Below, piece after piece: positions 1-64,000 of a stretch of DNA of 64,000 bases. The notes beneath the pieces were generated by a model. That model saw nothing but the letters and a program-made list of their open reading frames with translations, had not been told where the DNA came from and did not search any database. Source of the DNA: Rothia amarae. Its GTDB lineage: Bacteria; Actinomycetota; Actinomycetes; Actinomycetales; Micrococcaceae. The first letter of the stretch is position 1. Each line of letters starts with the position of its first letter. The stretch is from NCBI RefSeq assembly GCF_014705945.2, contig NZ_CP061538.1, positions 62,001 to 126,000 of the forward strand, given 5' to 3'. Both the position numbers and the translations under genes were made by a program.

Positions 1-544
1 CTGCAGGAGTTTCTGGAACAGCGTCAAAGCACTTACCGGAAGTCGCACGATCCTTCTTCCACTGAACACCTTCAGTCGAATTGAGGTCAATGGAAGATCC
101 TGCTTTAGACTTAGCCGAGTCTGCGACGACGACTAGGTGGCGGGTGGTGCCGTCCCAAGTAGTCACGATAGGGCCGCAGTAGGTGTTGTTCCAGGAATCC
201 CCTTCTAGGGCGCCGAACTTTGCGATGCCGCCGGCGTTTTCGAAGGCTTTAGCTTTGTCGGCTCCGGTGAGGGCTTTGACGCCGTTGCGGGTGTTCCAGG
301 TGATAAGACCCTTCTCGAAGAGCTGTTCACAGCCTTTGCCTTTGACGCAGTTTTCTTTGGTGAGGGGTTGACCGAATGTGGTGGGGTTGGTTTGCCAGTA
401 TTTGGTGATGCCGGCGTTGGGGTTCATGTAGATGCTGGTTTCGGCGGCGTGGGCGATGCCTGGTGCTGCGCTGATGAGCATGGTGGCGGTGATGAGGGTG
501 GTGGCGGTGATGAGGGTGGTGCTGAGTTTTTTGAGGGGTTTCAT
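1..544 (-). CDS. Secreted LGFP-repeat-like protein (C-terminus outside window)
   Basis: Open on the minus strand from an ATG at 544 to the left edge, so partial. The first ~33 residues are a signal peptide: basic MKPLKK, a hydrophobic stretch, then an AHA-AE cleavage site. The hydrophobic part holds an in-frame 18-bp tandem duplication (TTLITA twice). The mature part has an LGFP-type unit (GITKYW, then TFGQPL) followed by paired cysteines. LGFP repeats are known from actinobacterial envelope proteins and are thought to bind the wall or arabinogalactan-like polymers; that role is inferred here. A GGAG sits about 12 nt upstream of the ATG. A second LGFP gene, broken, lies near 45 kb. Confidence 0.75.
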   Translation of the reverse strand, partial: MKPLKKLSTTLITATTLITATMLISAAPGIAHAAETSIYMNPNAGITKYWQTNPTTFGQPLTKENCVKGKGCEQLFEKGLITWNTRNGVKALTGADKAKAFENAGGIAKFGALEGDSWNNTYCGPIVTTWDGTTRHLVVVADSAKSKAGSSIDLNSTEGVQWKKDRATSGKCFDAVPETPA

Positions 545-703
545 GTGGGGTGCGTCTCCTGGTGCGAGTGGGTGTTTACCCCCTCATAAAGGGGCTTTTA
601 TCTCTAAACCTAGGAAACTTTTCGGGGATTTTTTGTACATCTGTGACGAATCAGAAGGATGTCCTCTTAAGGAGCTACGAAATTCAACTACTTATGCGCG
701 GAG

Positions 704-1138
704 TTAACGCGCACTTTCCTTCTCCCTCGCGTAAGCCAACAGTGACCGCACTTCAGCCTTGGCTGCGCTCGTCAACGCCTTGTTATCTCGCAACATTTGC
801 TCAGAACGCAATCGAATAAACTCCAAATATTCGGGCTTTCCGGTTTTCTCAAAGCCTTCTTTCGACGTATAAAGATCATGAAAATCTTTCGCCGCCTGAC
901 GTTGTAAAACCCAGCGCCCCCACATCACAATCAGCGCACACACCAATGCCACGAGCGTGCCCCAGCCGTGCGTCCAGACATACAACAGCGCGGCAACCAC
1001 CATTAACCCGGTGACGATAGGCGCAACCGACACAATGAATACCCCTTCATTCTGGCGGTCCTTATCGAGGGTGCGCTGCCCCACCTGGATAAAAGTTTCC
1101 TTAAAAGTGGGCTTCTGCGCGTCGGGTTTACTGTTCAT
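704..1138 (-). CDS. Hypothetical two-helix membrane protein
   Basis: 144 residues from the ATG at 1138, which overlaps the last 11 bases of the HAD phosphatase gene, suggesting translational coupling; a TTG at 1156 is another possible start. A charged N-terminus (about 35 residues) is followed by two adjacent hydrophobic helices with a very short turn, then a charged helical C-terminal tail. I do not recognise the family. The topology predicts both termini on the same side, probably cytoplasmic. It is the last gene of the short run with the HAD gene. Confidence 0.6.
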   Translation of the reverse strand: MNSKPDAQKPTFKETFIQVGQRTLDKDRQNEGVFIVSVAPIVTGLMVVAALLYVWTHGWGTLVALVCALIVMWGRWVLQRQAAKDFHDLYTSKEGFEKTGKPEYLEFIRLRSEQMLRDNKALTSAAKAEVRSLLAYAREKESAR

Positions 1139-1904
1139 CAAGGAGCACCCGGTCAATAAACTCGTAGGTTTTCTCTACTACATGTCCGGTGGCAGCGCGG
1201 ACGTCCTCAGGGGAATAAGAGAATGACGCCGCGTGGTCTGCCATGCGGTGCATTTCAAGGTCATTCCATGAGTCGCCAATAGTGAAAACTTCGGGGTGGT
1301 TGTGCGCAAACTGCTGTTCTAGGAGCATCTCTAATCCGGAGCCCTTAGTACTGTTCTTGGGCACAATATCGAGGAAGTCCAGGTTACGGTGACAGTCGAG
1401 TTCGCTCCCGAATTCATCGAGGATCCATTCAAAAATCTCTGCGCGCACGTTAGGGTCGGGTGACCAAATGGGAACACCCACATATTCATGCTGAGGAATA
1501 TACTGCGGATCCAGAGATTCGAAAGCCGGTAGAATATTAGAAACGCCGCCTACCCGATTCACCAGTTCAAAATCTTGGTCAAGAGTTGTGGCAAAAACAG
1601 CCACATTATCCATGGCAGACAGCCGTTCATAGACCTTCTCCACAATGCTCAGTGGGAGCGTTTTCTTTTCTAAAATATTGAAATCTCGATCGCAAATAAC
1701 AGCACCGGTGTAGAGAACAAAGTAATCAAACGCTATGTCGTAAGGTTCAAGCGCTACCTTGGTGGCAAAAATACTCTTGCCCGTATTGCATACGGCAAGA
1801 TGTCCGGCGTCCTGCCACTTGCGGATTGCCCCGATATTCGCCTCTTCAATTTCGCGGTTGAAGACGAGCGTGCCGTCAAGATCGAATGACATGAGCTTCT
1901 GCAT
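1128..1904 (-). CDS. HAD-superfamily phosphatase (Cof / sucrose-phosphatase type)
   Basis: 258 residues. HAD motif I is seen as SFDLDGTLV near the N-terminus, a CNTGKS segment fits motif II, and GDSWNDLEM near residue 210 is motif IV, so this is a Mg-dependent phosphohydrolase with a C2-type cap between motifs II and IV. The start at 1904 is preferred over an in-frame ATG 63 bases upstream because GGAGAGGA lies 5 nt before it and motif I then sits at the usual distance. It lies just downstream of the mannose-family PTS operon on the same strand, separated by a strong hairpin, so a sugar-phosphate substrate is a reasonable inference. Confidence 0.85.
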   Translation of the reverse strand: MQKLMSFDLDGTLVFNREIEEANIGAIRKWQDAGHLAVCNTGKSIFATKVALEPYDIAFDYFVLYTGAVICDRDFNILEKKTLPLSIVEKVYERLSAMDNVAVFATTLDQDFELVNRVGGVSNILPAFESLDPQYIPQHEYVGVPIWSPDPNVRAEIFEWILDEFGSELDCHRNLDFLDIVPKNSTKGSGLEMLLEQQFAHNHPEVFTIGDSWNDLEMHRMADHAASFSYSPEDVRAATGHVVEKTYEFIDRVLLDEQ

Positions 1905-1934
1905 GGGTTCCTCTCCAATTGAAGTGGTTCTCTG

Positions 1935-1997
1935 GAAAGTTTGGTCAATTTTTGGGCGTTTTGACACTCAAAATACTCAAAAATTGACCAAACTTTC
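1935..1997. terminator. Long perfect hairpin ending the PTS operon
   Basis: Arms GAAAGTTTGGTCAATTTTTG and its complement flank a 23-nt centre, giving a 20-bp perfect stem. It lies between the stop of the PTS IID gene (2018) and the start of the HAD gene (1904). A related GGTCAA-containing hairpin stands at 36673-36731, also just downstream of a gene. Probably a terminator for the PTS operon, possibly a dispersed palindrome used as one. Confidence 0.75.
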
Positions 1998-2017
1998 AGG
2001 CCATTGCTGTTTCCAGT

Positions 2018-2911
2018 CTATGGTGCCAGGATGCCGAGCCAGTAGCCCAGGATGCCCACGGCAAACATGCCGAAGATAATCCAGATGGCATTGACCTTTT
2101 TACGCAACAGCCACATGCACAAGAAGGTCAGTAGCAGAGCGAGCATGCCGGGTAGAAGCGAATCCAGAATCGACTGAACCGTGGTGGTAACTTCTTTGCC
2201 CGTTTGGTCGGTATAGCTCGACAGCTGGAAGGGCACGTTGATGGAAGTCCATTTGGAGACCAGCGAGCCCATCACAAACAGACCAACAATGGACGCTATC
2301 TGCGTGAATCGACGTAGCGTATTGCCCCCTACCTCAGAGACAATTTCAACGCCCTTTTCGTAGCCAACCTTGAAACCGTACCAACGGGTTGCCATGCGGA
2401 TAATCATGAGTCCAAAGAAGAAAAGTAGGGGTCCAAGAATATTGCCCGAGAGAGCGATAGAAGCACCCAGAGCCGCAAGAACTGGACGCGCAGTACCCCA
2501 AAAAATCGGATCACCCACACCTGCCAGCGGTCCCATGAGGCCAACTTTTACGTTGGTGATAGCAGCTTCATCAATGTCTTCGCCGGCAGCCTTTTGGCGT
2601 TCCATAGCGGCTGTTACGCCGAGAATGGGGGACGCAATCCAGGGCTGGGTATTGAAGAACTCAAGGTGGCGACTCAGTGCCGCCGCCTGGTCTTCTTTCG
2701 TGGTGTAGAAGCGCTTGATTGCCGGAATCATGGAGACAGCAAAGCCGATTGCCTGCATGCGCTCGAAGTTAAAGGAGCCCAGTAGGAAAGTGGAGCGCAC
2801 ATACGTGGAAGCGTAATCACGTTTGGTGAGCTGCAAAGCCGGGTGCTCGGGGTGGGTAGGATCAATTTCGGTAGCGGCAACGCTAGCAGGCTGAGTATTT
2901 TCAACAGTCAT
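2018..2911 (-). CDS. PTS system mannose/fructose/sorbose-family IID component
   Basis: 297 residues, the usual length for ManZ-type IID proteins. It forms the membrane channel of a mannose-class phosphotransferase with IIC. The long amphipathic N-terminal half includes the family segment GVGDPIFWGTARP (about residue 131 on), and the C-terminus has several hydrophobic helices. The start has TAGGAGAACACC directly upstream. It is third in the IIAB-IIC-IID operon with only 9 bases after the IIC stop. The exact sugar (mannose, glucose, glucosamine, fructose) cannot be read from sequence. Confidence 0.92.
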   Translation of the reverse strand: MTVENTQPASVAATEIDPTHPEHPALQLTKRDYASTYVRSTFLLGSFNFERMQAIGFAVSMIPAIKRFYTTKEDQAAALSRHLEFFNTQPWIASPILGVTAAMERQKAAGEDIDEAAITNVKVGLMGPLAGVGDPIFWGTARPVLAALGASIALSGNILGPLLFFFGLMIIRMATRWYGFKVGYEKGVEIVSEVGGNTLRRFTQIASIVGLFVMGSLVSKWTSINVPFQLSSYTDQTGKEVTTTVQSILDSLLPGMLALLLTFLCMWLLRKKVNAIWIIFGMFAVGILGYWLGILAP

Positions 2912-2920
2912 GGTGTTCTC

Positions 2921-3724
2921 CTACTCGAGTTCGTTATCGAGATCGTTGGGAGCGCCAGCGGTTGCCGGCGCCGGAGCAACAATAGAATCGTGGAATGCGG
3001 GGTTGAGCTGGACGTAGATGACCGCAAGGCATGCGCCCATGATGCCCAAACCGACCAGGTTGAGGTCGGGAATGAATGCTGCCAGCACAAAGCCGAGGAA
3101 GAAGAAGGGCATGAGTGCTTTAGCGCGCATCATGTTGATGACCATGGCGTAACCAACCACCACGATGAAGCCACCAGCGACTTGGAGGCCCCCGGTAATG
3201 ACTTCGGGAATGGCGTCGAGCCAGGTCTGCACAATATGGGTTCCGGCAACTGCAGCGACGGCGGCGGTGGGGATAGCCACGCGCAGGCCCTGCAGGGCAA
3301 GGCCAGAGAAGTGCATGAGCTCTACGCCTCTGAAGTTAGCGTTCGCAGCAAATCTGTCTGCCTGGTGCTGGAAGAACACGGTGATGGTTCGCACGAAAAT
3401 GGTGAGTACCTGACCGGCTGCTGCCAAAGGAACTGCCAGAGCAATACCTTCGCCAATGGACTGGTGGCCTTCGATAACAACCAATGCAGCAATGGTTGAT
3501 GCCAGCGCGGCGTCGGGCGCCATAGCCGCACCTACGTTCATCCAGCCCAAAGCAATGAGTTCGAGGCTACCGCCGAGGATAATGCCGGTCTGCAAATCGC
3601 CCAAAACCAGCCCCATGAGGGTACAGGCAACAATCGGGCGGTGGAACTGGCGCTCATCCAGAACCGAAGCCATACCGCAGACCAACGCCACGAGAATGAC
3701 CAAAATAAATTCGAGAGGGCTCAT
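2921..3724 (-). CDS. PTS system mannose/fructose/sorbose-family IIC component
   Basis: 267 residues, strongly hydrophobic throughout, a ManY-type IIC permease. N-terminal features such as the MASVLDERQFHRPIV stretch and GLVLGDLQTGIILGGSLELI are hallmarks of the family. Its ATG overlaps the IIAB stop codon (ATGA), so translation is coupled. The protein pairs with IID in the membrane to move the sugar while IIAB phosphorylates it. Confidence 0.92.
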   Translation of the reverse strand: MSPLEFILVILVALVCGMASVLDERQFHRPIVACTLMGLVLGDLQTGIILGGSLELIALGWMNVGAAMAPDAALASTIAALVVIEGHQSIGEGIALAVPLAAAGQVLTIFVRTITVFFQHQADRFAANANFRGVELMHFSGLALQGLRVAIPTAAVAAVAGTHIVQTWLDAIPEVITGGLQVAGGFIVVVGYAMVINMMRAKALMPFFFLGFVLAAFIPDLNLVGLGIMGACLAVIYVQLNPAFHDSIVAPAPATAGAPNDLDNELE

Positions 3725-4719
3725 GAGAGCAGGCCTTTCTCTTTGAGTTTCTTCATCATGTCTTCTCGCGAGCTATTAGGTACCTGTTGGATCACCATTT
3801 TGATGCCGCGATGGGCAAGTTCTTGGTAGGCGGCAATGTCTTCGTCTGAGGCATATACAGCTTCCGAAATCTGCTTCATGCCGGTTTTGAACGTCACGCC
3901 GCCTACGTTAATTTCTTTGACTTCCACGCCCTCATCAAGCAGGCGCAGAACGTCTTGGGGGCTTTCCACCACAATCATGGTTTTCATGCCCGTGTACTTA
4001 GGGTTGTTGTAGACTCTGCCGGTCTTGGCAATATCGAGCACGTTGGTTTTCACGTGTGAGGGAGCAACCTGCAACAGCAGAGTCTTCCGCAACTTGTCTT
4101 GAGCGGCGGAATCGGAGGCAGCAATCAGAGTTTGCGGCGCGACGTCGTTGACCCAGCTACCGGCAACCTGCCCGTGAATCAGGCGGGAGTCGATGCGCAA
4201 GAACGTGACGTTCATATGCCCGCCGGGAACCGCATTGGCGGACGGCGTGGGAGCGGGGGCAGCGAGCGCGCTCGGTGCTGACGTATCTGCAGACGCCTGA
4301 GCGGGATTAGTTGGCGGGTTCATAATCTGCTGGAAACTACGAATACCCTTGGTTCCCGCTTTGACTGCCTTTGCGGAAAGAGACTCCACGGTGGCGTTCT
4401 TTCGGCCGGCTGCACTAATTACCTCAATCAGCATGGGAACATTGACTCCCGAAACGACGTCGGTGTTCTCACGCTCGGCGGCGAATCGTGCAGCGGCGTT
4501 ATAGGGGCTTCCACCAAAAAGATCGACGAGAAGCAAAACGCCTTCGTCTGCAGGTTGAGCTTGAACAATGCGTTCATATTTCTCGATGAGATCTTCTGGA
4601 CCTTCACCCGGCATAAAGGTAACCGGGGTGACGTTAGAAAAATCTCCGAGAATCATTTTGGCTGTGGCAAGGAGGGGCGCTGCCGCTTCTCCATGGGTTG
4701 CCACGATGATAGAGACCAT
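3721..4719 (-). CDS. PTS system mannose-family IIAB fusion protein
   Basis: 332 residues. The N-terminal IIA domain (1-135) carries the phosphorylatable His9 in VATHGE; an Ala/Pro/Ser-rich linker (about 138-168) joins it to the IIB domain, which starts MNVTFLRIDSRLIHGQ with His182 as the second phosphosite. Phosphate passes from HPr to IIA, to IIB, then to the sugar during transport through IIC/IID. IIAB fusion is as in E. coli ManX. First gene of its operon, start supported by GAGAGGA. The 297-bp leader upstream carries a long palindrome and follows a LicT-type antiterminator gene, suggesting control by antitermination. Confidence 0.93.
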   Translation of the reverse strand: MVSIIVATHGEAAAPLLATAKMILGDFSNVTPVTFMPGEGPEDLIEKYERIVQAQPADEGVLLLVDLFGGSPYNAAARFAAERENTDVVSGVNVPMLIEVISAAGRKNATVESLSAKAVKAGTKGIRSFQQIMNPPTNPAQASADTSAPSALAAPAPTPSANAVPGGHMNVTFLRIDSRLIHGQVAGSWVNDVAPQTLIAASDSAAQDKLRKTLLLQVAPSHVKTNVLDIAKTGRVYNNPKYTGMKTMIVVESPQDVLRLLDEGVEVKEINVGGVTFKTGMKQISEAVYASDEDIAAYQELAHRGIKMVIQQVPNSSREDMMKKLKEKGLLS

Positions 4720-4870
4720 AGGTGGTCCTCTCAGCTGTGGTTTTTAACTGAATGCGTGAGTGTGACTCAACCTATAATTTACTCGCGTGAACGGCAGCTC
4801 GATTCTTTCTAGAGCAAGTCTTTCCCTTAAAAATTATTTGACCTCAACTTACCGATGTTTATTTGAAAGA

Positions 4871-5003
4871 TTTATAAGAGACCAACTAAGCACAGCAACG
4901 GTGAACTAACCTTCTCGTCTGGCTCGCTAGCGCTCGCAAAGACGATTCATGCCAGACCCAGCCAGTTCACCTTACTGCTGTGCTTAGCTGGCTTATATCT
5001 CTC
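4871..5003 (-). repeat. Long palindromic element A with 60-nt conserved core
   Basis: On the minus strand CTAAGCACAGCA and GGTGAACT pair with their complements across a 70-nt centre, extended outward by imperfect TATAAG arms. The core (4906-4965) is about 80 percent identical to 12381-12440, whose arms are of different sequence but also pair. Inside the core GTCTGGC pairs with GCCAGAC around AGCGCTAGCG. It lies between the antiterminator gene and the PTS operon, so a terminator or antitermination role is possible, but the second copy has no PTS next to it. Confidence 0.7.
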
Positions 5004-5016
5004 AGCTAAACTCAAC

Positions 5017-5874
5017 CTACTCAGCGAGCGAGAAATCCTTCGCCAAACGAGCAATATGAATGGTTAGATAGGTCAGCTCATCTTGAGTTAACTCTTGATT
5101 GAGCTGCATCTCCAGCAAAAGATAAACCTTCTGGGCGCATCTGAATGCGCGGGGATACGACGTCTTGACCGCCTCTAGTAGCGTGGCAGAACCGGCGTCC
5201 TGAAAAGGTCCCGAACCGCCTTTTTCGGTGCGCACAAAGAGGTAGCGCAGGTGGGCTACAAAACGTGCTGCGCTCATAGACGATTGGTCGATAGAGCCGC
5301 CATACACCGAAGAAATAAGATCAAAAATCTGCGTGAAGATTTCGGTCATCCGGTAGGTCTGCGACATGTCGGTGACAGCAAATTGCGAGTTCACCAGGTG
5401 CAACGCCAGCGGGATTGCTTCACCGGCAGGCAGAGTCACGCCTGTTTTTTCGCCGACGAGTGCCAGCGCGTTCTGCCCAAATTCCACTTCCCGCGGGTAG
5501 AGCTGGGAAACCTCCAGCGCCAGCGGATATTCCACGGTGACTCCCTCGCGGGCGCGAATCATTGCAAAGTTCAGGTGATCGGCTAGAGGAATGACGAACG
5601 AATGAGAAATGGAGAACTTGCCGCTTTCTTTAACCCGCGACTCTAATTCGATAGCAATCGCCAGAATATCAGAGGGAATCTCTGAAAGGGACCAGGTGAG
5701 CCGTTCCTCGGACTCGCCCTTCTCGGGCACAAAAGTTTGTTCAACCCGTGAAGGGTCAATCATGTCCCCTTTACGCTTGCCAAAGGCGAGACCCCGCCCA
5801 ATGACTACGGTTTGCTCACCGGAGAAAGTAGTAGCTAGAGCCACGTTGTTGTTATAGATGCGGGAAATACGCAA
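5017..5874 (-). CDS. LicT/BglG-family transcriptional antiterminator
   Basis: 285 residues: N-terminal CAT RNA-binding domain (about 1-55, with RISRIYNNNVAL and VVIGRGLAFGKRKGD) followed by two PRD domains (about 65-170 and 170-285) with regulatory histidines, for example in SISHSF, PLALHLVNSQF and TIHIARL. Such proteins bind a ribonucleic antiterminator hairpin in a leader and are phosphorylated by the PTS. Start is TTG; beginning there reproduces the family N-terminus exactly. It precedes the mannose-type PTS operon on the same strand and is its likely regulator. I could not identify a consensus RAT hairpin. Confidence 0.9.
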   Translation of the reverse strand: MRISRIYNNNVALATTFSGEQTVVIGRGLAFGKRKGDMIDPSRVEQTFVPEKGESEERLTWSLSEIPSDILAIAIELESRVKESGKFSISHSFVIPLADHLNFAMIRAREGVTVEYPLALEVSQLYPREVEFGQNALALVGEKTGVTLPAGEAIPLALHLVNSQFAVTDMSQTYRMTEIFTQIFDLISSVYGGSIDQSSMSAARFVAHLRYLFVRTEKGGSGPFQDAGSATLLEAVKTSYPRAFRCAQKVYLLLEMQLNQELTQDELTYLTIHIARLAKDFSLAE

Positions 5875-6055
5875 CGAGCCCTCACTTTCTCCTTTAAACT
5901 AACGCCCTTAAACTTCTAGTTTAGTCCAGGGAGTCCTTTATAGATGTCTCATTATTTGTACAAGGGGAGCTTATGGCATTCGTTTCTAATAGCATGGTCG
6001 GAGTCGTTTTTATGTTTCATCATTTGGTGCATCACACACTAGAGAAGAGAAAAAT

Positions 6056-7426
6056 ATGAGTGTAGTCCCGCCGTCCACCCAAAAAGCAGGGTTTGGGGGA
6101 ATCATCGTCGTTACAGCTCTGATGCTGTTCTCTATGTTCTTCGGCGCCGGTAACCTGATCTTCCCGCCGATGCTCGGCGCACAGTCGGGGGAGAATTTTG
6201 CCCCCGCGCTCATTGGCTTTCTGGTCACGGGTGTAGCACTGCCCCTCCTCGCTATCTTTGCGCTCGTGCGCAGTGGTTCAGACCTGACCGCGCTCGCTAG
6301 CCGCGGTGGAAAAGTGTTCGCTTTCCTCTTTCCAGTTCTGGTCTACTTAGCAATCGGTGCGTTCTACGCGGTTCCCCGTACTGCCACCGTGAGCTACGCG
6401 CTGTTCATTACGCCGGTTTTCGGTATCGATAGCCAGCTGGCGCTTGTGATTTATTCATTGGTTTTCTTTGCTATCTCTTTGGCAATTTGCCTGAACCCCA
6501 GCAATATCGTGGACACTCTGGGGAAGTACCTGACTCCGGCGCTCGTTATTCTTCTGTTCCTGCTGGTTATTGTTTCTTTCTTCAAGTTGCATGGCACTCC
6601 CGCGCCCGCTATTGAGGAGTATCAGGGCGCACCTTTGGTCAGCGGCTTCCTGCAGGGGTACTTCACTATGGACTCGCTGGCTGGTCTTGCATTCGGCATC
6701 ATTCTGATTTCATCCCTTCAGTTCAAGGGCCTCACTAAAGAAAACGGTCTGACCAAGGGTATTACCTATTCAGCACTGATCGCCGGCTTGCTTCTTGCTT
6801 TGATTTACATTGGTCTGGCTTGGATTGGCCACTCCATTGAAAATGGGCAGGGTTATGAGGACGGCGCAGCGTTGCTTTCTTCTGCGGCGCAGCAGACCCT
6901 GGGCACTCCAGGTCTATTCATCCTCGGACTGATTGTTGTTCTTGCCTGCTTGACCACCGCCGTCGGGCTACTGAGTTCCACTTCAGAATTCTTTGAGCGG
7001 CTGTTCCCCAAGATTACTTACCGCCGTTGGTTGATCGTGTTTACGCTGATTTCTTTCTCGGTCTCCATCATGGGCCTAGCAACGGTTTTGGCTATCGCCG
7101 GTCCGATTCTCGGGTTCCTCTACCCCTCAGCTATTACTTTGATTGCGCTGACCCTGCTGGAGCCTGTGCTTGATAAGCCCTTGGGTAAGCGCCTGGAATA
7201 CACCTTCCGCTTTGCGCTAGTCGTATCGGTAATCTGGGCAGCTCTTGCCACGCTCAACTCGGTGGGCTGGGGTAGCTCGGTCATTGAGCCGCTGATTGGT
7301 TGGACACCCGGTCACGAGCTCGACCTCGGCTGGATAGTTCCCACTGTGGCAGCGGCTGTGATCGGATATATCGTGGATGCTGTCAAGAAATCTCCTGAAA
7401 AAGACGTGAAGAATACGACCATCTAA
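6056..7426 (+). CDS. brnQ: Branched-chain amino acid:cation symporter (LIVCS family)
   Basis: 456 residues with about 12 hydrophobic helices. The N-terminal segment SMFFGAGNLIFPP is the signature of the BrnQ/LIVCS family, which imports leucine, isoleucine and valine with Na+ or H+. Length matches the family. It is a single gene transcribed divergently from the antiterminator gene and ended by a strong hairpin at 7450-7485. Confidence 0.93.
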   Translation: MSVVPPSTQKAGFGGIIVVTALMLFSMFFGAGNLIFPPMLGAQSGENFAPALIGFLVTGVALPLLAIFALVRSGSDLTALASRGGKVFAFLFPVLVYLAIGAFYAVPRTATVSYALFITPVFGIDSQLALVIYSLVFFAISLAICLNPSNIVDTLGKYLTPALVILLFLLVIVSFFKLHGTPAPAIEEYQGAPLVSGFLQGYFTMDSLAGLAFGIILISSLQFKGLTKENGLTKGITYSALIAGLLLALIYIGLAWIGHSIENGQGYEDGAALLSSAAQQTLGTPGLFILGLIVVLACLTTAVGLLSSTSEFFERLFPKITYRRWLIVFTLISFSVSIMGLATVLAIAGPILGFLYPSAITLIALTLLEPVLDKPLGKRLEYTFRFALVVSVIWAALATLNSVGWGSSVIEPLIGWTPGHELDLGWIVPTVAAAVIGYIVDAVKKSPEKDVKNTTI

Positions 7427-7449
7427 AGTTTTCTTACCCTATTAAAACC

Positions 7450-7485
7450 AAGCGGCCCCAGCAGAGTTTTCTGCCGGGGTCGCTT
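7450..7485 (+). terminator. Terminator of brnQ
   Basis: AAGCGGCCCCAGCAGA and TCTGCCGGGGTCGCTT form a 16-bp stem with two mismatches and a 4-nt loop, 24 bases after the brnQ stop. The U-run downstream is weak. Confidence 0.75.
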
Positions 7486-7512
7486 GATATGCGCTCAAAG
7501 TTAAAGAAGAGA

Positions 7513-7551
7513 GGCTCATGCCGGGGGGAACCACAACCACCGACATGAGCC
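7513..7551. repeat. Hairpins in the brnQ-IS intergenic region
   Basis: The stretch 7486-7769 holds no gene. GGCTCATG/CATGAGCC forms an 8-bp stem (7513-7551), and a little downstream AACTGC/GCAGTT forms a shorter one (about 7562-7584). From about 7620 the sequence is markedly AT-rich up to the IS end at 7770. Function unknown; these could be extra terminators or a small RNA. Confidence 0.4.
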
Positions 7552-7769
7552 CGTCTAAGGTGAACTGCGAGTAATCTCAGCAGTTCTTTGTCTCGCATAC
7601 ACCCTTTCGAGTGTAGTAGTAAACAACGTGATAACTATACCTCTAGAACACTTGAAGGTACAAGTTTTATTAGAAAATTATTTGATTTATACCCATTGGT
7701 AACCCTAAAAGGTATTTTCTAAAAAATGTATTAGTTAAGTATCTGTATGAAAAGATTATTATTTATAAT

Positions 7770-8671
7770 GAGGCTTATTCAAAAGTCCTCCCAGCCGCAT
7801 AAAACACCAACCCCCGAACCACCGCAAACACCCGCCCATACACGCTCAGCGGCCGCCGGAAACCTGTATGCAAAACCCGCCACGTCTTGACCTGCGCGAT
7901 AACCCGCTCCACCACCGATCGGCGTGAATTAATGAACCTGTTCACCACCTTCACATCTGCAGGCATCCTGCGGGCTTTGCTGCGTCTTACTGGGGTGGCC
8001 AGCCCCAACCCGATGTAACCCTTATCAGCCAAAGTGCTCTCATCAAGATATCTTTCCAAGCCATGATGCTTGAAGGCATAGGCATCATGCCTAGCGCCAG
8101 GGACCGGGTCAGTGATGGCCAGTAGTTTCCCGCCCAGGGTGCAAATCACTTGATGGTTGAAACCGGCTCGTTTATGCTTACCAGAAAAGTTTGTTTTTCC
8201 TAGTGAACGCCAGTTCCAGGTGGGAATTAGGGTGCCGTCGATAACCAGTGAACCAGGGATTTTCAGGCTGTTTTCTATAGACTGTTCTAGCGGCCTGAGG
8301 GCTTTCTCAAGTGCTTTTTCAACGGTGTTGAGGGTCCGTGAGATGGTGGGCTGGGAGGTGTTGAAGATTTCTGCGAGGAGTTCTTCGGTGAGGTTGTGTC
8401 GGTGGTAGAAAAGGGTGACTTTAAGACCCTGGGCCAGGGTTAGTGCTGGTGGTCTTCCGCCTGGTTTTGCCCAGGTGATATGAGAGGTGAGGGCTGTCAG
8501 TAGCGTGGTGAATTGCTGAGGTGTGAGCCCTGTTGTACGCTGGTGGAGCAACGGTTCTTCCGGTATGGCTTGAGGTTATTTGTAGTGATTTAATCCTCTT
8601 ATTTTTGCCGCTGGTGGGGCCGTTGTCTAGTTGGTGGGGTGTGGGTGTGTTCCTACTTTTGAATAAGCCTC
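7770..8671 (-). mobile_element. IS5-family insertion sequence, copy 1 (902 bp)
   Basis: Bounded by inverted repeats GAGGCTTATTCAAAAGT and its complement, with one transposase gene. The same length and ends, and an identical transposase, occur at 52656-53557 in the opposite orientation. The 3 bases outside each end differ (AAT left, GAT right), so copy 1 has no visible target duplication, unlike copy 2. It sits between the ends of brnQ and metE and interrupts no gene. Confidence 0.93.
7775..8551 (-). CDS. IS5-family DDE transposase
   Basis: 258 residues. N-terminal helix-turn-helix (about 50-75, NTSQPTISRTLNTVEKA) and a DDE_Tnp_4-type catalytic core with Asp105 (VIDGTLI), Asp176 (LADKGYIG) and Glu215 (SVVERVIAQVK). 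Start is TTG with GGAAG 5 nt upstream. The frame is intact, so the element is probably active. The protein is identical to the second copy at 52776-53552. Confidence 0.93.
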   Translation of the reverse strand: MLHQRTTGLTPQQFTTLLTALTSHITWAKPGGRPPALTLAQGLKVTLFYHRHNLTEELLAEIFNTSQPTISRTLNTVEKALEKALRPLEQSIENSLKIPGSLVIDGTLIPTWNWRSLGKTNFSGKHKRAGFNHQVICTLGGKLLAITDPVPGARHDAYAFKHHGLERYLDESTLADKGYIGLGLATPVRRSKARRMPADVKVVNRFINSRRSVVERVIAQVKTWRVLHTGFRRPLSVYGRVFAVVRGLVFYAAGRTFE

Positions 8672-8694
8672 GATCTTTAGCTTTCTGAGGTTCT

Positions 8695-11028
8695 TTATTT
8701 CTTTGCCACTTGCTCCCGAACAGCTCGCGTGGCCTCCACCAAATTCACTAGTGAGGCGCGGGTTTCTTCGTATCCGCGCGTCTTCAATCCGCAATCTGGG
8801 TTACTCCAGAGGTGGTCGGGCGCAACGCTGTCTACTGCCTGTTCGAGCAAACTGCGGATTTTCTCCACCGATGGGACGCGCGGAGAATGAATATCCCAGA
8901 CGCCCGGGCCGATGCCCCGGTCGAAAGTTGCCGGGAGATCCTCAAGCAGCTCCAAGCGAGAACGTGCCGCCTCAATGGAAGTGACATCTGCATTCAAACC
9001 GTCAATCGCTTCAAAGACCTCATTGAATTCTGAATAGCACAGGTGGGTATGAATCTGAGTAGAGTCAGCCACCTGTGAGGTAGCTAGACGGAACGACCCT
9101 ACTGACCATTTCAGGTACTCCGGTTGCTCTGCCGCGCGGAGGGGCAAAAGTTCACGGAGCGCTGGCTCATCTACCTGAATAATCTTGATTCCTGCTTTTT
9201 CCAAGTCAGCGATTTCATCCGCCAATGCCAGCGCTACCTGATGGGCGGTCTCAACCCGCGGCTGATCGTCCCGTACAAAAGACCACGCCAGAATAGTCAC
9301 CGGGCCGGTCAACATACCTTTCACCGGTTTTTCGGTGAGCGAATCTGCGTAGGAAATCCACGGAACGGTGAATGCCGAACCTTCCAACCCTTCGCCGCTG
9401 CGCTTGACGTCGCCCCACAAAATAGAAGGACGAGTGCAACGCGAACCGTAGGACTGCACCCAGCCATGCACCGTGGTATCAAAACCCTCAAAATTCTCTG
9501 CGAAGTACTGCACCATATCGTTACGTTCTGCCTCGCCGTGAACCAGTACATCTAGCCCAATTTCCTCTTGCAACGCGATAACCGAGGCAATCTCCTCGCG
9601 CAAGAAACCGTCAAACTCACTTTCGGTGATAGTGCCCGCCCGGAACGCCGCGCGTTGCTTGCGAATGTCAGAAGTCTGCGGAAAAGAGCCGATAGTGGTG
9701 GTAGGAATCTGCGGGAGATTCAGGAAAGCCTGAGCTTGCTGGCGCTCGCTTGTGGTCGGGCGCTCAAAAGCACCGCTCTGCGCGGTGACTTCTTGGACAC
9801 GCTCCCGGATAGCTTGAACTCGAACACCCTCGGACTTCTCGCGCTGGGCAAGGGCATCTGAAGCGGTAGCTATCTCTGCCGCAACAGCATCTTCACCCTC
9901 CAACACTGCCCGCGCTAGGGTAAGCACCTCGACTACCTTCTGGTCGGCAAAAGCCAACCAGCTTTTGAGGTCTTCGCGCAGACTTTCTTCTAAATTCAGG
10001 TCATGGGGAACGTGTTGTAGGGAGGTTGAAGTAGCGATAGAGATACCCTTCAACCCCTCAAGTTCCTTCAGCGTTTGCCGCAAATCCGTACGCCAAATAT
10101 TACGACCGCTGACGGCGCCTACCACCAGATGCAGACCGTTCTGCTCTGCAAGTTGCTGCAGACGGTCACTGTAATCGGCAGAAACACTATCCACATGCAA
10201 AGCCTCAATTCCCGACTGCGCTAGCGGTTCAAGGTTCTGCGCTAAATCACCGTAGGGGGAAGTGACAAACAGTGCAGGACGCCGCGAGTGCGCGCTCAAA
10301 CGACCGTAGGTACTAGACACCAATTCGGACAGACGGGCGGCGTCAATGTGCTGATGGTCCGCCACCAGTGCAGGCTCATCGAACTGTACCCATTGCATAC
10401 CCCTCTCGGTGAGCTGAGTCAGAAGCTCCTCATAAACCGCCAGCAAATCGTCGAGACGAGAAAGAGGCTCGAAGTCTGGTGCTGTGCCGTCCTCAGCTTT
10501 CGCCAACGCCAAAAAAGTAATCGGACCTACAATCTGCGGGCGCACACGCACGCCCTGCTCCTTAGCAATATCAAGCTGAGCGAACAACTCCTCAGGATTC
10601 AACTCAAACGAAGTCTGCGCCCCAACCTCGGGCACAAGGTAGTGGTAGTTCGTGTCAAACCACTTAGTCATTTCCAACGCAGGCTGATCCTGGGTGCCAC
10701 GCGCCAAGTCGAAATACCCCTCCAACGGTAGGATGCCGCGCTCATCCAGGGCATCGGCAAAACGGGAAGGAACCGCGTTGACCAAACGAAGCGTATCGAG
10801 TACCTGATCGTAGTGAGAGAACGACGCCGGAATCGCGTAGTCAGCGTTCAAACCGAGTTCGGTGAGGCGGGCAAGGTTAACTTTTTGAACCTCAGCCACC
10901 TGCGCATCTAGCTCACTGCGGTTCGCAGTCCCCTTCCAAAAAGCCTCCACTGCTTTCTTAAGTTCGCGGTGGCGACCAATGCGAGGGTAACCAACAATAG
11001 TTGCTGCAGGAAAATTCTGGACTGACAT
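8695..11028 (-). CDS. metE: Cobalamin-independent methionine synthase
   Basis: 777 residues, full length for MetE. It transfers the methyl group of 5-methyltetrahydropteroyl-triglutamate to homocysteine. The N-terminal domain starts with TIVGYPRIGRHRELKKAVE; the C-terminal catalytic domain begins near 430 (IPTTTIGSFPQT) and contains HGEAERNDMVQYF, the Zn-ligand region HTHLCYSEF and WSNPDCGLKTRGYEE. Start has AAGG 9-10 nt upstream. It follows metF by 35 bases, so both lie under the SAM riboswitch at 12.2 kb. The IS ends 24 bases beyond its stop. Confidence 0.96.
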   Translation of the reverse strand: MSVQNFPAATIVGYPRIGRHRELKKAVEAFWKGTANRSELDAQVAEVQKVNLARLTELGLNADYAIPASFSHYDQVLDTLRLVNAVPSRFADALDERGILPLEGYFDLARGTQDQPALEMTKWFDTNYHYLVPEVGAQTSFELNPEELFAQLDIAKEQGVRVRPQIVGPITFLALAKAEDGTAPDFEPLSRLDDLLAVYEELLTQLTERGMQWVQFDEPALVADHQHIDAARLSELVSSTYGRLSAHSRRPALFVTSPYGDLAQNLEPLAQSGIEALHVDSVSADYSDRLQQLAEQNGLHLVVGAVSGRNIWRTDLRQTLKELEGLKGISIATSTSLQHVPHDLNLEESLREDLKSWLAFADQKVVEVLTLARAVLEGEDAVAAEIATASDALAQREKSEGVRVQAIRERVQEVTAQSGAFERPTTSERQQAQAFLNLPQIPTTTIGSFPQTSDIRKQRAAFRAGTITESEFDGFLREEIASVIALQEEIGLDVLVHGEAERNDMVQYFAENFEGFDTTVHGWVQSYGSRCTRPSILWGDVKRSGEGLEGSAFTVPWISYADSLTEKPVKGMLTGPVTILAWSFVRDDQPRVETAHQVALALADEIADLEKAGIKIIQVDEPALRELLPLRAAEQPEYLKWSVGSFRLATSQVADSTQIHTHLCYSEFNEVFEAIDGLNADVTSIEAARSRLELLEDLPATFDRGIGPGVWDIHSPRVPSVEKIRSLLEQAVDSVAPDHLWSNPDCGLKTRGYEETRASLVNLVEATRAVREQVAKK

Positions 11029-11063
11029 GAAAAGTGACCTTTCAGGAAGATAATGAAAAAGTG

Positions 11064-12023
11064 TTAAGCGGAAGCAGACACGGACGCGTATTCGGCGTCT
11101 GACGTAGAAAAATGCGACGGCTGAGAAGATTTCAGAGGACTAAAATAGCGCGACGTATAGGGAGCGATATCGAGATGCTCCAGCACATCGAGGACGGCGC
11201 GGTGCTCGTTGAAAGTGTAAAAATGCAAACCACTGGCACCAGAATCTAGCGCTGCTTTACACTGATGCAACGCATACTCCACCCCAATCTTGTGGCGCTC
11301 CGCCTTGTTATCGGCATTCTCTAACGCACTGGCAAGATCCAGCGGAATAGCCAACCCCGCCAACTCGCACAGCCGAATGAGACGGCGCAACGACGTCACC
11401 GGCATAATGCCCGGAATAATAGGCAAATTCACCCCGGCAGTCTGCGCCGCATCCAACAGTCCCTGAAAACGAGCGTTATCAAAGTAAACCTGCGTGATAG
11501 CAAAATCAGCACCCGCACGTTGCTTAGCCAGCAAAATCTCAATATCTTGAAGAAGCGATACCGACTCCGGGTGCTTCTGCGGATAAGCAGCCACCCCAAT
11601 CGACAGCTTTCCACCGGCAAAATGCGCAAAATCTTCACGTTCCACCCGGCGAATAAGCTCCACTAAGTAGCGCGCAAACGGAAGCTCCAGAGCATCAGGG
11701 GAAACCCCCGCCGGAATATCACCGCGCAAAGCCAACAAGCCCCGCACGCCTAAACCCACAATGAGGCGCACAGCGTGTTCCAGTTCCCCCACTGAATGCC
11801 CCACGCACGTCAAATGCGCCAACGGAGTCAGCTTGGTTTCGTGCACCAGATAATCAAGCAAAGCGAGAGTCTGTTGCTTACGCTCGGCAGTACCGGAATA
11901 AGTCACCGAAACATAGTCAGGGGAAGTAGCCGAAAGCTCGTCAATGGTTTGCAACAAAGAGTCACGACTTTCCACAGACCGTGGAGGGTAAAGCTCATAA
12001 GACAGAGCCGTATGAGGTGCCAT
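11064..12023 (-). CDS. metF: Methylenetetrahydrofolate reductase family protein
   Basis: 319 residues from the ATG at 12023, preferred over one 9 bases upstream because GAAAGGAA then lies at normal spacing. It has an MTHFR TIM barrel: ELYPPRS near the N-terminus, PDYVSVTYSG, LAHLTCVGHS, LRGD (flavin site), IGVAAYPQKHPES and FAITQVYFDN. It supplies 5-methyl-THF to MetE, the next gene. It is the first gene behind a SAM riboswitch. Some actinobacterial homologues differ in cofactor use from E. coli MetF. Confidence 0.92.
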   Translation of the reverse strand: MAPHTALSYELYPPRSVESRDSLLQTIDELSATSPDYVSVTYSGTAERKQQTLALLDYLVHETKLTPLAHLTCVGHSVGELEHAVRLIVGLGVRGLLALRGDIPAGVSPDALELPFARYLVELIRRVEREDFAHFAGGKLSIGVAAYPQKHPESVSLLQDIEILLAKQRAGADFAITQVYFDNARFQGLLDAAQTAGVNLPIIPGIMPVTSLRRLIRLCELAGLAIPLDLASALENADNKAERHKIGVEYALHQCKAALDSGASGLHFYTFNEHRAVLDVLEHLDIAPYTSRYFSPLKSSQPSHFSTSDAEYASVSASA

Positions 12024-12119
12024 AGAGGGCATTTCCTTTCGATGGATTCGCCCGATAGATACACGCCCACCCCTTTATAGGGGAGGAACGAACGTATAGA
12101 AAAGCAGAAAGCTAATTCT

Positions 12120-12216
12120 TCTATCGGTCCTGGCGGGAGCACCTTCTCCCGATTGCTCGGGCGAGGTTGCTGCAGCGTCGTAGAGCCAGATCTCTCGGCC
12201 GCTCTTGATAGATAAC
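12120..12216 (-). promoter_or_regulatory. SAM riboswitch (SAM-I/SAM-IV clan) upstream of metF-metE
   Basis: Minus strand, about 100-190 nt before metF. It shows CTATCAAGAGCGGCCGAGAG, then TGGCTCTACGACGC, GCAACC, a variable hairpin, GGTGCTCCCGCCAGGA and the closing GATAG that pairs with CTATC. Order and motifs match the S-box core (AGAG, GAGGGA, GCAACC, GGTGC). Assignment to SAM-I or SAM-IV needs a covariance model. Downstream, CCCC-TATAAA-GGGG (12070-12083) forms a small hairpin that may belong to the expression platform. High SAM should lower metF-metE expression. Confidence 0.88.
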
Positions 12217-12354
12217 AGAATCAATATAAATGGGCGCATCACGGGCTCACAAGCGAAAACGCCTAGATGTGCCTATGTAACTTCGTGTAGTGAATATGTC
12301 TAGGTAGCGTCATATTAAGTTATGTGAAAGCAGGGTGAGGACGAGCTATAAGTC

Positions 12355-12482
12355 GAGAACCTGGCGTAGCGGGAGGAAAGCTGGCTGGGTCTGGCGTGAA
12401 TCGCCTTCCTGAGCGCTAGCGAAGCAGACGAGAGGGATTGCTTGCCGACGCTACGCCAGGTATCGGCAAATCGCGTGTTCTC
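12355..12482 (+). repeat. Long palindromic element B with 60-nt conserved core
   Basis: Perfect 11-bp arms CTGGCGTAGCG (12361) and CGCTACGCCAG (12449), plus outer GAGAAC/GTTCTC, enclose a core (12381-12440) that matches the core of the element at 4.9 kb at about 50 of 60 positions, including GGCTGGGTCTGGC and GAGCGCTAGCGA. It lies between the divergent SAM riboswitch/metF promoter and the response regulator gene. The rest of 12217-12602 shows nothing else recognisable beyond promoter-like sequence. Confidence 0.7.
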
Positions 12483-12602
12483 AGCCGAGTTGTTCCGCTT
12501 TCCTGTGTTTAACCTATGCCCCCGGCAAGCAGTTACTTTGTAAGACCCAGAAACAAGCAAAACGTCAGATCCATAACACCCTCAAACGCTAGGCTTATAC
12601 AC

Positions 12603-13346
12603 ATGAGCAGCAGAGCACACGAAATCGCCAAAAACCTCCCCACTCTCGAACACGTAGATGGTACGCCCATCCGCGCGCTCGTCGTCGACGACGAAGCCAT
12701 GCTCGAAGAGTTAGTCAGCGTAGGTTTGCGCATGATTGGGTGGGATGTTAAATCGGCAGGAAACGGCCCCGATGCGCTCGCAGTAGCACGCGAGTGGCGT
12801 CCCGATGTTCTGGTGCTGGACATTATGATGCCCGGATTCGACGGCATCGAATTACTGAGCCGCGTGCGGAAACTTTACCCGCAGGTGCCCTGTCTTTTTC
12901 TCACCGCTAAAGACTCGGTCGACGACCGCATCGAAGGACTCGGCGCTGGCGCCGATGATTACGTGACCAAGCCTTTCTCTATGGAGGAGGTCATGATTCG
13001 CCTTCACCGCCTCGTACAGCGTTCAGGCGTTGTGGCAGCAGACGACGCCGAGCTGGTCGTCGGCGATCTCGTGCTGAATCAGGATACCCGTGAAGTGACC
13101 CGCGGTGGAGAAGACATCTCACTCACGGCAACGCAGTTCGACCTGTTGCGCTATCTCATGGAAAACCCTAAGCGAGTGGTCTCAAAATCTCAGATTCTCG
13201 ATAACGTGTGGAACTACGATTTTGGCGGTCAAGCGAACATTGTGGAGCTCTATATCTCCTACTTGCGCAAGAAAATTGATGCAGGTCGAGAACCTATGAT
13301 TCATACGGTTCGCGGTGCTGGTTACGTGATTAAGCCGGCTAACTAG
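12603..13346 (+). CDS. OmpR-family two-component response regulator
   Basis: 247 residues from the ATG at 12603; an earlier in-frame ATG at 12516 would add an unusual tail and overlap the promoter. Receiver domain (about 22-135): acidic pair DD at 29-30, phosphoacceptor Asp73 in VLDIMMPG, Thr101, Lys123 in VTKPF. C-terminal winged helix (about 150-245) with LTATQFDLLRYLMENPKRVV and TVRGAGYVIKP. It is co-transcribed with the histidine kinase one base downstream. Close to the TcrX/PrrA-like group, but the signal is unknown. Confidence 0.93.
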   Translation: MSSRAHEIAKNLPTLEHVDGTPIRALVVDDEAMLEELVSVGLRMIGWDVKSAGNGPDALAVAREWRPDVLVLDIMMPGFDGIELLSRVRKLYPQVPCLFLTAKDSVDDRIEGLGAGADDYVTKPFSMEEVMIRLHRLVQRSGVVAADDAELVVGDLVLNQDTREVTRGGEDISLTATQFDLLRYLMENPKRVVSKSQILDNVWNYDFGGQANIVELYISYLRKKIDAGREPMIHTVRGAGYVIKPAN

Positions 13347-13347
13347 C

Positions 13348-14856
13348 GTGAACTCGTCTTTCGCATCTGCGCCTCGCCTGCGCACTATTTTGACGGCTAT
13401 ATTAGTGGGAATGTTGGGCGTTGCCTGCCTGATTATCGGGCTCAGCAGTTTTCTCACTATCAAGAATTCCTTAGAATCGCAGGTGAGCGAGCGGTTAGAT
13501 CAGACGTCGCACCGCGCCATGATTTTTAAGCCCGAGGACGCCCCTGTGCGCAACGGCGGCGCGGGTGGGGCGGACGGGGCAAATGCGGAGGGCGCGCAAA
13601 ACGTATGCGAGACGTCCGCTAGTAGCTCGCCGCTCAACGCACCCGGCCAAAGCGCAGGGACCCTCACCGTCTGCGTAAATAACGGGAATGTGGGATTCTC
13701 AGGAGTTTTGGATAGCTCGGGCGATTTACAAAGTCTTTCTGAAGCAGACGTTGCGCAGTTGAAAGATGTCCCGGCAGAAGCTACCGCCCAAAAAGTTGAT
13801 CTTGAAGTAGGGAACTACTTGGTAGAAGCTCACGCGCTTCCCAATCAGCCCCAGACCGTGGTGGTTACAGGCATCCCACTCAAAGACATGAATAATACGT
13901 TGGCCACCTTAGTTGCCGTGATGGCAGGTGGGTCGCTGGCGGTAATGGTTATAGCTGGTCTGCTCGGCTCATGGATTATCCGCCGGACGATGCGCCCCCT
14001 AGAGCGTGTCTCGGCAGTTGCTGCCGGCGTCGCGCAGGCAGACTTGGAGTCGCAAGTGCTTTCTCGCGCCTACCGTGTGCAGCCGCGGGACTCGAACCCC
14101 CGCTCAGAGGTAGGCGCGGTGGGATTCGCGCTAAACCAAATGCTGGGGAACGTACAATCTGCCCTGCAAGCACGGGAGAAAACTGAAAACCAGATGCGCG
14201 CATTTATTGCCGACGCTTCCCACGAACTGCGCACTCCGCTCGCTGCCATTAAGGGGTATTCGGACCTTCTGCGGTGGACCGAAAATCTGAGCGATTCGGG
14301 GGAGCAGTCGGTGAATCGCATCGAATCACAGACTGCACGAATGAGCCGCTTGGTAGAGGATCTCTTGTTGCTCGCTCGTCTGGATGAAGGCAAGCAGCCG
14401 GTCTTTGAGGCGGTAGACCTCTCGGAAATGCTCGCTGAAAGCACCTTCGATATGCAGGTAGCTGCCCCCAATCATCGCTGGACTCTCAATATTCCAGACG
14501 ACCCGGTAGAAGTTCGCGGGGACCGCAACCAACTTCAGCAAGTTATTTCGAATCTGCTCTCTAACGCACGCAAACATACCGCCGAGGGAACGCATGTAAC
14601 GGCGTCGCTAGGTTTTGCTGAGGGCGGGTTTGCTGAGGTAAGAATTAGCGATAATGGCGAGGGTATCGATTCTGAATTTATCGATAAAATTTTTGACCGA
14701 TTTACACGCGCCGACGTCGCGCGGTCTGGGGACGCCGGAACCACAGGATTAGGGTTGCCGATTGTACGTGCCATCGTTGAGGCACACGGTGGCAGTATTG
14801 ACGTGCAATCTCGCCCGGGGGAAACCGTCTTTAAGGTGCTGCTGCCGCTGGCATAG
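13348..14856 (+). CDS. Two-component sensor histidine kinase
   Basis: 502 residues, GTG start one base after the response regulator stop. TM1 (about 9-35), an external domain of some 155 residues containing an Ala/Gly-rich low-complexity stretch and two cysteines, TM2 (about 190-212), HAMP, HisKA with FIADASHELRTPLAAIKGYS (phospho-His), and HATPase with NLLSNARKHT (N box), DNGEGID (G1), FDRFTR (F box) and GTTGLGLPIV (G2). It phosphorylates the neighbouring regulator. The external ligand cannot be predicted. Confidence 0.93.
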   Translation: MNSSFASAPRLRTILTAILVGMLGVACLIIGLSSFLTIKNSLESQVSERLDQTSHRAMIFKPEDAPVRNGGAGGADGANAEGAQNVCETSASSSPLNAPGQSAGTLTVCVNNGNVGFSGVLDSSGDLQSLSEADVAQLKDVPAEATAQKVDLEVGNYLVEAHALPNQPQTVVVTGIPLKDMNNTLATLVAVMAGGSLAVMVIAGLLGSWIIRRTMRPLERVSAVAAGVAQADLESQVLSRAYRVQPRDSNPRSEVGAVGFALNQMLGNVQSALQAREKTENQMRAFIADASHELRTPLAAIKGYSDLLRWTENLSDSGEQSVNRIESQTARMSRLVEDLLLLARLDEGKQPVFEAVDLSEMLAESTFDMQVAAPNHRWTLNIPDDPVEVRGDRNQLQQVISNLLSNARKHTAEGTHVTASLGFAEGGFAEVRISDNGEGIDSEFIDKIFDRFTRADVARSGDAGTTGLGLPIVRAIVEAHGGSIDVQSRPGETVFKVLLPLA

Positions 14857-15164
14857 GGATTAGGACGCGTTCGTTAACCCCAGCCCAGAATCAGCAAACT
14901 CTTCCGCTCACCACCCCTATTTGGGCTTGTTACGCCAATATTAAGTAAATTTTATGAATACATCCATGAGATAAGTACTACTTGCCCCGTCATGTATGTA
15001 GAGGTGAAATTTTGGTGTAATTCCGGGGTTTTGTCTTTCCTTATACTCTCCTTCTCAGGGCTGATTTTTTACTTTCTCCCCCTTATTGGTGAATTTTGCA
15101 CCCCTGGTGAAGCAAATACCCCTTACTGTGTAAGGTAACGATTTGATAACAAAGGTGGCGCGAT
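14857..15164. other. Intergenic region without a visible gene
   Basis: About 308 bases between the kinase stop and the esterase start. It contains several C/T-rich patches on the plus strand and AT-rich promoter-like stretches near 14940-14960 and 15040-15070. No convincing open frame, hairpin or known motif was seen. It probably carries the promoter of the esterase pair. Confidence 0.5.
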
Positions 15165-16049
15165 ATGTCGCTCAGCATGCGTACAGCGGTTGGTGCGCTT
15201 TCCCTCATTAACCGTATGACCTCTGATGCTTCCCGGAACGCAGTTCAGACCATTACCCACAATGCCAAGCCTGCCGAGTTGCCGGCTACTATGTATGACC
15301 GCTATGGGGCGTACTACCGGCAGGTGGATGATTCGCGCGTAGTTTTTCTCGACCCCGAAAACGAAAAATGCGCCAACGTACTGGTATATATTCATGGCGG
15401 GGAATACAAAAGACCTCTAACCATGATGCACTGGGGCATCATTGACCGGTTGATGAAAGAAACCTGCGCCTCTGCTTTGGTACCGATGTATCAATTGGCT
15501 CCCCACCACAGCGCTAAAGACGCCTACTCATTACTCGACGGCGCCTTCGCCCATGCCCTCAAAAGCGCCCGAGAAACCGGTGGAAAAATAATCGTTGCCG
15601 GTGACTGTGCAGGTGGCGGGTTGGCTCAGGCGTATGTGATGAGCCGCCGCGATCGCGGGTTGGTTCTCCCCGATAATGTGTTGCTTTTTTATCCCTGGCT
15701 CGATCTCACGCTTTCCAACCCCGAAATTCATGGCATTAAAGATCCGGTACTTAACCGCCCGTCGCTCATTGAAGCTGGACGCCGCTGGAGTGGTTCGTGG
15801 GAAGTGCGGGATCCGCGCGTCAGCCCTATTTTCGGGTCGGTAGAAAACCTTCCGAAAACCCACATTTACCAGGGCAAACGAGACATCATGTATCCCGACG
15901 TTCGCAACTTTGCCAATCTTGCCGTCGGTGCTGGCTCGCCCGTGAGCCTGACCTTAGCGCCGCGCGCTTTTCATGGATACATGGGGGCTCGACTCATGCC
16001 AGAAGCACGCGCTGCCTACCGTGAAATTGGCAAGCAGTTCGCCGCCTAG
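15165..16049 (+). CDS. Alpha/beta-hydrolase (HSL/acetyl-esterase family) with Cys at the nucleophile position
   Basis: 294 residues. The oxyanion motif HGG is at 77-79, and the nucleophile elbow reads GDCAGG (146-151) where the HSL family has GDSAGG, so the predicted nucleophile is Cys148. Candidate Asp240 (GKRDIMYPD) and His270 (AFHGY) complete a triad. Start has AAAGGTGG about 8 nt upstream. The codon is TGT, one base from TCT. It is probably co-transcribed with the carboxylesterase that follows. Serine-to-cysteine changes usually cut esterase activity strongly but can favour acyl transfer or thioester chemistry. Substrate unknown. Confidence 0.85.
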   Translation: MSLSMRTAVGALSLINRMTSDASRNAVQTITHNAKPAELPATMYDRYGAYYRQVDDSRVVFLDPENEKCANVLVYIHGGEYKRPLTMMHWGIIDRLMKETCASALVPMYQLAPHHSAKDAYSLLDGAFAHALKSARETGGKIIVAGDCAGGGLAQAYVMSRRDRGLVLPDNVLLFYPWLDLTLSNPEIHGIKDPVLNRPSLIEAGRRWSGSWEVRDPRVSPIFGSVENLPKTHIYQGKRDIMYPDVRNFANLAVGAGSPVSLTLAPRAFHGYMGARLMPEARAAYREIGKQFAA

Positions 16050-16071
16050 TTGTATGTTGAAGGATTCAGGA

Positions 16072-17370
16072 ATGCGCCCCGTTGAGACTCCAGTGGGCAC
16101 TCTGTTAGCGGTGGAAGACGGCGCTGTAGTGCGCGCTTCAGGTATTCCCTATGCGCGTGCCGAGCGTTTTCGCTATCCCCGTTCAGTTCGTCTAGCTGAC
16201 TTTGGAGATCCTTTTGTAGCAGATTCTCCTGCCCCAGCTGCGCCACAGTTTTTGCGCGGTAAGGACGGGGATATCCGTCAGTCGGTACTGATGAGCGAGG
16301 AGTGCCAAAATCTCTCTATAGTGTTCCCTGCCGATGTTGCACCCTCTGAAAAGTTGCCGGTCATGGTCTATTTTCATGGCGGATCGTACGTGGTGGGTAG
16401 CGGCGACGGCGCACGCTATAACCCTGTTCGCTTGGTGGCAGACGAGCGGGTTGTGGTGGTTACGGTGACTTACCGGCTAGGTCTGCTGGGGTTTTTGGGT
16501 GGCTCGAAAGAGCGCCCTGCCAACCTTGGTTTGTTGGACGCGCGGGAGGCATTGCGCTGGGTAAAACAGAATATCTCGGCATTTGGTGGGGATTCAGAAA
16601 ATATAACCCTGTTCGGGCAGTCTGCTGGCGGCGATTTGGTCACCCAGCTTTTACTCGCCGAAGGTGTGGTGGATGAAGGTTTAGTCCATCGCACTATTTG
16701 TCAGAGCGCGCCGATTGAGCTGGTGAATCGCAAGCAAAAACTCGCCGCTGCGATGGTGAAGAAGACCTCTGACATTCCTGCCGATGCACCAGTAGAAATT
16801 TTTGCAGAGCGCGGGTGGAAGATGCTCGTGCAAAGCCCGATTTATGACGGTTTATATTCGGCGATGATGCCGTTTGGTACGTTATACGGGCACTATCCTT
16901 TGCCGAATGTTGAGCAGGTGGAAGATGCATGGAAAAAGATTGCTCAACGGGTAGATGTTCTTATAGGCGCTAATATGCGCGAATCAGCATATTTTGTGCC
17001 TCAACCGCCGAAATACCTGGGGAAAATGGCGCAGAAGGTTGCTGAGTTATTGGTGGAAAAGGGCTCGTGTGAGATGTACATTGAGCCCGCCCGCCGTTTT
17101 GTGCGTCGTCATCGAGCCGCAGGCGGAAACGCCACTTCCTATCTGTTGCGGGTGGGGCATCCGCTAAACTACCACTACTCGGCGCACTGTACCGAGCTTG
17201 CTCTTTTATTTGAAAACTCCTGCTGGGACGGCGATAAGTTACTCGCGGGCTCCTACCCGAACGAGCGGGCGGAGCAAGGACGGGCTTTACGCGCCATCTG
17301 GGCAGAGTTTGCCCGCTCGGGAGTGATTCGTTCCGAGTTGGCTGAGCGTGCGCGAATTGAGTTTGCGTAG
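16072..17370 (+). CDS. Type-B carboxylesterase
   Basis: 432 residues from the ATG at 16072 (an ATG at 16054 is also possible). N-terminal GTLLAVEDGAVVRASGIPYA is typical of the type-B family; oxyanion PVMVYFHGGSYVVGSG; nucleophile elbow GQSAGG, with Gln for the usual Glu before Ser; the catalytic His lies in the C-terminal third, in YHYSAHCTELALLF. It hydrolyses carboxylic esters of unknown type. It begins just after the preceding esterase stop, so the two are an operon. Confidence 0.85.
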   Translation: MRPVETPVGTLLAVEDGAVVRASGIPYARAERFRYPRSVRLADFGDPFVADSPAPAAPQFLRGKDGDIRQSVLMSEECQNLSIVFPADVAPSEKLPVMVYFHGGSYVVGSGDGARYNPVRLVADERVVVVTVTYRLGLLGFLGGSKERPANLGLLDAREALRWVKQNISAFGGDSENITLFGQSAGGDLVTQLLLAEGVVDEGLVHRTICQSAPIELVNRKQKLAAAMVKKTSDIPADAPVEIFAERGWKMLVQSPIYDGLYSAMMPFGTLYGHYPLPNVEQVEDAWKKIAQRVDVLIGANMRESAYFVPQPPKYLGKMAQKVAELLVEKGSCEMYIEPARRFVRRHRAAGGNATSYLLRVGHPLNYHYSAHCTELALLFENSCWDGDKLLAGSYPNERAEQGRALRAIWAEFARSGVIRSELAERARIEFA

Positions 17371-17391
17371 CTAGGGGAGAGCCCTAAGATT

Positions 17392-18372
17392 TTAGTCTTC
17401 GAGCAGTGCTTCCGCCGTCGCCCGGTCTGTAATCAGCACCGATACCAACTTGCCCCGCAGAGCCCCACGGATGGCATCGAGCTTATGCTCACCCCAGGCA
17501 ACACCGACGACGCGCGGCAGCCGCCTAATCTGCTTAAGGTTAATGCCGATGGTGCGGGCACAAAGGGGCGTCACAATATGCTCACCCTGGGCGTTGAAGT
17601 GGTGACCGCAAATGTGCCCTACTGCGCCATCACGTTGAAGAATGGCGCTGGTTTCTTCTTCGACGTAGCCGTCAAAAATGTAACCCTTTTTCCGGTCCTC
17701 AATAGTTCCGATACCTACCAGGGCAGTGTCAGCGGTCGCTGCGTAGTGCAGAATCCCTGCGACTTGCTGGCTCTGAATGAGCGAATAGGCAACCTCCGGA
17801 GCGGAAACCACCAAAGGAGCGGGCAGCGCAATATGGCGCCCGCCGAGTTGACCGGCAAGACGGCGGCAGGTTTCCGATGCGTCAACCTGTACTTCTTCGT
17901 TGCTGACCGATCCGATCGCCTGAATCACGCGGGAGGCCAGCCAGTTCATACGCGGCATCGCCTCGATGGTGGCGTTCACTGCGAACCCGTTGGAAACGGT
18001 AATCACGGAATCTTCAGGAGAGGTCTCGATGAGGTAGTCGGCGGCGCATCGCGCTACGTTTTGGGTAAGATTTCCAAGGACCTTAGACTCAGCAATTCGG
18101 GCTCCGATAAGCCCAAACTTTTCAGCAAGTGCTTTCTCTATGGACATCGCTCGCTCTAGCGGGTGGGTGATGCGGATGTGAACCACACCTTCCTCACGTG
18201 CCTCGGTCAGAAGCCGGGACACGGTGGGGCGAGAGTAACCCACGTGCTTAGCGATTTGCGCCTGCGTGGCGCCCTCTTCGTAGTACATGCGCGCTACCTT
18301 CAAGAGCAGGCTCACGCGTTCGCGCTCGTCAGAGGTGTTTGAACGGTGCAGACGCTGCGGTGAAGGTGCCAT
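17392..18372 (-). CDS. SorC/DeoR-type sugar-binding transcriptional regulator
   Basis: 326 residues. N-terminal helix-turn-helix (about 25-65) with GATQAQIAKHVGYSRPTVSR, then a SorC C-terminal effector domain (about 75-320) with a glucose-6-phosphate-deaminase-like fold, e.g. VITVSNGFAVNATIEAMP and VGIGTIE. Such regulators sense phosphorylated sugars. It is convergent with the esterase operon and divergent from the fluC pair; no sugar genes adjoin it, so its target is unclear. Confidence 0.88.
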   Translation of the reverse strand: MAPSPQRLHRSNTSDERERVSLLLKVARMYYEEGATQAQIAKHVGYSRPTVSRLLTEAREEGVVHIRITHPLERAMSIEKALAEKFGLIGARIAESKVLGNLTQNVARCAADYLIETSPEDSVITVSNGFAVNATIEAMPRMNWLASRVIQAIGSVSNEEVQVDASETCRRLAGQLGGRHIALPAPLVVSAPEVAYSLIQSQQVAGILHYAATADTALVGIGTIEDRKKGYIFDGYVEEETSAILQRDGAVGHICGHHFNAQGEHIVTPLCARTIGINLKQIRRLPRVVGVAWGEHKLDAIRGALRGKLVSVLITDRATAEALLED

Positions 18373-18525
18373 GTTCTCTCGTTTCTCTCTGCCCCGAATG
18401 ATGTAGCCATCGAAATCTCATGATGAAAAGTCTATGTATTGAGTTTATGGGTAAGGATGTCACCCAGCACAATTTTGTCCGAACCTGCAGGTTAGGGAAG
18501 AGGAAACATAGGATAAATTAGGAGG

Positions 18526-18960
18526 GTGAAAAGTCAGAAATTTCCTCCAGGATTGCTCGTGTTTTTGGGCGGCGGCTTGGGCGCAAGCATACGTTGGCTA
18601 CTGACCCTGGGTTTACCTTTCACGGTTATTCAGATGACGTGGGCAATCAACGTATTGGGTGCTTTCTGCCTCGGCTTTTTGCTCGCTTTTTTAACGGGTC
18701 TAGGCGCAGAACAAGGAGGCCGAAAAATTGCCCGTTTGTTCCTCGGAACCGGTTTCATGGGCGGCTTCACCACCTATTCGGCACTCTCGGTGCAGTCGGT
18801 GGGCTTGCTCTCTGAAAACCCACAGATTTTTTGGTTTTACAGCGGGACGACGCTACTCCTGGGACTTCTTGTCTGCTTGCTAGGAACGAGACTGGGATCT
18901 GCCGCCGCACGACGTCGTGGAGTGTCTTTGGCTACCAAAAAAGTAGGGGAGGGCTTATGA
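18526..18960 (+). CDS. fluC: Fluoride channel subunit FluC/CrcB (first of pair)
   Basis: 144 residues, four hydrophobic helices. Family motifs GGGLGASIRW, the conserved Asn in TWAINVLGAFCLGFL, and GTGFMGGFTTYSALSVQS are present. FluC exports fluoride. The GTG start directly abuts AGGAGG, closer than normal; a TTG 27 bases further is an alternative. The next gene is a second FluC overlapping by 4 bases, which suggests a heterodimer of oppositely oriented subunits. No fluoride riboswitch consensus was found in 18373-18525. Confidence 0.92.
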   Translation: MKSQKFPPGLLVFLGGGLGASIRWLLTLGLPFTVIQMTWAINVLGAFCLGFLLAFLTGLGAEQGGRKIARLFLGTGFMGGFTTYSALSVQSVGLLSENPQIFWFYSGTTLLLGLLVCLLGTRLGSAAARRRGVSLATKKVGEGL

Positions 18961-19349
18961 ATTTCCTCCTTTTCCTCGGCGTATTTATCAGCGGGGGAGC
19001 TGGTGCATGGCTCCGATTCACTCTCGACGGCGCGGCGAAGAAAACTACCCTCGGGCAACGAATACCTCTGGGTACATTCCTGATAAATTTCACCGGCTCT
19101 TTTCTCCTGGGTGCTCTCACTGGTGCAACCGGGATGCTTGCCGGTTTATTTGGCGACGACATCGTCCACACGTTTGTTCTTCTTGCTGGCACTGGCTTTT
19201 TGGGTGGCTTCACCACGTTCTCCACTGCGATGGTCGACGCCGTAACTGCCGCCTCCGCTCGTCGTCCGGGGGTGTTTATCTTTGCTTGGCTCGCCCAGGC
19301 GATTCTCTGTATTGTCGCGGCTGCGCTGGGAATGGGCCTGACCGCATAG
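18957..19349 (+). CDS. fluC: Fluoride channel subunit FluC/CrcB (second of pair)
   Basis: 130 residues, starting at the ATG that overlaps the first fluC stop (ATGA). Four helices with GGAGAWLRFTLDG, the conserved Asn in GTFLINFTGSFLLG, and GTGFLGGFTTFSTAMVD. Charge distribution in the loops differs from the upstream partner, consistent with opposite membrane topology. Paired, coupled fluC genes are common in Gram-positive bacteria. Confidence 0.92.
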   Translation: MNFLLFLGVFISGGAGAWLRFTLDGAAKKTTLGQRIPLGTFLINFTGSFLLGALTGATGMLAGLFGDDIVHTFVLLAGTGFLGGFTTFSTAMVDAVTAASARRPGVFIFAWLAQAILCIVAAALGMGLTA

Positions 19350-19375
19350 CTTCTTTGCCCGGTAGGCTTAAGCCC

Positions 19376-19786
19376 ATGAAAAAGCAACAGACCGGCATCA
19401 AAGAAACCGCCTTTCAACTCGCCCGCAAGCACGGTTGGGAGCTGGAATATGAGGGAGGGCTTGAAATTGACGGCGAATATTTGGACGACGCCGACCTCAC
19501 CTGGCGTCAAGTATCTGAGGATGGCTCGCTCACCTATGTGCTGAATATCAGCTGGTCCGAATCAACCCAGTACGGGTTTGTGCTCACGCGAGAGAAGGAA
19601 AAGGAATCTGCGCATTCAGGTTCGTCCTTTGGCGTTTTCACCGGTGCGAATCTGAATGCTACCCCTTTTGAAAACTCAGCATTGTCTTTACTACAACAGG
19701 GACAGACGGTCACAGAAAAATACTTTATTTCTACGATGGAGCGGCTTATTAGCGAGATTGAGGGGGCTATACAGTCTCTCGTCTAA
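19376..19786 (+). CDS. Hypothetical protein of 136 residues
   Basis: Starts at the ATG at 19376, 26 bases after the second fluC stop; an in-frame open region runs further upstream but lies in the fluC gene. The product is acidic and soluble, without signal peptide or membrane segment. I do not recognise a family; a beta-rich fold is suggested by the alternating pattern around residues 40-75 (LTYVLNISW, TQYGFVLTR). Possibly transcribed with fluC. Confidence 0.6.
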   Translation: MKKQQTGIKETAFQLARKHGWELEYEGGLEIDGEYLDDADLTWRQVSEDGSLTYVLNISWSESTQYGFVLTREKEKESAHSGSSFGVFTGANLNATPFENSALSLLQQGQTVTEKYFISTMERLISEIEGAIQSLV

Positions 19787-19945
19787 GATTAAAAATGAGA
19801 TATAAACTACATTTTTAGGGAGCCGCAGGTTATAGTTCTAAGTAGCCTGACTAAAAGTTGTGACCATTTGCACCGGGAATCAACAACTTGAATTAAGTCC
19901 AAAGTCCCTGCGCACCTGCGCACGCCGTTCGATTGGGGTTCCCTG

Positions 19946-21496
19946 ATGTCTCCTAATTCTTCGCTGAATTCTGTAGAGGGCAGTATCCCTCCGGATCCTT
20001 TTGCTCATGAGCAAGAAGGTTTCCAAAAAGGTCTCAGACCACGCCAGATTCAGATGATTGCCATTGGCTCTGCTATTGGTACCGGTCTTTTTTTGGGTAC
20101 TGGTGGCCGCCTTGAAAGCGCAGGCCCATCTCTAGCTATCATTTACGCAATCTGTGGTTTCTTTGGATACCTCATTCTGCGTGCCCTGGGGGAGCTTATT
20201 CTTCACCGACCCTCTTCGGGCTCTTTCGTTTCCTATACCCGCGAATTTTATGGCGAAAAAGCCGCCTATGTTTCGGGTTGGCTGTACTGGCTTAACTGGG
20301 CAATGACCGCGGTAGCTGATGCCACGGCAATTGCTATCTATATTGCTTGGTTTGGGCAGTATAGCGAGTTCATTGCTTCGATTCCACAGTGGGTTGTAGC
20401 GCTTATCGTGGTGTTAGCAGTAGTTTCCTTGAATCTGGTTTCCGTTAAGGTTTTTGGCGAAATGGAATTCTGGTTTGCGCTGATTAAGGTTGCCGCGCTC
20501 TTGATTTTTATGGTCGTGGGTATCTGCTTCTTGATTTTCGGTAGCCCTTCAGGCGAACCCACCGGTTTCTCACTCATCTCCCAAGCTGGCGGCATGCTTC
20601 CTAACGGCTTGCTAGCAGCGGTAATTGTGGTTCAAGGTGTTGTCTTCGCCTACGCAGGTATTGAGCTGGTGGGCACCACCTCTGGTGAAGCGCAAGATGT
20701 AGAGCGCGTTATCCCTCGTGCTATCAACACGGTAGTTCTGCGTATCGCCGTGTTCTACGTGGGATCCGTTATCCTTCTGTGCTTGCTTCTTCCTTACAAT
20801 CAATACACCGCTGATGAATCTCCTTTTGTGACCTTCTTCGAATCAGTTGGTTTTGAGTATGCGGCACCCATCATGCAGCTAGTTGTTATTACTGCGGCAG
20901 CCTCCTCTATGAATGCTGGAATGTACTCCACCGGGCGCATTCTTCACTCGATGGCTGTGGCAGGCTCAGCTCCTCGGTTTGCAGCAAAGATGTCCAAGGG
21001 CGGTGTCCCCGTCGCTGGTATTTTGTTGACCGCAGTGGTGGCACTCTTTGGTGTGGCACTCAACTTCTTTGTGCCGGCGCAGGCATTCGAAATTGTTTTA
21101 AACATTGCAGCTATCGGCACCATGGCAAGCTGGGCAGCTATTGTGCTGGCTCACCAGAAATTCTTGAGCTTGGTGAAAGAGGGCCGCTATAGCCGACCCA
21201 GCTACCGGGCTCCTGGCGGTAAGTTCAGTGACTGGGCGGTTATCGTCTTTATCGTTCTTGTAATGGTTCTTATTGCTTTTGATTACCCGGTAGGAACATG
21301 GACCTTAATCTCACTCTTGGTAGTGATTCCACTTCTATGGGGCGGATGGTTCCTCGTACGTCAGCGTGTCTATGAGGTTGCCGCAGTTCGCGAAGGCTAC
21401 ACAGGCGAGTTCCCCGTCATTGCGCGTACACCTGGCTCGGATTCAGTTCATACCCAAACCCCCCGAGTACACAATGAATTTCACGAGAGTGAATAA
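19946..21496 (+). CDS. APC-family amino acid permease (AAT subfamily)
   Basis: 516 residues with 12 predicted helices. The N-terminal GLRPRQIQMIAIGSAIGTGLF is the AAT permease signature; GELILHRPSSGSFVSY and the ELVGTTSGEA segment fit the same group. It imports an amino acid by proton symport. The ornithine cyclodeaminase gene beyond the Lrp gene suggests ornithine, lysine or a related substrate, an inference from context only. A 13-bp terminator hairpin follows at 21515-21556. Confidence 0.9.
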   Translation: MSPNSSLNSVEGSIPPDPFAHEQEGFQKGLRPRQIQMIAIGSAIGTGLFLGTGGRLESAGPSLAIIYAICGFFGYLILRALGELILHRPSSGSFVSYTREFYGEKAAYVSGWLYWLNWAMTAVADATAIAIYIAWFGQYSEFIASIPQWVVALIVVLAVVSLNLVSVKVFGEMEFWFALIKVAALLIFMVVGICFLIFGSPSGEPTGFSLISQAGGMLPNGLLAAVIVVQGVVFAYAGIELVGTTSGEAQDVERVIPRAINTVVLRIAVFYVGSVILLCLLLPYNQYTADESPFVTFFESVGFEYAAPIMQLVVITAAASSMNAGMYSTGRILHSMAVAGSAPRFAAKMSKGGVPVAGILLTAVVALFGVALNFFVPAQAFEIVLNIAAIGTMASWAAIVLAHQKFLSLVKEGRYSRPSYRAPGGKFSDWAVIVFIVLVMVLIAFDYPVGTWTLISLLVVIPLLWGGWFLVRQRVYEVAAVREGYTGEFPVIARTPGSDSVHTQTPRVHNEFHESE

Positions 21497-21928
21497 CTAG
21501 CACTCTACTGAATTGAGGTGCAGGGAGGTTTGCGAATTGCTGACTCCCTGCACCTCTCTTATTTTGCGTAACACACGGTCAAAATCGAGCAAATCTTTAC
21601 ATTCAAGTTCGGCAATGAGATCCCATGCCCCGTTAGTGGTGTGAATAGCTCGAATTTCGGGGATTCCTTTAAGTTGAGCGATGGCATAACGGGTGGTCCG
21701 ATTCTCCACCTCAATACAGCTAGTGGCATGAAGTAGACCAGTTGCTTGACGTTTATGCGTGCGAACCGTGTAGCCGAGAATAGTTTCATTGTTTTCCAGG
21801 CGCGCCATTGTCTTGGTGACGGTCGCACGAGAAACATGCAACTCCTCAGCAAGGGCTGAAACCGAGGTGCGACTATTTTCACGAAGAAGCGTAATCAGTT
21901 TATGTTCCAAGACAGTGAGCTCAATCAT
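21497..21928 (-). CDS. Lrp/AsnC-family transcriptional regulator
   Basis: 143 residues from the ATG at 21928, which gives the family-typical start MIELTVLEHKLITLL; an ATG at 21964 is an alternative and neither has a clear ribosome site. N-terminal helix-turn-helix (SVSALAEELHVSRATVTKTM) and a C-terminal RAM domain (about 65-140). It lies between the permease and ornithine cyclodeaminase genes and is divergent from the latter; the near-palindrome TGACAGTTATTATATTGTCA just upstream is a candidate operator. The last ~14 codons overlap the terminator of the permease gene. Confidence 0.88.
   Translation of the reverse strand: MIELTVLEHKLITLLRENSRTSVSALAEELHVSRATVTKTMARLENNETILGYTVRTHKRQATGLLHATSCIEVENRTTRYAIAQLKGIPEIRAIHTTNGAWDLIAELECKDLLDFDRVLRKIREVQGVSNSQTSLHLNSVEC
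21515..21556 (+). terminator. Terminator inside the 3' end of the Lrp gene
   Basis: GAGGTGCAGGGAG (21515) pairs perfectly with CTCCCTGCACCTC (21544) across a 16-nt loop, followed by TCTTATTTT on the plus strand. It serves the permease gene (stop 21496), yet lies within the C-terminal codons of the convergent lrp gene. Confidence 0.8.
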
Positions 21929-22069
21929 GACAATATAATAACTGTCACTTAGCACTTTGTTCATTTTCGATGCAAATTAACTTAACCTGCCTATGTTGAC
22001 TTTACATTTTTGGCCATAAACTTAAATTCTGCCTCCTTCCCGGTGCAACGAGTTTTGAGAGGAAAACAC

Positions 22070-23098
22070 ATGACCCAGTTTGTTGACGTATCGAGCATGG
22101 CTCACTGGATTCAGCGCGATGGCGTTGAAAATATTATTGGCGGAATGGCCAAGTACATTGAAGATGACTTTAAGCGATGGGAAAGTTTCGATAAGATTCC
22201 CCGCGTGGCAAGCCACACCCCTTTCGGTGTTATTGAATTAATGCCCACCTCTGACCATGAGATTTACTCTTTCAAGTACGTCAACGGTCACCCGTCTAAC
22301 CCTGCTCGTGGATTCCAGACCGTCACCGCGTTTGGTTTGCTCGCAGACGTAGATAACGGCTATCCTGTTTTCCTTGCGGAAATGACTCTGCTGACTGCTC
22401 TTCGTACAGCTGCGGCGTCGGCTCTTGTTGCTAAATACCTAGCTCGCCCTAACTCCAAGCGGATGGCGATGATTGGCGCAGGTTCTCAGTCTGAATTCCA
22501 GGCGCTTGGTTTCCGCGCACTCTTGGGTATTGAAGACATCACTATCTACGATATTGAGCCTGCCTCTATCGAGAAGTTCCGCCGCAACATGGAGCCCCTT
22601 GGCTTCAATATCCGCGTGGCTGAATCGGTAGATGACGCTGTTCTCGATGCCGATATCATTACCACCTGCACCGCAGACAAGGCACAGAATACCATTCTTT
22701 CCGACCACCAGGTAAAGCCCGGCGTGCACCTGAACGCTGTCGGCGGTGACTGCCCCGGCAAGACCGAACTTGACGGCGCTATCCTTGATCGCTCCACCGT
22801 CTTTGTGGAATTCCCGCCGCAGACTCGTATCGAGGGTGAGATTCAGCAGAAGGACGAGGACTTCCCCGTGACTGAGTTCTGGCAGGTTCTCACCGGCGCG
22901 GCAACTGGACGTAGCTCAGACGAGGAAATCACCCTGTTTGACTCTGTTGGCTTCGCTATCTCTGACTTCTCTGCTTTGCGCTACTGCTCAGATGCAACTA
23001 AGGACTCTGACCTTCAGCAGTTCATTGACCTTGTGGCTGAGCCTGAGGATCCCCGCGACTTGTTCTCACTCGTCAAGGTGAACTCTCCCGTAGGCTAA
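22070..23098 (+). CDS. Ornithine cyclodeaminase
   Basis: 342 residues from the ATG at 22070, chosen because GAGAGGAA lies 7 nt upstream; an earlier in-frame start would lack one. Family motifs: YSFKYVNGHPSNP (ornithine site), LTALRTAAASALVAKYLA and the NAD-binding MAMIGAGSQSEFQALGF. The enzyme converts L-ornithine to L-proline and ammonia with NAD. Divergent from the Lrp gene, which probably controls it. A strong terminator follows. Confidence 0.92.
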   Translation: MTQFVDVSSMAHWIQRDGVENIIGGMAKYIEDDFKRWESFDKIPRVASHTPFGVIELMPTSDHEIYSFKYVNGHPSNPARGFQTVTAFGLLADVDNGYPVFLAEMTLLTALRTAAASALVAKYLARPNSKRMAMIGAGSQSEFQALGFRALLGIEDITIYDIEPASIEKFRRNMEPLGFNIRVAESVDDAVLDADIITTCTADKAQNTILSDHQVKPGVHLNAVGGDCPGKTELDGAILDRSTVFVEFPPQTRIEGEIQQKDEDFPVTEFWQVLTGAATGRSSDEEITLFDSVGFAISDFSALRYCSDATKDSDLQQFIDLVAEPEDPRDLFSLVKVNSPVG

Positions 23099-23123
23099 AA
23101 CTTTTAGCTGAGCCTTGAGCTAG

Positions 23124-23161
23124 AGATTTCCCCGGTCATCATGTGATGGCCGGGGAAATCT
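23124..23161 (+). terminator. Terminator of ornithine cyclodeaminase gene
   Basis: AGATTTCCCCGG and CCGGGGAAATCT pair perfectly (12 bp) and are extended inward by ATCA/TGAT, 26 bases after the stop codon. Confidence 0.85.
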
Positions 23162-23172
23162 GCTTTAACGGA

Positions 23173-23244
23173 GTACCTCGTATGAGGTACCAGAAAAGTA
23201 AACGCGAGATACCGTCTCGAAATAGTAGCTCGTTTACTTTTCTG
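23173..23244 (+). repeat. Tandem hairpins upstream of the MFS gene
   Basis: GTACCTC/GAGGTAC (23173-23190) is immediately followed by CAGAAAAGTAAACG/CGTTTACTTTTCTG (23191-23244), which encloses a further CGAGA/TCTCG hairpin. The group ends 75 bases before the MFS start and is followed by a G-run. It could be a structured leader or a second terminator for the preceding gene. Confidence 0.5.
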
Positions 23245-23318
23245 ATATTTCGGGGGGGGATGGGGTACTCTTAAAGAAGTAAGCCTGCATATTATTTTCA
23301 CGACGACATAAGGTAACG

Positions 23319-24494
23319 ATGCGCGATACAGAACAGATGCCCTCAGACCAACGCCGTCTGGTGGTTGCGGGAGCATCAGTAGTGGCAGTCTCCTATGGAA
23401 TGGCGCGCTTTGCTCTGGGGCTGAGTACCCCGCGCATCGTAGAAGATCAGGTAGCCACGAGTGCTGAAATTGGTCTAGCGTCATCGCTTAGCTTTCTGAC
23501 CTATGTGCTTGCTTGCTTCGTAAGTAGCCGGCTTTTGAATAGCGGTCGATGGAAAACAAGTGTTCTTCTGGTGCTTCTTACCGCAACAGTTGGAACTCTG
23601 ATGGTGGCGATGTCGTCGTCTGCCCCCTTATTTATGAGCGGAATTGGTGTGGCTGGAGCTGCCGCAGGTTTCAGCTCGGGAGCTATCGCTTATAGGTTGG
23701 CGCAAGAAATTTCCCCTGCCCAAGAGGCTCGTGCGCAGTCGATTGCCAATGCGGGTACGGGAATTGGTGTTGCAATTTCTACCGGCATATTGCTGGCAGT
23801 TTCCAGTTGGAGGCTCGTCTTTGTGGTGGCTGCGGTTTTAGCCTGCGTGGTGTGTTTATGGTTTTTGAGACTCAAAACTTCCTCACCTGCGACGGCGGCA
23901 GGCGGTTCGAGCGACGAAGCCCGGGGCGAATGGCGTGCCCTTCTCTTTCCAATTCTGTTGACGATTTTGATGGGTGCAGGAAGCTCCGTCTACTGGACCT
24001 ACGGGCGCGCATTAGCTGAGGAGCAAGGCGGTCTGAGCGATTTTCAGTCTCTACTGTTCTGGGGCGCTATCGGGGTGGCAGGAATTGGTGGCGCGTTAGC
24101 GGGTGATGTGGCATCAAGAATGGGATTAAAACTTTCATGGACCCTTTGTTCGGTAATTCTTGGCCTTTCAATTCTTTGCCTACCGCTATGTTCCAATGTG
24201 GTTTTCGCTGTTCTTTCGGGCGCATTGTTTGGGGCGTTTTATACCGTGGTTACCGGTTTGACGATTGAACTCGGCCGTCAATCGTGGCCCCGTGCTGTAG
24301 GTGCGGCAACTGGTATCCTTTTCGCTACAATCGCGGTAGGACAGACCGCCGGGTCGATGCTCAACGGGCTTGCGCTGACCAATCTCAGTATGGAGCGTCT
24401 CTTTACTCTCGGAGGAGTCGCAACCCTCGTGGCAGGAGCGCTAATCTGGGGAATGAAAAAGAAAACAGACCCCTCTCCCTCATCTGTGGGGTAA
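23319..24494 (+). CDS. MFS transporter (YbfB/CynX-like)
   Basis: 391 residues, 12 hydrophobic helices in two halves with a cytoplasmic loop near 195-210. N-terminal VSYGMARFALGLSTPRI resembles YbfB/AraJ-like efflux proteins. Start has AAGGTAACG directly upstream. Substrate unknown. Preceded by structured leader-like hairpins and followed after 54 bases by the VanZ-like gene. Confidence 0.85.
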   Translation: MRDTEQMPSDQRRLVVAGASVVAVSYGMARFALGLSTPRIVEDQVATSAEIGLASSLSFLTYVLACFVSSRLLNSGRWKTSVLLVLLTATVGTLMVAMSSSAPLFMSGIGVAGAAAGFSSGAIAYRLAQEISPAQEARAQSIANAGTGIGVAISTGILLAVSSWRLVFVVAAVLACVVCLWFLRLKTSSPATAAGGSSDEARGEWRALLFPILLTILMGAGSSVYWTYGRALAEEQGGLSDFQSLLFWGAIGVAGIGGALAGDVASRMGLKLSWTLCSVILGLSILCLPLCSNVVFAVLSGALFGAFYTVVTGLTIELGRQSWPRAVGAATGILFATIAVGQTAGSMLNGLALTNLSMERLFTLGGVATLVAGALIWGMKKKTDPSPSSVG

Positions 24495-24548
24495 ACTGGG
24501 GACGCTCGGACGGTCGTCGCTCATACTTACGCGCCCACTAGGGGAACA

Positions 24549-25175
24549 ATGCATTTCATGGTCAGCTGGGGGACTCCCATTCTGATTCAAGCAATCACTA
24601 TATGGCTGATTATTGCCGTGATTGCTCTACCTCTTGCCGCCCTGATATACCGCAAACGCTATGGAAAAATTCCTGCCCGACGCATGATTATTATGCCCAT
24701 CGTGTTGCTTTATGCGGTAGGTATTATTTCATTTACGTTTTTGCCCTTGCCTGATCCGCAAACTTTTCAATGCGGAACAGGCCTCAATTACCCGCGTTTC
24801 TTTCCCGGGTGGAGTGTGGAATTCGCCTTGCGTAATACGGAGGGTCGCGGCGTCCTGAGGTTCGCTACGTGGTGGTTCGTGCAAATCTACCTGAACGTGC
24901 TTCTCTTTGTGCCCTGGGGATTTATAGCCCGTGCAGTATATAAGATGAATTTCCGCGCAACACTGCTGAGCGGTTTCGCCGCAACCTTACTCATTGAACT
25001 TACCCAGCTCACGGGCATCTGGGGTATTTACCCCTGCCGCTACCGCACCTTCGACGTCGATGACATGATTACTAATACCCTCGGCGCCATGATTGGCTGG
25101 CTACTGGTAGGGGCATATATGCGTTTCCGCCCAAAGTCTTCCCCTCAAAATAAAAGAGAATCTCGGTCCAGATAG
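24549..25175 (+). CDS. VanZ-like family membrane protein
   Basis: 208 residues, with hydrophobic helices and the VanZ hallmarks LYAVGIISFTFLPLP, NVLLFVPWGFIAR, IELTQLTGIWGIYPCRYRTF and DVDDMITNTLGAMIGW. VanZ proteins can raise teicoplanin resistance but most chromosomal members have no proven role. AGGGGAACA precedes the ATG. Convergent with the aquaglyceroporin gene, only 5 bases between the stops. Confidence 0.9.
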   Translation: MHFMVSWGTPILIQAITIWLIIAVIALPLAALIYRKRYGKIPARRMIIMPIVLLYAVGIISFTFLPLPDPQTFQCGTGLNYPRFFPGWSVEFALRNTEGRGVLRFATWWFVQIYLNVLLFVPWGFIARAVYKMNFRATLLSGFAATLLIELTQLTGIWGIYPCRYRTFDVDDMITNTLGAMIGWLLVGAYMRFRPKSSPQNKRESRSR

Positions 25176-25180
25176 CGCAG

Positions 25181-26200
25181 CTATTCTTTGCCCGAGCGTC
25201 CGCGCCCAGTCTGCACATTGACGCGTGCGTTGGTGGGGGCTGGCATCAGAGGGCTACCTTCAACTACTGGAATTGATCCGGTGGGCATGTAGGTTGCCGC
25301 TGCCGACGCCGCCGTCGCTTCAGTATTTTCAGGCTCAGGGATAATCTCCGCCGAACGGGAGATGTACATGTGCTGGTTCGCCCACCAGCCAAAGAGCAGG
25401 ACGAGCAGCGCGAACCCCGATGTAATAAAGAGGAAGGGTGTAACTCGACCGTGGTAGTAGAGCTGGAAGAAAGCACCTGCCATGGAACCGCCGGCAAAAG
25501 GTGCACAAATAGGAACCCAGCAGTAATACCAGCGAGATGAACCCTTGCCGCTAATGGGTAATAGGGCGTGCATGATGCGCGGGCCTAGGTCGCGGGCGGG
25601 GTTCAGCGCGTACCCGGTTTGTCCGCCGAGGCCAACGACCAGTACTGCAACCATGAAGCCGTACGCCAGGGGCTTGAGCACGTGATTGAGGTTGAGGGTT
25701 AGCGCAGAACCTTCAAGTGTCGGGGTGAAGTTCACTCCCACATACAGAGCGGAGAAAACCAACATAAAAGTACCAATGATTTCCGAAAGAGCGTTGGTGA
25801 AGTAGTTGTGAATAGCGGGCACGGTAGAGAAAACACCAAGTTTGATTTTTGAATCAGCGGTAGCTTTCCAATGGGGAAGGTAATTGAGCCAAACGAAGAG
25901 GGCACCTGCCATCGCTCCGCCCAGTTGAGCGATCATATAACCGGGGACCATTGCCCAGTCGAATTCTCCATACACTGCGAGCCCTAGCGTTACTACCGGG
26001 TTGAGGTGACCACCGGAGTAGGCGTGGGAGGCGTAGACGCCGAATGCGACGGCGAAGCCCCAGCCGAAGGCGATGGTAAAGAAGTTGTCGCCGTGGCCTT
26101 TAGAGCGGCGGAGTTCGACCGTGGCAATGGAGCCGCAGCCAATAATAACCATAATCATGGTTCCAAGGAACTCTGCGAGGTAGGGGCTAATGGTGTACAC
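25181..26200 (-). CDS. glpF: Aquaglyceroporin (MIP family) with C-terminal tail
   Basis: About 339 residues from the GTG at 26200, which has CCGGAAGG 9 nt upstream; a GTG at 26227 is also possible. Six MIP helices and two re-entrant loops: the first is HLNPVV (NPV in place of NPA), the second ALNPARDLGPR; the Asp after Arg is the glyceroporin-type residue. A polar tail of roughly 60 residues follows the last helix. It may pass glycerol and perhaps urea: it is divergent from the urease operon 400 bases away, but a urea channel gene already sits in that operon. Confidence 0.87.
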   Translation of the reverse strand: MYTISPYLAEFLGTMIMVIIGCGSIATVELRRSKGHGDNFFTIAFGWGFAVAFGVYASHAYSGGHLNPVVTLGLAVYGEFDWAMVPGYMIAQLGGAMAGALFVWLNYLPHWKATADSKIKLGVFSTVPAIHNYFTNALSEIIGTFMLVFSALYVGVNFTPTLEGSALTLNLNHVLKPLAYGFMVAVLVVGLGGQTGYALNPARDLGPRIMHALLPISGKGSSRWYYCWVPICAPFAGGSMAGAFFQLYYHGRVTPFLFITSGFALLVLLFGWWANQHMYISRSAEIIPEPENTEATAASAAATYMPTGSIPVVEGSPLMPAPTNARVNVQTGRGRSGKE

Positions 26201-26600
26201 GGGGCTAAACCTTCCGGCGGGAGCCACTTACTGAATGTGTAAATGTGTGGCTTCAGTTGTGTTTATGTGTTAATCAAAGCCTGAAAGTAAACCCGGTGCA
26301 AGGTGTGTTTGAAAGGGTCAAAATGCACCTATGCGAGCTTACAAAGATTTTTCTTAAAAGTGTGATGAACTATACTTCTTTGTCTTTTGCGGGAAAGAGC
26401 CGCAGAGTCCGCGCTCTGCCATCGGAGGGAAGCAGCCTTCATTGCCCCTGTATGAACAACCAGACAACATCTGCATAATCACAGGTAACTCCAATCGAGA
26501 TTCAGCATTTTTTGCCTTTTCATTCCTTGAACGGGTGCATAATAAAAAAGCAGACTGAGACATCTCGGCCAGTTATGTGTAAAGAATGAAATGAGCACCT
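26201..26600. promoter_or_regulatory. Divergent control region between aquaglyceroporin and urease genes
   Basis: No gene seen. It has AT-rich patches suited to promoters in both directions and a hairpin GCAGAG/CTCTGC at 26402-26419. I could not identify a GlnR, NikR or other named operator with confidence. Confidence 0.45.
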
Positions 26601-26903
26601 ATGCATCTACAACCTAAAGACCAGGAAAAACTCCTCGTCGTTGTGGCCGCCGACCTAGCACGCCGACGCCAAAAGAGAAATCTCAAACTTAACTACCCGG
26701 AGGCAATTGCCATCCTCACCTACGAAATCCTCGAAGGCGCACGCGACGGGCGCTCCGTAGCTGACCTCATGAGTTGGGGTAGCACTATCCTCACCCGTGA
26801 CGACGTCATGGAAGGCGTGCCCGAAATGATTGATGACGTTCAGGTAGAGGCAACATTCCCTGACGGCACCAAGCTTGTGACCGTTCACAACCCCATTCGA
26901 TAG
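26601..26903 (+). CDS. ureA: Urease gamma subunit
   Basis: 100 residues, exact family length, [20 protein letters not shown] to the C-terminal TVHNPIR. With UreB and UreC it forms the (UreABC)3 apoenzyme. First gene of the ureABCEFGD cluster; ureB starts 11 bases after its stop. Confidence 0.97.
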
Positions 26904-26914
26904 GAGGGGCAGTC

Positions 26915-27343
26915 ATGATCCCCGGTGAATACAAACTGAATGATGAGCCTGTCGTATGCAACGAGGGCCGAGAAGCAATCGAAATTGAAGTTACCAATCG
27001 CGGCGATCGCCCGATTCAGGTAGGTTCTCACTACCATTTTGCTGAGGCAAACAGGGCGCTTGAGTTCGACCGTAAAAAAGTGGTTGGCTACCGTCTAGAT
27101 ATTCCTGCGGGTACCGCAGTTCGGCTAGAACCTGGCGATACCACCACCGTTCGGCTGATTCCGCTCGGTGGCGACCGCATCGTCTATGGTTTCCGAGACC
27201 TTGTTGATGGGCCTCTTGACCCTCATACTCCTGCCATTTTCGGACAAGACGAGGGCATCCGGCATAAGTCCGTAGCGGGCGATGCGCCCGACCCGCTTCA
27301 GGAACGTGAAGATTTCTCGAACGAAACTCAAGAGAGCGAGTAA
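26915..27343 (+). CDS. ureB: Urease beta subunit
   Basis: 142 residues. Begins MIPGEYKL and carries the typical [20 protein letters not shown] and [19 protein letters not shown] charged C-terminal tail of about 35 residues extends beyond the conserved core. AGGAGGGGC lies 7 nt upstream. It is structural, helping to close the active-site flap. Confidence 0.97.
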
Positions 27344-27354
27344 GGGGTTAAATT

Positions 27355-29070
27355 ATGAGCTTTGAAATGAAGCGAGACCGTTATGCCAGCCTCTTTGGCC
27401 CTACCACTGGGGATGCAATTCGTCTAGGAGACACCGAGCTATTTGCTGAAATCGAAAAAGACCTCACCACCCCCGGTGAAGAAGCAGTTTTCGGTGGCGG
27501 CAAAGTGGTGCGCGATGGTATGGGTCAAAACAGTCATCTAGTGCGTGATGTAGACGTTCCTGACTTGGTGATTACTAACGTCATCATTATCGATTGGACC
27601 GGTATTTATAAAGCGGATGTTGCTATCCGTGACAGCCATATCCAGAAAATTGGTAAAGCCGGCAACCCTCACACCATGGAGGGTGTGGATATCATTATCG
27701 GTGTGGCAACCGATATTATTTCCGGCGAAGGAAAAATCCTCACTGCAGGAGGTATCGATACCCACATCCATTTCATCAGCCCTGACCAAATCGAAACTGC
27801 GCTGACCTCCGGCATTACTACCATGATTGGTGGAGGCACTGGTCCCAGTGAGTCTTCTAAAGCGACCACCATCACTCCTGGTGAATGGAATATTCAGAAC
27901 ATGTTGCGCTCTTTTGAAGAGTTCCCCATGAACTTTGGTTTGCTCGGTAAGGGTCACGGTTCTTCTATCTCTCCGATGGCGGAGCAGATTCGTGCCGGCG
28001 CTATTGGCTTGAAGGTTCACGAGGACTGGGGGGCAACGCCATCCTCTATTAATACTGCCCTGCAGGTAGCGGATCAGTACGATGTGCAGGTTGCTATCCA
28101 CACCGATACCCTGAATGAAGCGGGGTTTGTGGAAGACACCAAAGTAGCTATCGACGGGCGTGTTATACACACGTTCCACACGGAAGGTGCCGGTGGTGGT
28201 CATGCCCCTGACATCATCGAATTGGCATCTGAACACAATATTCTGCCAGCATCCACTAATCCCACTTTGCCCTACACTGTCAACACCATCGAAGAACATT
28301 CAGACATGTTGATGGTCTGCCATCATCTGAACCCTTCAATCCCTGAAGACGTTGCTTTCGCTGACTCCCGTATTCGTAAAGAGACTATTGCTGCGGAAGA
28401 CGTTCTGCAGGACATGGGTGTATTCTCCATGACTTCCTCTGATTCTCAAGCAATGGGCCGCGTGGGTGAAGTTATTCTGCGTACCTGGCAGGTTGCTGAT
28501 TCTATGAAGAAGCAGCGCGGCAAGTTGGCGGAAGATGAGAACAGCAAGAGCGATAACTTCCGTATTAAGCGCTATATCTCCAAATACACCATTAACCCCG
28601 CTATTGCACAGGGGATAGGACATGTTGTGGGTTCCATCGAAGAAGGCAAGTTTGCTGACCTCGTTTTGTGGGAACCTCAGTTCTTTGGGGTAAAACCCGA
28701 GCTAATTATCAAGGGGGGTCAGATGGTTCACGGCATCGTAGGCGACCCTAATGCGTCGATTCCTACCCCTCAGCCCCGCTGGTACCGTAAGGCATTTGGC
28801 GCATACGGTATGGCTGTTCACGAATCCTCTATTACGTTCATCTCTCAGGCTGCGCTGCGGGGTGGAGTTTCACGCCAGCTCGGTCTGAAGAAGGTAGTTC
28901 GTGCGTGCAAGAACATCCGCGATCTTCAGAAATCAGATTTGAAGTTCAATGGTGAGACTCCTAAGCTCTCTGTGGATCCTGAGACCTACGAAGTGCGTGT
29001 GAACGATGAAGTGATTTCCTGTGAACCGCAGAATGAGCTTCCTTTGGCGCAGCGTTACTTCTTGTTCTAA
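27355..29070 (+). CDS. ureC: Urease alpha subunit (catalytic)
   Basis: 571 residues, complete. Nickel ligands His137 and His139 (THIHF), the carbamylated Lys220 ([12 protein letters not shown]), His222, and the flap region [20 protein letters not shown] with its catalytic His are all in place. It hydrolyses urea to ammonia and carbamate in the cytoplasm. Follows ureB by 11 bases. Confidence 0.98.
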
Positions 29071-29080
29071 GGAAAATTGA

Positions 29081-29572
29081 GTGATTATTGACAAGATTCT
29101 AGGCAATACCCACACCGATGAGGGCGCGGTTTTAGTTGCTGACGCTCATGTGGAGAAGGTCGTTTTGCCTAGTGCCGACTTGGTGAAGCGCATCCAGCGC
29201 CTCACTACCGACCACAACACGGAGTTTGGGTTGCGTCTTCCTACCGGGGCACCGGATTTGAAGGACGGCGATATTCTGCAGATTGATACCAGCGGCGAGA
29301 AAAAGAACGCCGTAGTGGTATCGGTTCTGCCAACCGACGTCCTGGTCATCCGCCCCGAGTCCATTTTTGAGATGGGTTTTGTGGCGCACAGCCTGGGAAA
29401 CCGTCATCTGCAAGCACAATTCTTTGCAGAAGATAGCGAATACCAGGCAGAGGTAATGGTGGTTCAGTACGACCATACGGTGGAGGACTTCCTCAAGCAC
29501 CACGAGGTTGCCTACGCCCGTCAAGAGCGAGTTATGCCCGTACCCTTCAGGCATGCGGAGCACACTCACTAA
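29081..29572 (+). CDS. ureE: Urease accessory protein UreE (nickel metallochaperone)
   Basis: 163 residues, GTG start, 10 bases after ureC. N-terminal peptide-binding half and C-terminal Ni-binding half with the conserved YDHTVEDFLKHHEV; a short His-containing tail (RHAEHTH) probably adds metal sites. It delivers Ni to UreG. One-base overlap with ureF. Confidence 0.94.
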   Translation: MIIDKILGNTHTDEGAVLVADAHVEKVVLPSADLVKRIQRLTTDHNTEFGLRLPTGAPDLKDGDILQIDTSGEKKNAVVVSVLPTDVLVIRPESIFEMGFVAHSLGNRHLQAQFFAEDSEYQAEVMVVQYDHTVEDFLKHHEVAYARQERVMPVPFRHAEHTH

Positions 29573-30264
29573 TGGCGAGTTCACCGCAACTCTCAGCCCT
29601 GCTGGGCATGATGCAGCTGACGGACTCGGCGCTTCCTACAGGAGCGTTCTCCCACTCGCTGGGATTTGAGACCTACCTGACCAGCGAACAAATCATCGAT
29701 GAAGAAACCTTTTCCACATGGCTTGAAATGTTCGCTAGTCAGCAGCTGACCTTTACCGATGCGCTGGCTATCAGGTTGGTGTATGCCGCCAAAACTTTTG
29801 ACGACATCGTTGACCTAGACGAGCTGATTACCGCGCAGGCGCTACCCACGCAGATCCGCCATGGCGGTATCACCATGGGTAAGCGTCTACTCTTTCTGGG
29901 GGCAGAGTCTTATCCCAGCGAGTGGATTTCAACTTACGCTGAGAAAGTCAGCGAGGGTGAAATGTACGCGCACCAGGCGCTCGTCTGGGCAATTTTGGCG
30001 CGAGAACTAGGGGTGGAGGAGGACGACGCGGTTGCCGCGCACGTCTACGCCACCCTCATTTCGCTGACCCAGAACGCTGTACGCGGTATCCCTTTGGGGC
30101 AGAATGCCGGTCAGCGCGTGATTCGAGGCGCCCAAGAATGGGTAGAACAAGCTGTTAAAGCATCGGCAGAGCTGGGCTATAACGACCTTGGAGCCATCTC
30201 ACCCGGCTTAGAGATTGCTCAAATGCGGCACGAACATCAGCGTGCCCGCTTGTTTATGAGCTAA
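29572..30264 (+). CDS. ureF: Urease accessory protein UreF
   Basis: 230 residues, all-helical. QLTDSALPTGAFSHSLGFE is the family N-terminus and RGIPLGQNAGQRVI the C-terminal conserved block. It binds UreD and UreG and gates nickel transfer to the apoenzyme. The ATG overlaps the ureE stop by one base. Confidence 0.95.
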   Translation: MASSPQLSALLGMMQLTDSALPTGAFSHSLGFETYLTSEQIIDEETFSTWLEMFASQQLTFTDALAIRLVYAAKTFDDIVDLDELITAQALPTQIRHGGITMGKRLLFLGAESYPSEWISTYAEKVSEGEMYAHQALVWAILARELGVEEDDAVAAHVYATLISLTQNAVRGIPLGQNAGQRVIRGAQEWVEQAVKASAELGYNDLGAISPGLEIAQMRHEHQRARLFMS

Positions 30265-30288
30265 TAGTTTTTGAAAGAAGAGATAACA

Positions 30289-30900
30289 ATGGATCCCATT
30301 ATTGTTGGAATTGGCGGCCCTGTGGGCGCCGGTAAAACTCAGCTCATTGAACGTATTTCTCGTGCTGCAAGCGACGAGATTTCAATGGCTGCTATTACAA
30401 ACGATATTTACACGATTGAAGACGCCAAGATTTTGGCAAAGAACTCTGTTCTGCCCCAGGATCGTATTATCGGTTTGGAAACCGGCGGTTGCCCTCACAC
30501 CGCTATCCGCGAAGATACCTCGATGAACGAGGCAGCGATTGACGAGCTGAAAAAGCGTTTTCCTGATCTTCAGCTCATTTTCGTGGAGTCCGGTGGCGAT
30601 AACCTTTCGGCTACTTTCAGCCCCGAACTGGTAGATTTCTCGATTTACATTATTGACGTGGCGCAGGGCGAAAAGATTCCTCGCAAGGCTGGTCAGGGCA
30701 TGATTAAGTCTGATCTGTTCGTTATCAACAAGACCGACTTGGCTCCTCACGTGGGCGCTGACCTGTCCGTCATGGAATCTGACTCTAAGCAGTTCCGCAA
30801 AGATAAGCCCTTTGCTTTCACCAACCTGAAAACCGATGAAGGCTTGGAGCAGATTTTGCAGTGGATTCGCCACGACGTTCTCATGCAGGATCTTGCCTAA
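30289..30900 (+). CDS. ureG: Urease accessory GTPase UreG
   Basis: 203 residues from the ATG at 30289 (AAGAAGAG upstream). P-loop [29 protein letters not shown] with the nickel-binding Cys-Pro-His, [13 protein letters not shown] and the [10 protein letters not shown] base-recognition motif. GTP hydrolysis drives Ni insertion into UreC. The ureD ATG follows the stop directly. Confidence 0.96.
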
Positions 30901-31770
30901 ATGCAGCAGAAACCAGCTGAGAAGTGGGCGGGTATTCTGCAGATGCGCGTGGAAGCTGCTGAATCGGGGCGCTCCTTTGCGCGCCGCCAGTATCACGAGG
31001 GCGCTCTGCGGATTATCCGCCCGCACTACCTGGACGCCAACGGACAGGTGACCTACACGGTTATCAACCCCGGTGGCGCCTACTTTGGTGCAGACCGTTA
31101 CCTCCTAGAGTTTGAGACAGAGAAGAACTCTGAACTTTTGGTGACCACCCAGTCCGCCACCAAGGTCTATAAGACCCCGCAGGGCCCTGCCTTTCAGCAG
31201 ATGAACATTACGGTGGGAGAGAACTCTGTCTTCGAGTACGTACCGGATCAGCTCATCGTCTACCGCGAAGGCTCCTACCGGCAGGTGACCTCGGTACAGA
31301 TGCACCCCACTTCTACTCTGCTTCTTTCCGAAATCATTACCCCCGGCTGGTCGCCGGAAAAAACTGATTTCAGTTACGACGAACTCAATACCCGCACCGA
31401 AGTAAAGGTGGAAGGGGAGAACGAGCTCAAACGCCTCGTCGTCGATCAGCTGCGCTTAATGCCCCATGCTGATCAAAAGATTTCTGGTCTGGGCATGATG
31501 GAGGGCTTCACCCATACCGGGCAGCTTCTTCTAGCGGACCGACGTTTAGACGATGAGCTGTTTGAGAAAATTCGTGTGCTTGCTGAAGCATCAGATACGT
31601 ATACCGGTGTGAGCCGGGCAGGTACCGGTGAAGTATATGGCGTCAAGTGCATATCTATCCGTACTCTTGCCCGTTCAACCGGCGCGGTTTCGGCATTGCA
31701 TACTGCCATCATCGACGCGGTACGTGAAGAAGTTCGCGGTCAATCTCCCCTTAATCTCAGAAAATTTTAG
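30901..31770 (+). CDS. ureD: Urease accessory protein UreD
   Basis: 289 residues. Conserved elements include YTVINPGGAYFGADRY, the QSATKVYKTP segment, EYVPDQLIVYREGSYRQVT and LLLSEIITPGW. It forms the scaffold that docks UreFG on the urease apoenzyme. It begins immediately after the ureG stop; the urea channel gene starts 5 bases after it. Confidence 0.95.
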   Translation: MQQKPAEKWAGILQMRVEAAESGRSFARRQYHEGALRIIRPHYLDANGQVTYTVINPGGAYFGADRYLLEFETEKNSELLVTTQSATKVYKTPQGPAFQQMNITVGENSVFEYVPDQLIVYREGSYRQVTSVQMHPTSTLLLSEIITPGWSPEKTDFSYDELNTRTEVKVEGENELKRLVVDQLRLMPHADQKISGLGMMEGFTHTGQLLLADRRLDDELFEKIRVLAEASDTYTGVSRAGTGEVYGVKCISIRTLARSTGAVSALHTAIIDAVREEVRGQSPLNLRKF

Positions 31771-31775
31771 GTTCC

Positions 31776-32684
31776 ATGAACTCACTTACTATGACGGCGG
31801 TTCGCAGCGTGCTGCAGGGCGTCTCGCAAATTTTCTTTCTCTCTAATAGCTGGACCGGGCTGCTCATTCTAATCGGCATCGGCATTTTTGACGTGCGCAT
31901 GGCAACTCTCGTGCTATTCGGTAGCGCGGTTCAGGCTTTCGGTGCCTGGTTGCTCGACGCTGGTGAAGAAGCTACCCAAGGGCTCATGGGGTACAATGGG
32001 GCCCTGGTGGGTGCTGTACTCGGATATGAGCTAGATAGTTGGAAAGCTGGCATTCTGCTGACGATTATCGGCGCTTTATCCTGCATTCCGGTACATCGTC
32101 TTTTCCAGAAAATCTTTGCCCTGCCGGGATTGCGTAATGCTCAACTTCCCGTCTCGACCGCACCTTTTTGTACGGTAGCCGGTTTGTTGTTTGCACTGGT
32201 GATGCCTTGGGTTTCTACCGGTGCGCCGTCGTCCTCGGAGGAGCCGCTTGTAGGCACCTTCTTAGGTATTGCCAACGAATTTGCCGAAGTAGTTCTCACC
32301 GACGGATGGGTGACCGGTCTGTTCATCATCGTGGCTTTGTTCATCGGTTCCTGGAAAGTGGGCTTGTTCGGTCTGCTCGGTAGCATCGTGAGCGCACTTT
32401 TCTTGGTGATTCTGCCTTTACCCATGAACGTGGACGACGTTTCCACCGGTCTTTACGGCTACAGCGCGGTGCTTGTCTCTATCGCTTTGGGAACCATCTT
32501 CCTCAACCATCTCTCGCTCACCACCCGCATTCTGCTGGCCCTGCTGGGCACGGTTCTGACCTGGCTCGTCCAGGCGCTTTTGGCCCTAACCGTCATTCCC
32601 GTGTACACCTGGCCCTTCCTGCTTTCCACGTGGATCGTGATGCTCCTGGTAGCAGAGACCCGTTCAAAACCCGCAAGTATTTAG
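31776..32684 (+). CDS. Urea transporter (UT family)
   Basis: 302 residues, about ten hydrophobic segments in two homologous halves. First-half GLMGYNGALVGAV and LPVSTAPFC, second-half GLYGYSAVLVSIALG, match the PF03253 urea-channel fold with its duplicated selectivity filter. It lets urea enter down its gradient. Position at the end of ureD and before the nickel permease gives functional support. Confidence 0.92.
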   Translation: MNSLTMTAVRSVLQGVSQIFFLSNSWTGLLILIGIGIFDVRMATLVLFGSAVQAFGAWLLDAGEEATQGLMGYNGALVGAVLGYELDSWKAGILLTIIGALSCIPVHRLFQKIFALPGLRNAQLPVSTAPFCTVAGLLFALVMPWVSTGAPSSSEEPLVGTFLGIANEFAEVVLTDGWVTGLFIIVALFIGSWKVGLFGLLGSIVSALFLVILPLPMNVDDVSTGLYGYSAVLVSIALGTIFLNHLSLTTRILLALLGTVLTWLVQALLALTVIPVYTWPFLLSTWIVMLLVAETRSKPASI

Positions 32685-32691
32685 GAGGAAT

Positions 32692-33759
32692 ATGACTGCT
32701 TCTACCGATAGTTCTCTTTTTACCCGTTACGTCACCAATAGGCACCGTTTGCCTTTGCGCACGCGAATTATCGCAACCTATGGCGCAGTCGTATTGCTCC
32801 ACCTGTTGGCGGCGGGGCTATTGCTCAGTGCCCTCGCCCCTGGGGTTAGACCGCTTTCTATAGGAATTGTGGTCGCAGCCTATGTTGCTGGCCTCAAGCA
32901 CAGCTACGACTGGGACCATATCTCCGCTATTGATAATTCCACTCGCAAACTAGTAGCTGACGGCATGTCGCCCGCCTCCGTAGGTTTTGCTTTTAGCCTG
33001 GGGCATTCGCTCGTGGTAACCCTGGCAGGAATCATGGTGGTTGGCGGCGCCCAATTTATTAGCGGCGCTTTTGAAGAGGGAAACCCCGTGAACCACGTCT
33101 TGGGGCTTATCGGCGCGGCAGTATCGGGTTTCTACCTGCTCATTTTAGGGCTTTACAACGGCGGAACTGCCACCCGCCTCATTCGCCGGTTACGCCGTCA
33201 TGAATCCACTGCTGAAGCAGGCCACACCCACCACCTCAGCGACGAAAACTGGGGTCTCGTCTCTCGTATTCTGCGTAAACCTATCTCTAAGATTGAGCGC
33301 CCGCGCGACATCTTTGTGATTGGTTTCCTCTTTGGGCTCGGCTTCGACACCGCTACCACCGTCGGACTTCTCGTGCTGACGGTAAGCGCGTCCCTTGCTG
33401 GAGTCCCACCGCTGGCACTAATCGGGCTGCCCATTGCCTTCACCGCAGCAATGACCCTGTGTGATACCACCAACGGTCTGGGCATGATGAAGCTCTACTC
33501 AACAGCCACCGAAAAATCTGAACGCCGTCTACGATTCAACGCCGTCATTACCTCAATTTCGGCACTTTCGGCGCTGTTCATCTCAATCATTACCCTGGGC
33601 GGATTCTTCAACGAGCTGTTCTCGCTCACCGACCCAGTGACCACCTGGCTTGCAGAAATAGATTTGGGCAACGCCGGTCTAGCGCTAGTTGCACTGTTTG
33701 TGGCGGTATGGCTCTGGTTCTACTTCAGCGGCAGGACGACGCGTGGGGAACAAGCCTAA
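32692..33759 (+). CDS. Nickel/cobalt permease (NiCoT family)
   Basis: 355 residues, eight or so helices. The NiCoT signature H-X4-D-H in helix II reads GLKHSYDWDHISAIDN, an atypical version of the common HAVDADHIAAIDN; other motifs are GFSLGHSLVV-like (FAFSLGHSLVVTLAG), LFGLGFDTATTVGLL and GMMKLYSTA. It supplies Ni(II) to urease. AGGAGG lies 6 nt before the ATG; last gene of the urease operon. Confidence 0.93.
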   Translation: MTASTDSSLFTRYVTNRHRLPLRTRIIATYGAVVLLHLLAAGLLLSALAPGVRPLSIGIVVAAYVAGLKHSYDWDHISAIDNSTRKLVADGMSPASVGFAFSLGHSLVVTLAGIMVVGGAQFISGAFEEGNPVNHVLGLIGAAVSGFYLLILGLYNGGTATRLIRRLRRHESTAEAGHTHHLSDENWGLVSRILRKPISKIERPRDIFVIGFLFGLGFDTATTVGLLVLTVSASLAGVPPLALIGLPIAFTAAMTLCDTTNGLGMMKLYSTATEKSERRLRFNAVITSISALSALFISIITLGGFFNELFSLTDPVTTWLAEIDLGNAGLALVALFVAVWLWFYFSGRTTRGEQA

Positions 33760-33787
33760 AGCACCGCTGGGGTGCGGCGTCGGGCTT
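33752..33787. terminator. Hairpin between convergent nickel permease and peptidase genes
   Basis: AAGCC/GGCTT outer pairing with inner GCACC/GGGTGC at the junction where the two genes end 26 bases apart. A plausible bidirectional terminator, without a long U-run. Confidence 0.5.
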
Positions 33788-35018
33788 ATTCGCCCTTCGC
33801 CCACTTCAACACTCGCTCCATAAAGCGCTCGCACTCCTCAATCTGGCTCAGCTCAACCCACTCATTAGCCGTATGCGCCTGCGCAATATCGCCGGGGCCG
33901 ATAATCACAGCAGGGATACCTGCCTGATGGTACTGACCGCCCTCGGTGCCGTAGGTAACCTTAACCAGAGGTTCCTCCACCGACTCGGGTTTGCCGATAA
34001 GCTCAGCACCGAGCGTCAAAATTTCGTCGCCCTCTTGAGTATTCAACCCGGGCACAGCAGCTAGTAGCTCATGGGTGACTTTCACCTGGTCTTTGAGCGA
34101 ACCAGGCTCAGCACCCGCAAGCTTCTCAGCGCGTTCAGCCCGCCACTGCAAACGAGGCAAAATCACCTCAAAGAGATGCTTCTCCACACGCTCCACCACG
34201 CTCTCAGTAGACATCTGCGGAATGGTGCGGAAATCGTACTCCACCCGCGCGTCCTCACCCACAATGTTGTACTGCAAACCGGCGTCAATCACATTGCCAC
34301 CAATGGTAGAAGAAGGGGTTACAAAACCTTCATCGAAGGGGCCTTTCTCTAGCCATTCGTCCGAAAGTTCTTCGAGGAACACCACAAACTCGGCGGCAGA
34401 CGCCGAAGCATTGACGCCGTGCGACGCCAACGAACCATGCTTTGCCACACCGTGGAACGTAGCAACCCCTCGATGCGCACCCTTATGTGCGGCAATAACT
34501 CGCATGGAAGAAGGCTCGCCCACAATCGCAAACTCAGGCTTAATACCCCGCGCGATGAACTCTTCAATCATGCGAGGAGCACCCACACAACCAATTTCCT
34601 CATCGTAGGTAAAAGCAAAATGCAGAGGTTTCTTCAATTTAGCTTCGGCAAAGCGGGGGAGTATCCACAGCGCAACAGCGATATAAGACTTCATGTCTGC
34701 AACGCCGCGACCAAAGATTTTATCGCCCTTCACAGTCGCCTCAAAGGGGTCAGTATCCCATTGCTGACCTTTTACCGGAACCACGTCGGTATGCCCAGAA
34801 ATTATCAGTCCGCCATCGGTTGAACCATCCGCGGCGGGAATGGTGACGAAAAGGTTGGCGCGCTCGCCGTCGTCTGAATAAGTCAGTGTTGGTTCAAAAC
34901 CGTACTTTTTAAATTCTTCGCTCACTACCGCCAGAAGTTCATCGTTAGGGGTAGTTGCCACGGTAGGTAGGGCTACAAGTTTCTCAATCCAGGGAAAAGA
35001 AGCGGGAAGGTTGCTCAT
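33786..35018 (-). CDS. argE: M20-family deacylase (acetylornithine deacetylase-like)
   Basis: 410 residues. Metal-site motifs: SGHTDVVPVKGQQW, GRGVADMKSYIAVAL, FTYDEEIGCVGAPRMIEE with the catalytic Glu, and a C-terminal HTANEWVELSQ. A dimerisation domain lies near 185-300. The best match is ArgE (N-acetylornithine to ornithine), but other M20 substrates are possible because no arginine genes adjoin. AAAGGATC precedes the ATG. Confidence 0.82.
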   Translation of the reverse strand: MSNLPASFPWIEKLVALPTVATTPNDELLAVVSEEFKKYGFEPTLTYSDDGERANLFVTIPAADGSTDGGLIISGHTDVVPVKGQQWDTDPFEATVKGDKIFGRGVADMKSYIAVALWILPRFAEAKLKKPLHFAFTYDEEIGCVGAPRMIEEFIARGIKPEFAIVGEPSSMRVIAAHKGAHRGVATFHGVAKHGSLASHGVNASASAAEFVVFLEELSDEWLEKGPFDEGFVTPSSTIGGNVIDAGLQYNIVGEDARVEYDFRTIPQMSTESVVERVEKHLFEVILPRLQWRAERAEKLAGAEPGSLKDQVKVTHELLAAVPGLNTQEGDEILTLGAELIGKPESVEEPLVKVTYGTEGGQYHQAGIPAVIIGPGDIAQAHTANEWVELSQIEECERFMERVLKWAKGE

Positions 35019-35034
35019 AAGATCCTTTCAAAAT

Positions 35035-35598
35035 CTAAATCACGTAGTGGTCGCCAAGCTGGTGAAACTTCCGTGCGTGATAAACCACCGGGGTGATTTC
35101 ATCGGTATTATGCTGCACAAATTCGGTCACGCGGGCGATGAAGACGACGGCAGGATCAGCATCTACCCGCGACACCGGCTCAACGCGGAACACGCGGTTA
35201 ATTCCGTGCACCAGGGGTTCACCGGTAGGGAGCCACCCCCAGGTGGTTTCGTCCTCAAATTTAGGATAGTTGCTGGTGGCAAACTTCTTGGCAATATCTA
35301 CGTTTTCACCGCTGATAAGGTGAATTAGAAACGACGGTGAATCTACGATCTTTGCCGCCGACCCGGTGCGGTTTTGGAAGGAAAAAGCAACCATTGGCGG
35401 ATCGGCAGAAACAGACGACAGTGACGAAATGGTCAACCCCGCCGGCTCGCCGGTAATCCCCTGGGCAGTAACAATCGCAACGCCTGCTGCTTGAGCGCCG
35501 AATGTCTCTTTGAACAGTTCCGAGTCTGATTTTGACGGCTCGTTTTCCGCATCGAGAACTACCGTCTCTGCGGGGGAACCTGTGGTTTTCTGCGCCAA
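35035..35598 (-). CDS. Flavin-reductase domain protein (FMN-binding split barrel)
   Basis: 187 residues. The pattern AAGVAIVTAQ, GLTISSLSSVSADPPMVAFSF and SPSFLIHLI is that of short-chain flavin reductases (HpaC-like), which use NAD(P)H to reduce FMN or FAD for a monooxygenase or other acceptor. No partner oxygenase is adjacent. A gap of 16 bases to the M20 gene on the same strand suggests an operon. Confidence 0.85.
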   Translation of the reverse strand: MAQKTTGSPAETVVLDAENEPSKSDSELFKETFGAQAAGVAIVTAQGITGEPAGLTISSLSSVSADPPMVAFSFQNRTGSAAKIVDSPSFLIHLISGENVDIAKKFATSNYPKFEDETTWGWLPTGEPLVHGINRVFRVEPVSRVDADPAVVFIARVTEFVQHNTDEITPVVYHARKFHQLGDHYVI

Positions 35599-35724
35599 AA
35601 CTAACTCCTTGCGGCTGCAATATGGCTTTACCTTAAATAAACCCTAGAACGCAGACCCTGCCGTGCGCCATGATATTGCGTTTTGTGTAATCAGACTTGG
35701 ATTATTACGGTAGAGGGCGTAATG

Positions 35725-36624
35725 CTATGCGTCGACCGACTTGTTTCGCGCCACCAGTATCGCCACCATGGCGATCAGCACGCACGTCGTCCATACCGCA
35801 GGAAAAGGGATAAGGATGTCAAAGTAAACAAGGGTAGCGCCTCGTTCAGTGAGGTGGGAGCGGCCGGTTTCGACGTCCACCAGCAGTTCGATACCCGCAG
35901 CGAAAGCGGCGGCACTGGCGAATACAAAATAGTGAACGTAGCCGTAGGTGAGGGAGCTTCGGAATGAGGTAATCGCATTGTGGTGAGGGGGCCACGGAGT
36001 GAGCTTTTTCTGTTCAGCAAAAATTGGAACTGCAATCTCAGCGAGCCCCAGCAGAATAAAGGTAGGCAGACCTAGGGCGCTATCGGCAATAAAGATGAGG
36101 CGCAGAACCCACAACACCTGTACTGCGAGAATTCCCCAGCCGTAGCGGAAAGCGGTGGCACGGTATTCGGGGTTGGTGAGCCCAGCACGGAACCACTGGG
36201 TTGCCATACAGATACGCATAATCACATAACCGGCAACTACTATGCGAAAATCGCCGTCGAACCCCGCGGGAATACCGGTGGAGAAAACAATAACACCACC
36301 CATTTGGAAGATGGTTAGGACTCGATACAACCAGTCATCGCAGTCGAAAGAGGTTGCGAACCAGGTGAAGTTCACCCACGCCCACCAGATGCTAAAGAAC
36401 ATAACAATGAACCCTACGACGCCGTGTTGCACATGGTCTCCGGTGAGGGCGTGATGGAAGCTGGACGCGGCGCCGCCTACCGCGATGACGAACACGAGGT
36501 CGAAGAAGAGCTCAAGTGAGCTAGTAGCGCGGTGCGGCTCGTGGGGATGGCGGGGTCGCATGGGCGTAAGCCCGAAACGAGATGCTGTGTTACTCAATGG
36601 GGAATCCCCCAAATTGGCCCTCAA
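35725..36624 (-). CDS. Low-temperature-requirement A (LtrA)-like membrane protein, short form
   Basis: 299 residues if a TTG at 36624 is used; an ATG at 36561 gives 278, and neither has a good ribosome site. SLELFFDLVFVIAV is the LtrA signature, and 7 or 8 helices follow. Most LtrA proteins have 360-400 residues, so this one is short; the C-terminus ends cleanly in basic RNKSVDA. The biochemical role of the family is unknown. Confidence 0.75.
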   Translation of the reverse strand: MRANLGDSPLSNTASRFGLTPMRPRHPHEPHRATSSLELFFDLVFVIAVGGAASSFHHALTGDHVQHGVVGFIVMFFSIWWAWVNFTWFATSFDCDDWLYRVLTIFQMGGVIVFSTGIPAGFDGDFRIVVAGYVIMRICMATQWFRAGLTNPEYRATAFRYGWGILAVQVLWVLRLIFIADSALGLPTFILLGLAEIAVPIFAEQKKLTPWPPHHNAITSFRSSLTYGYVHYFVFASAAAFAAGIELLVDVETGRSHLTERGATLVYFDILIPFPAVWTTCVLIAMVAILVARNKSVDA

Positions 36625-36672
36625 ATAAAGGGTCTCAACAAAGACTATTCCCTAGTCTAGAGGGCGTTTTAA

Positions 36673-36731
36673 AACTTTGGTCAATTTCTACGCGATATGG
36701 GACTCATATCGCGCAAAAATTGACCAAAGTT
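36673..36731. terminator. Nested palindrome with GGTCAA arms
   Basis: AACTTTGGTCAATTT pairs with AAATTGACCAAAGTT, enclosing a second hairpin CGCGATATG/CATATCGCG. It lies 15 bases beyond the decarboxylase stop and upstream of the LtrA-like gene. Same module as 1935-1997. Confidence 0.75.
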
Positions 36732-36745
36732 AAGGGTGCCTGGCA

Positions 36746-38410
36746 CTATGCGCTTTTGTGCATCTTTTCGACGTGCGCGCCGAAGTCGCGCAGAAGCTGA
36801 GGCATGTCGTCCTTATCGGTTACTACCTCAATGAAGACGAGTTTGTCACGAGTTTCACCGGCGACCTTGCACGCATCCACCAGTTCGCGGGAGGTCGTCG
36901 CTCGCAGAATCACAGAGTTCTTCTCTGTAGCGCCAAAGCCCACGGGAATCTGCTGCCAGTTGTAGGCGGTGATGTCGTTGTACTTTGCCTCGGGACCGTG
37001 AATGGAACGCTCAATGGTGTAGCCGTCATTGTTGATGACGAACATCACCGGGTTGATACCTTCTCGGATAATGGTTCCGAGTTCCTGGATAGTGAGCTGT
37101 GCCGAACCGTCACCAACGAGCAAGACCCCGCGGGAATCACGGTCTGCCATTGCCGCGCCAAGTAGTGCGGGGATGGAGTAGCCAATCGAACCCCACAGTG
37201 GCATGCCGATGAAGCGGGAATCTTCGGGGAACTTCTGGTTAGCCATGCCGAAGAACGAGGTGCCCATATCTGCAACCACGGTGTTGTGGGCGTCGAGGTG
37301 GGCGGGCAGAAGTGCCCAGAGTTCATCCTGCTTCAGCGGCGAGTCAGAGACTTCAGGTAGCTGGGTGTCGTTTTCAGAGCCCGCGAAATCCATGGCGACG
37401 GCGCCAGCTTCGGCTGCGGCGTCCTTGAGGATGCGCAGGGCATCTGCCATAGCCAAGGGCGCAAAAACCTTACCTGCAATGGTTGCACCGCGGGCACCCA
37501 AATCGATGACGCGGGCAGGATCAATCTGGTGGGAGTAGTGCGCCGAGGTGGTGTCGGTGAACTCCACGCCGGAGCTGATGAGAACTTCAGCTTCTTCCAC
37601 TACCTTGCGGGTGGATTCCTCGGAAAGCGCGCCGATGTAGATACCAGCGTAGTTAGGCAGGGTTTCATCGAGCATTGCTTTGCCCCAAAGAATAGAGGCA
37701 AAGGGGAAGTTTGTGCTGGTCACAAAGTCATTGAGTTCTTCGACGGCGTCGAGGCGTTCAGTCATAATATCGGCAAGCACAGCGGTCTTCTTGCCCTTGA
37801 GGAACTCGGTTGCTGCTACTCGGAAGTCCTCTTCGACGTCCTGCGCTGAGAGGCGGGTGGTGACATCCAGGGGTGCAGAGGGCGCGGTCGCGGGAGTGCG
37901 AGCTACGTCGACGGGGAGCATTAGATAACCGGGCTTGCGGTGAAGTACAGCCTCGCGCAGGACGCGGTCAATATCGTTGGTTGCGGTAGCGCGGTCAAGA
38001 ACCGCTACCGAGTAATTGACCTCGCGTGCCATGCGAACAAAGTGCATGAAATCGCCGTCGCCCAGGGTGTGGTGCATACGTCCGTGCTGTTGCTGAGAGG
38101 AAGTGCCTGGGGCGCCCACGATATGGATAACCGGCACGTTTTCTGCATAAGAGCCAGCGGTTGCGTTGATTGCCGAGAGCTCGCCCACGCCGTAGGTGGT
38201 GCAGATGGCGGCGATGCCGCGTACGCGCGCGTAACCATCAGCGGCGTAACCGGCGTTGAGTTCGTTAGCGTTACCTACCCACTCGAGGTTTTCGTGGGCG
38301 AGGACGTCGTCGAGAAAGTGCAGGTTGAAGTCGCCAGGTACGCCGAAAATTTCGGTAGCACCGAGTTCTACAAGGCGATCAAGAAGATAATTGCCAACGT
38401 TGTAAGTCAT
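36746..38410 (-). CDS. TPP-dependent 2-keto-acid decarboxylase (indolepyruvate/pyruvate decarboxylase type)
   Basis: 554 residues. N-terminal GVPGDFNLHFLDD, catalytic Glu in NANELNAGYAADGYARV, the double-His GRMHHTLGDG, and the TPP/Mg motif GDGSAQLTIQELGTIIREG ending in NNDGYTIER. Such enzymes make acetaldehyde from pyruvate, or aldehydes from indolepyruvate or branched-chain keto acids. AAAGGACATT precedes the ATG. Whether it prefers pyruvate or larger keto acids cannot be decided by eye. Confidence 0.9.
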   Translation of the reverse strand: MTYNVGNYLLDRLVELGATEIFGVPGDFNLHFLDDVLAHENLEWVGNANELNAGYAADGYARVRGIAAICTTYGVGELSAINATAGSYAENVPVIHIVGAPGTSSQQQHGRMHHTLGDGDFMHFVRMAREVNYSVAVLDRATATNDIDRVLREAVLHRKPGYLMLPVDVARTPATAPSAPLDVTTRLSAQDVEEDFRVAATEFLKGKKTAVLADIMTERLDAVEELNDFVTSTNFPFASILWGKAMLDETLPNYAGIYIGALSEESTRKVVEEAEVLISSGVEFTDTTSAHYSHQIDPARVIDLGARGATIAGKVFAPLAMADALRILKDAAAEAGAVAMDFAGSENDTQLPEVSDSPLKQDELWALLPAHLDAHNTVVADMGTSFFGMANQKFPEDSRFIGMPLWGSIGYSIPALLGAAMADRDSRGVLLVGDGSAQLTIQELGTIIREGINPVMFVINNDGYTIERSIHGPEAKYNDITAYNWQQIPVGFGATEKNSVILRATTSRELVDACKVAGETRDKLVFIEVVTDKDDMPQLLRDFGAHVEKMHKSA

Positions 38411-38660
38411 AATGTCCTTTGTCTATCAAGCCCGGGCCCGCCCGGGCAGTTCGCGTATTTTTGCGCCTGAGGCGCCCATCCCACATAGTACGGCAGATTG
38501 TAACCCTAGTCACTTAGCGCAAAATGGGTCTGCATTGTGAGCCATAACGGGTGCGTGTGGAGACATTAACGCCCGGAACCTCTCAGGTCTGCCGGTTACA
38601 CTGGTAAGACTGCAGAATAAATAACTTTTGAGGGCAAAACCCTCATGGTGGAGGATTCCT

Positions 38661-40772
38661 ATGAGTTGGCTGGCTATTACCGCGCCCTTTTTGGTGGGGC
38701 TTCTGGTGGTTTTTATCCCCGGTTTAATGGTGGCTGCCGCTCTCAAAATGCGAGGTATTGACGCGTTTGGTATCGCTCCTGCTCTTTCTGTCGCTATGGT
38801 CGCTATTAGTGCGATTGTCGCGCCGATGGCGGGGGTGCGGTGGGCTCTCTGGGTTCCGTTTGCTTTCGCCGCTCTAATCGCTCTGCTGGGCTTCCTGATT
38901 CAGAGGGGAGTCGACGCGCTGGGCGGGCGACGCCGTCGTTCGGCTCGGTTGGCTGCGTACTCAGATTCGCATGATGCAGTTGCGAGCCGCGCGGCCGATT
39001 CTTCACTCTCTCCGCTGGCGGAATCTCGCTGGTTCTCCCGTGAACAGGCTCTCTACTGGGTGAGCTTCGCCATCGGCGCTATATTGCTGGCAAGAAATGT
39101 AACGAACTCGGTCGGTCAACCCGAGTGGATTTCACAGACCTACGATGCGAATTTCCACCTCAACGCTCTCCGCTACGTTGTCGATCACGGCAATGGTTCT
39201 TCCCTTTTTATAGCCTCCATGACTTCCGGCAACGAGACCCCGGATTTCTATCCTGCAGCCTGGCATGACCTTGGGTCGCTCATGTTTATGGCAACCGGCG
39301 TCTCAATTCCGGTAGTAACCAATGCATTGGTCGTATTGATAGGCGCCGTCATCTGGCCTATCAGCCTGATTTTCTTTGCACGCCACACCTTGAATCTCAA
39401 TAAATTCGGTATTCTCGCGCTTGGGCCTCTCGCAGCAGCGTTTGTGGCCTTCCCCTACCTCCTGCTGAATTTTGGGGTGCTTTACCCTAACTTGCTTGCC
39501 CTCTCAATAACCCCGGTTGGGCTTGCCGTTGTGGCGCAGATGTTCCGGTTGGCTATGAAGACCCGCATGACCGTGACTCAGACCATTTTCTTGGGACTAT
39601 TTATCGCGCTCGGCATCGCTATTGCTCACCCCAATGCGATGATGTCGCTACTTGTTCTACTCATCCCCATTTTTGTTACCCGCGGTCTCCTTCAGCTTAA
39701 AGCCGCCGTTCAAGGTCTTACGTCTTGGATTATGGTGATTCTTCAGATTGCTGGAATTGCGGGCATCCTTTGGCTTATTAGTTACCTGTGGGGTATTGTC
39801 CGACCTCCCAAAGAATCAGGTGGATGGGAGCCCTCAGCTTCTCAGTCGCAATCATTCGGTGAATTCATCACTAACGGCATTATGGGCTGGCCCTCGCTGT
39901 GGTTCGTTACGATTTTGATGGCATGTGGAATTTATGCCTTGATAAGAACCCGTAACCGGTCTCTCTGGCTACTTGGCTCTTTCGGAGTGCTCTGCTGGTT
40001 CTACATGGCAGCACGCTACCTCACCTGGGATGAAGGCCGGGACTGGGTAGTAGGCGTGTGGTATCACGATGCTTACCGGATCGCCGCCATGCTTCCTATG
40101 CTGATGATTCCTTTGGGCGCGCTGGGGATTGATTTCCTCACACGGTGGGTTAGCTCATCTACATGGTTGGAATCCGCAATCGCTTCTTTCCGCCGCCGCG
40201 GTTCCTCATCCGTTGCTGTAGGCGATACTTTGCGCTCGTCTCATACCCCTACGGTGGCGTCATTGGTATTGGCGGTCCTTCTTACCGGCGTGCTCATCTG
40301 GGGTGGTCAAACAGCTAAACCGCTCGAAAAATATATTCACGATACCTTCTGGACGTATGCGCCGGAAGCGGACTCCGCTTTGCTTACTCCTGATGAATAT
40401 AACGTGCTAGATCATATTGATGACTATGTGCCAGAAGGAGACGCCGTTATTGTGCAACCATGGACGGGCGCAGCCTTGACTTATGCCGTGAGCGGGCGAG
40501 AAGTAAATGCGTACCATACGAACTTTGTAGATACGCCCCAGACCGATATGGTGGATCTCCACCTCAAAGACTGGCAAAGTAACTCCGCAGTGTGCCCAGC
40601 TCTAGAGAGCTTGGATGCCAAGTACGTTGTAGATTTTGGTACTCAGGAAATCTTGAATGCAGATCACTCCATTCGTTACGCCGGTCTGATGGGAATCAAA
40701 GACACCCCCGGCTTCAAAGAGGTCTATAAATCAGGAAATGTAGGTCTCTACGAGATCACTGCCTGCGAATAA
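38661..40772 (+). CDS. Large polytopic membrane protein (DUF6541-like, possible GT-C glycosyltransferase)
   Basis: 703 residues from the ATG at 38661, which has GGTGGAGGATT upstream; a TTG 33 bases earlier lacks one. About 12-14 helices in the first ~540 residues, then a C-terminal domain outside the membrane (from about 565) with three cysteines. Overall plan resembles GT-C lipid-linked sugar transferases of actinobacteria. First gene of the surface-glycan block: GT2, DUF2304, flippase and a second GT2 follow. Confidence 0.75.
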   Translation: MSWLAITAPFLVGLLVVFIPGLMVAAALKMRGIDAFGIAPALSVAMVAISAIVAPMAGVRWALWVPFAFAALIALLGFLIQRGVDALGGRRRRSARLAAYSDSHDAVASRAADSSLSPLAESRWFSREQALYWVSFAIGAILLARNVTNSVGQPEWISQTYDANFHLNALRYVVDHGNGSSLFIASMTSGNETPDFYPAAWHDLGSLMFMATGVSIPVVTNALVVLIGAVIWPISLIFFARHTLNLNKFGILALGPLAAAFVAFPYLLLNFGVLYPNLLALSITPVGLAVVAQMFRLAMKTRMTVTQTIFLGLFIALGIAIAHPNAMMSLLVLLIPIFVTRGLLQLKAAVQGLTSWIMVILQIAGIAGILWLISYLWGIVRPPKESGGWEPSASQSQSFGEFITNGIMGWPSLWFVTILMACGIYALIRTRNRSLWLLGSFGVLCWFYMAARYLTWDEGRDWVVGVWYHDAYRIAAMLPMLMIPLGALGIDFLTRWVSSSTWLESAIASFRRRGSSSVAVGDTLRSSHTPTVASLVLAVLLTGVLIWGGQTAKPLEKYIHDTFWTYAPEADSALLTPDEYNVLDHIDDYVPEGDAVIVQPWTGAALTYAVSGREVNAYHTNFVDTPQTDMVDLHLKDWQSNSAVCPALESLDAKYVVDFGTQEILNADHSIRYAGLMGIKDTPGFKEVYKSGNVGLYEITACE

Positions 40773-40872
40773 GGAACATGCGGAGTCTTTATAGACTCAA
40801 CTGTTACACTAAAGAAACAATTTCTCACAGGTTAAACCCCGTAACTTTGTACAGATGGAGAGCACCATTCCT

Positions 40873-41613
40873 ATGCAAGTTTCATCCGTAGCTCACGGTG
40901 AACCGCGCACCCTCATCATCATGCCCGCATGGAATGAAGAAGAGGTTATTGGCGGTACTATTACTGAGCTATTCCGTATGATGCCCGAAGTCGACCTCTT
41001 GGTGGTTAACGACGGATCTTCGGATAACACTTCTGCTATCGCTCGTGAAGCTGGCGCTTTGGTGATTGATCTTCCCTACAACATGGGGATTGGCGGTGCT
41101 CTGCGAACTGGCTATAAATACGCGCGCATGATGGATTATGACCGTGCGATTCAGGTAGATGCAGACGGTCAGCACGACCCCAAGGGTATCCGTACTGTCC
41201 TTGCTGGTTTAGACGACGTCGATATCTCTATTGGTTCACGTTTCGCTGAAGCCGATAACTACACGGTGAAGGGCCCTCGTAAATGGGCAATGGTTCTTCT
41301 GGCATGGATGTTTAGCTCTATCTCGGGTAAAAAATTTACCGACGCAACCAGCGGTTTCCGCGCTGCTAACCGCCGAGCTATCGCCCAGTACTGTGAGCAC
41401 CTCCCCGCAGAGTACCTGGGGGACTGCATTGACGCGTGCGTCATGGCGATTCGTGCCGGTCTTACCGTGAAGCAGGTTCCTGTAGAGATGCGTGAACGTC
41501 AAGCAGGCACGCCTTCCTCTAACCCTTGGAAGTCTGCCGTTTATCTTGTCCGTTCAATCTTTTCTTTCGCTATCTCGATGACTCGTAAAAAGAGTACGGT
41601 AAAGGATTCCTAA
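40873..41613 (+). CDS. Family 2 glycosyltransferase (DPM1-like)
   Basis: 246 residues from the ATG at 40873 (GGAGAG about 10 nt upstream; an ATG at 40855 is also possible). GT-A fold: TLIIMPAWNEEEVIGGTI, VVNDGSSDNTSAIA, NMGIGGALRTG and the metal-binding QVDADGQHDP. This group usually transfers a sugar from a nucleotide donor to a polyprenyl phosphate. The DUF2304 gene follows without a gap, a common pairing. Confidence 0.9.
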   Translation: MQVSSVAHGEPRTLIIMPAWNEEEVIGGTITELFRMMPEVDLLVVNDGSSDNTSAIAREAGALVIDLPYNMGIGGALRTGYKYARMMDYDRAIQVDADGQHDPKGIRTVLAGLDDVDISIGSRFAEADNYTVKGPRKWAMVLLAWMFSSISGKKFTDATSGFRAANRRAIAQYCEHLPAEYLGDCIDACVMAIRAGLTVKQVPVEMRERQAGTPSSNPWKSAVYLVRSIFSFAISMTRKKSTVKDS

Positions 41614-41994
41614 ATGGTGGCAAACCTATTTTTCTTGATTTTGACCATCATTCTTGTCGTGATGGTTCTTGTGCAGGTCCGTAATCAGAAAATGAAAGAG
41701 AAATATGCGGCTTTGTGGCTGATTATTTCTTTTATCATCATTATTCTGGTTATTTTCCCCAAGCTTCTTGATTGGCTAGCGGATGCCGTGGGGATTGAAA
41801 CTCCTGTAAACCTGCTATTCCTGCTAGCGATTATTATGCTCATTGGCGTAGCTTTGCACCTCACACAGGCGCTGTCCAAGATGGGGGAAGACACCCGTAT
41901 CTTGGCAGAAAAAACGGCTATCAATGATCTTCTGGTAGAGCAGTTAACTAATCGGGTCCGTCAGCTGGAAAATAAAGAACAGCAACGGCCTTAG
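41614..41994 (+). CDS. DUF2304 membrane protein
   Basis: 126 residues: three hydrophobic helices (about 3-21, 32-52, 64-84) with the conserved KYAALWLIIS, then a cytoplasmic coiled-coil-like tail (about 90-126). Starts right after the stop of the GT2 gene; DUF2304 proteins occur repeatedly beside DPM1-like GT2 enzymes and probably anchor or regulate them. A terminator follows. Confidence 0.88.
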   Translation: MVANLFFLILTIILVVMVLVQVRNQKMKEKYAALWLIISFIIIILVIFPKLLDWLADAVGIETPVNLLFLLAIIMLIGVALHLTQALSKMGEDTRILAEKTAINDLLVEQLTNRVRQLENKEQQRP

Positions 41995-42005
41995 TAGGAT
42001 ATTCG

Positions 42006-42051
42006 AAAGAGCTGTTATGTTAGCCTCCGGCAAACATAACGGCTCTTTTTT
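42006..42051 (+). terminator. Rho-independent terminator after DUF2304 gene
   Basis: AAAGAGCTGTTATGTT pairs with AACATAACGGCTCTTT (one G-T pair), short loop, then six T residues. Classic form. Confidence 0.92.
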
Positions 42052-42107
42052 GCGAATAATAGCTAGGGAAAACGGGTTATATGCCTATGAAAAAAGAGGA
42101 AGAAAAG

Positions 42108-43415
42108 ATGAGCGAGAATCCTGTAGCTGAACCAGGGGAACAGGTTATTACCCGAGGGCAGTCCTTGGGAATTACGGCGTCCTCTATTATTGGAGCTGCT
42201 GCGGTTTTCGTCGTAACGATTATTGTGTCCCGTGTGTTGACCGAAGCAGCTTATTCACAGTTCCTTCTATTTTGGTCACTTATGTTTGGTGTCTTCGGTG
42301 CCATCTTGGGTATTCAGCAGGAGGTCACGCGCGCCACGGGTGCTAGAGCTGAATCTTCTGCGGTAGTTGCGACAAAGTTGCCTCAAACAGTTCGTGTTCT
42401 TCCCGTTGCCGCTTTTCTGGGTGGATGTATTGCGGTGCTTTTAGTAGGCACGTCCTTTCTCTGGGGTGAAAAGGTTCTGGGTAAAGATTTCTTTGCCTCT
42501 GTTCTAGTTATTGCTGTCGGTGCTGTGCTCTACGCATGCCACGTTGCAGTGGTAGGTACAGCGGCTGGCACAAAGAACTGGTCTGTTTTTGCATGGCTCG
42601 GCGGCACCGAGTCGGTTCTGCGTCTGGTTCTTACCGGTGCGGTCGCCCTCTTCGCCGGAACCTTATGGGGATTTCAATTTGCCGCGATTGCCCCGGTTAC
42701 TTTGTGGATTTTTCTCTTAGCCTTTTTCCCACACTACCGCCCGATTCTAGGGGGCGCTCGTATCCATGATTCGTTCAGTGGAGCTAGTCAGAAAATGGCG
42801 TGGGCGATTCTGACTTCTACCGCCTACGCCATCATGGTCACCGGTTTCCCGGTTCTCCTCAAATGGACCACCGGTCATATCGAATCTGCAGAAGAAATCG
42901 CGTTGTTGGCAGCTACCATTACGGCAATCAGCCTGACTCGCGCACCTATTATGATCCCCCTGCAAATGTTTCAGGGCGTGGCCATCTCAGCCTTTCTCAA
43001 ACAGCAACACCGCCCGCTAGCAGCACTTATGAAACCAGCAGGCGTTCTCCTGGGAATTGGAGTGATAGGAGCAATTGCTGCCTACCTTGTTGGTCCTTTC
43101 CTCTTCAGCTTGCTTTATCCTAAACAGGGTGGAATTCTCACCGGGTTTGAACTCGGTGCACTTACTTTCGCGTCTGCTTTCATGGCGGTAGTTGTTCTTA
43201 CCGGTACCGCCACGTTGGCGTCCAACCATCACAAGCTCTACTTTGCAGGGTGGGGTGCCACTGCCATCGTTGCAATTGCTATGCTTTTCACTCCGTTTAG
43301 CATCATTGATCGATCCATCGTGGCATTGCTTGCTGGACCCTTGGCGGGGATTATTATCCACACTGCTGGGCTTGCTATCGCTCCCGCTCGCCCCTTATCT
43401 AAGGAATCCCTATGA
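42108..43415 (+). CDS. Polysaccharide flippase-like membrane protein (MOP superfamily)
   Basis: 435 residues from the ATG at 42108, which has AGAGGAAG at good spacing; two upstream ATGs in frame are less likely. About 12 helices, starting GITASSIIGAAAVFVVTIIVSRVL as in Wzx/MurJ-type transporters. It would flip a lipid-linked glycan or export a teichoic/capsular precursor. Overlaps the following GT2 gene by 4 bases. Confidence 0.8.
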   Translation: MSENPVAEPGEQVITRGQSLGITASSIIGAAAVFVVTIIVSRVLTEAAYSQFLLFWSLMFGVFGAILGIQQEVTRATGARAESSAVVATKLPQTVRVLPVAAFLGGCIAVLLVGTSFLWGEKVLGKDFFASVLVIAVGAVLYACHVAVVGTAAGTKNWSVFAWLGGTESVLRLVLTGAVALFAGTLWGFQFAAIAPVTLWIFLLAFFPHYRPILGGARIHDSFSGASQKMAWAILTSTAYAIMVTGFPVLLKWTTGHIESAEEIALLAATITAISLTRAPIMIPLQMFQGVAISAFLKQQHRPLAALMKPAGVLLGIGVIGAIAAYLVGPFLFSLLYPKQGGILTGFELGALTFASAFMAVVVLTGTATLASNHHKLYFAGWGATAIVAIAMLFTPFSIIDRSIVALLAGPLAGIIIHTAGLAIAPARPLSKESL

Positions 43416-44449
43416 GGTACGATCTTACTGTTATTTTGGCAATTTATAACATGCAAAAGCATGTGCGTGATTGCCTGGAAAGCGTGGTTCACCAGACCGC
43501 TCTGGATCAGGTTAAGTTACGGGTTCTGTGTATTGACGATGGTTCGACGGACGGCACTGCCCAGATTCTGCGCGAATATGAGCAGAACTACCCCTGGCTT
43601 GAAGTTCACTCGCAAGAAAACGGGGGAGTGTCAGTAGCCCGTAATTCCGGTCTTGACTTGGTTAAAGACAGTGAATATGTGACTTTCCTGGATCCTGATG
43701 ACACCTGGGAACTCACCTATTTAGAAAAAGTCTTACCCGGTATGAAAAGCGGGGCGGACTCAATATTTTTCAATATCAACCTGGTCGATGCCACCGGGGC
43801 ATTAGTAAAAAAGCTCGATATTTGCCCCGAATTTGACCAACTCGGCAAAGAAGAGGCGCGCCGTCGTCTGATCCTCTCAAAGCCTGCATCGTGGACGCGC
43901 ATTCACAAAGCAGAGCTCTACGAAGGAAACCGTTTTCCCGTTGGACGCATCTACGAAGACCTTGCGCTGATGCCCTACGTGACTTCACTATCGAACACCA
44001 TCTATGTGGTGCGAGATTACGTGTATAACTACGTTATCGATGTCAATAATTCGATTATGAATTCCAGCAAATCAGCTATTTTTGATATCTATCCTGCGCT
44101 AGATTTTCTCTGGGAAAAATTTGGCGATAGAGCCCACAGCTACAAAGACGAACTACAGTATCTCATGCTTGAGCATCTGGGAGTGGGGCAATCCTATCGC
44201 CTCATTGGTTTTGCAGATGCCACTACTGCCGATTACGACCGCATTCTGCGCACGCTTAAACAGCGGTTTGGTTCTTCATGGCGCAAAAATAAATACATTG
44301 ACGCCGGGGTGCAAAAAGTGAATATTAACTCGGCGTTATCGCAGGTTATTCCACAGTTCTTATTGGCATTGGATATGGGTTTGGTGCGTAACACTGCCCA
44401 TGTGACCAGGCTGCTGAACAAAATTACCGCGCGTCGTTCAACCACGTAA
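43412..44449 (+). CDS. Family 2 glycosyltransferase
   Basis: 345 residues. LTVILAIYNMQKHVRDCLESV, CIDDGSTDGTAQIL, NGGVSVARNSGLD and the metal-binding FLDPDDTWE mark a GT-A enzyme of the capsule/teichoic-acid kind. The C-terminal ~130 residues are a helical extension. Its ATG overlaps the flippase stop (ATGA), so the two are coupled. Confidence 0.9.
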   Translation: MRYDLTVILAIYNMQKHVRDCLESVVHQTALDQVKLRVLCIDDGSTDGTAQILREYEQNYPWLEVHSQENGGVSVARNSGLDLVKDSEYVTFLDPDDTWELTYLEKVLPGMKSGADSIFFNINLVDATGALVKKLDICPEFDQLGKEEARRRLILSKPASWTRIHKAELYEGNRFPVGRIYEDLALMPYVTSLSNTIYVVRDYVYNYVIDVNNSIMNSSKSAIFDIYPALDFLWEKFGDRAHSYKDELQYLMLEHLGVGQSYRLIGFADATTADYDRILRTLKQRFGSSWRKNKYIDAGVQKVNINSALSQVIPQFLLALDMGLVRNTAHVTRLLNKITARRSTT

Positions 44450-44457
44450 ATCCCTTT

Positions 44458-44518
44458 GTTGAGGTGCAAAAAGGGGTCAACTTTTTGATGAAAAGTTGAC
44501 CCTTTTTTGCACCTCAAC
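44458..44518. terminator. Bidirectional terminator with GAGGTGCA arms
   Basis: GTTGAGGTGCAAAAAGGGGT and its complement, continuing through CAACTTTT/AAAAGTTG, make a stem of about 28 bp with one mismatch between the convergent GT2 and LGFP genes. Nearly the same palindrome stands after the glutamate dehydrogenase gene at 58681. Confidence 0.88.
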
Positions 44519-44532
44519 GCACTAGAGAACGG

Positions 44533-46552
44533 TTAGTGCACCCGTACGCCTTCCGAAGCACTCCAGGTCAATTCCTGGCCCTTGCTGAATTTCACGTGGA
44601 TACGCCCGTCGGTTTCCACATGCTCATCTTCAACCGGGTAACCAAAAGTAGAGGTATATCCGTTGTTGATGAAGTGGTAGTAAAGAGCGCCCTTAGAATT
44701 CATGACGTGCGTGCCAGTGCTCGCTGACCAGAAGAAACCAAATTCGCGGTTATCGGCAGTGCGAGTGTACTGGACGGCGCCGCCATTACCTGCGGAAATC
44801 TCTTCGGTGACCGGGAAACCCATGTTCGGAGCGTGCCCCAAAGAAACCCACTTCTTGAAAATAGAACCATTCCCATTCATGCCATGCACCCCAGTATTAG
44901 GTGCCCAGTACATGCGGGTTTCTTTACCGTTGAGGTTGAAAACTTGACGGGTGCCATTTTCGAATGCTGTCTCGTTTTCGGTGGGGAAGCCATAGGTTGC
45001 AGTTCCGCCGTCGCGAGTGAACCGGCTACCAATAGCGCCACCCTCCCACACCTTGTACGCACCAAAAGCAGGTGACCAGTAGAAAGCACTTACCTGGCCG
45101 TTAGCGTCGCGGAATTTTTGCATCGCTCCGCCTGGGATAGAGGTTTCCTCCATATAGGGGTAACCCGAGGTGCGCTCGTAACCGGCATTCTTATACGCCT
45201 GCCCGAGCGCCCCCGAGAACTTGACGGAATGAGCGCCTTCGCGCGGCGTCCAATAGATGCTGTAGCGGTTAGAAAAAGCCTGATAGACCCCACCATCCTG
45301 TAAAGCGATTTCATTAGATACCGGCACACCAAAACGCGAAGTTCCCAAGTTATCTGCATGGAATTGACCTACTCCACCCTTCAACGTAAAGCCGCGAAGA
45401 GCCGCCTGCAGGGAGTCTCTCACATGCGGGGCGAGGAAGGTACTGATTCTTATCGGCAAAATGTAGTGCATCTTCGAGACCACCTTGAACCTGATAGTCA
45501 CTGACCCAATACTTATATGAAATAAAAGTGAGGTTTTCTTCCTGAGCAAACTTGCGCAAATTTTCTGCCAGTGCAGCTCGTGCCGCATGGTCAGGGATGT
45601 TCTGCGAAAGCGGGTCAGTCAAAATGATTTGAGTCCCGGGATAAGCTTTTCTGAGCTTCTGAACGATTTGGCGCGCGTTAGAACTTACTTCTGCAAATGA
45701 TTTTCCGGCATCGTTACCTGATCCTTGAATATAGATCGCCCGAGGAGCGCCATCGGGTAGTAACCACCGGTTTTCTACAACGCCCTTGAAGTAGTTAATG
45801 TCTCCGCTAATGGGGTCGGGGTTCCATTGGAATAGGTATAAGTACCGTCTGCGTAGTTTTTACGACAGCCAGTATCTGGTCGTGAAGCAACCATGCCGGT
45901 GCCACCGCAGCGGTAGAACCATGGGGTGTATCCCGCATCTCTGATGCCTTTACCTACCCACGAGTCTCTCCATACCTGGGAGTCACCAATCGTCAGAATG
46001 TCACCGGCGCCAATGTGCTGATCAGCGCGCATGATAAGCCCTGAATTGGTGTCTAAAACGTACGCGCCGTTAGAGGAATAGGTCTTAATGCCCCGGTCAC
46101 TTCGCTCGGAGTAAAGAGGCTGGCCCCAGCCATCGCGCGTCTCATGAATCCATCGCTGGTACACTTCGTTCGCCATGGGAACAGAACCCTTGCCCGGCGA
46201 ATATACTACGGTTCCCTGCTGAAAGAACTTCACCCAGTATCCGCTACCGATGCCGATATTCGCGGAGACCGCGGTACCAAAACCCCAGTTACTGGCTACT
46301 TTATCCATGTCAGCGATAGGGTCGGCTGCTGCCGCCGCTGAAACCTGAATGCGGTCCGCCTCTATATTTTCGTTACTGTGGGTGGGAACTTCACCGTCGT
46401 AACCGCTCACATCGGCGGGGACGCTTTCCGCAGCGGATGGTTGAGTAGGAACAGATTGGGTGGGTCTCGGCTGAGGGGCAGCGAACGCGGGGGATACGAA
46501 AAGGGGTGCTGCTACCATGCAAGCAAGGGCGGCAGTAACTGAGGTTTTTCAC
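44533..46552 (-). pseudogene. Frameshifted SGNH-hydrolase/LGFP-repeat secreted protein
   Basis: One former secreted protein in three frames. A GTG at 46552 starts a signal peptide that continues in the next frame (KTSVTAALACMVAAPLF) as if one A were missing from an A run. An SGNH domain follows with GDSQ (block I), CGGTG (II), then near 45830 the frame changes and GSGNDAG (III) and DALH (V) appear; near 45430 the frame returns to the first. The C-terminal part holds about six LGFP repeats (e.g. YGFPTENETAFENG, MGFPVTEEIS, FGYPVEDEHVE). Three single-base shifts, two compensating, at or near homopolymers: decay, phase variation or sequencing error. Confidence 0.82.
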
Positions 46553-46742
46553 CAGAAAGCAGATGAATACATAAGGGGGATCTTTCTTAGAGAACAAAAA
46601 GGAAAAATGTGTGAGAGAGATAGACTCGACTCACTCCTAATAATAGAGCGCAGGGCGCAAAGACAAGACGAAAATCTGGATATTTCTCCTCCTGTAGATC
46701 CTCTCAAAATAGGAAGACAGTCAGCAAAGGCTCCTCCGAAAA

Positions 46743-46800
46743 GTACACCGTTAGTGCAAAAATACATGCTCAAGCTTGTACTTTTGCAGTAGCGGTGTAC
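46743..46800. repeat. Palindromic repeat, uninterrupted copy (empty site of the IS)
   Basis: GTACACCG...TGCAAAA pairs with TTTTGCA...CGGTGTAC, enclosing ATACATGCTCAAGCTTGTAC. The same palindrome, split by the IS exactly after its ATACATG, is found at 52630-52655 plus 53558-53592. It lies upstream of the panE-like gene and the broken LGFP gene. Confidence 0.85.
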
Positions 46801-46864
46801 GGTCTGTTCAGAAGCCAAGATATGATGCAACCATCAGAATTTCTTCGCTTACAAGGGAGTAGTC

Positions 46865-47788
46865 ATGAAGGTTCTTGTCTATGGTGCAGGCGCAATGGGT
46901 CTGTATTTCGCGGGCAGGCTCGCACAAGCAGGGCACGAAATCTATCTAAAAACCAGGAGCGAATGGGGCGAACCCACACTCACTCTTCAGAGCCCCCACC
47001 AGACTAACGAAGTGGTAGCTCTCTCCGGCATATTTACCGAAGTACCTGAGTCGCTCGACGTCGACGTGGTTATCTTGGCAACTAAAGCTTGGCAGATTCC
47101 CGATGTAGTCAAAGACCTCCGCGGCAAAATTTCTTCTGGCGCGGCAATACTTACCGTGCAGAATGGCATTACTGCCCCAGAGAACGCCAGTGAATGTTTG
47201 GAAGAGTCTTCCATAGTGGCGAGTACCTGCGTGGTGATTGTCCAGCGAACTGCCCCAGGCGTTGTCAAGCTCCTGGGGCACGAAGCCAAATTGGTAGCTG
47301 GAGAATTTGTATCCCGTAATGGAAAAGGTCTTTCTACCGTTATCGACCTGTTTAAAAATACTCCGATTGACCTGACGGGAACTGACGATATTCGTCGGGC
47401 GCTGTGGAAAAAGCTGGCGCTTATTTCTTCGTATGGAGCGGTAGGAGCTGTTTCCAATCTCTCTGTGGGGCAGACTCGCTCTCATGAAAGTACGCGGCAG
47501 ATGGTGCGCGATTCGATGGACGAGTGTGCACAGGTGGCTCGCGCGCACGGGGTGGATGTGACCGAGAGCGATATTGCAGATATATTCGCGATCTATACCG
47601 ATGGATTTGAAGAAGCTACGACGTCCTCTATGCAACGGGACCTCGCAGAGGGTAGACCTTCTGAACTAGAAGACCAGGTCGGCGAAGTAGTCCGACGGGC
47701 GCACACCGTGGGAGTTGAGGCCCCTACTCAAAACTTTATGTATCGGGTGCTACTCGCTCGCGAGGAGATCGCGCGGGATAAAGGCTAG
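46865..47788 (+). CDS. 2-dehydropantoate 2-reductase family protein (PanE/ApbA)
   Basis: 307 residues. Rossmann NADPH site VYGAGAMGLYFAGRLAQAGH at residue 4 on, TKAWQIPDVV, VQNGITAPE and the Lys in LWKKLALISSYG near 180 fit ketopantoate reductase. Reaction: ketopantoate to pantoate in pantothenate synthesis. Several paralogues of this family act on other 2-keto substrates, so the symbol panE is not assigned. GGGAG lies about 8 nt before the ATG. Confidence 0.88.
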   Translation: MKVLVYGAGAMGLYFAGRLAQAGHEIYLKTRSEWGEPTLTLQSPHQTNEVVALSGIFTEVPESLDVDVVILATKAWQIPDVVKDLRGKISSGAAILTVQNGITAPENASECLEESSIVASTCVVIVQRTAPGVVKLLGHEAKLVAGEFVSRNGKGLSTVIDLFKNTPIDLTGTDDIRRALWKKLALISSYGAVGAVSNLSVGQTRSHESTRQMVRDSMDECAQVARAHGVDVTESDIADIFAIYTDGFEEATTSSMQRDLAEGRPSELEDQVGEVVRRAHTVGVEAPTQNFMYRVLLAREEIARDKG

Positions 47789-47880
47789 AGATAGATCCCC
47801 TTGCCGGGTTCAAAGACTGCGGGCATAATTGAACCAGGCTTACCCTCGCGAGCCAAAACATCTAGAGAAAGGCGGACACC

Positions 47881-47955
47881 ATGAGCACATTCGCAGTTTC
47901 AGCGCGCTCTCAATCTATCCGCCTGTTCTCTTCGCTCACCGTAAGCGCCCGGTAG
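47881..47955 (+). CDS. Possible 24-residue leader peptide upstream of rsgA
   Basis: ATG with AAAGGCGG 6-7 nt upstream encodes a basic, Ser-rich 24-residue peptide (begins MSTFAVSARSQSIRLF, ends SAR). The region between panE and the likely rsgA start is otherwise unassigned. No homologue is known to me; evidence is the ribosome site only. Confidence 0.28.
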   Translation: MSTFAVSARSQSIRLFSSLTVSAR

Positions 47956-48041
47956 GCTCACTTATCTCCGTCAGCCATTCTGACGTTTCTCAACAGGCGG
48001 GTTCTTTACCCTGTACATGCCATAAGAAATGGACATACCTG

Positions 48042-49097
48042 TTGAAAAATTCTTCACAAACCGCCGAACTTTTGCACACCCTCGGGCTTTCTGAAGGGCG
48101 CCACCTGGTCTTTGAGACAGAGTCACGCGCTGAAACACAACTACTAGCGCGAGTCATCATACTTCACGGCAACCATGCCGAAGTAGCGCTCGTCGTCGAC
48201 GAAAAAATAGTCTTAGAAAACGCGAATCTCTCTCATCACTTACCTCACACCCCGGCAGCGGGCGACTGGGTGCTTGTCACCCAAGAGAATAAAACAACCA
48301 CCATTGTGAACGTCGCCCACCGGTATACCGAGCTCGCTCGTCCCAGCGCAGACGGGCTGAGTAGGCAGGCGCTCGCATCGAACATCGATACTGTGCTGTT
48401 AGTGGTCTCAGTGGAAAAACCGCCGAGCCTTAAAGCTATTGAAAAGCTCATGATTATGGGCTGGGATTCGGGAGCGACTCCGGTTCTTGTTCTTTCAAAA
48501 ATTGATGCCTGCGAGAATCTTGCCAAGGAAATGAGCCGAATAGAAAACGTCTCAGTCGGTGTAGAAACTATCTGTTGTAGCGTCAAAACGGGGGAGGGGC
48601 TGTCGGAAATCTCGCAGCTTGTTTCTCAGGGCACGACCACTATGCTCGGTGCCTCGGGCGTGGGAAAGACTTCCCTTCTGAATGCGTTAGAGGGAACAGA
48701 TGCCACCACCTTCGAAGTTCGCCGCGATGGACAAGGACGCCACACCACCACTACTCGTAAGCTTTACATGCTCTCTGGTGGCGGCGTCATGCTGGATGTT
48801 CCTGGCATCCGTTCTTTGACCGTGGATGTCAGTAATAGCGCTGTAGAAGAAACTTTTGCCGATATTTCTGCTCTAGCGAATCATTGCCGATTTTCCGATT
48901 GCCAGCATGACGGTGATTTTGGCTGTGCCGTTGAAGCTGCCATCGACGCCGGAGAATTGCCCGCGCGTCGGCTGGAAAGCTGGCAGGGCGTTCAGCGAGA
49001 ACTTGCCTACCAGCGCAGAAGGAATAACCCGCGCGAAATGGCAGAACAGCGAAAACAGTGGAAGCAACAAACTAAGAATTTCCGCAAAAAGAGCTAG
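48042..49097 (+). CDS. rsgA: Ribosome small-subunit-dependent GTPase RsgA
   Basis: About 351 residues with a TTG start at 48042; the frame stays open upstream to 47829, but that stretch does not look like RsgA. N-terminal OB fold (about 30-105), then a circularly permuted GTPase: G4 LSKIDAC, G1 GASGVGKTSLLN, G2 with GQGRHTTTTRKL, G3 DVPGIRSL. The C-terminal zinc domain has CRFSDCQHDGDFGC. It assists 30S maturation. The basic tail is rich in Arg and Lys. The AT-rich island begins right after its stop. Confidence 0.88.
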   Translation: MKNSSQTAELLHTLGLSEGRHLVFETESRAETQLLARVIILHGNHAEVALVVDEKIVLENANLSHHLPHTPAAGDWVLVTQENKTTTIVNVAHRYTELARPSADGLSRQALASNIDTVLLVVSVEKPPSLKAIEKLMIMGWDSGATPVLVLSKIDACENLAKEMSRIENVSVGVETICCSVKTGEGLSEISQLVSQGTTTMLGASGVGKTSLLNALEGTDATTFEVRRDGQGRHTTTTRKLYMLSGGGVMLDVPGIRSLTVDVSNSAVEETFADISALANHCRFSDCQHDGDFGCAVEAAIDAGELPARRLESWQGVQRELAYQRRRNNPREMAEQRKQWKQQTKNFRKKS

Positions 49098-49267
49098 ATA
49101 AATAGGGTATTCGGATTTTATGGTGGAAAAGGGCCTATAAGTTACTCTTTTCCAATTTCTTAATAAATGTGGAAAAATCTACACCATAGTTGCCTGTTTT
49201 GTCTCGGTCTGTTATTTGATACGAATTGAAACTATCGTATAACATAGCTTTGCTGAATGCACTTGAA

Positions 49268-49372
49268 TTAAATCGTGGCTTCCTCTTTAAACATCATGTC
49301 GGATTCATTTTCTTGTGGTGGTTCTATTGTTTTAAGATCTGGTAGTAATAATAAGTCTGACATATTGTTCAT
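49268..49372 (-). pseudogene. 34-codon remnant resembling an ISL3 transposase N-terminus
   Basis: Reads MNNMSDLLLLPDLKTIEPPQ and continues 14 residues to a stop. The LL-LPDLK pattern recalls the start of ISL3-family transposases, whose C-terminal part survives on the opposite strand at 49595-50284. Too short to be certain. Confidence 0.35.
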
Positions 49373-49430
49373 CCTTTACTACTCTGTGGTGTTATAGTAT
49401 TAAATATAGATTTGATATTGATGTTAAGTA

Positions 49431-49490
49431 ATAAAAAAGTCGTTTAATTTATAATAAAGTTGTTTAATTCATAAAAAAGTTATTTAAAAA
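49431..49490 (+). repeat. Three 20-bp tandem repeats with AAGTyrTTTAA motif
   Basis: The 11-bp motif occurs as AAGTCGTTTAA (49437), AAGTTGTTTAA (49457) and AAGTTATTTAA (49477), exactly 20 bp apart. The same three variants in inverse orientation lie at 51583-51714 on the other side of the Cld gene. Confidence 0.75.
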
Positions 49491-49540
49491 TCACGTGTTT
49501 AGTAGTATGATGGAAGTAATTACTAACACGTGATTTTTTT
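49488..49540 (+). terminator. Perfect hairpin with T-run
   Basis: AAATCACGTGTT pairs perfectly with AACACGTGATTT over a 25-nt loop, followed by T residues. It lies before the transposase remnant and could terminate a lost upstream gene. Confidence 0.6.
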
Positions 49541-49594
49541 GTGCTTACTAATGCCTACTCCCAACAAACTTTTTAGAATTAAAGGAGAAACAAT

Positions 49595-50284
49595 ATGCCA
49601 CATGCCAAAATCGAAATTGATAAATTCCATGTCGTTAAATTAGCCAATGAAGCCTTAGAGAAAATCCGATAAGCTAATCGTCAAAATGTGTCAGCAAAAG
49701 AACGCAGACAACTTATGAGAGATCGTTATGTGCTTCTTACAAGGAGTAAAGACTTAACAGACTTTGATGACCAGATAAAGCTACAAATATGGACTCAAAA
49801 CTTTCCATTGCTTGGACAGGCTTATGAGCTCAAAGAGCAATTCTTTGACATCTATGAAGCCAAATCAATCAACGATGCCTATAAACTCTATCAAAATTGG
49901 CTTTCAAATGTACCTACAGAATTAATGACTTATTTTGAAGATCTGATTAAGGCTATGAATAATTGGGAAGAAGAAATATTCAATTATTTCAATTCTCCCA
50001 TTACAAACGCTTATACGGAGTCCCTGAATCGTTTAATTAAGACAATGAACCATGTTGGTCGTGGTTACTCTTTTCAAGTCCTTAGAGCAAAGATTTTGTT
50101 TACTCAAGGCTATCGTAAAGTTAAAAAGAAAAAGAAATTCAAAAAAGTTGAAGTTACTTTCGGAAAAATGTTACCTGATCAATTCCCAAGTTGGTCACAA
50201 ACTGGTTATGAATGGGTGTATGAAGAAATTTATGGTGCTGATTTTTCCACACTGACTGAGGCTATAGAAGAGGGTACATTTTAA
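49595..50284 (+). pseudogene. Truncated ISL3-family transposase
   Basis: An AAGGAG-preceded ATG at 49595 opens 25 codons (MPHAKIEIDKFHVVKLANEA, then LEKIR) stopped by TAA at 49670; the same frame continues to 50284 with the C-terminal ISL3 region, including FNSPITNAYTESLNRLIKTM (catalytic Glu) and GRGYSFQVLRAKILF. Roughly the first half of a 430-residue transposase, with its first catalytic Asp residues, is gone. Codon use is strongly AT-biased, like Streptococcus/Staphylococcus homologues. Non-functional relic. Confidence 0.8.
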
Positions 50285-50562
50285 ACCCTCTTTCCACACT
50301 ATTTTCCGATTATCCTAAAAAAGTTAAACCATTTGCCTCTTTGGATATGCTTTATCTAAAGGGGGTTACTGTGGTAAGGTAATATAAGATTATACAGCAA
50401 TCGGGCCATATTTTTGAGGAAAATTTTCGTGTATTTGGATAGAATAATAATCGATTGTGAAGGAATATGCTGTTAATTGTGATAGAGTTAGAGTAAAGGT
50501 GCTGGGGGAGACGGAATTAATAATCTACCTGATAAAATATGATTGGATAGGGAGGGAATATT
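50285..50562. other. Intergenic region before the Cld-family gene
   Basis: No gene seen. AT-rich with possible promoter sequences for the following gene; GGGAGGGAA just before the ATG at 50563 is its ribosome site. Confidence 0.45.
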
Positions 50563-51132
50563 ATGTCAAATAAAATGTATTCATTTATTGGTGGATATAA
50601 TGGGTCGTGGAAGGTTGTGTCCATCAACAGCGTGACAGGGAATGGTCTGGAACCCATAGACCGCTTGGAAATAGTCAATGAATTTATTATGCCATCGAAG
50701 GCCGAAACCAAGTGGGTACTACACGGTGTTACAAGCAATTTGTGGTATACCACACGCCAGGAGAAAGAAAAATTGGATGCTAAATCACCTCCTTTGGGTA
50801 GGGAGGGAGATACATGCGCCGCTTTGATTCCGATAAAAAAATCTGAAGCTTGGTGGGAGCTTGCACAAGACGAAAGACGTGCAATATTGGAAGCACAATC
50901 TGAACATATCACGATAGGATTAAGATATTTACCGGCCATCGCGCGTCAGCTGTACCACTCCCATGATCTTGTTGGCGAACCATTTGATTTTCTTACCTGG
51001 TTTGAGTATTCGCCCGCCCATTCGGAAGAGTTTGAAGAGTTAGTGTCTATTCTTCGAGAATCTCCAGAATGGAAGTACGTAGTTCGAGAAGTGGATATTA
51101 GGCTAGTCCTAGATAAACCTTCCATCAACTGA
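50563..51132 (+). CDS. cld: Short chlorite-dismutase-family heme protein
   Basis: 189 residues. The C-terminal half has family landmarks: WWELAQDERRAILEAQSEH, IGLRYLPAIARQLYHSHDL, EPFDFLTWFEYSPAHSEEFE and WKYVVREVDIRLV. His115 is the likely proximal heme ligand and Arg128, 13 residues later, the distal Arg; the Nitrobacter short Cld has the same spacing (His114/Arg127). HemQ-type relatives lack this Arg, so chlorite decomposition to chloride and O2 is plausible. Length fits the short (lineage II) group. GGGAGGGAA supports the start. Less AT-rich than flanking DNA, in an island with transposase relics, so acquired horizontally. Confidence 0.85.
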   Translation: MSNKMYSFIGGYNGSWKVVSINSVTGNGLEPIDRLEIVNEFIMPSKAETKWVLHGVTSNLWYTTRQEKEKLDAKSPPLGREGDTCAALIPIKKSEAWWELAQDERRAILEAQSEHITIGLRYLPAIARQLYHSHDLVGEPFDFLTWFEYSPAHSEEFEELVSILRESPEWKYVVREVDIRLVLDKPSIN

Positions 51133-51304
51133 AAGCCGCCGATTAAAGTAACCATCAAAAGTCATTGATTTATGAGCCCGTTTAGAGAGAATTGGCGATA
51201 TATAAAGTTTCTTATTCCATATAAGAGCGCACTTCCGGAATAAGGATCAGCGCCCGTATTGTACTGTACATAAGAGCCATATTGTTGAGGAAAGGGAGGT
51301 TAAA

Positions 51305-51400
51305 ATGATTTTTACTGACTGGATTTCTTATGTCGCTGTCGGACTTATGGTAGCCGTGTTAATCTATGCAGTTTTTAGTATTTATCTAAAAAAACACTAG
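51305..51400 (+). CDS. 31-residue single-helix membrane peptide
   Basis: ATG with AAAGGGAGG 5-6 nt upstream. The product (starts MIFTDWISYVAVGLMVAVLI, ends YLKKH) is one transmembrane helix with a basic tail. Same direction as the Cld gene, 172 bases downstream. Function unknown; a toxin-like or transporter-accessory peptide is possible, or a remnant. Confidence 0.5.
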   Translation: MIFTDWISYVAVGLMVAVLIYAVFSIYLKKH

Positions 51401-51414
51401 GCTTATATATTGCA

Positions 51415-51546
51415 ATGGCTTTCCATATTGTTTTAGGGATCTTATCGCTCCCATCAATTGGATTGTATGTATTAGGATTGGCTATTATTGAGTTAGTGAT
51501 AGGAATCATAATGACTGTGAAAATTTCATCTAAAAAGAATGTTTAA
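51415..51546 (+). CDS. 43-residue hydrophobic peptide
   Basis: Starts MAFHIVLGILSLPSIGLYVL and ends KISSKKNV; two short hydrophobic segments and a basic tail. No clear ribosome site. It follows the 31-residue peptide by 14 bases in another frame, so the pair could be two coupled peptides or the debris of a larger membrane protein. Confidence 0.35.
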   Translation: MAFHIVLGILSLPSIGLYVLGLAIIELVIGIIMTVKISSKKNV

Positions 51547-51582
51547 GCAAACGGGCGCGATTGTTGAATAAAACTCCTAGAT

Positions 51583-51714
51583 TTAAACGACTTTATTGTT
51601 ATATTTTTAAGTGCAATGAAGTCATCTTCATCAAAAGTTAAATAACTTTATTTTCACCCCGTTCCCATACTAGGACGGGGTTATACGTTTTTAGGTATTA
51701 AAATTAAACAACTT
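51583..51714 (-). repeat. Inverse-orientation copies of the AAGTyrTTTAA motif
   Basis: TTAAACGACTT (51583), TTAAATAACTT (51638) and TTAAACAACTT (51704), each followed by TATT. They are complements of the three motifs at 49437-49487; ATAATAAAGTTGTTTAATT is shared over 19 bases between 49454 and the complement of the third. Between them CCCC/GGGG (51657-51680) forms a terminator-like hairpin. The rest of 51547-51832 has no gene. Confidence 0.7.
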
Positions 51715-51832
51715 TATTATCACTCTACAATTGAAATTATCATTGCTAATTATTTTACTAACATCAATCTCATAAAGCATTTATATGATTGAAAACAAAA
51801 AGCCTATCATTCACTATCCTACAATAAAAAAG

Positions 51833-51860
51833 GGTTATCCCATAGTTACACGGGATAACC
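51833..51860 (-). terminator. Terminator of the metallothionein operon
   Basis: On the minus strand GGTTATCCC pairs with GGGATAACC across a 10-nt loop, followed by CCTTTTTTATTG, 15 bases beyond the metallothionein stop. Confidence 0.88.
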
Positions 51861-51874
51861 TTACAATTATTAAA

Positions 51875-52024
51875 TTATGCAGTTGCACAGCTACAATCTT
51901 TGCACTCGCAAACTTCATCAGTACAGTTGTCTACACATTCTTGACTACAGTAAACTTTTCCTGCTTCTTCTACTTTTGTTTCCCCAAGAAGACAATTACA
52001 GTTCGGTCTCGCACATTTTTCCAT
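51875..52024 (-). CDS. Bacterial metallothionein, 49 residues
   Basis: Begins MEKCARPNCNCLLGETKVEE and ends CECKDCSCATA. Ten cysteines in 49 residues, arranged C-x4-C-x-C, then VYCSQEC, C-x4-C-x-C-x2-C-x-C, the SmtA/BmtA pattern for a Zn/Cd cluster; the KVYCSQEC part matches the zinc-finger-like fold of SmtA. TAAGGAGGTG lies 6 nt upstream. It follows the ArsR/SmtB repressor gene by 16 bases on the same strand and has its own terminator, so it is the effector of a metal-detoxification operon. Confidence 0.88.
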   Translation of the reverse strand: MEKCARPNCNCLLGETKVEEAGKVYCSQECVDNCTDEVCECKDCSCATA

Positions 52025-52040
52025 ACTAAACACCTCCTTA

Positions 52041-52385
52041 TTATTTAGGTAAATCTTCGGTTAAACACCAACCTCGATCTAATAGACTAACGACGCAATT
52101 ATCAACAATTCGGTACCGAATAAAATTGCCTTCACGAATACTGCGAACGATGCCTTTATCAACCAATCGTTGAAGTTGGTTGGAAATGGATTGAGGTTTC
52201 ATTTCAAGCTGTTCTGCCACCTCGCTAACAGATGCATTTGGAGTTCGAAGCAAGGTATGCAGTATTCTAATCCGTGTCCCATTAGAAAGTATTTTAAAGG
52301 TCTCACTTAAACCTTCAGCGTTCTCTGTATCTAATAAGGGGCGTTCCGTTAGTTTTGGTTTTTGTGTCAAGAACCTGAAGTTCAT
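52041..52385 (-). CDS. ArsR/SmtB-family metal-responsive repressor
   Basis: 114 residues. Winged helix with LSETFKILSNGTRIRILHTLL, helix-turn-helix SVSEVAEQLEMKPQSISNQL and wing VRSIREGNFIRYRIVD; two C-terminal cysteines (DNCVVSLLDRGWCLT) could bind metal. It probably represses itself and the metallothionein gene until Zn or Cd binds. The palindrome TCATATATGA at the start codon (52382-52391) is a candidate half of an operator. No clear ribosome site, so the transcript may be leaderless. Confidence 0.88.
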   Translation of the reverse strand: MNFRFLTQKPKLTERPLLDTENAEGLSETFKILSNGTRIRILHTLLRTPNASVSEVAEQLEMKPQSISNQLQRLVDKGIVRSIREGNFIRYRIVDNCVVSLLDRGWCLTEDLPK

Positions 52386-52655
52386 ATATGAGCATCTTTT
52401 TATCAGTAAATTATAACGCCTTAATAAGATAAAATATAATTCCCTCTTGTTTGACTACCTACCCGTGATCACCCGTGTTTGATTTATAATTTTGTGGTAT
52501 TATTATTTTTCCTTAGCATTCCACCAAACAATCCGATTTAACCACTATTTTTTTCGAATTATCAAAATGCTAATTCCACTATATATTCCGAAGACCCGAT
52601 AAATATAACTCGGGGCTCTTGCTCAAAAAGTACACCGTTAGCGCAAAAATACATG
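52386..52655. other. Intergenic region between SmtB-like gene and IS copy 2
   Basis: No gene seen; very AT-rich. It should contain the promoter of the repressor-metallothionein operon. Its right end (52630-52655) is the left half of a palindromic repeat that the IS interrupts. Confidence 0.5.
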
Positions 52656-53557
52656 GAGGCTTATTCAAAAGTAGGAACACACCCACACCCCACCAACTAG
52701 ACAACGGCCCCACCAGCGGCAAAAATAAGAGGATTAAATCACTACAAATAACCTCAAGCCATACCGGAAGAACCGTTGCTCCACCAGCGTACAACAGGGC
52801 TCACACCTCAGCAATTCACCACGCTACTGACAGCCCTCACCTCTCATATCACCTGGGCAAAACCAGGCGGAAGACCACCAGCACTAACCCTGGCCCAGGG
52901 TCTTAAAGTCACCCTTTTCTACCACCGACACAACCTCACCGAAGAACTCCTCGCAGAAATCTTCAACACCTCCCAGCCCACCATCTCACGGACCCTCAAC
53001 ACCGTTGAAAAAGCACTTGAGAAAGCCCTCAGGCCGCTAGAACAGTCTATAGAAAACAGCCTGAAAATCCCTGGTTCACTGGTTATCGACGGCACCCTAA
53101 TTCCCACCTGGAACTGGCGTTCACTAGGAAAAACAAACTTTTCTGGTAAGCATAAACGAGCCGGTTTCAACCATCAAGTGATTTGCACCCTGGGCGGGAA
53201 ACTACTGGCCATCACTGACCCGGTCCCTGGCGCTAGGCATGATGCCTATGCCTTCAAGCATCATGGCTTGGAAAGATATCTTGATGAGAGCACTTTGGCT
53301 GATAAGGGTTACATCGGGTTGGGGCTGGCCACCCCAGTAAGACGCAGCAAAGCCCGCAGGATGCCTGCAGATGTGAAGGTGGTGAACAGGTTCATTAATT
53401 CACGCCGATCGGTGGTGGAGCGGGTTATCGCGCAGGTCAAGACGTGGCGGGTTTTGCATACAGGTTTCCGGCGGCCGCTGAGCGTGTATGGGCGGGTGTT
53501 TGCGGTGGTTCGGGGGTTGGTGTTTTATGCGGCTGGGAGGACTTTTGAATAAGCCTC
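52656..53557 (+). mobile_element. IS5-family insertion sequence, copy 2 (902 bp)
   Basis: Same length, ends (GAGGCTTATTCAAAAGT and complement) and transposase as copy 1, in inverse orientation. ATG at 52653-52655 and again at 53558-53560 is a 3-bp target duplication, confirmed against the empty site at 46743-46800. A 3-bp duplication fits the ISL2/IS1031-like groups of the IS5 family. Confidence 0.95.
52776..53552 (+). CDS. IS5-family DDE transposase
   Basis: 258 residues, identical to the copy at 7775-8551: helix-turn-helix near 50-75, Asp105, Asp176 and Glu215 as catalytic triad, TTG start preceded by GGAAG. It ends inside the right terminal repeat. Identity of both copies suggests recent transposition. 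Confidence 0.93.
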   Translation: MLHQRTTGLTPQQFTTLLTALTSHITWAKPGGRPPALTLAQGLKVTLFYHRHNLTEELLAEIFNTSQPTISRTLNTVEKALEKALRPLEQSIENSLKIPGSLVIDGTLIPTWNWRSLGKTNFSGKHKRAGFNHQVICTLGGKLLAITDPVPGARHDAYAFKHHGLERYLDESTLADKGYIGLGLATPVRRSKARRMPADVKVVNRFINSRRSVVERVIAQVKTWRVLHTGFRRPLSVYGRVFAVVRGLVFYAAGRTFE

Positions 53558-53774
53558 ATGCTCAAGCTTGTACTTTTGCACTAACGGTGTACTTATATGT
53601 GTCGGCTTCCCCTTACTGCGCCCGCTGGGTGAATCCTCAACCTTTTGGGTAAACCTTTCCGCGCCATGATTCCCGTATTCTCCCCGACCAGATAAGGTAT
53701 ATGAGACGGCGCTTTCACCGCGCCACCACAGGGTCACAACGGCGTGACCGTAACCTTTTACTCGGAGGCATATT

Positions 53775-56700
53775 TTGCACGCTCAAGACGGCGCAAATTT
53801 CACCTGGTCAGGCAATGATGAGTGGATCGGTCAGTACTACCGCCACACTTCAGAAGAAGAATTGCAGGGCTACTCGCAAGAAGAACTAGAAAAGCTGGCA
53901 GGTGCGCACCGTAAATTGGCGTCGCGCCGCGCACCCGGCGAAGCATTGGTAGACGTCATGGAGGACGGCTCGCAGAGCATTCTGCTCATCGCAACGGACG
54001 ACATGAGCTTCTTGGTCAGCTCCATTACCGCCGAGATTGCCGCTAAATACGGCGGAATTTCCTCGCTCAACCACCCCATTTTCATTGTGGAGCGCACTGT
54101 CGATGGTGAGCTCGTTTCCATCCAGCCCACCGGCGTTGAACAGCCTGTGGCGTCGGGTGATACCGCAGCTCTTCCTTCCCTACGCATCTCCCAGCGCGCA
54201 GATTCAAACACTCAACTAACAATCGAGTCCTGGATTTCGGTTCGCCTTGCGTCCTACCTCAACCCGGATGAACGAACCCAGTTGATTTCTGACGTCCACA
54301 CCATCCTCAGCGATGTTCAGCTTGCTGCCAACGACAGCACGGCAATGGCGCAACGTGTGTTAGAAATTGCCGAGGGTCTGGAGCCGCTTCAGGACATCAC
54401 CTTGGGTGGGGCGGAGCACTACTCCGGCTACCTAAATTCTGAGGTTGATCCAGCCTCCCGCGTGGCAAGTGTGCAGGAATTCTTGCGTTGGCTGGCCCGC
54501 GGTAATTTCCTGTTTATGGGAGTGAAAGAGCGCGATCTGAGAGGCTCAGGCTCAGAGGTTACTTTGACTGACCGCCCCGGAACCGGCCTGGGCGTGCTGG
54601 CGGGTGAAGATTCCAATAGCTTCACCGTGACCGGTTTCTCCGCAGAGAACGCCCATGACCCCCAGCCTATTTACATCACCAAGGCGAACTCTCGCTCCAC
54701 TGTGCACCGCCATGAGTACCTGGATTACATTGGGGTGCGCGACTTCGATTCTTCGGGCAACGTGATTGGCGAATACGTTATTTTGGGTCTGTTCTCCTTG
54801 CAGGCTTACTCCCTACCTGCCAGCGAAACCCCGCTGGTGCGTGAACGCGTAGCTATCGTGCGCCGTCGTCTGGGTTTCCAGCCTGGTTCGCACTCTGACA
54901 AGACCCTGACGGGCATCATTGAGGCATACCCGCGCACCGAGCTACTTCATACAAACGTAGATAAGCTCACCGAAATTTTCCGCGGAATCATGGGCTTGGA
55001 AGAGCGACGCACTACCCGCCTTTTCTTGCGTCCCGACGATTTCGGCCGCTTTGTTTCCGCTATCGTTTTCTTGCCGCGCGACCGTTACAACACCGGTGTT
55101 CGCCAGCGTATTGAGCAGGTTTTCCGCGAGGAAATTGACCTAGACTCCCAGGACTTTGAGGTTCGCCTCTCCACCTCATCGCTGGCACGCCTGTTCTTCC
55201 GCTTGCGCCTGGCTAACCCCCATGAGCTACCTGACCTGGATACCGCCAACATTGAGAAGCGCCTTCAGCGTGCAGTGCGTTCTTGGGGTGAGGCTACTGT
55301 TGCCGCACTCGAAGCTGCTCACCCTGGGGATGAAGGACGTGCGAGTGCTAGCGCCTGGTCTGAGGCTGTACCTGCAACCTACCGCGCTGACTATAGCGTG
55401 GATGAGCAGATTGTAGACATCGATATTTTTGAGTCGCTCTCTACCGACGACGCTAAGCCTGCTGCCGTGCGCATTTCAACGGACGAGCAGGGCGCGCGCG
55501 TCAAAACCTACCTCTCACAGGCGCATACTCTGACCGAGTTACTCCCGGTTATGCAAAATATGGGTCTGACCGTTATTGACCAGAAGCCTTACGAAATCAA
55601 GCCTTCTGATGGTCGCTCTTTCTTGCTCTACGACTTCGGCGTGAAGTTCCCCGCCGGCGTCAATCCCGCAGAAGTAGCCGATGTGTACGAGGATGCCCTC
55701 AACGCTTACCTACAACAGCGCCGTGAGTCAGATTCACTCGACCGGTTGATGCTCGCCGAAAAGCTCGACTGGAAGCACGTTGCGGTTCTGCGTACCTACA
55801 CCCACTACCTGGGTCAGTTGGGCCGCGGGTTCACCCCCGAATTTATGTCGGATACCCTGCTGGCATACCCCGCCGTAACCGGACTTTTGGTGGACTTCTT
55901 TGCAACCAGCTTTGACCCCGAGAAGAACCTCTCTGAGGACGAGCGTGAAAGCACCCGTCAGGATATTTCGACAAAGATTCAGGAAGCTTTGGGGGAAATT
56001 CCTACGCTGGACGCCGACCGCTTCTTGCGTTCTATGGCAACCGTTATGGCGGCAACGCTACGCACCAACGCTTTCTTGAACGACTACGGTGTGGCTATCA
56101 AGGTAGCTCCTCAGGAAATCGACTTTGCGCCGTTGCCCCGACCCAAGTTCGAAATTTTTGTGTACTCACCGCGCGTCGAGGGTGTTCACCTGCGCTTCGG
56201 CTCAGTAGCCCGTGGCGGTTTGCGCTGGTCTGACCGCCGTGAAGATTTCCGTACTGAAGTTCTTGGTCTGGTTAAGGCTCAGATGGTGAAGAACTCGGTC
56301 ATTATCCCTACCGGTGCCAAGGGTGGTTTCTATCCCAAGCACCTGCCGGATCCCGCTCAGGATCGTGACGCATGGATTACCGAGGGTCGCGAATCTTACA
56401 AGATCTTCATTCGCTCCTTACTCTCGGTCACCGATAACCTCTCGGTGGGTGAAGATGGCAGCGAAACTGTGGTGCGCCGAGAAGGCATTATCGCCCGCGA
56501 TGGTGAAGATTACTACTTGGTGGTTGCCGCAGATAAGGGAACCGCAGCGTTCTCAGACACCGCCAACGCCATTTCCGAAGAATTTGGCTTCTGGCTAGGA
56601 GATGCTTTCGCATCCGGTGGTTCGGTAGGTTACGACCACAAGGCAATGGGCATTACCGCACGCGGTGCCTGGGAATCGGTCAAACGCCACTTCGCAGAAT

Positions 56701-58667
56701 TGGGCCGTGATGACCAGACCGACCCGTTCACCGTCGTCGGTATTGGCGATATGTCAGGTGACGTCTTCGGTAACGGACTGATGCGCTCGAAGGTAGCGCG
56801 CCTGGTTGCAGCCTTCGACCACCGCGACATTTTCCTGGACCCCAACCCCGATGCCGCCGCGGCCTTCGATGAGCGTGTGCGCCTCTACAACCTGCCCCGT
56901 TCCTCGTGGCAAGACTACAACCCCGAACTCATTTCAGAGGGTGGTGGCGTGTACTCCCGCCGAGCAAAGTCCATCGAAATCACCCCGCAGGTACGCGAAG
57001 TGCTGGGCCTGGATGAATCGGTGACCGAGCTGGCTCCGGCAGACTTGCTCTCCGCCATCCTCAAAGCACCCGTAGATTTGCTGTACAACGGCGGTATCGG
57101 TACCTATATCAAGGCATCCACCGAAACTAACGAGCAGGTTGGCGACAAAGCAAACGACTCGCTGCGCATTAACGGTGCCGACGTTCGCGCCACCATCATT
57201 GGCGAAGGCGGCAACTTGGGTATGACCCAGCTGGGGCGTATCGAAGCCGCAGAAAACGGTGTCATTCTCAACACCGACGCCATCGATAACTCCGCCGGCG
57301 TGGAAACCTCTGACCGCGAAGTCAACATTAAGATTCTCGTGGACCGCCTGGTCTCTCGCGGACTTCTTGACGCCGATGAGCGCGCCGCCTTCATCGAATC
57401 GCACCGCGAGGATGTTGGGCATCAGGTTCTCGAAACCAACATCAAGCAGAACGTGCTACTACAGGCAGAACGCCACGGCGTTATCCCCGGTGTCAGCGCC
57501 TACATCCGTTTGATTCATGACCTCGAAGAAAACGCAGGTCTAGTGCGCGAGGTGGAATTCATCCCCAGCGACCAAGAAATTGAAGAACGTTATGCCCAAA
57601 CCGGCATCACGCTCACCAGCCCCGAGCTGTCCGTTCTTGCTGCCTACGTGAAGATTCACCTCACCGAAGAGCTAGAGAAAACCACCTTTGCCGATGACCC
57701 CTACCTAGAGGGCGTTCTACGCGAATACTTCCCGCCAGCTCTAGTGGAGCGATTCGGCGAGCACCTGGAATCCCACCCGCTGCGTCAGGAAATTATTTGC
57801 ACACGCGTCGCTAACGAGCTGGTAGAAACTGCCGGGATCACCCACGTATTCCGCGCACAGGAAGAAACCGGTGCAGGGGTGGACGCCATTGCCCGCGCCT
57901 TCATCGTCTCCCGCGAACTGTTTGATATCGGATATGCCGCGCAGATGCACCGCGACCTGCCCGCCTCCACTCCGTTGGAAGCATGGCAGTCCATCATCCG
58001 CGATTGGCAGCGTGTACTTGACCGTCTGGTCCGCTGGTTCATTACCGAGCGCTCGGTTGTGGTGGGAACTCCTATTGAGGAACTCATCCAGAAATACTCC
58101 CAGGTGCGGGATCTCCGCCGCGACCTGCCTCAGTACCTCTCCGACGAGTCTCGCGCACGTCTAAACGTACTGCGCACCCAGGCAGAAGAATGGGGAATCC
58201 CCGAGGACCTCCTGGTCATCTGGATTCGTAGCTTTGAAGGCTTCGCTCTCATGGACGTAGCTCGCATAGCCGCTGCCAATGACCTCGACGTCGATAAGGT
58301 AGCGCACATCTACTTCTCGGTCTACGACCGCTTTGGAGTAGATGAGCTGCTCACCTCTATCTCCCACCTGCCGCGCAACGACCGCTGGGAAACCCTGGCA
58401 CGCTCGGCGCTGAGAGATGACCTCTACGAGATTGCTGCTGCTTTGGCGCTCGCCGTCGTACGCGACCAGAACGTGGAGCGTACTCCCGCATCTGCCGAAG
58501 AGGCCGACGGTATTCTCACTACCTGGGTCAATGAACACCCCGTTCGTATGGAACGTGTGGACTCCACGCTGGCTCAGATTGCTGAGGCTGCCCCCGGTGA
58601 GGACGGGCGCCCCCGCCTGGCAGTGCTCTCGGTAGCGTTGCGCGCCTTGCGTGGAGCGGTCTCCTAG
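53775..58667 (+). CDS. gdh: NAD-specific glutamate dehydrogenase, large (180-kDa) class
   Basis: 1630 residues, the length of the Streptomyces/Mycobacterium L-180 class. A long N-terminal regulatory part (about 1-720, ACT-like regions) precedes the catalytic domain, where RFGSVARGGLRWSDRREDFR and KNSVIIPTGAKGGF hold substrate-binding and catalytic lysines, and VGIGDMSGDVFGNGL and IIGEGGNLGMTQLGRIE belong to NAD binding. It oxidises glutamate to 2-oxoglutarate and ammonia. TTG start with GGAGG 6 nt before. Monocistronic, ended by the terminator at 58681. The GGTCAC/GTGACC palindrome in the promoter region is a possible operator. Confidence 0.95.
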   Translation: MHAQDGANFTWSGNDEWIGQYYRHTSEEELQGYSQEELEKLAGAHRKLASRRAPGEALVDVMEDGSQSILLIATDDMSFLVSSITAEIAAKYGGISSLNHPIFIVERTVDGELVSIQPTGVEQPVASGDTAALPSLRISQRADSNTQLTIESWISVRLASYLNPDERTQLISDVHTILSDVQLAANDSTAMAQRVLEIAEGLEPLQDITLGGAEHYSGYLNSEVDPASRVASVQEFLRWLARGNFLFMGVKERDLRGSGSEVTLTDRPGTGLGVLAGEDSNSFTVTGFSAENAHDPQPIYITKANSRSTVHRHEYLDYIGVRDFDSSGNVIGEYVILGLFSLQAYSLPASETPLVRERVAIVRRRLGFQPGSHSDKTLTGIIEAYPRTELLHTNVDKLTEIFRGIMGLEERRTTRLFLRPDDFGRFVSAIVFLPRDRYNTGVRQRIEQVFREEIDLDSQDFEVRLSTSSLARLFFRLRLANPHELPDLDTANIEKRLQRAVRSWGEATVAALEAAHPGDEGRASASAWSEAVPATYRADYSVDEQIVDIDIFESLSTDDAKPAAVRISTDEQGARVKTYLSQAHTLTELLPVMQNMGLTVIDQKPYEIKPSDGRSFLLYDFGVKFPAGVNPAEVADVYEDALNAYLQQRRESDSLDRLMLAEKLDWKHVAVLRTYTHYLGQLGRGFTPEFMSDTLLAYPAVTGLLVDFFATSFDPEKNLSEDERESTRQDISTKIQEALGEIPTLDADRFLRSMATVMAATLRTNAFLNDYGVAIKVAPQEIDFAPLPRPKFEIFVYSPRVEGVHLRFGSVARGGLRWSDRREDFRTEVLGLVKAQMVKNSVIIPTGAKGGFYPKHLPDPAQDRDAWITEGRESYKIFIRSLLSVTDNLSVGEDGSETVVRREGIIARDGEDYYLVVAADKGTAAFSDTANAISEEFGFWLGDAFASGGSVGYDHKAMGITARGAWESVKRHFAELGRDDQTDPFTVVGIGDMSGDVFGNGLMRSKVARLVAAFDHRDIFLDPNPDAAAAFDERVRLYNLPRSSWQDYNPELISEGGGVYSRRAKSIEITPQVREVLGLDESVTELAPADLLSAILKAPVDLLYNGGIGTYIKASTETNEQVGDKANDSLRINGADVRATIIGEGGNLGMTQLGRIEAAENGVILNTDAIDNSAGVETSDREVNIKILVDRLVSRGLLDADERAAFIESHREDVGHQVLETNIKQNVLLQAERHGVIPGVSAYIRLIHDLEENAGLVREVEFIPSDQEIEERYAQTGITLTSPELSVLAAYVKIHLTEELEKTTFADDPYLEGVLREYFPPALVERFGEHLESHPLRQEIICTRVANELVETAGITHVFRAQEETGAGVDAIARAFIVSRELFDIGYAAQMHRDLPASTPLEAWQSIIRDWQRVLDRLVRWFITERSVVVGTPIEELIQKYSQVRDLRRDLPQYLSDESRARLNVLRTQAEEWGIPEDLLVIWIRSFEGFALMDVARIAAANDLDVDKVAHIYFSVYDRFGVDELLTSISHLPRNDRWETLARSALRDDLYEIAAALALAVVRDQNVERTPASAEEADGILTTWVNEHPVRMERVDSTLAQIAEAAPGEDGRPRLAVLSVALRALRGAVS

Positions 58668-58680
58668 TTCTCCTCTACGT

Positions 58681-58734
58681 TGAGGTGCAAGAAAGGGTCA
58701 ACTTTTTGACGGAAAGTTGACCCTTTCTTGCATC
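58681..58734. terminator. Terminator of glutamate dehydrogenase gene
   Basis: GAGGTGCAAGAAAGGGTCAA continuing to CTTT pairs with its complement (mismatch only at the base), T-rich 3' side. Close relative of the hairpin at 44458-44518. Confidence 0.9.
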
Positions 58735-58773
58735 CCAGAGGGGGCGACTTATCGCTTTTCAGGCACCCATGCT

Positions 58774-59055
58774 TTAGCCTGGGCCAGCGCCAATAACCAA
58801 GAACCTCTGCTTATGAATCGCTGCTCCACTGGGCAGACCAAGCTGACGTTCGACCTCAGCACCTTGGCGAGGCTCGTCGTCTTTGGTCAGGCCATCGTAG
58901 GCGACCTTCGCGCCTAGTCCATCTTTGAAGAACTGGGTGGCGGCGTCGAAATCGGGAACGGTGACGCCGATGTGCTGAATGGCGCGGAGCGAGCAGGTGA
59001 AGAAATTTAGGGTGGTGGCCATCGATGCTACCGATGCCGCATTGGTGACTGCCAC
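58774..59055 (-). pseudogene. Truncated VOC/glyoxalase-family gene
   Basis: 93 residues. Residues 24-93 match the first half of a vicinal-oxygen-chelate protein: AIQHIGVTVPDFDAATQFF with the first metal His, then QRFLVIGAGPG and a stop. Family members usually continue for 50-80 residues with the remaining metal ligands, so it seems truncated beside the glutamate dehydrogenase terminator. Probably non-functional. Confidence 0.65.
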
Positions 59056-59222
59056 GCAAAAGCTACGCCGAGGCGCATTTTACGAACGGTTTGAGCGAGA
59101 AATTAGCCAGATGTACGAAGGATAGAGGGTGGCGTGGTTTATCTATCGGCGTGCAATGCGGCGGGTTCAGAGTGAGAGTCCCCTCTACATTCTTGGTGTT
59201 CTTTCTACAAGACCCTTTTTAT

Positions 59223-59261
59223 AAAACTGGTCTCGGAACAAAATGTTCCGAGACCAGTTTT
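59223..59261. terminator. Perfect 18-bp terminator hairpin
   Basis: AAAACTGGTCTCGGAACA pairs perfectly with TGTTCCGAGACCAGTTTT over a 3-nt loop, 22 bases beyond the SnoaL-like gene stop on the minus strand. The preceding stretch 59056-59222 has no gene. Confidence 0.9.
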
Positions 59262-59282
59262 CGCTTAAAATGTTAGAGAAAT

Positions 59283-60056
59283 TTAGAAAATACCGTGCTG
59301 ATGCAGAGCCTCCGAATCAGCAGGAACTTCTCCAATGGCATCCCAAAGTTCAACAATCTTTCCGTTATCTACGCGCCACAGCTCGCAGTACGAATGCCTT
59401 ACTCCGCCGATGCTTCCTTCGGAATGAGTCAGAACAAACTGACCCTGCGCAACGGTGCGATGAATCCGGTCGTAGACAAGACCTTCGCCGTCCTCCTGGA
59501 TTTTGCGGAGAAAATCCACGCAATTTTGCGCGCCATCGGCAATATCGGGAGAGTGCTGGAAAAACCGATCGTTCTGGGTGTAATCAATAAAACCTGAATA
59601 GTCGCCGCCGATGAGCGTGCGTGTAAAGAATTCCACTACGGTCTTACGATTTTCTTCAGTCTGGCTTTCATCGCCAGGATCGGTGGTGCCATCGAGCTGG
59701 GTTCGTCCGCTTGGATTCGGCGCCGCCTCGGGAACAAGGTTGTCCCAATGCTCCACTATTTTTCCATCGTGGACCCGATAAATATCGAAGCCTACAAATG
59801 GGGTCTCCTCAATTCCTTCGAACTGTCCGTGAAGTGCCACGAGATGATTTGCGGTATCCGTAATGACCCGGGCGTTGGTGTACTTAAGGCTCTCACTGAG
59901 GTCTTCGACGAAAGCTCGCAGACCTGCGGCATCGTCAGGAATCAACGGTGAATGCTCAACAAAATCCTCAGCGAAATATTCATCCAGCACCGAGGTATCA
60001 TGCTGATCAAATAGCCGGGTATGTGCTTCAAGAATGAGTTGACCAATATCTGCCAT
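59283..60056 (-). CDS. Tandem SnoaL-like (NTF2-fold) protein
   Basis: 257 residues with two NTF2-like domains (about 1-120 and 132-250). Each has the ester-cyclase pattern: EYFAEDFVEHSPLIPD / YTQNDRFFQHSPDIADG, and VHDGKIVEHWD / VDNGKIVELWDAIGE. Such proteins are polyketide cyclases or binding proteins; here no polyketide genes are near. It lies 34 bases after the aldehyde dehydrogenase start region on the same strand (downstream of it), so the two may be co-transcribed. Confidence 0.85.
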   Translation of the reverse strand: MADIGQLILEAHTRLFDQHDTSVLDEYFAEDFVEHSPLIPDDAAGLRAFVEDLSESLKYTNARVITDTANHLVALHGQFEGIEETPFVGFDIYRVHDGKIVEHWDNLVPEAAPNPSGRTQLDGTTDPGDESQTEENRKTVVEFFTRTLIGGDYSGFIDYTQNDRFFQHSPDIADGAQNCVDFLRKIQEDGEGLVYDRIHRTVAQGQFVLTHSEGSIGGVRHSYCELWRVDNGKIVELWDAIGEVPADSEALHQHGIF

Positions 60057-60090
60057 TGTTTTCTCCCTAACTCTGGTGTGGCGAGAGGTT

Positions 60091-61467
60091 CTAGTCTGCT
60101 ACGAAATACATCCGCTTGTTGACGAACTCATCCATGCCATACGGGCCAAGTTCGCGGCCGTAGCCGGAGTTTTTGACCCCGCCAAAAGGTACCTCTGCGC
60201 CTTCGGCGGCGTAGGTATTGACATTCGCCATTCCCACTTCGAGCTGCTGGCCCACCTTTCCGGCGCGAGCGACGTCTTCGCTGAAGACGCAACCGCCCAA
60301 CCCATATTGGGAGTTATTGGCAAGCTCAACGGCTTCTTCATCAGAGGAAACCTTGAAGACGGTAGCTACCGGGCCAAAGAATTCTTCATAGTAAATCTCT
60401 GAACCTACCGGAATGTCAGTAATAACAGCCGGGGCAAAATAAGAAGAGGAGTCATCCAGCAAAGTGCCGCCGGTGTGGAGGTTGGCACCCGCTTCTACGG
60501 CCTTGTCCATCTGGGCCTTGAGGTTTTCTGCCGCTGAACGAGAGGAAAGTGGCGTGAAAACCGTCTCCGAAGCCTCTGCCGGTTTACCGGGTTTCATGGC
60601 TTCTGCAAGTCTGACGAGCTCATCTACGAATTCATCGTAGATATCTTCCATCACGATGATGCGCTTGTTGGAATTACATGCCTGCCCGGTATTGTACATG
60701 CGTGTTGCCCAGGCATCTTTAGCTGCCTGTTTAACGTCGGCGGTATCGAGGATGATATAGGGGTCAGAACCGCCCAGCTCCAGGACGACCTTTTTGAGGT
60801 TCTCACCGGCTATAGCGGCAATAGCAGAACCAGCGCGTTCGGAACCCGTCAACGAGACTCCTCGTACGGCGGGGTGAGCAATGAGGTCTGCAATCTGGTC
60901 ATGGGTAGCGAAAATATTTTTATAGACGCCCTCGGGGACACCCGCTTCTTTCATGATGTCTTGGATAGCTAGAGCCGAGCGGGGGCAAATCTCCGCGTGT
61001 TTCAAAAGAATCGTATTGCTTAGCATTAGGTTGGGCGCAGCAAAGCGGGCAACCTGGTAGTAGGGAAAGTTCCAGGGCATGATTCCCAGAAGCACACCCA
61101 CAGGACGGCGTTGGATGTAGGCTTTGCCGTCCATCTCAACGGGGATTTCTTCATCTGCAGCGAACTTGGGGCCGTGGTCAGCGTAGTAGTTGAAGATAGC
61201 GGCGCAGAACTCTGCTTCTTCTACACCCTCTGCAAGGGGCTTACCCATTTCTAGAGAGATAATTTTAGCGAGCCTATCTTTGCGTTCCTCGAAAAGTTCT
61301 GCAACGCGAGTAACAATCTTTGCCCGGTCTTCGATGGGGGTATCGCGCCATGTTGTGAAGGCTTTATCGGCGGTTTCGGCTGCTACCTTGATGTCTGCAT
61401 CGCTGGCGAAATCAAAAGTTTCAGCGACTTCTCCAGTGGTGGGGTTCTCTACACGGTAGGTTTTCAT
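60091..61467 (-). CDS. gabD: Succinate-semialdehyde dehydrogenase (NAD(P)+)
   Basis: 458 residues, aldehyde dehydrogenase fold. PWNFPYYQVARFAAPNLM (cofactor site), VSLTGSERAGSAIAA, catalytic Glu in VVLELGGSDPYIIL and catalytic Cys in NTGQACNSNKRIIV. These best match the short GabD/GabD2 group that oxidises succinate semialdehyde to succinate, though other aldehydes are possible. AAAGATG-rich leader; the SnoaL-like gene follows. Confidence 0.87.
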   Translation of the reverse strand: MKTYRVENPTTGEVAETFDFASDADIKVAAETADKAFTTWRDTPIEDRAKIVTRVAELFEERKDRLAKIISLEMGKPLAEGVEEAEFCAAIFNYYADHGPKFAADEEIPVEMDGKAYIQRRPVGVLLGIMPWNFPYYQVARFAAPNLMLSNTILLKHAEICPRSALAIQDIMKEAGVPEGVYKNIFATHDQIADLIAHPAVRGVSLTGSERAGSAIAAIAGENLKKVVLELGGSDPYIILDTADVKQAAKDAWATRMYNTGQACNSNKRIIVMEDIYDEFVDELVRLAEAMKPGKPAEASETVFTPLSSRSAAENLKAQMDKAVEAGANLHTGGTLLDDSSSYFAPAVITDIPVGSEIYYEEFFGPVATVFKVSSDEEAVELANNSQYGLGGCVFSEDVARAGKVGQQLEVGMANVNTYAAEGAEVPFGGVKNSGYGRELGPYGMDEFVNKRMYFVAD

Positions 61468-61625
61468 CTTTGGCTCTCCATTCGCTTAACGTGACACGGT
61501 TAACTCTTATCATTTATGATGTAAGTCACAGAGTCAAGGAAAGTTTTTGCAGTTGCGCGCGTGGGGTCGCATTTAGAGAGGGTGAAAAATGTGCAAAGTA
61601 AAAAGGTGTGAGGGGTGTTGTTTTC

Positions 61626-62252
61626 CTAGCTGTATGCGAGAGCGGTAGGCTCCCCCGCAAATGGGTCATCCTTGGAGTTCTTTGTAATTACAATTTCTGC
61701 GCGACTACAGATGCGATCGCGTTCATCTTCCCCCACTAACTCTGCGATGAGTGCAGCAGCCATGTCGATGCCAGCTGCAATACCGGAGGATGTCCAGAGG
61801 TTGCCATCATGCACCCATCGAGCAGAGCGCTCCCATTGGATATTGTGACCGCATGATTTGACCCATTCGAAGGCGCGTTTATTACTGGTAGCTCGGTGGC
61901 CGTTGAGAATTCCAGTGCAAGCAAGGAGGGCGGCCCCTGTGCAGACTGAGCTCACAATATCTACTTGCGCGCTGGCAGTCTTGAGCCAGGCGAGAAAGCC
62001 TGTATTAGCGGTAAGCGGGCGTGTGCCCCGTCCGCCGGGAACCATGAGCAACTGGGTGGAATGAGATTTCTGACTGAGAAAGTCTGCGTATGTTCGGTCT
62101 GGTACCACGCGCACACCTTGCGCACTTTCTACTGGTTCAATAGTGGGTGCCAGATACTCAACCTGCCAGCCCTCAACAAAACCAAAAAGCTCAGCGGGTC
62201 CAAATACATCGAGGAGCTCGAAACCCTGAAAAAGAACGATGGAGATGCGCAT
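61626..62252 (-). CDS. DJ-1/PfpI-family protein (isonitrile hydratase-like)
   Basis: 208 residues. Glutamine-amidotransferase-like fold: ISIVLFQGFELLDVFGPAE with the conserved Glu, then VSSVCTGAALLACTGILNGH with the nucleophile-elbow Cys, and TSSGIAAGIDMAAALIAE. It belongs to the group of InhA-type isonitrile hydratases and GATase-1-like regulators without a DNA-binding domain. Substrate unknown. Confidence 0.85.
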   Translation of the reverse strand: MRISIVLFQGFELLDVFGPAELFGFVEGWQVEYLAPTIEPVESAQGVRVVPDRTYADFLSQKSHSTQLLMVPGGRGTRPLTANTGFLAWLKTASAQVDIVSSVCTGAALLACTGILNGHRATSNKRAFEWVKSCGHNIQWERSARWVHDGNLWTSSGIAAGIDMAAALIAELVGEDERDRICSRAEIVITKNSKDDPFAGEPTALAYS

Positions 62253-62325
62253 GAGGTCAGCTTATAAGAAAGTGATGGGCTATCTGAGGGTTTTGGCCCT
62301 GAATGACGGCAGCGAAATACCGAAG

Positions 62326-62898
62326 CTAAATCGTGGCGTCGACGTCCTCTTGGAGAGCGAGGCCTCGGCGTAGTGCACCTTCAATGAAATAGATAATCAT
62401 GAGGAGCAGAAATCCGCTCAAGAACGGAACGTTCGCCCATTCTTGGTTGATGGTGACATGAGGATAGCTCTGGAAAATAGCGAGAACTTGCGAGTCAAGA
62501 ATAAAACCAAGTGCCCAGTAAGCGATAAGTCCGATGATAAGAATCCACCGAATAAAGGAGAAATATTTAATTGATTTGCGTGTGAAATGAGCCCGCTCGT
62601 TGAAGGCTGCACATACCAGTGCCATGAGTACGCAAAATGCAGTTGCGACGACGAGGGGGAGAAGGTGGTAGCTCCACGCCAGGGCGAGGATGTGACCCGG
62701 CAACTCTGAAGTATCGAGAGTTGTTCGAACTGCTTTATCTATATCGTAAGAAGTGACCCATAATGGTTCTCGTGAAGGGTAAGGCCAGTAGAGAAAGGCT
62801 GTTATTGGGATAAGGATGGAAAGGCTAATAAAGCCGATGAGGGGAGACTTAAAGCTCCGCTCGGGAGAGTGATATGAGCTCTGGGCAGGTTCGTTCAT
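62326..62898 (-). CDS. DUF2975 membrane protein
   Basis: 190 residues from the ATG at 62898, which has AAGGAAAA upstream; a TTG at 62916 overlapping the regulator stop is also in frame. Four helices (about 20-40, 70-95, 115-140, 155-175) and the conserved FNERAHFTRKSIK loop. DUF2975 genes nearly always stand next to a small XRE regulator, as here. Function unknown. Confidence 0.87.
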   Translation of the reverse strand: MNEPAQSSYHSPERSFKSPLIGFISLSILIPITAFLYWPYPSREPLWVTSYDIDKAVRTTLDTSELPGHILALAWSYHLLPLVVATAFCVLMALVCAAFNERAHFTRKSIKYFSFIRWILIIGLIAYWALGFILDSQVLAIFQSYPHVTINQEWANVPFLSGFLLLMIIYFIEGALRRGLALQEDVDATI

Positions 62899-62912
62899 TG
62901 TTATTTTCCTTA

Positions 62913-63137
62913 TCAATCCTTATCTAAGCTGAACAGCTCGCCCGGGGTGCATTCCAATACTTCACAAAGTGCGGTGAGGGTCGAAAAGCGGACTGCTTTT
63001 GCTCGATTATTTTTCAAAATAGATAGATTAGCCACCGAAATTCCAACGAGAGTGGAGAGCTCAACAAGGGTAAGCTCTTTCTCTTCCAAAAGATGTTCAA
63101 GATGGCATCGAATCCGATGTTCTTCAACGGGTGGCAT
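62913..63137 (-). CDS. Small XRE-type regulator (YozG-like)
   Basis: 74 residues, nothing but a helix-turn-helix: TLVELSTLVGISVANLSILK, KAVRFSTLTALCEVLECTPG. This matches the HTH_26/YozG group paired with DUF2975. The palindrome at 63179-63199 just upstream is the likely operator for autoregulation. Transcribed ahead of the DUF2975 gene. Confidence 0.9.
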   Translation of the reverse strand: MPPVEEHRIRCHLEHLLEEKELTLVELSTLVGISVANLSILKNNRAKAVRFSTLTALCEVLECTPGELFSLDKD

Positions 63138-63178
63138 GTGTGGAACCTTTTCCTAGGATGTTCTGATTCTGATTAAAG

Positions 63179-63199
63179 CATATCGATTTTCGATATGCT
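63179..63199. promoter_or_regulatory. Perfect palindromic operator candidate
   Basis: GCATATCGA-TTT-TCGATATGC: 9-bp perfect arms, 42 bases upstream of the XRE regulator start and 76 bases before the divergent small membrane gene. Probably bound by the XRE protein as a dimer. Confidence 0.65.
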
Positions 63200-63274
63200 A
63201 GAGAATGGTCAAACACCACGTACAGGAAAAGAAGACAAAAATGGCTGTCCCAGCCCCTGCGACGAAGGAGAGCT

Positions 63275-63526
63275 ATGCGCCAACCTCTCGCTCTAGCCGT
63301 ATTCACCCTTGCGGTAGCACTCTTTGCATACACCGCCTTTGTCGGTACGGCTTCGCCTGCGACAACCTGGGTTACTTTTGGCGCGCTCGTCGTTTTGTTT
63401 GGTCTAGCTGCTTTTCTAGCCGCTCCCCACAAGAAAGAAAGACTCTTTTCAACATCTCTGCTTTGCATGGTGATTTCGGTGCCCGCGCTGTTGCTCATTG
63501 CCGCGCTGGGAGAAATGCTGGTGTAA
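63275..63526 (+). CDS. Small three-helix membrane protein
   Basis: 83 residues, three hydrophobic segments (about 4-22, 30-49, 60-80). GAAGGAGAG lies 3-4 nt before the ATG. No family recognised. Divergent from the XRE/DUF2975 pair and possibly controlled by the shared palindrome. Confidence 0.65.
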   Translation: MRQPLALAVFTLAVALFAYTAFVGTASPATTWVTFGALVVLFGLAAFLAAPHKKERLFSTSLLCMVISVPALLLIAALGEMLV

Positions 63527-63562
63527 TCGTTGAAACATCCCCACCGATTTTCTCAATAAGCC

Positions 63563-64000
63563 CTATGCCTTCACCGGCAGCCATACCTGCATCGCGTAGT
63601 CCTCTGCGCCGGTGTCGCCGGGGCCGAAAATCTCCATGGCGGGGCCGTTGGGTTTGAGTCCGTGCTCGGGCAGGAAAGTGCTCACCAGGTATTCCAGTCC
63701 GGTCGACGACGCCAGGGGAGCGGGGCCGCGCACGTCCACAATCGCGTATTCGCCGGCAGGAACTTCCGCCGCGTTGAGTCCTAGCTTGCCGGCGCTCTCG
63801 TGCGAATCGACTACCAGCCCCGCCATGTAGTCGAATTCCTGGTTCTTATTAGCCCCAAAAATAATAGCTATTTGCTGGGCATGAGCAACGTTGGCGCCAG
63901 CTAAAGTTGCCGAGTCAACTACCTTCGTCCATAGAGTGGCGCGGCCCTCAAACTGATCGACAGTTTCTCGCAATCCGGCAACGACGAGAGCGGGTTTGTG
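63563..64000 (-). CDS. GyrI-like effector-binding domain protein (N-terminus outside window)
   Basis: The frame is open from the right edge to a stop at 63563; a TTG at 63973 lies inside the domain (KPALVVAGLRETVDQFEGRA reads through it). VPAGEYAIVDVRG, GLEYLVSTFLPEHGLKPNGP and AMEIFGPGD are typical of the GyrI/AraC effector-binding fold. It may be a stand-alone small-molecule-binding protein or the C-terminus of a MerR/AraC regulator. Confidence 0.8.
   Translation of the reverse strand, partial: HKPALVVAGLRETVDQFEGRATLWTKVVDSATLAGANVAHAQQIAIIFGANKNQEFDYMAGLVVDSHESAGKLGLNAAEVPAGEYAIVDVRGPAPLASSTGLEYLVSTFLPEHGLKPNGPAMEIFGPGDTGAEDYAMQVWLPVKA

Follow-up and report, generated by a model that had tools for sequence, protein, structure and literature searches.

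A Bacillota-type short chlorite dismutase gene in a probable Tn7-like element nested within an ISL3-family metal resistance transposon of a Rothia-like chromosome

The stretch of DNA analyzed (64,000 nucleotides, referred to as the window) contains an AT-rich island in which a gene predicted to encode a short (lineage 2) chlorite dismutase (Cld) lies within two nested insertions (Table 1). G+C content was 33 to 42% in the four 1-kb bins between 49001 and 53000 and 48 to 59% in the other 60 bins of the window, in agreement with a preliminary description of this DNA as AT rich and unlike its flanks. The coordinates given there for the gene were correct, but the meaningful unit is larger, comprising the inner element at 49422 to 51729 inside the outer element at 49105 to 52597. 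The ISL3 relics reported around cld likewise proved to be real transposase remnants; a reading as loose debris, however, gave way to one of two exact insertions, one inside the other, whose target duplications are both perfect.

Table 1. Features of the cld island, with positions in the window
Feature	Position	Strand	Remarks
Outer ISL3-family transposon, 3493 bp	49105..52597	.	Ends GGGTATTCGGA and, reversed, GGGTCTTCGGA
Left copy of 8-bp target duplication GATAAATA	49097..49104	.	At rsgA stop codon
Right copy of 8-bp target duplication GATAAATA	52598..52605	.	Flanks outer transposon
Outer ISL3 transposase remnant and flank	49105..49421	-	~1.08 kb missing relative to L083
Transposase-less, probably Tn7-like element, 2308 bp	49422..51729	.	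Ends TGTTAAG.../...CTCTACA; inverted repeat I1, 83% over 29 nt
Left copy of 5-bp target duplication ATTGA	49417..49421	.	
Right copy of 5-bp target duplication ATTGA	51730..51734	.	
Three tandem ~20-bp end repeats, putative transposase-binding sites, left end	49429..49489	+	Repeat D1
Hairpin just within left end, followed by T run	49486..49538	+	Terminator-like; z -5.1
5'-truncated ISL3 transposase relic	49595..50332	+	Longest open part, 49688-50284, is C-terminal part of transposase
Short (lineage 2) chlorite dismutase gene cld (predicted)	50563..51132	+	189 aa, ATG start, no internal stop; Lys93, His115, Arg128, Glu169; Trp61 unusual
Two short hydrophobic ORF pieces	51305-51400, 51415-51546	+	Different frames; no domain match over a cutoff
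Three spaced end repeats, right end	51583..51729	-	Repeats D2, I3, I4, I8
Metallothionein-like gene, 49 aa	51875..52024	-	Homologous stretch annotated in L084; PF02069 E value 2e-4, below its cutoff
ArsR/SmtB metalloregulator gene (arsR)	52041..52385	-	NF033788, 72.9 bits (cutoff, 55)

The cld open reading frame (ORF) is directly preceded by the Shine-Dalgarno-like sequence AGGGAGG. Its product scored 39.9 bits (cutoff, 25) in the PF06778 profile search proposed in the preliminary description, which makes it a member of that family; no match to NCBIfam was obtained at an E value of 0.001. The top matches in the PDB were dimeric short Clds (9gtj, 8e-63; 3qpi from Nitrobacter, 7e-55; 5k8z from Cyanothece, 2e-54), with long Clds ranking lower (2e-12 to 5e-9). 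An AlphaFold2 model built from 36 sequences (pLDDT, 89.5) returned dimeric Clds as its best 18 Foldseek matches, and among the 50 matches listed the TM scores were 0.85 to 0.97 for dimeric Clds (9gtj, 5k8z, and 3qpi), ~0.5 to 0.7 for long Clds, and ~0.5 to 0.6 for HemQ. The chain thus combines the length of short Clds (~180 to 190 aa) with the dimeric-Cld fold. The earlier assignment to the short Clds was borne out by the profile score, the PDB matches, the fold, and four key residues.

Pfam does not separate Cld from HemQ (coproheme decarboxylase), and the profile score is modest, which would accommodate HemQ or another non-Cld member of PF06778. This identity is highly improbable and was rejected on residues, tree, and fold. 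The window protein has Arg128, Trp98, and Glu169 at columns occupied by Asn or Gln, Tyr, and Ala or Val, respectively, in five HemQ-like rows; it falls in a separate clade of the tree and has the dimeric-Cld fold, and the host genome already encodes a better PF06778 match, a HemQ-like protein at C1:818660-819220 (205.7 bits). The product is predicted to be a short (lineage 2) Cld and not HemQ, with activity on chlorite suggested by family, residues, and modeled fold.

Excerpts of the study by Barnum and Coates (PMC9751292) give Lys92, His114, Arg127, and Glu167 of Nitrobacter winogradskyi as the criteria for calling a Cld. All four have equivalents in the window protein (Lys93, His115, Arg128, and Glu169), and the set was identical in all 82 short rows aligned (window included; 73 distinct). 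The spacing of the His115/Arg128 pair, previously likened to that of the Nitrobacter enzyme, was confirmed by alignment with His114/Arg127, the two residues being 13 apart in both proteins, and the distal column, singled out earlier as a test, held Arg. The statement that HemQ proteins lack this Arg also held: the four key columns were Arg, His, Asn, and Ala in the HemQ-like paralog of the host and Lys, His, Gln, and Val in four Bacillota HemQ-like proteins. The long Cld L131, from a Stutzerimonas chloritidismutans genome, had Lys, His, Arg, and Glu. The labels of HemQ-like and long-Cld rows were assigned in the present analysis from residues, length, and kinship.

One substitution sets the window protein apart. 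Position 61 is Trp, and Arg occupies it in all 72 of the other distinct short Clds aligned, including the sister Paenibacillus protein and four other Bacillota rows, so the change arose on the branch of the window. In L131, the only long Cld in the comparison, this column is Asn, and none of the five HemQ-like rows has Arg there. The site is therefore not one used for catalysis throughout the family; Trp61 may nevertheless weaken the enzyme. This residue was overlooked in the preliminary description. His134, where 69 of the 72 short Clds have Arg, is common to the Paenibacillus protein. Known lineage 2 Clds from Nitrobacter winogradskyi (3QPI), Cyanothece PCC7425 (5K8Z), and Pseudomonas sp. 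(9GTJ) have the length, fold, and Lys/His/Arg/Glu set in common with the window protein, at 49 to 54% identity in structural alignments, but differ in host clade, genetic carrier, and the Arg replaced here by Trp61, and the activity of the window protein is predicted from its sequence.

At least 554 genome stretches encode a relative of the cld product. Among the best 80, which were retained, the nearest was from Paenibacillus alkalitolerans (87% amino acid and 90.5% nucleotide identity), followed by Gracilibacillus, Salipaludibacillus, and Bacillus solitudinis (66 to 67%). In a tree rooted with HemQ as the outgroup, the window cld and five Bacillota rows formed a clade (100/97) with P. alkalitolerans as the sister, and HemQ stood apart (100/99), which was the separation from HemQ that the preliminary description had proposed to examine. 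Long-Cld row L131 was left out of this tree; in a first tree it had fallen inside Bacillota (end branch 10), probably through long-branch attraction, and the tree was rebuilt without it. Six rows contained one stop each, entered as X in the trees; in five of them it fell close to the C terminus of the aligned piece, and in L009 it was at position 30. Constraining the window cld to group with two actinobacterial Clds (Streptomyces and Paenarthrobacter) cost 58 log units and was rejected (p-AU, 0.0025), the clade tested having been chosen after sight of the first tree.

The gene was present in 1 of 59 relatives of the host, namely its own genome, and in 2 of 394 genomes of the host's class, the second at 56% identity. 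It is rare among the kin of the donor too (1 of 392 genomes of the Paenibacillus order, P. alkalitolerans itself). Native actinobacterial inheritance was rejected on the basis of the tree and AU test together with this rarity in relatives and class. The horizontal acquisition claimed earlier is upheld by the Bacillota clade, the rarity in kin, and the distinct base composition, and by these sequence comparisons cld is an acquisition from Bacillota. Carriage by phage was rejected, with no match among 50,697 phage records; one relative (55%) was found among viral contigs.

The outer element consists of two parts (49105 to 49421 and 51730 to 52597) that matched plasmid DNA from Enterococcus faecalis (L083) and Staphylococcus aureus (L084) piecewise at 98 to 99% identity. 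The enterococcal plasmid carries a full ISL3 transposase gene, ArsR, and a P-type ATPase, and the staphylococcal plasmid carries ArsR and metallothionein. In the window, GGGTCTTCGGA-type ends and an 8-bp duplication are present, and the ISL3 transposase is internally deleted and not intact. Excerpts describing Tn7546 (PMC9782665), an ISL3 mercury transposon carried by Rothia aeria LPB0401, report GGGTCTTCGGA ends and 8-bp duplications, and Tn7546 and related ISL3 metal resistance transposons have these ends, the duplication, and metal resistance cargo in common with the outer element. The outer element differs from Tn7546 as excerpted there in bearing arsR and metallothionein instead of mer, in its deleted transposase, and in the cld element nested inside it. 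No paper on metallothionein as an ISL3 passenger was found in the literature searched, and a search of the host genome for a second copy of the island returned the island itself only. An IS5-type element (52630 to 53592) lies beside the outer element, and two Rothia terrae plasmids carry copies that were 99% identical to its part at ~52643 to 53558. This match underlies the description of the host as Rothia-like, with which its base composition also agrees.

Both plasmids also preserve the site into which the inner element inserted. In L083 and L084, TTGATATTGA runs uninterrupted into AATTATC with a single ATTGA, and the window adds 2308 bp and a second ATTGA there. The nested insertions and their order are demonstrated by homology and target duplications at the sequence level. 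The inner element contains an ISL3 transposase relic, cld, and two hydrophobic ORF pieces. Among the best matches listed, ISL3 copies from enterococci and Bacillus badius shared 92 to 95% identity with the relic. The ORF pieces are probably one decayed small membrane protein gene; an A-rich run lies near the frame switch, which could reflect decay or an error in assembly. No cupin gene was seen in the inner element. No tns ORF was found there, and tblastn with Tns proteins of a Bacilli genome (G222) found none in the window, a search that misses distant Tns proteins (control L126 gave TnsB only). Without tnsA, tnsB, and tnsC, the inner element is not an autonomous Tn7-like transposon. It has TGT/ACA ends with repeated sites, an unequal arrangement of these at the two ends, and the 5-bp ATTGA duplication, as would a nonautonomous Tn7-like element.

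The right end of the inner element was matched in plasmids of Peribacillus, Priestia, and others, in one of four cld-bearing Bacillota genomes queried (Gracilibacillus), and in at least 15 of 398 genomes of the Gracilibacillus class (E value of ≤1e-6; at most two candidates scored per genome). A record of Klebsiella grimontii plasmid pNY3A (L090; CP079755.1, 218744 to 236934) combines a Bacillus-type right end with Bacillus-like gene names (SAR2788 toxin-like, DUF4030, and sigma factor) and may be foreign DNA or mislabeled. Seven right-end regions were examined among the genomes of the Gracilibacillus class, and in G222 the match fell within an array adjoining glmS (TIGR01135, 768 bits; C8:269000-290650, L125/L124). 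The glmS-side element of this array (276559 to 290644) encodes TnsA, TnsB, TnsC, TnsD, and TnsE domains and has CAACA on both sides; CAACA also stands before 269005. From 269005 to 276553, tblastn gave no Tns match, and a domain scan of five ORFs detected no Tns domain. This part of the array includes a unit at 269005 to 270115, in which a pair of ends surrounds a GNAT acetyltransferase gene (PF12746) and the outer CAACA overlaps the last two end bases, and a unit at 273355 to 276553, with a pair of ends and an IS21-type istA/istB inserted within.

Both ends of the inner element strongly resembled the ends of these tns-less units: the right end was 82% identical to that at 269005 over 108 bp (97% over the last 30 bp), and the left end was 77% identical to that at 276553 over 127 bp, hairpin region included. 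The G222 left-type end also has a hairpin at the corresponding place, built from a different stem sequence; it may thus be the fold that is conserved, possibly serving as a terminator. Compared with the tns element, the left end was 72% identical to the glmS-side end over 65 bp (0 of 2,000 shuffles as good). The other end of the tns element (276559) matched weakly, 327 of 2,000 shuffles reaching the score obtained against the left end and 79 of 2,000 that against the right end. On end similarity, kinship with Tn7 appears well supported at one end and via the array and weaker at the other end. Since similar ends flank tns-less units beside tnsABCDE at glmS, cld is most likely the cargo of a transposase-less Tn7-like element. 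The inner element resembles the Tn7-like transposons of Bacilli at glmS in end sequences, repeat layout, and 5-bp junction sequence; it differs from the G222 transposon in measuring only 2.3 kb, in having no tns genes, and in lying in a plasmid-type transposon and not at glmS, with one tns end weakly similar.

The weak match of one tns-element end weakens this assignment and strengthens the possibility that the inner element derives from another TGT/ACA family of DDE transposons (Tn552/Tn5053/Tn402 or IS21). Members of these families begin with TGT, carry several sites at each end, and generate short duplications, all of which would fit, as would the lack of a tns gene, the weak similarity of the right-side end of the tns element, and the presence of IS21-type istA/istB in the G222 unit whose left end matches best. 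That istA/istB pair, however, bears its own inverted ends (L125 11967-11986 and 14124-14143, 95%), distinct from the TGT ends, and an assignment of the inner ends to IS21 was discarded. Next to the left-type end stands CAACA, the sequence also found on the flanks of the glmS tns element, and the glmS-side tns end shares the start TGTTAAGT in a match that beat 2,000 of 2,000 shuffles. The arrangement of sites, with three in tandem at one end and three set apart at the other, resembles that of Tn7. An origin in another family is considered unlikely.

Further searches centered on transposition proteins. TniQ was found in 2 of 8 genomes queried and in 0 of 14 controls. PF09299 was matched in none of seven records or genomes sharing the right end; the controls gave no match either, so absence is not implied. 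Around the Bacillota cld loci L003 to L007, no convincing match to the Tn7-like ends was obtained (best E value, 0.004), and a search for Tns proteins near cld in 84 other loci gave one TnsB-like match (L068), within a Tn402-type tni set.

Whether the gene functions in its present setting bears on a further reading, in which a once-active Cld is now unexpressed or impaired and survives in dead transposons by chance alone. Upstream, the similarity to the Paenibacillus locus ends at 50542, so the native promoter seems to have been lost, and no sigma-70-like consensus promoter was found on the plus strand from 50280 to 51320 (3.0 sites expected by chance on both strands). The substitution of Trp for an otherwise invariant Arg at position 61, the decay of both transposases, and the splitting of the neighboring small ORF over two frames also fit such a passenger. 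On the other side stand the full-length ORF with its Shine-Dalgarno-like sequence, the retention of all four key residues, and pairwise dN/dS ratios below 0.4 against the Paenibacillus gene (0.26 by NG86 and 0.35 by YN00, with pre- and posttransfer time merged). A relative-rate count likewise gave no speedup, with 7 changes on the window branch versus 5 on the Paenibacillus branch (P = 0.77; 13 of 25 differences unassignable). Decay to a passenger has a real but minority probability. An ORF arising by chance at 50563 to 51132 was ruled out by the PF06778 score, the PDB matches, the identity to the Paenibacillus gene, and dN/dS.

A source of chlorite could be present in the host. A narG gene (1,561 bits) lies at C1:638720-642376, ~0.5 Mb from cld, and reduction of chlorate by NarG is a possible origin of chlorite. 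The connection of cld to nitrate reductases or to chlorite in oral products suggested in the preliminary description is conjectural. Excerpts of Barnum and Coates (PMC9751292) describe Cld neighborhoods with such reductases, a NarG included, and a cupin gene as a common Cld neighbor. Rothia appears, in an excerpted list, among the genera with PF06778-type genes, cld and ywfI being pooled there. No paper joining chlorite dismutase with oral actinobacteria and nitrate reductase was found in the literature searched.

Taken together, homology and junctions place a Bacillota-type cld in a transposase-less TGT...ACA element with a 5-bp duplication, inside an ISL3 transposon of the type found on staphylococcal and enterococcal plasmids, and place this composite next to rsgA in a Rothia-like chromosome, between the two copies of an 8-bp duplication. 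The fuller reading, judged likely, is that of a genuine short (lineage 2) cld from Bacillota, predicted to encode a chlorite-splitting enzyme, in a Tn7-like unit nested in an ISL3 metal resistance transposon. The ends of the inner element suggest that it would have been placed by TnsABC supplied in trans, after which an ISL3 transposase may have moved the composite. The protein would be a cytosolic heme b dimer with His115 as the proximal ligand and Arg128 on the distal side; family, residues, and fold point to the splitting of chlorite into chloride and O2, which could shield the cell from chlorite produced by NarG during chlorate reduction or encountered from outside.

With both target duplications intact, the route of transfer can be read stepwise, starting from a Bacillota gene, passing through a Tn7-like unit without a transposase and then an ISL3 metal transposon, and ending in the chromosome of a Rothia-like host. 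The locus opens two questions to testing: does pressure from chlorite or chlorate favor genes of this kind in human-associated actinobacteria that reduce nitrate, and do Bacilli generally package single stress genes as cargo of Tn7-like units that lack a transposase? A bolder proposal is that Bacilli harbor a natural mini-Tn7 class, each with a stress gene and no transposase (cld here and GNAT at 269005 to 270115 in G222), which would be moved in trans, cross phyla on ISL3 metal transposons, and in this case give an oral actinobacterium a working chlorite/chlorate tolerance coupled to nitrate reductase; this is speculative and probably not correct in full.

The carriers of Cld found to be known comprise perchlorate/chlorate islands, composite transposons, IS26 regions, and integrons, and the present carriage looks unusual among them. 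In the literature searched, which lies mostly outside subscription journals, no paper joined Cld with a Tn7-like element, Tn7774 matching by name only, and none was found linking chlorite dismutase, Paenibacillus, and a transposon. Transfer of Cld is extensive according to excerpts of Barnum and Coates (PMC9751292), with identical proteins across genera and cupin-cld units with transposases. The plasmid and integron cld genes of Klebsiella and Pseudomonas and the Tn3-type Tn7774, as excerpted (PMC11823659), likewise represent short Clds spread by mobile DNA; the settings examined are IS26 and a class 1 integron with tni and cupin, in contrast to the Tn7-like element inside an ISL3 transposon proposed here. 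In the plasmid set, 529 records encode a cld relative (383 from Klebsiella), all <60% identical to the window protein. Of three plasmid cld genes examined, one lies among IS26 copies, and that of Paenarthrobacter lies near an IS3 and a metal ATPase. Carriage of the integron/Tn402 type was seen for the third, a Pseudomonas bubulae plasmid cld (L146, 8998 to 10584), located beside intI1, cupin, qacG2, and tni genes, and for L068 (5998 to 11292), in which cld lies beside a tni set.
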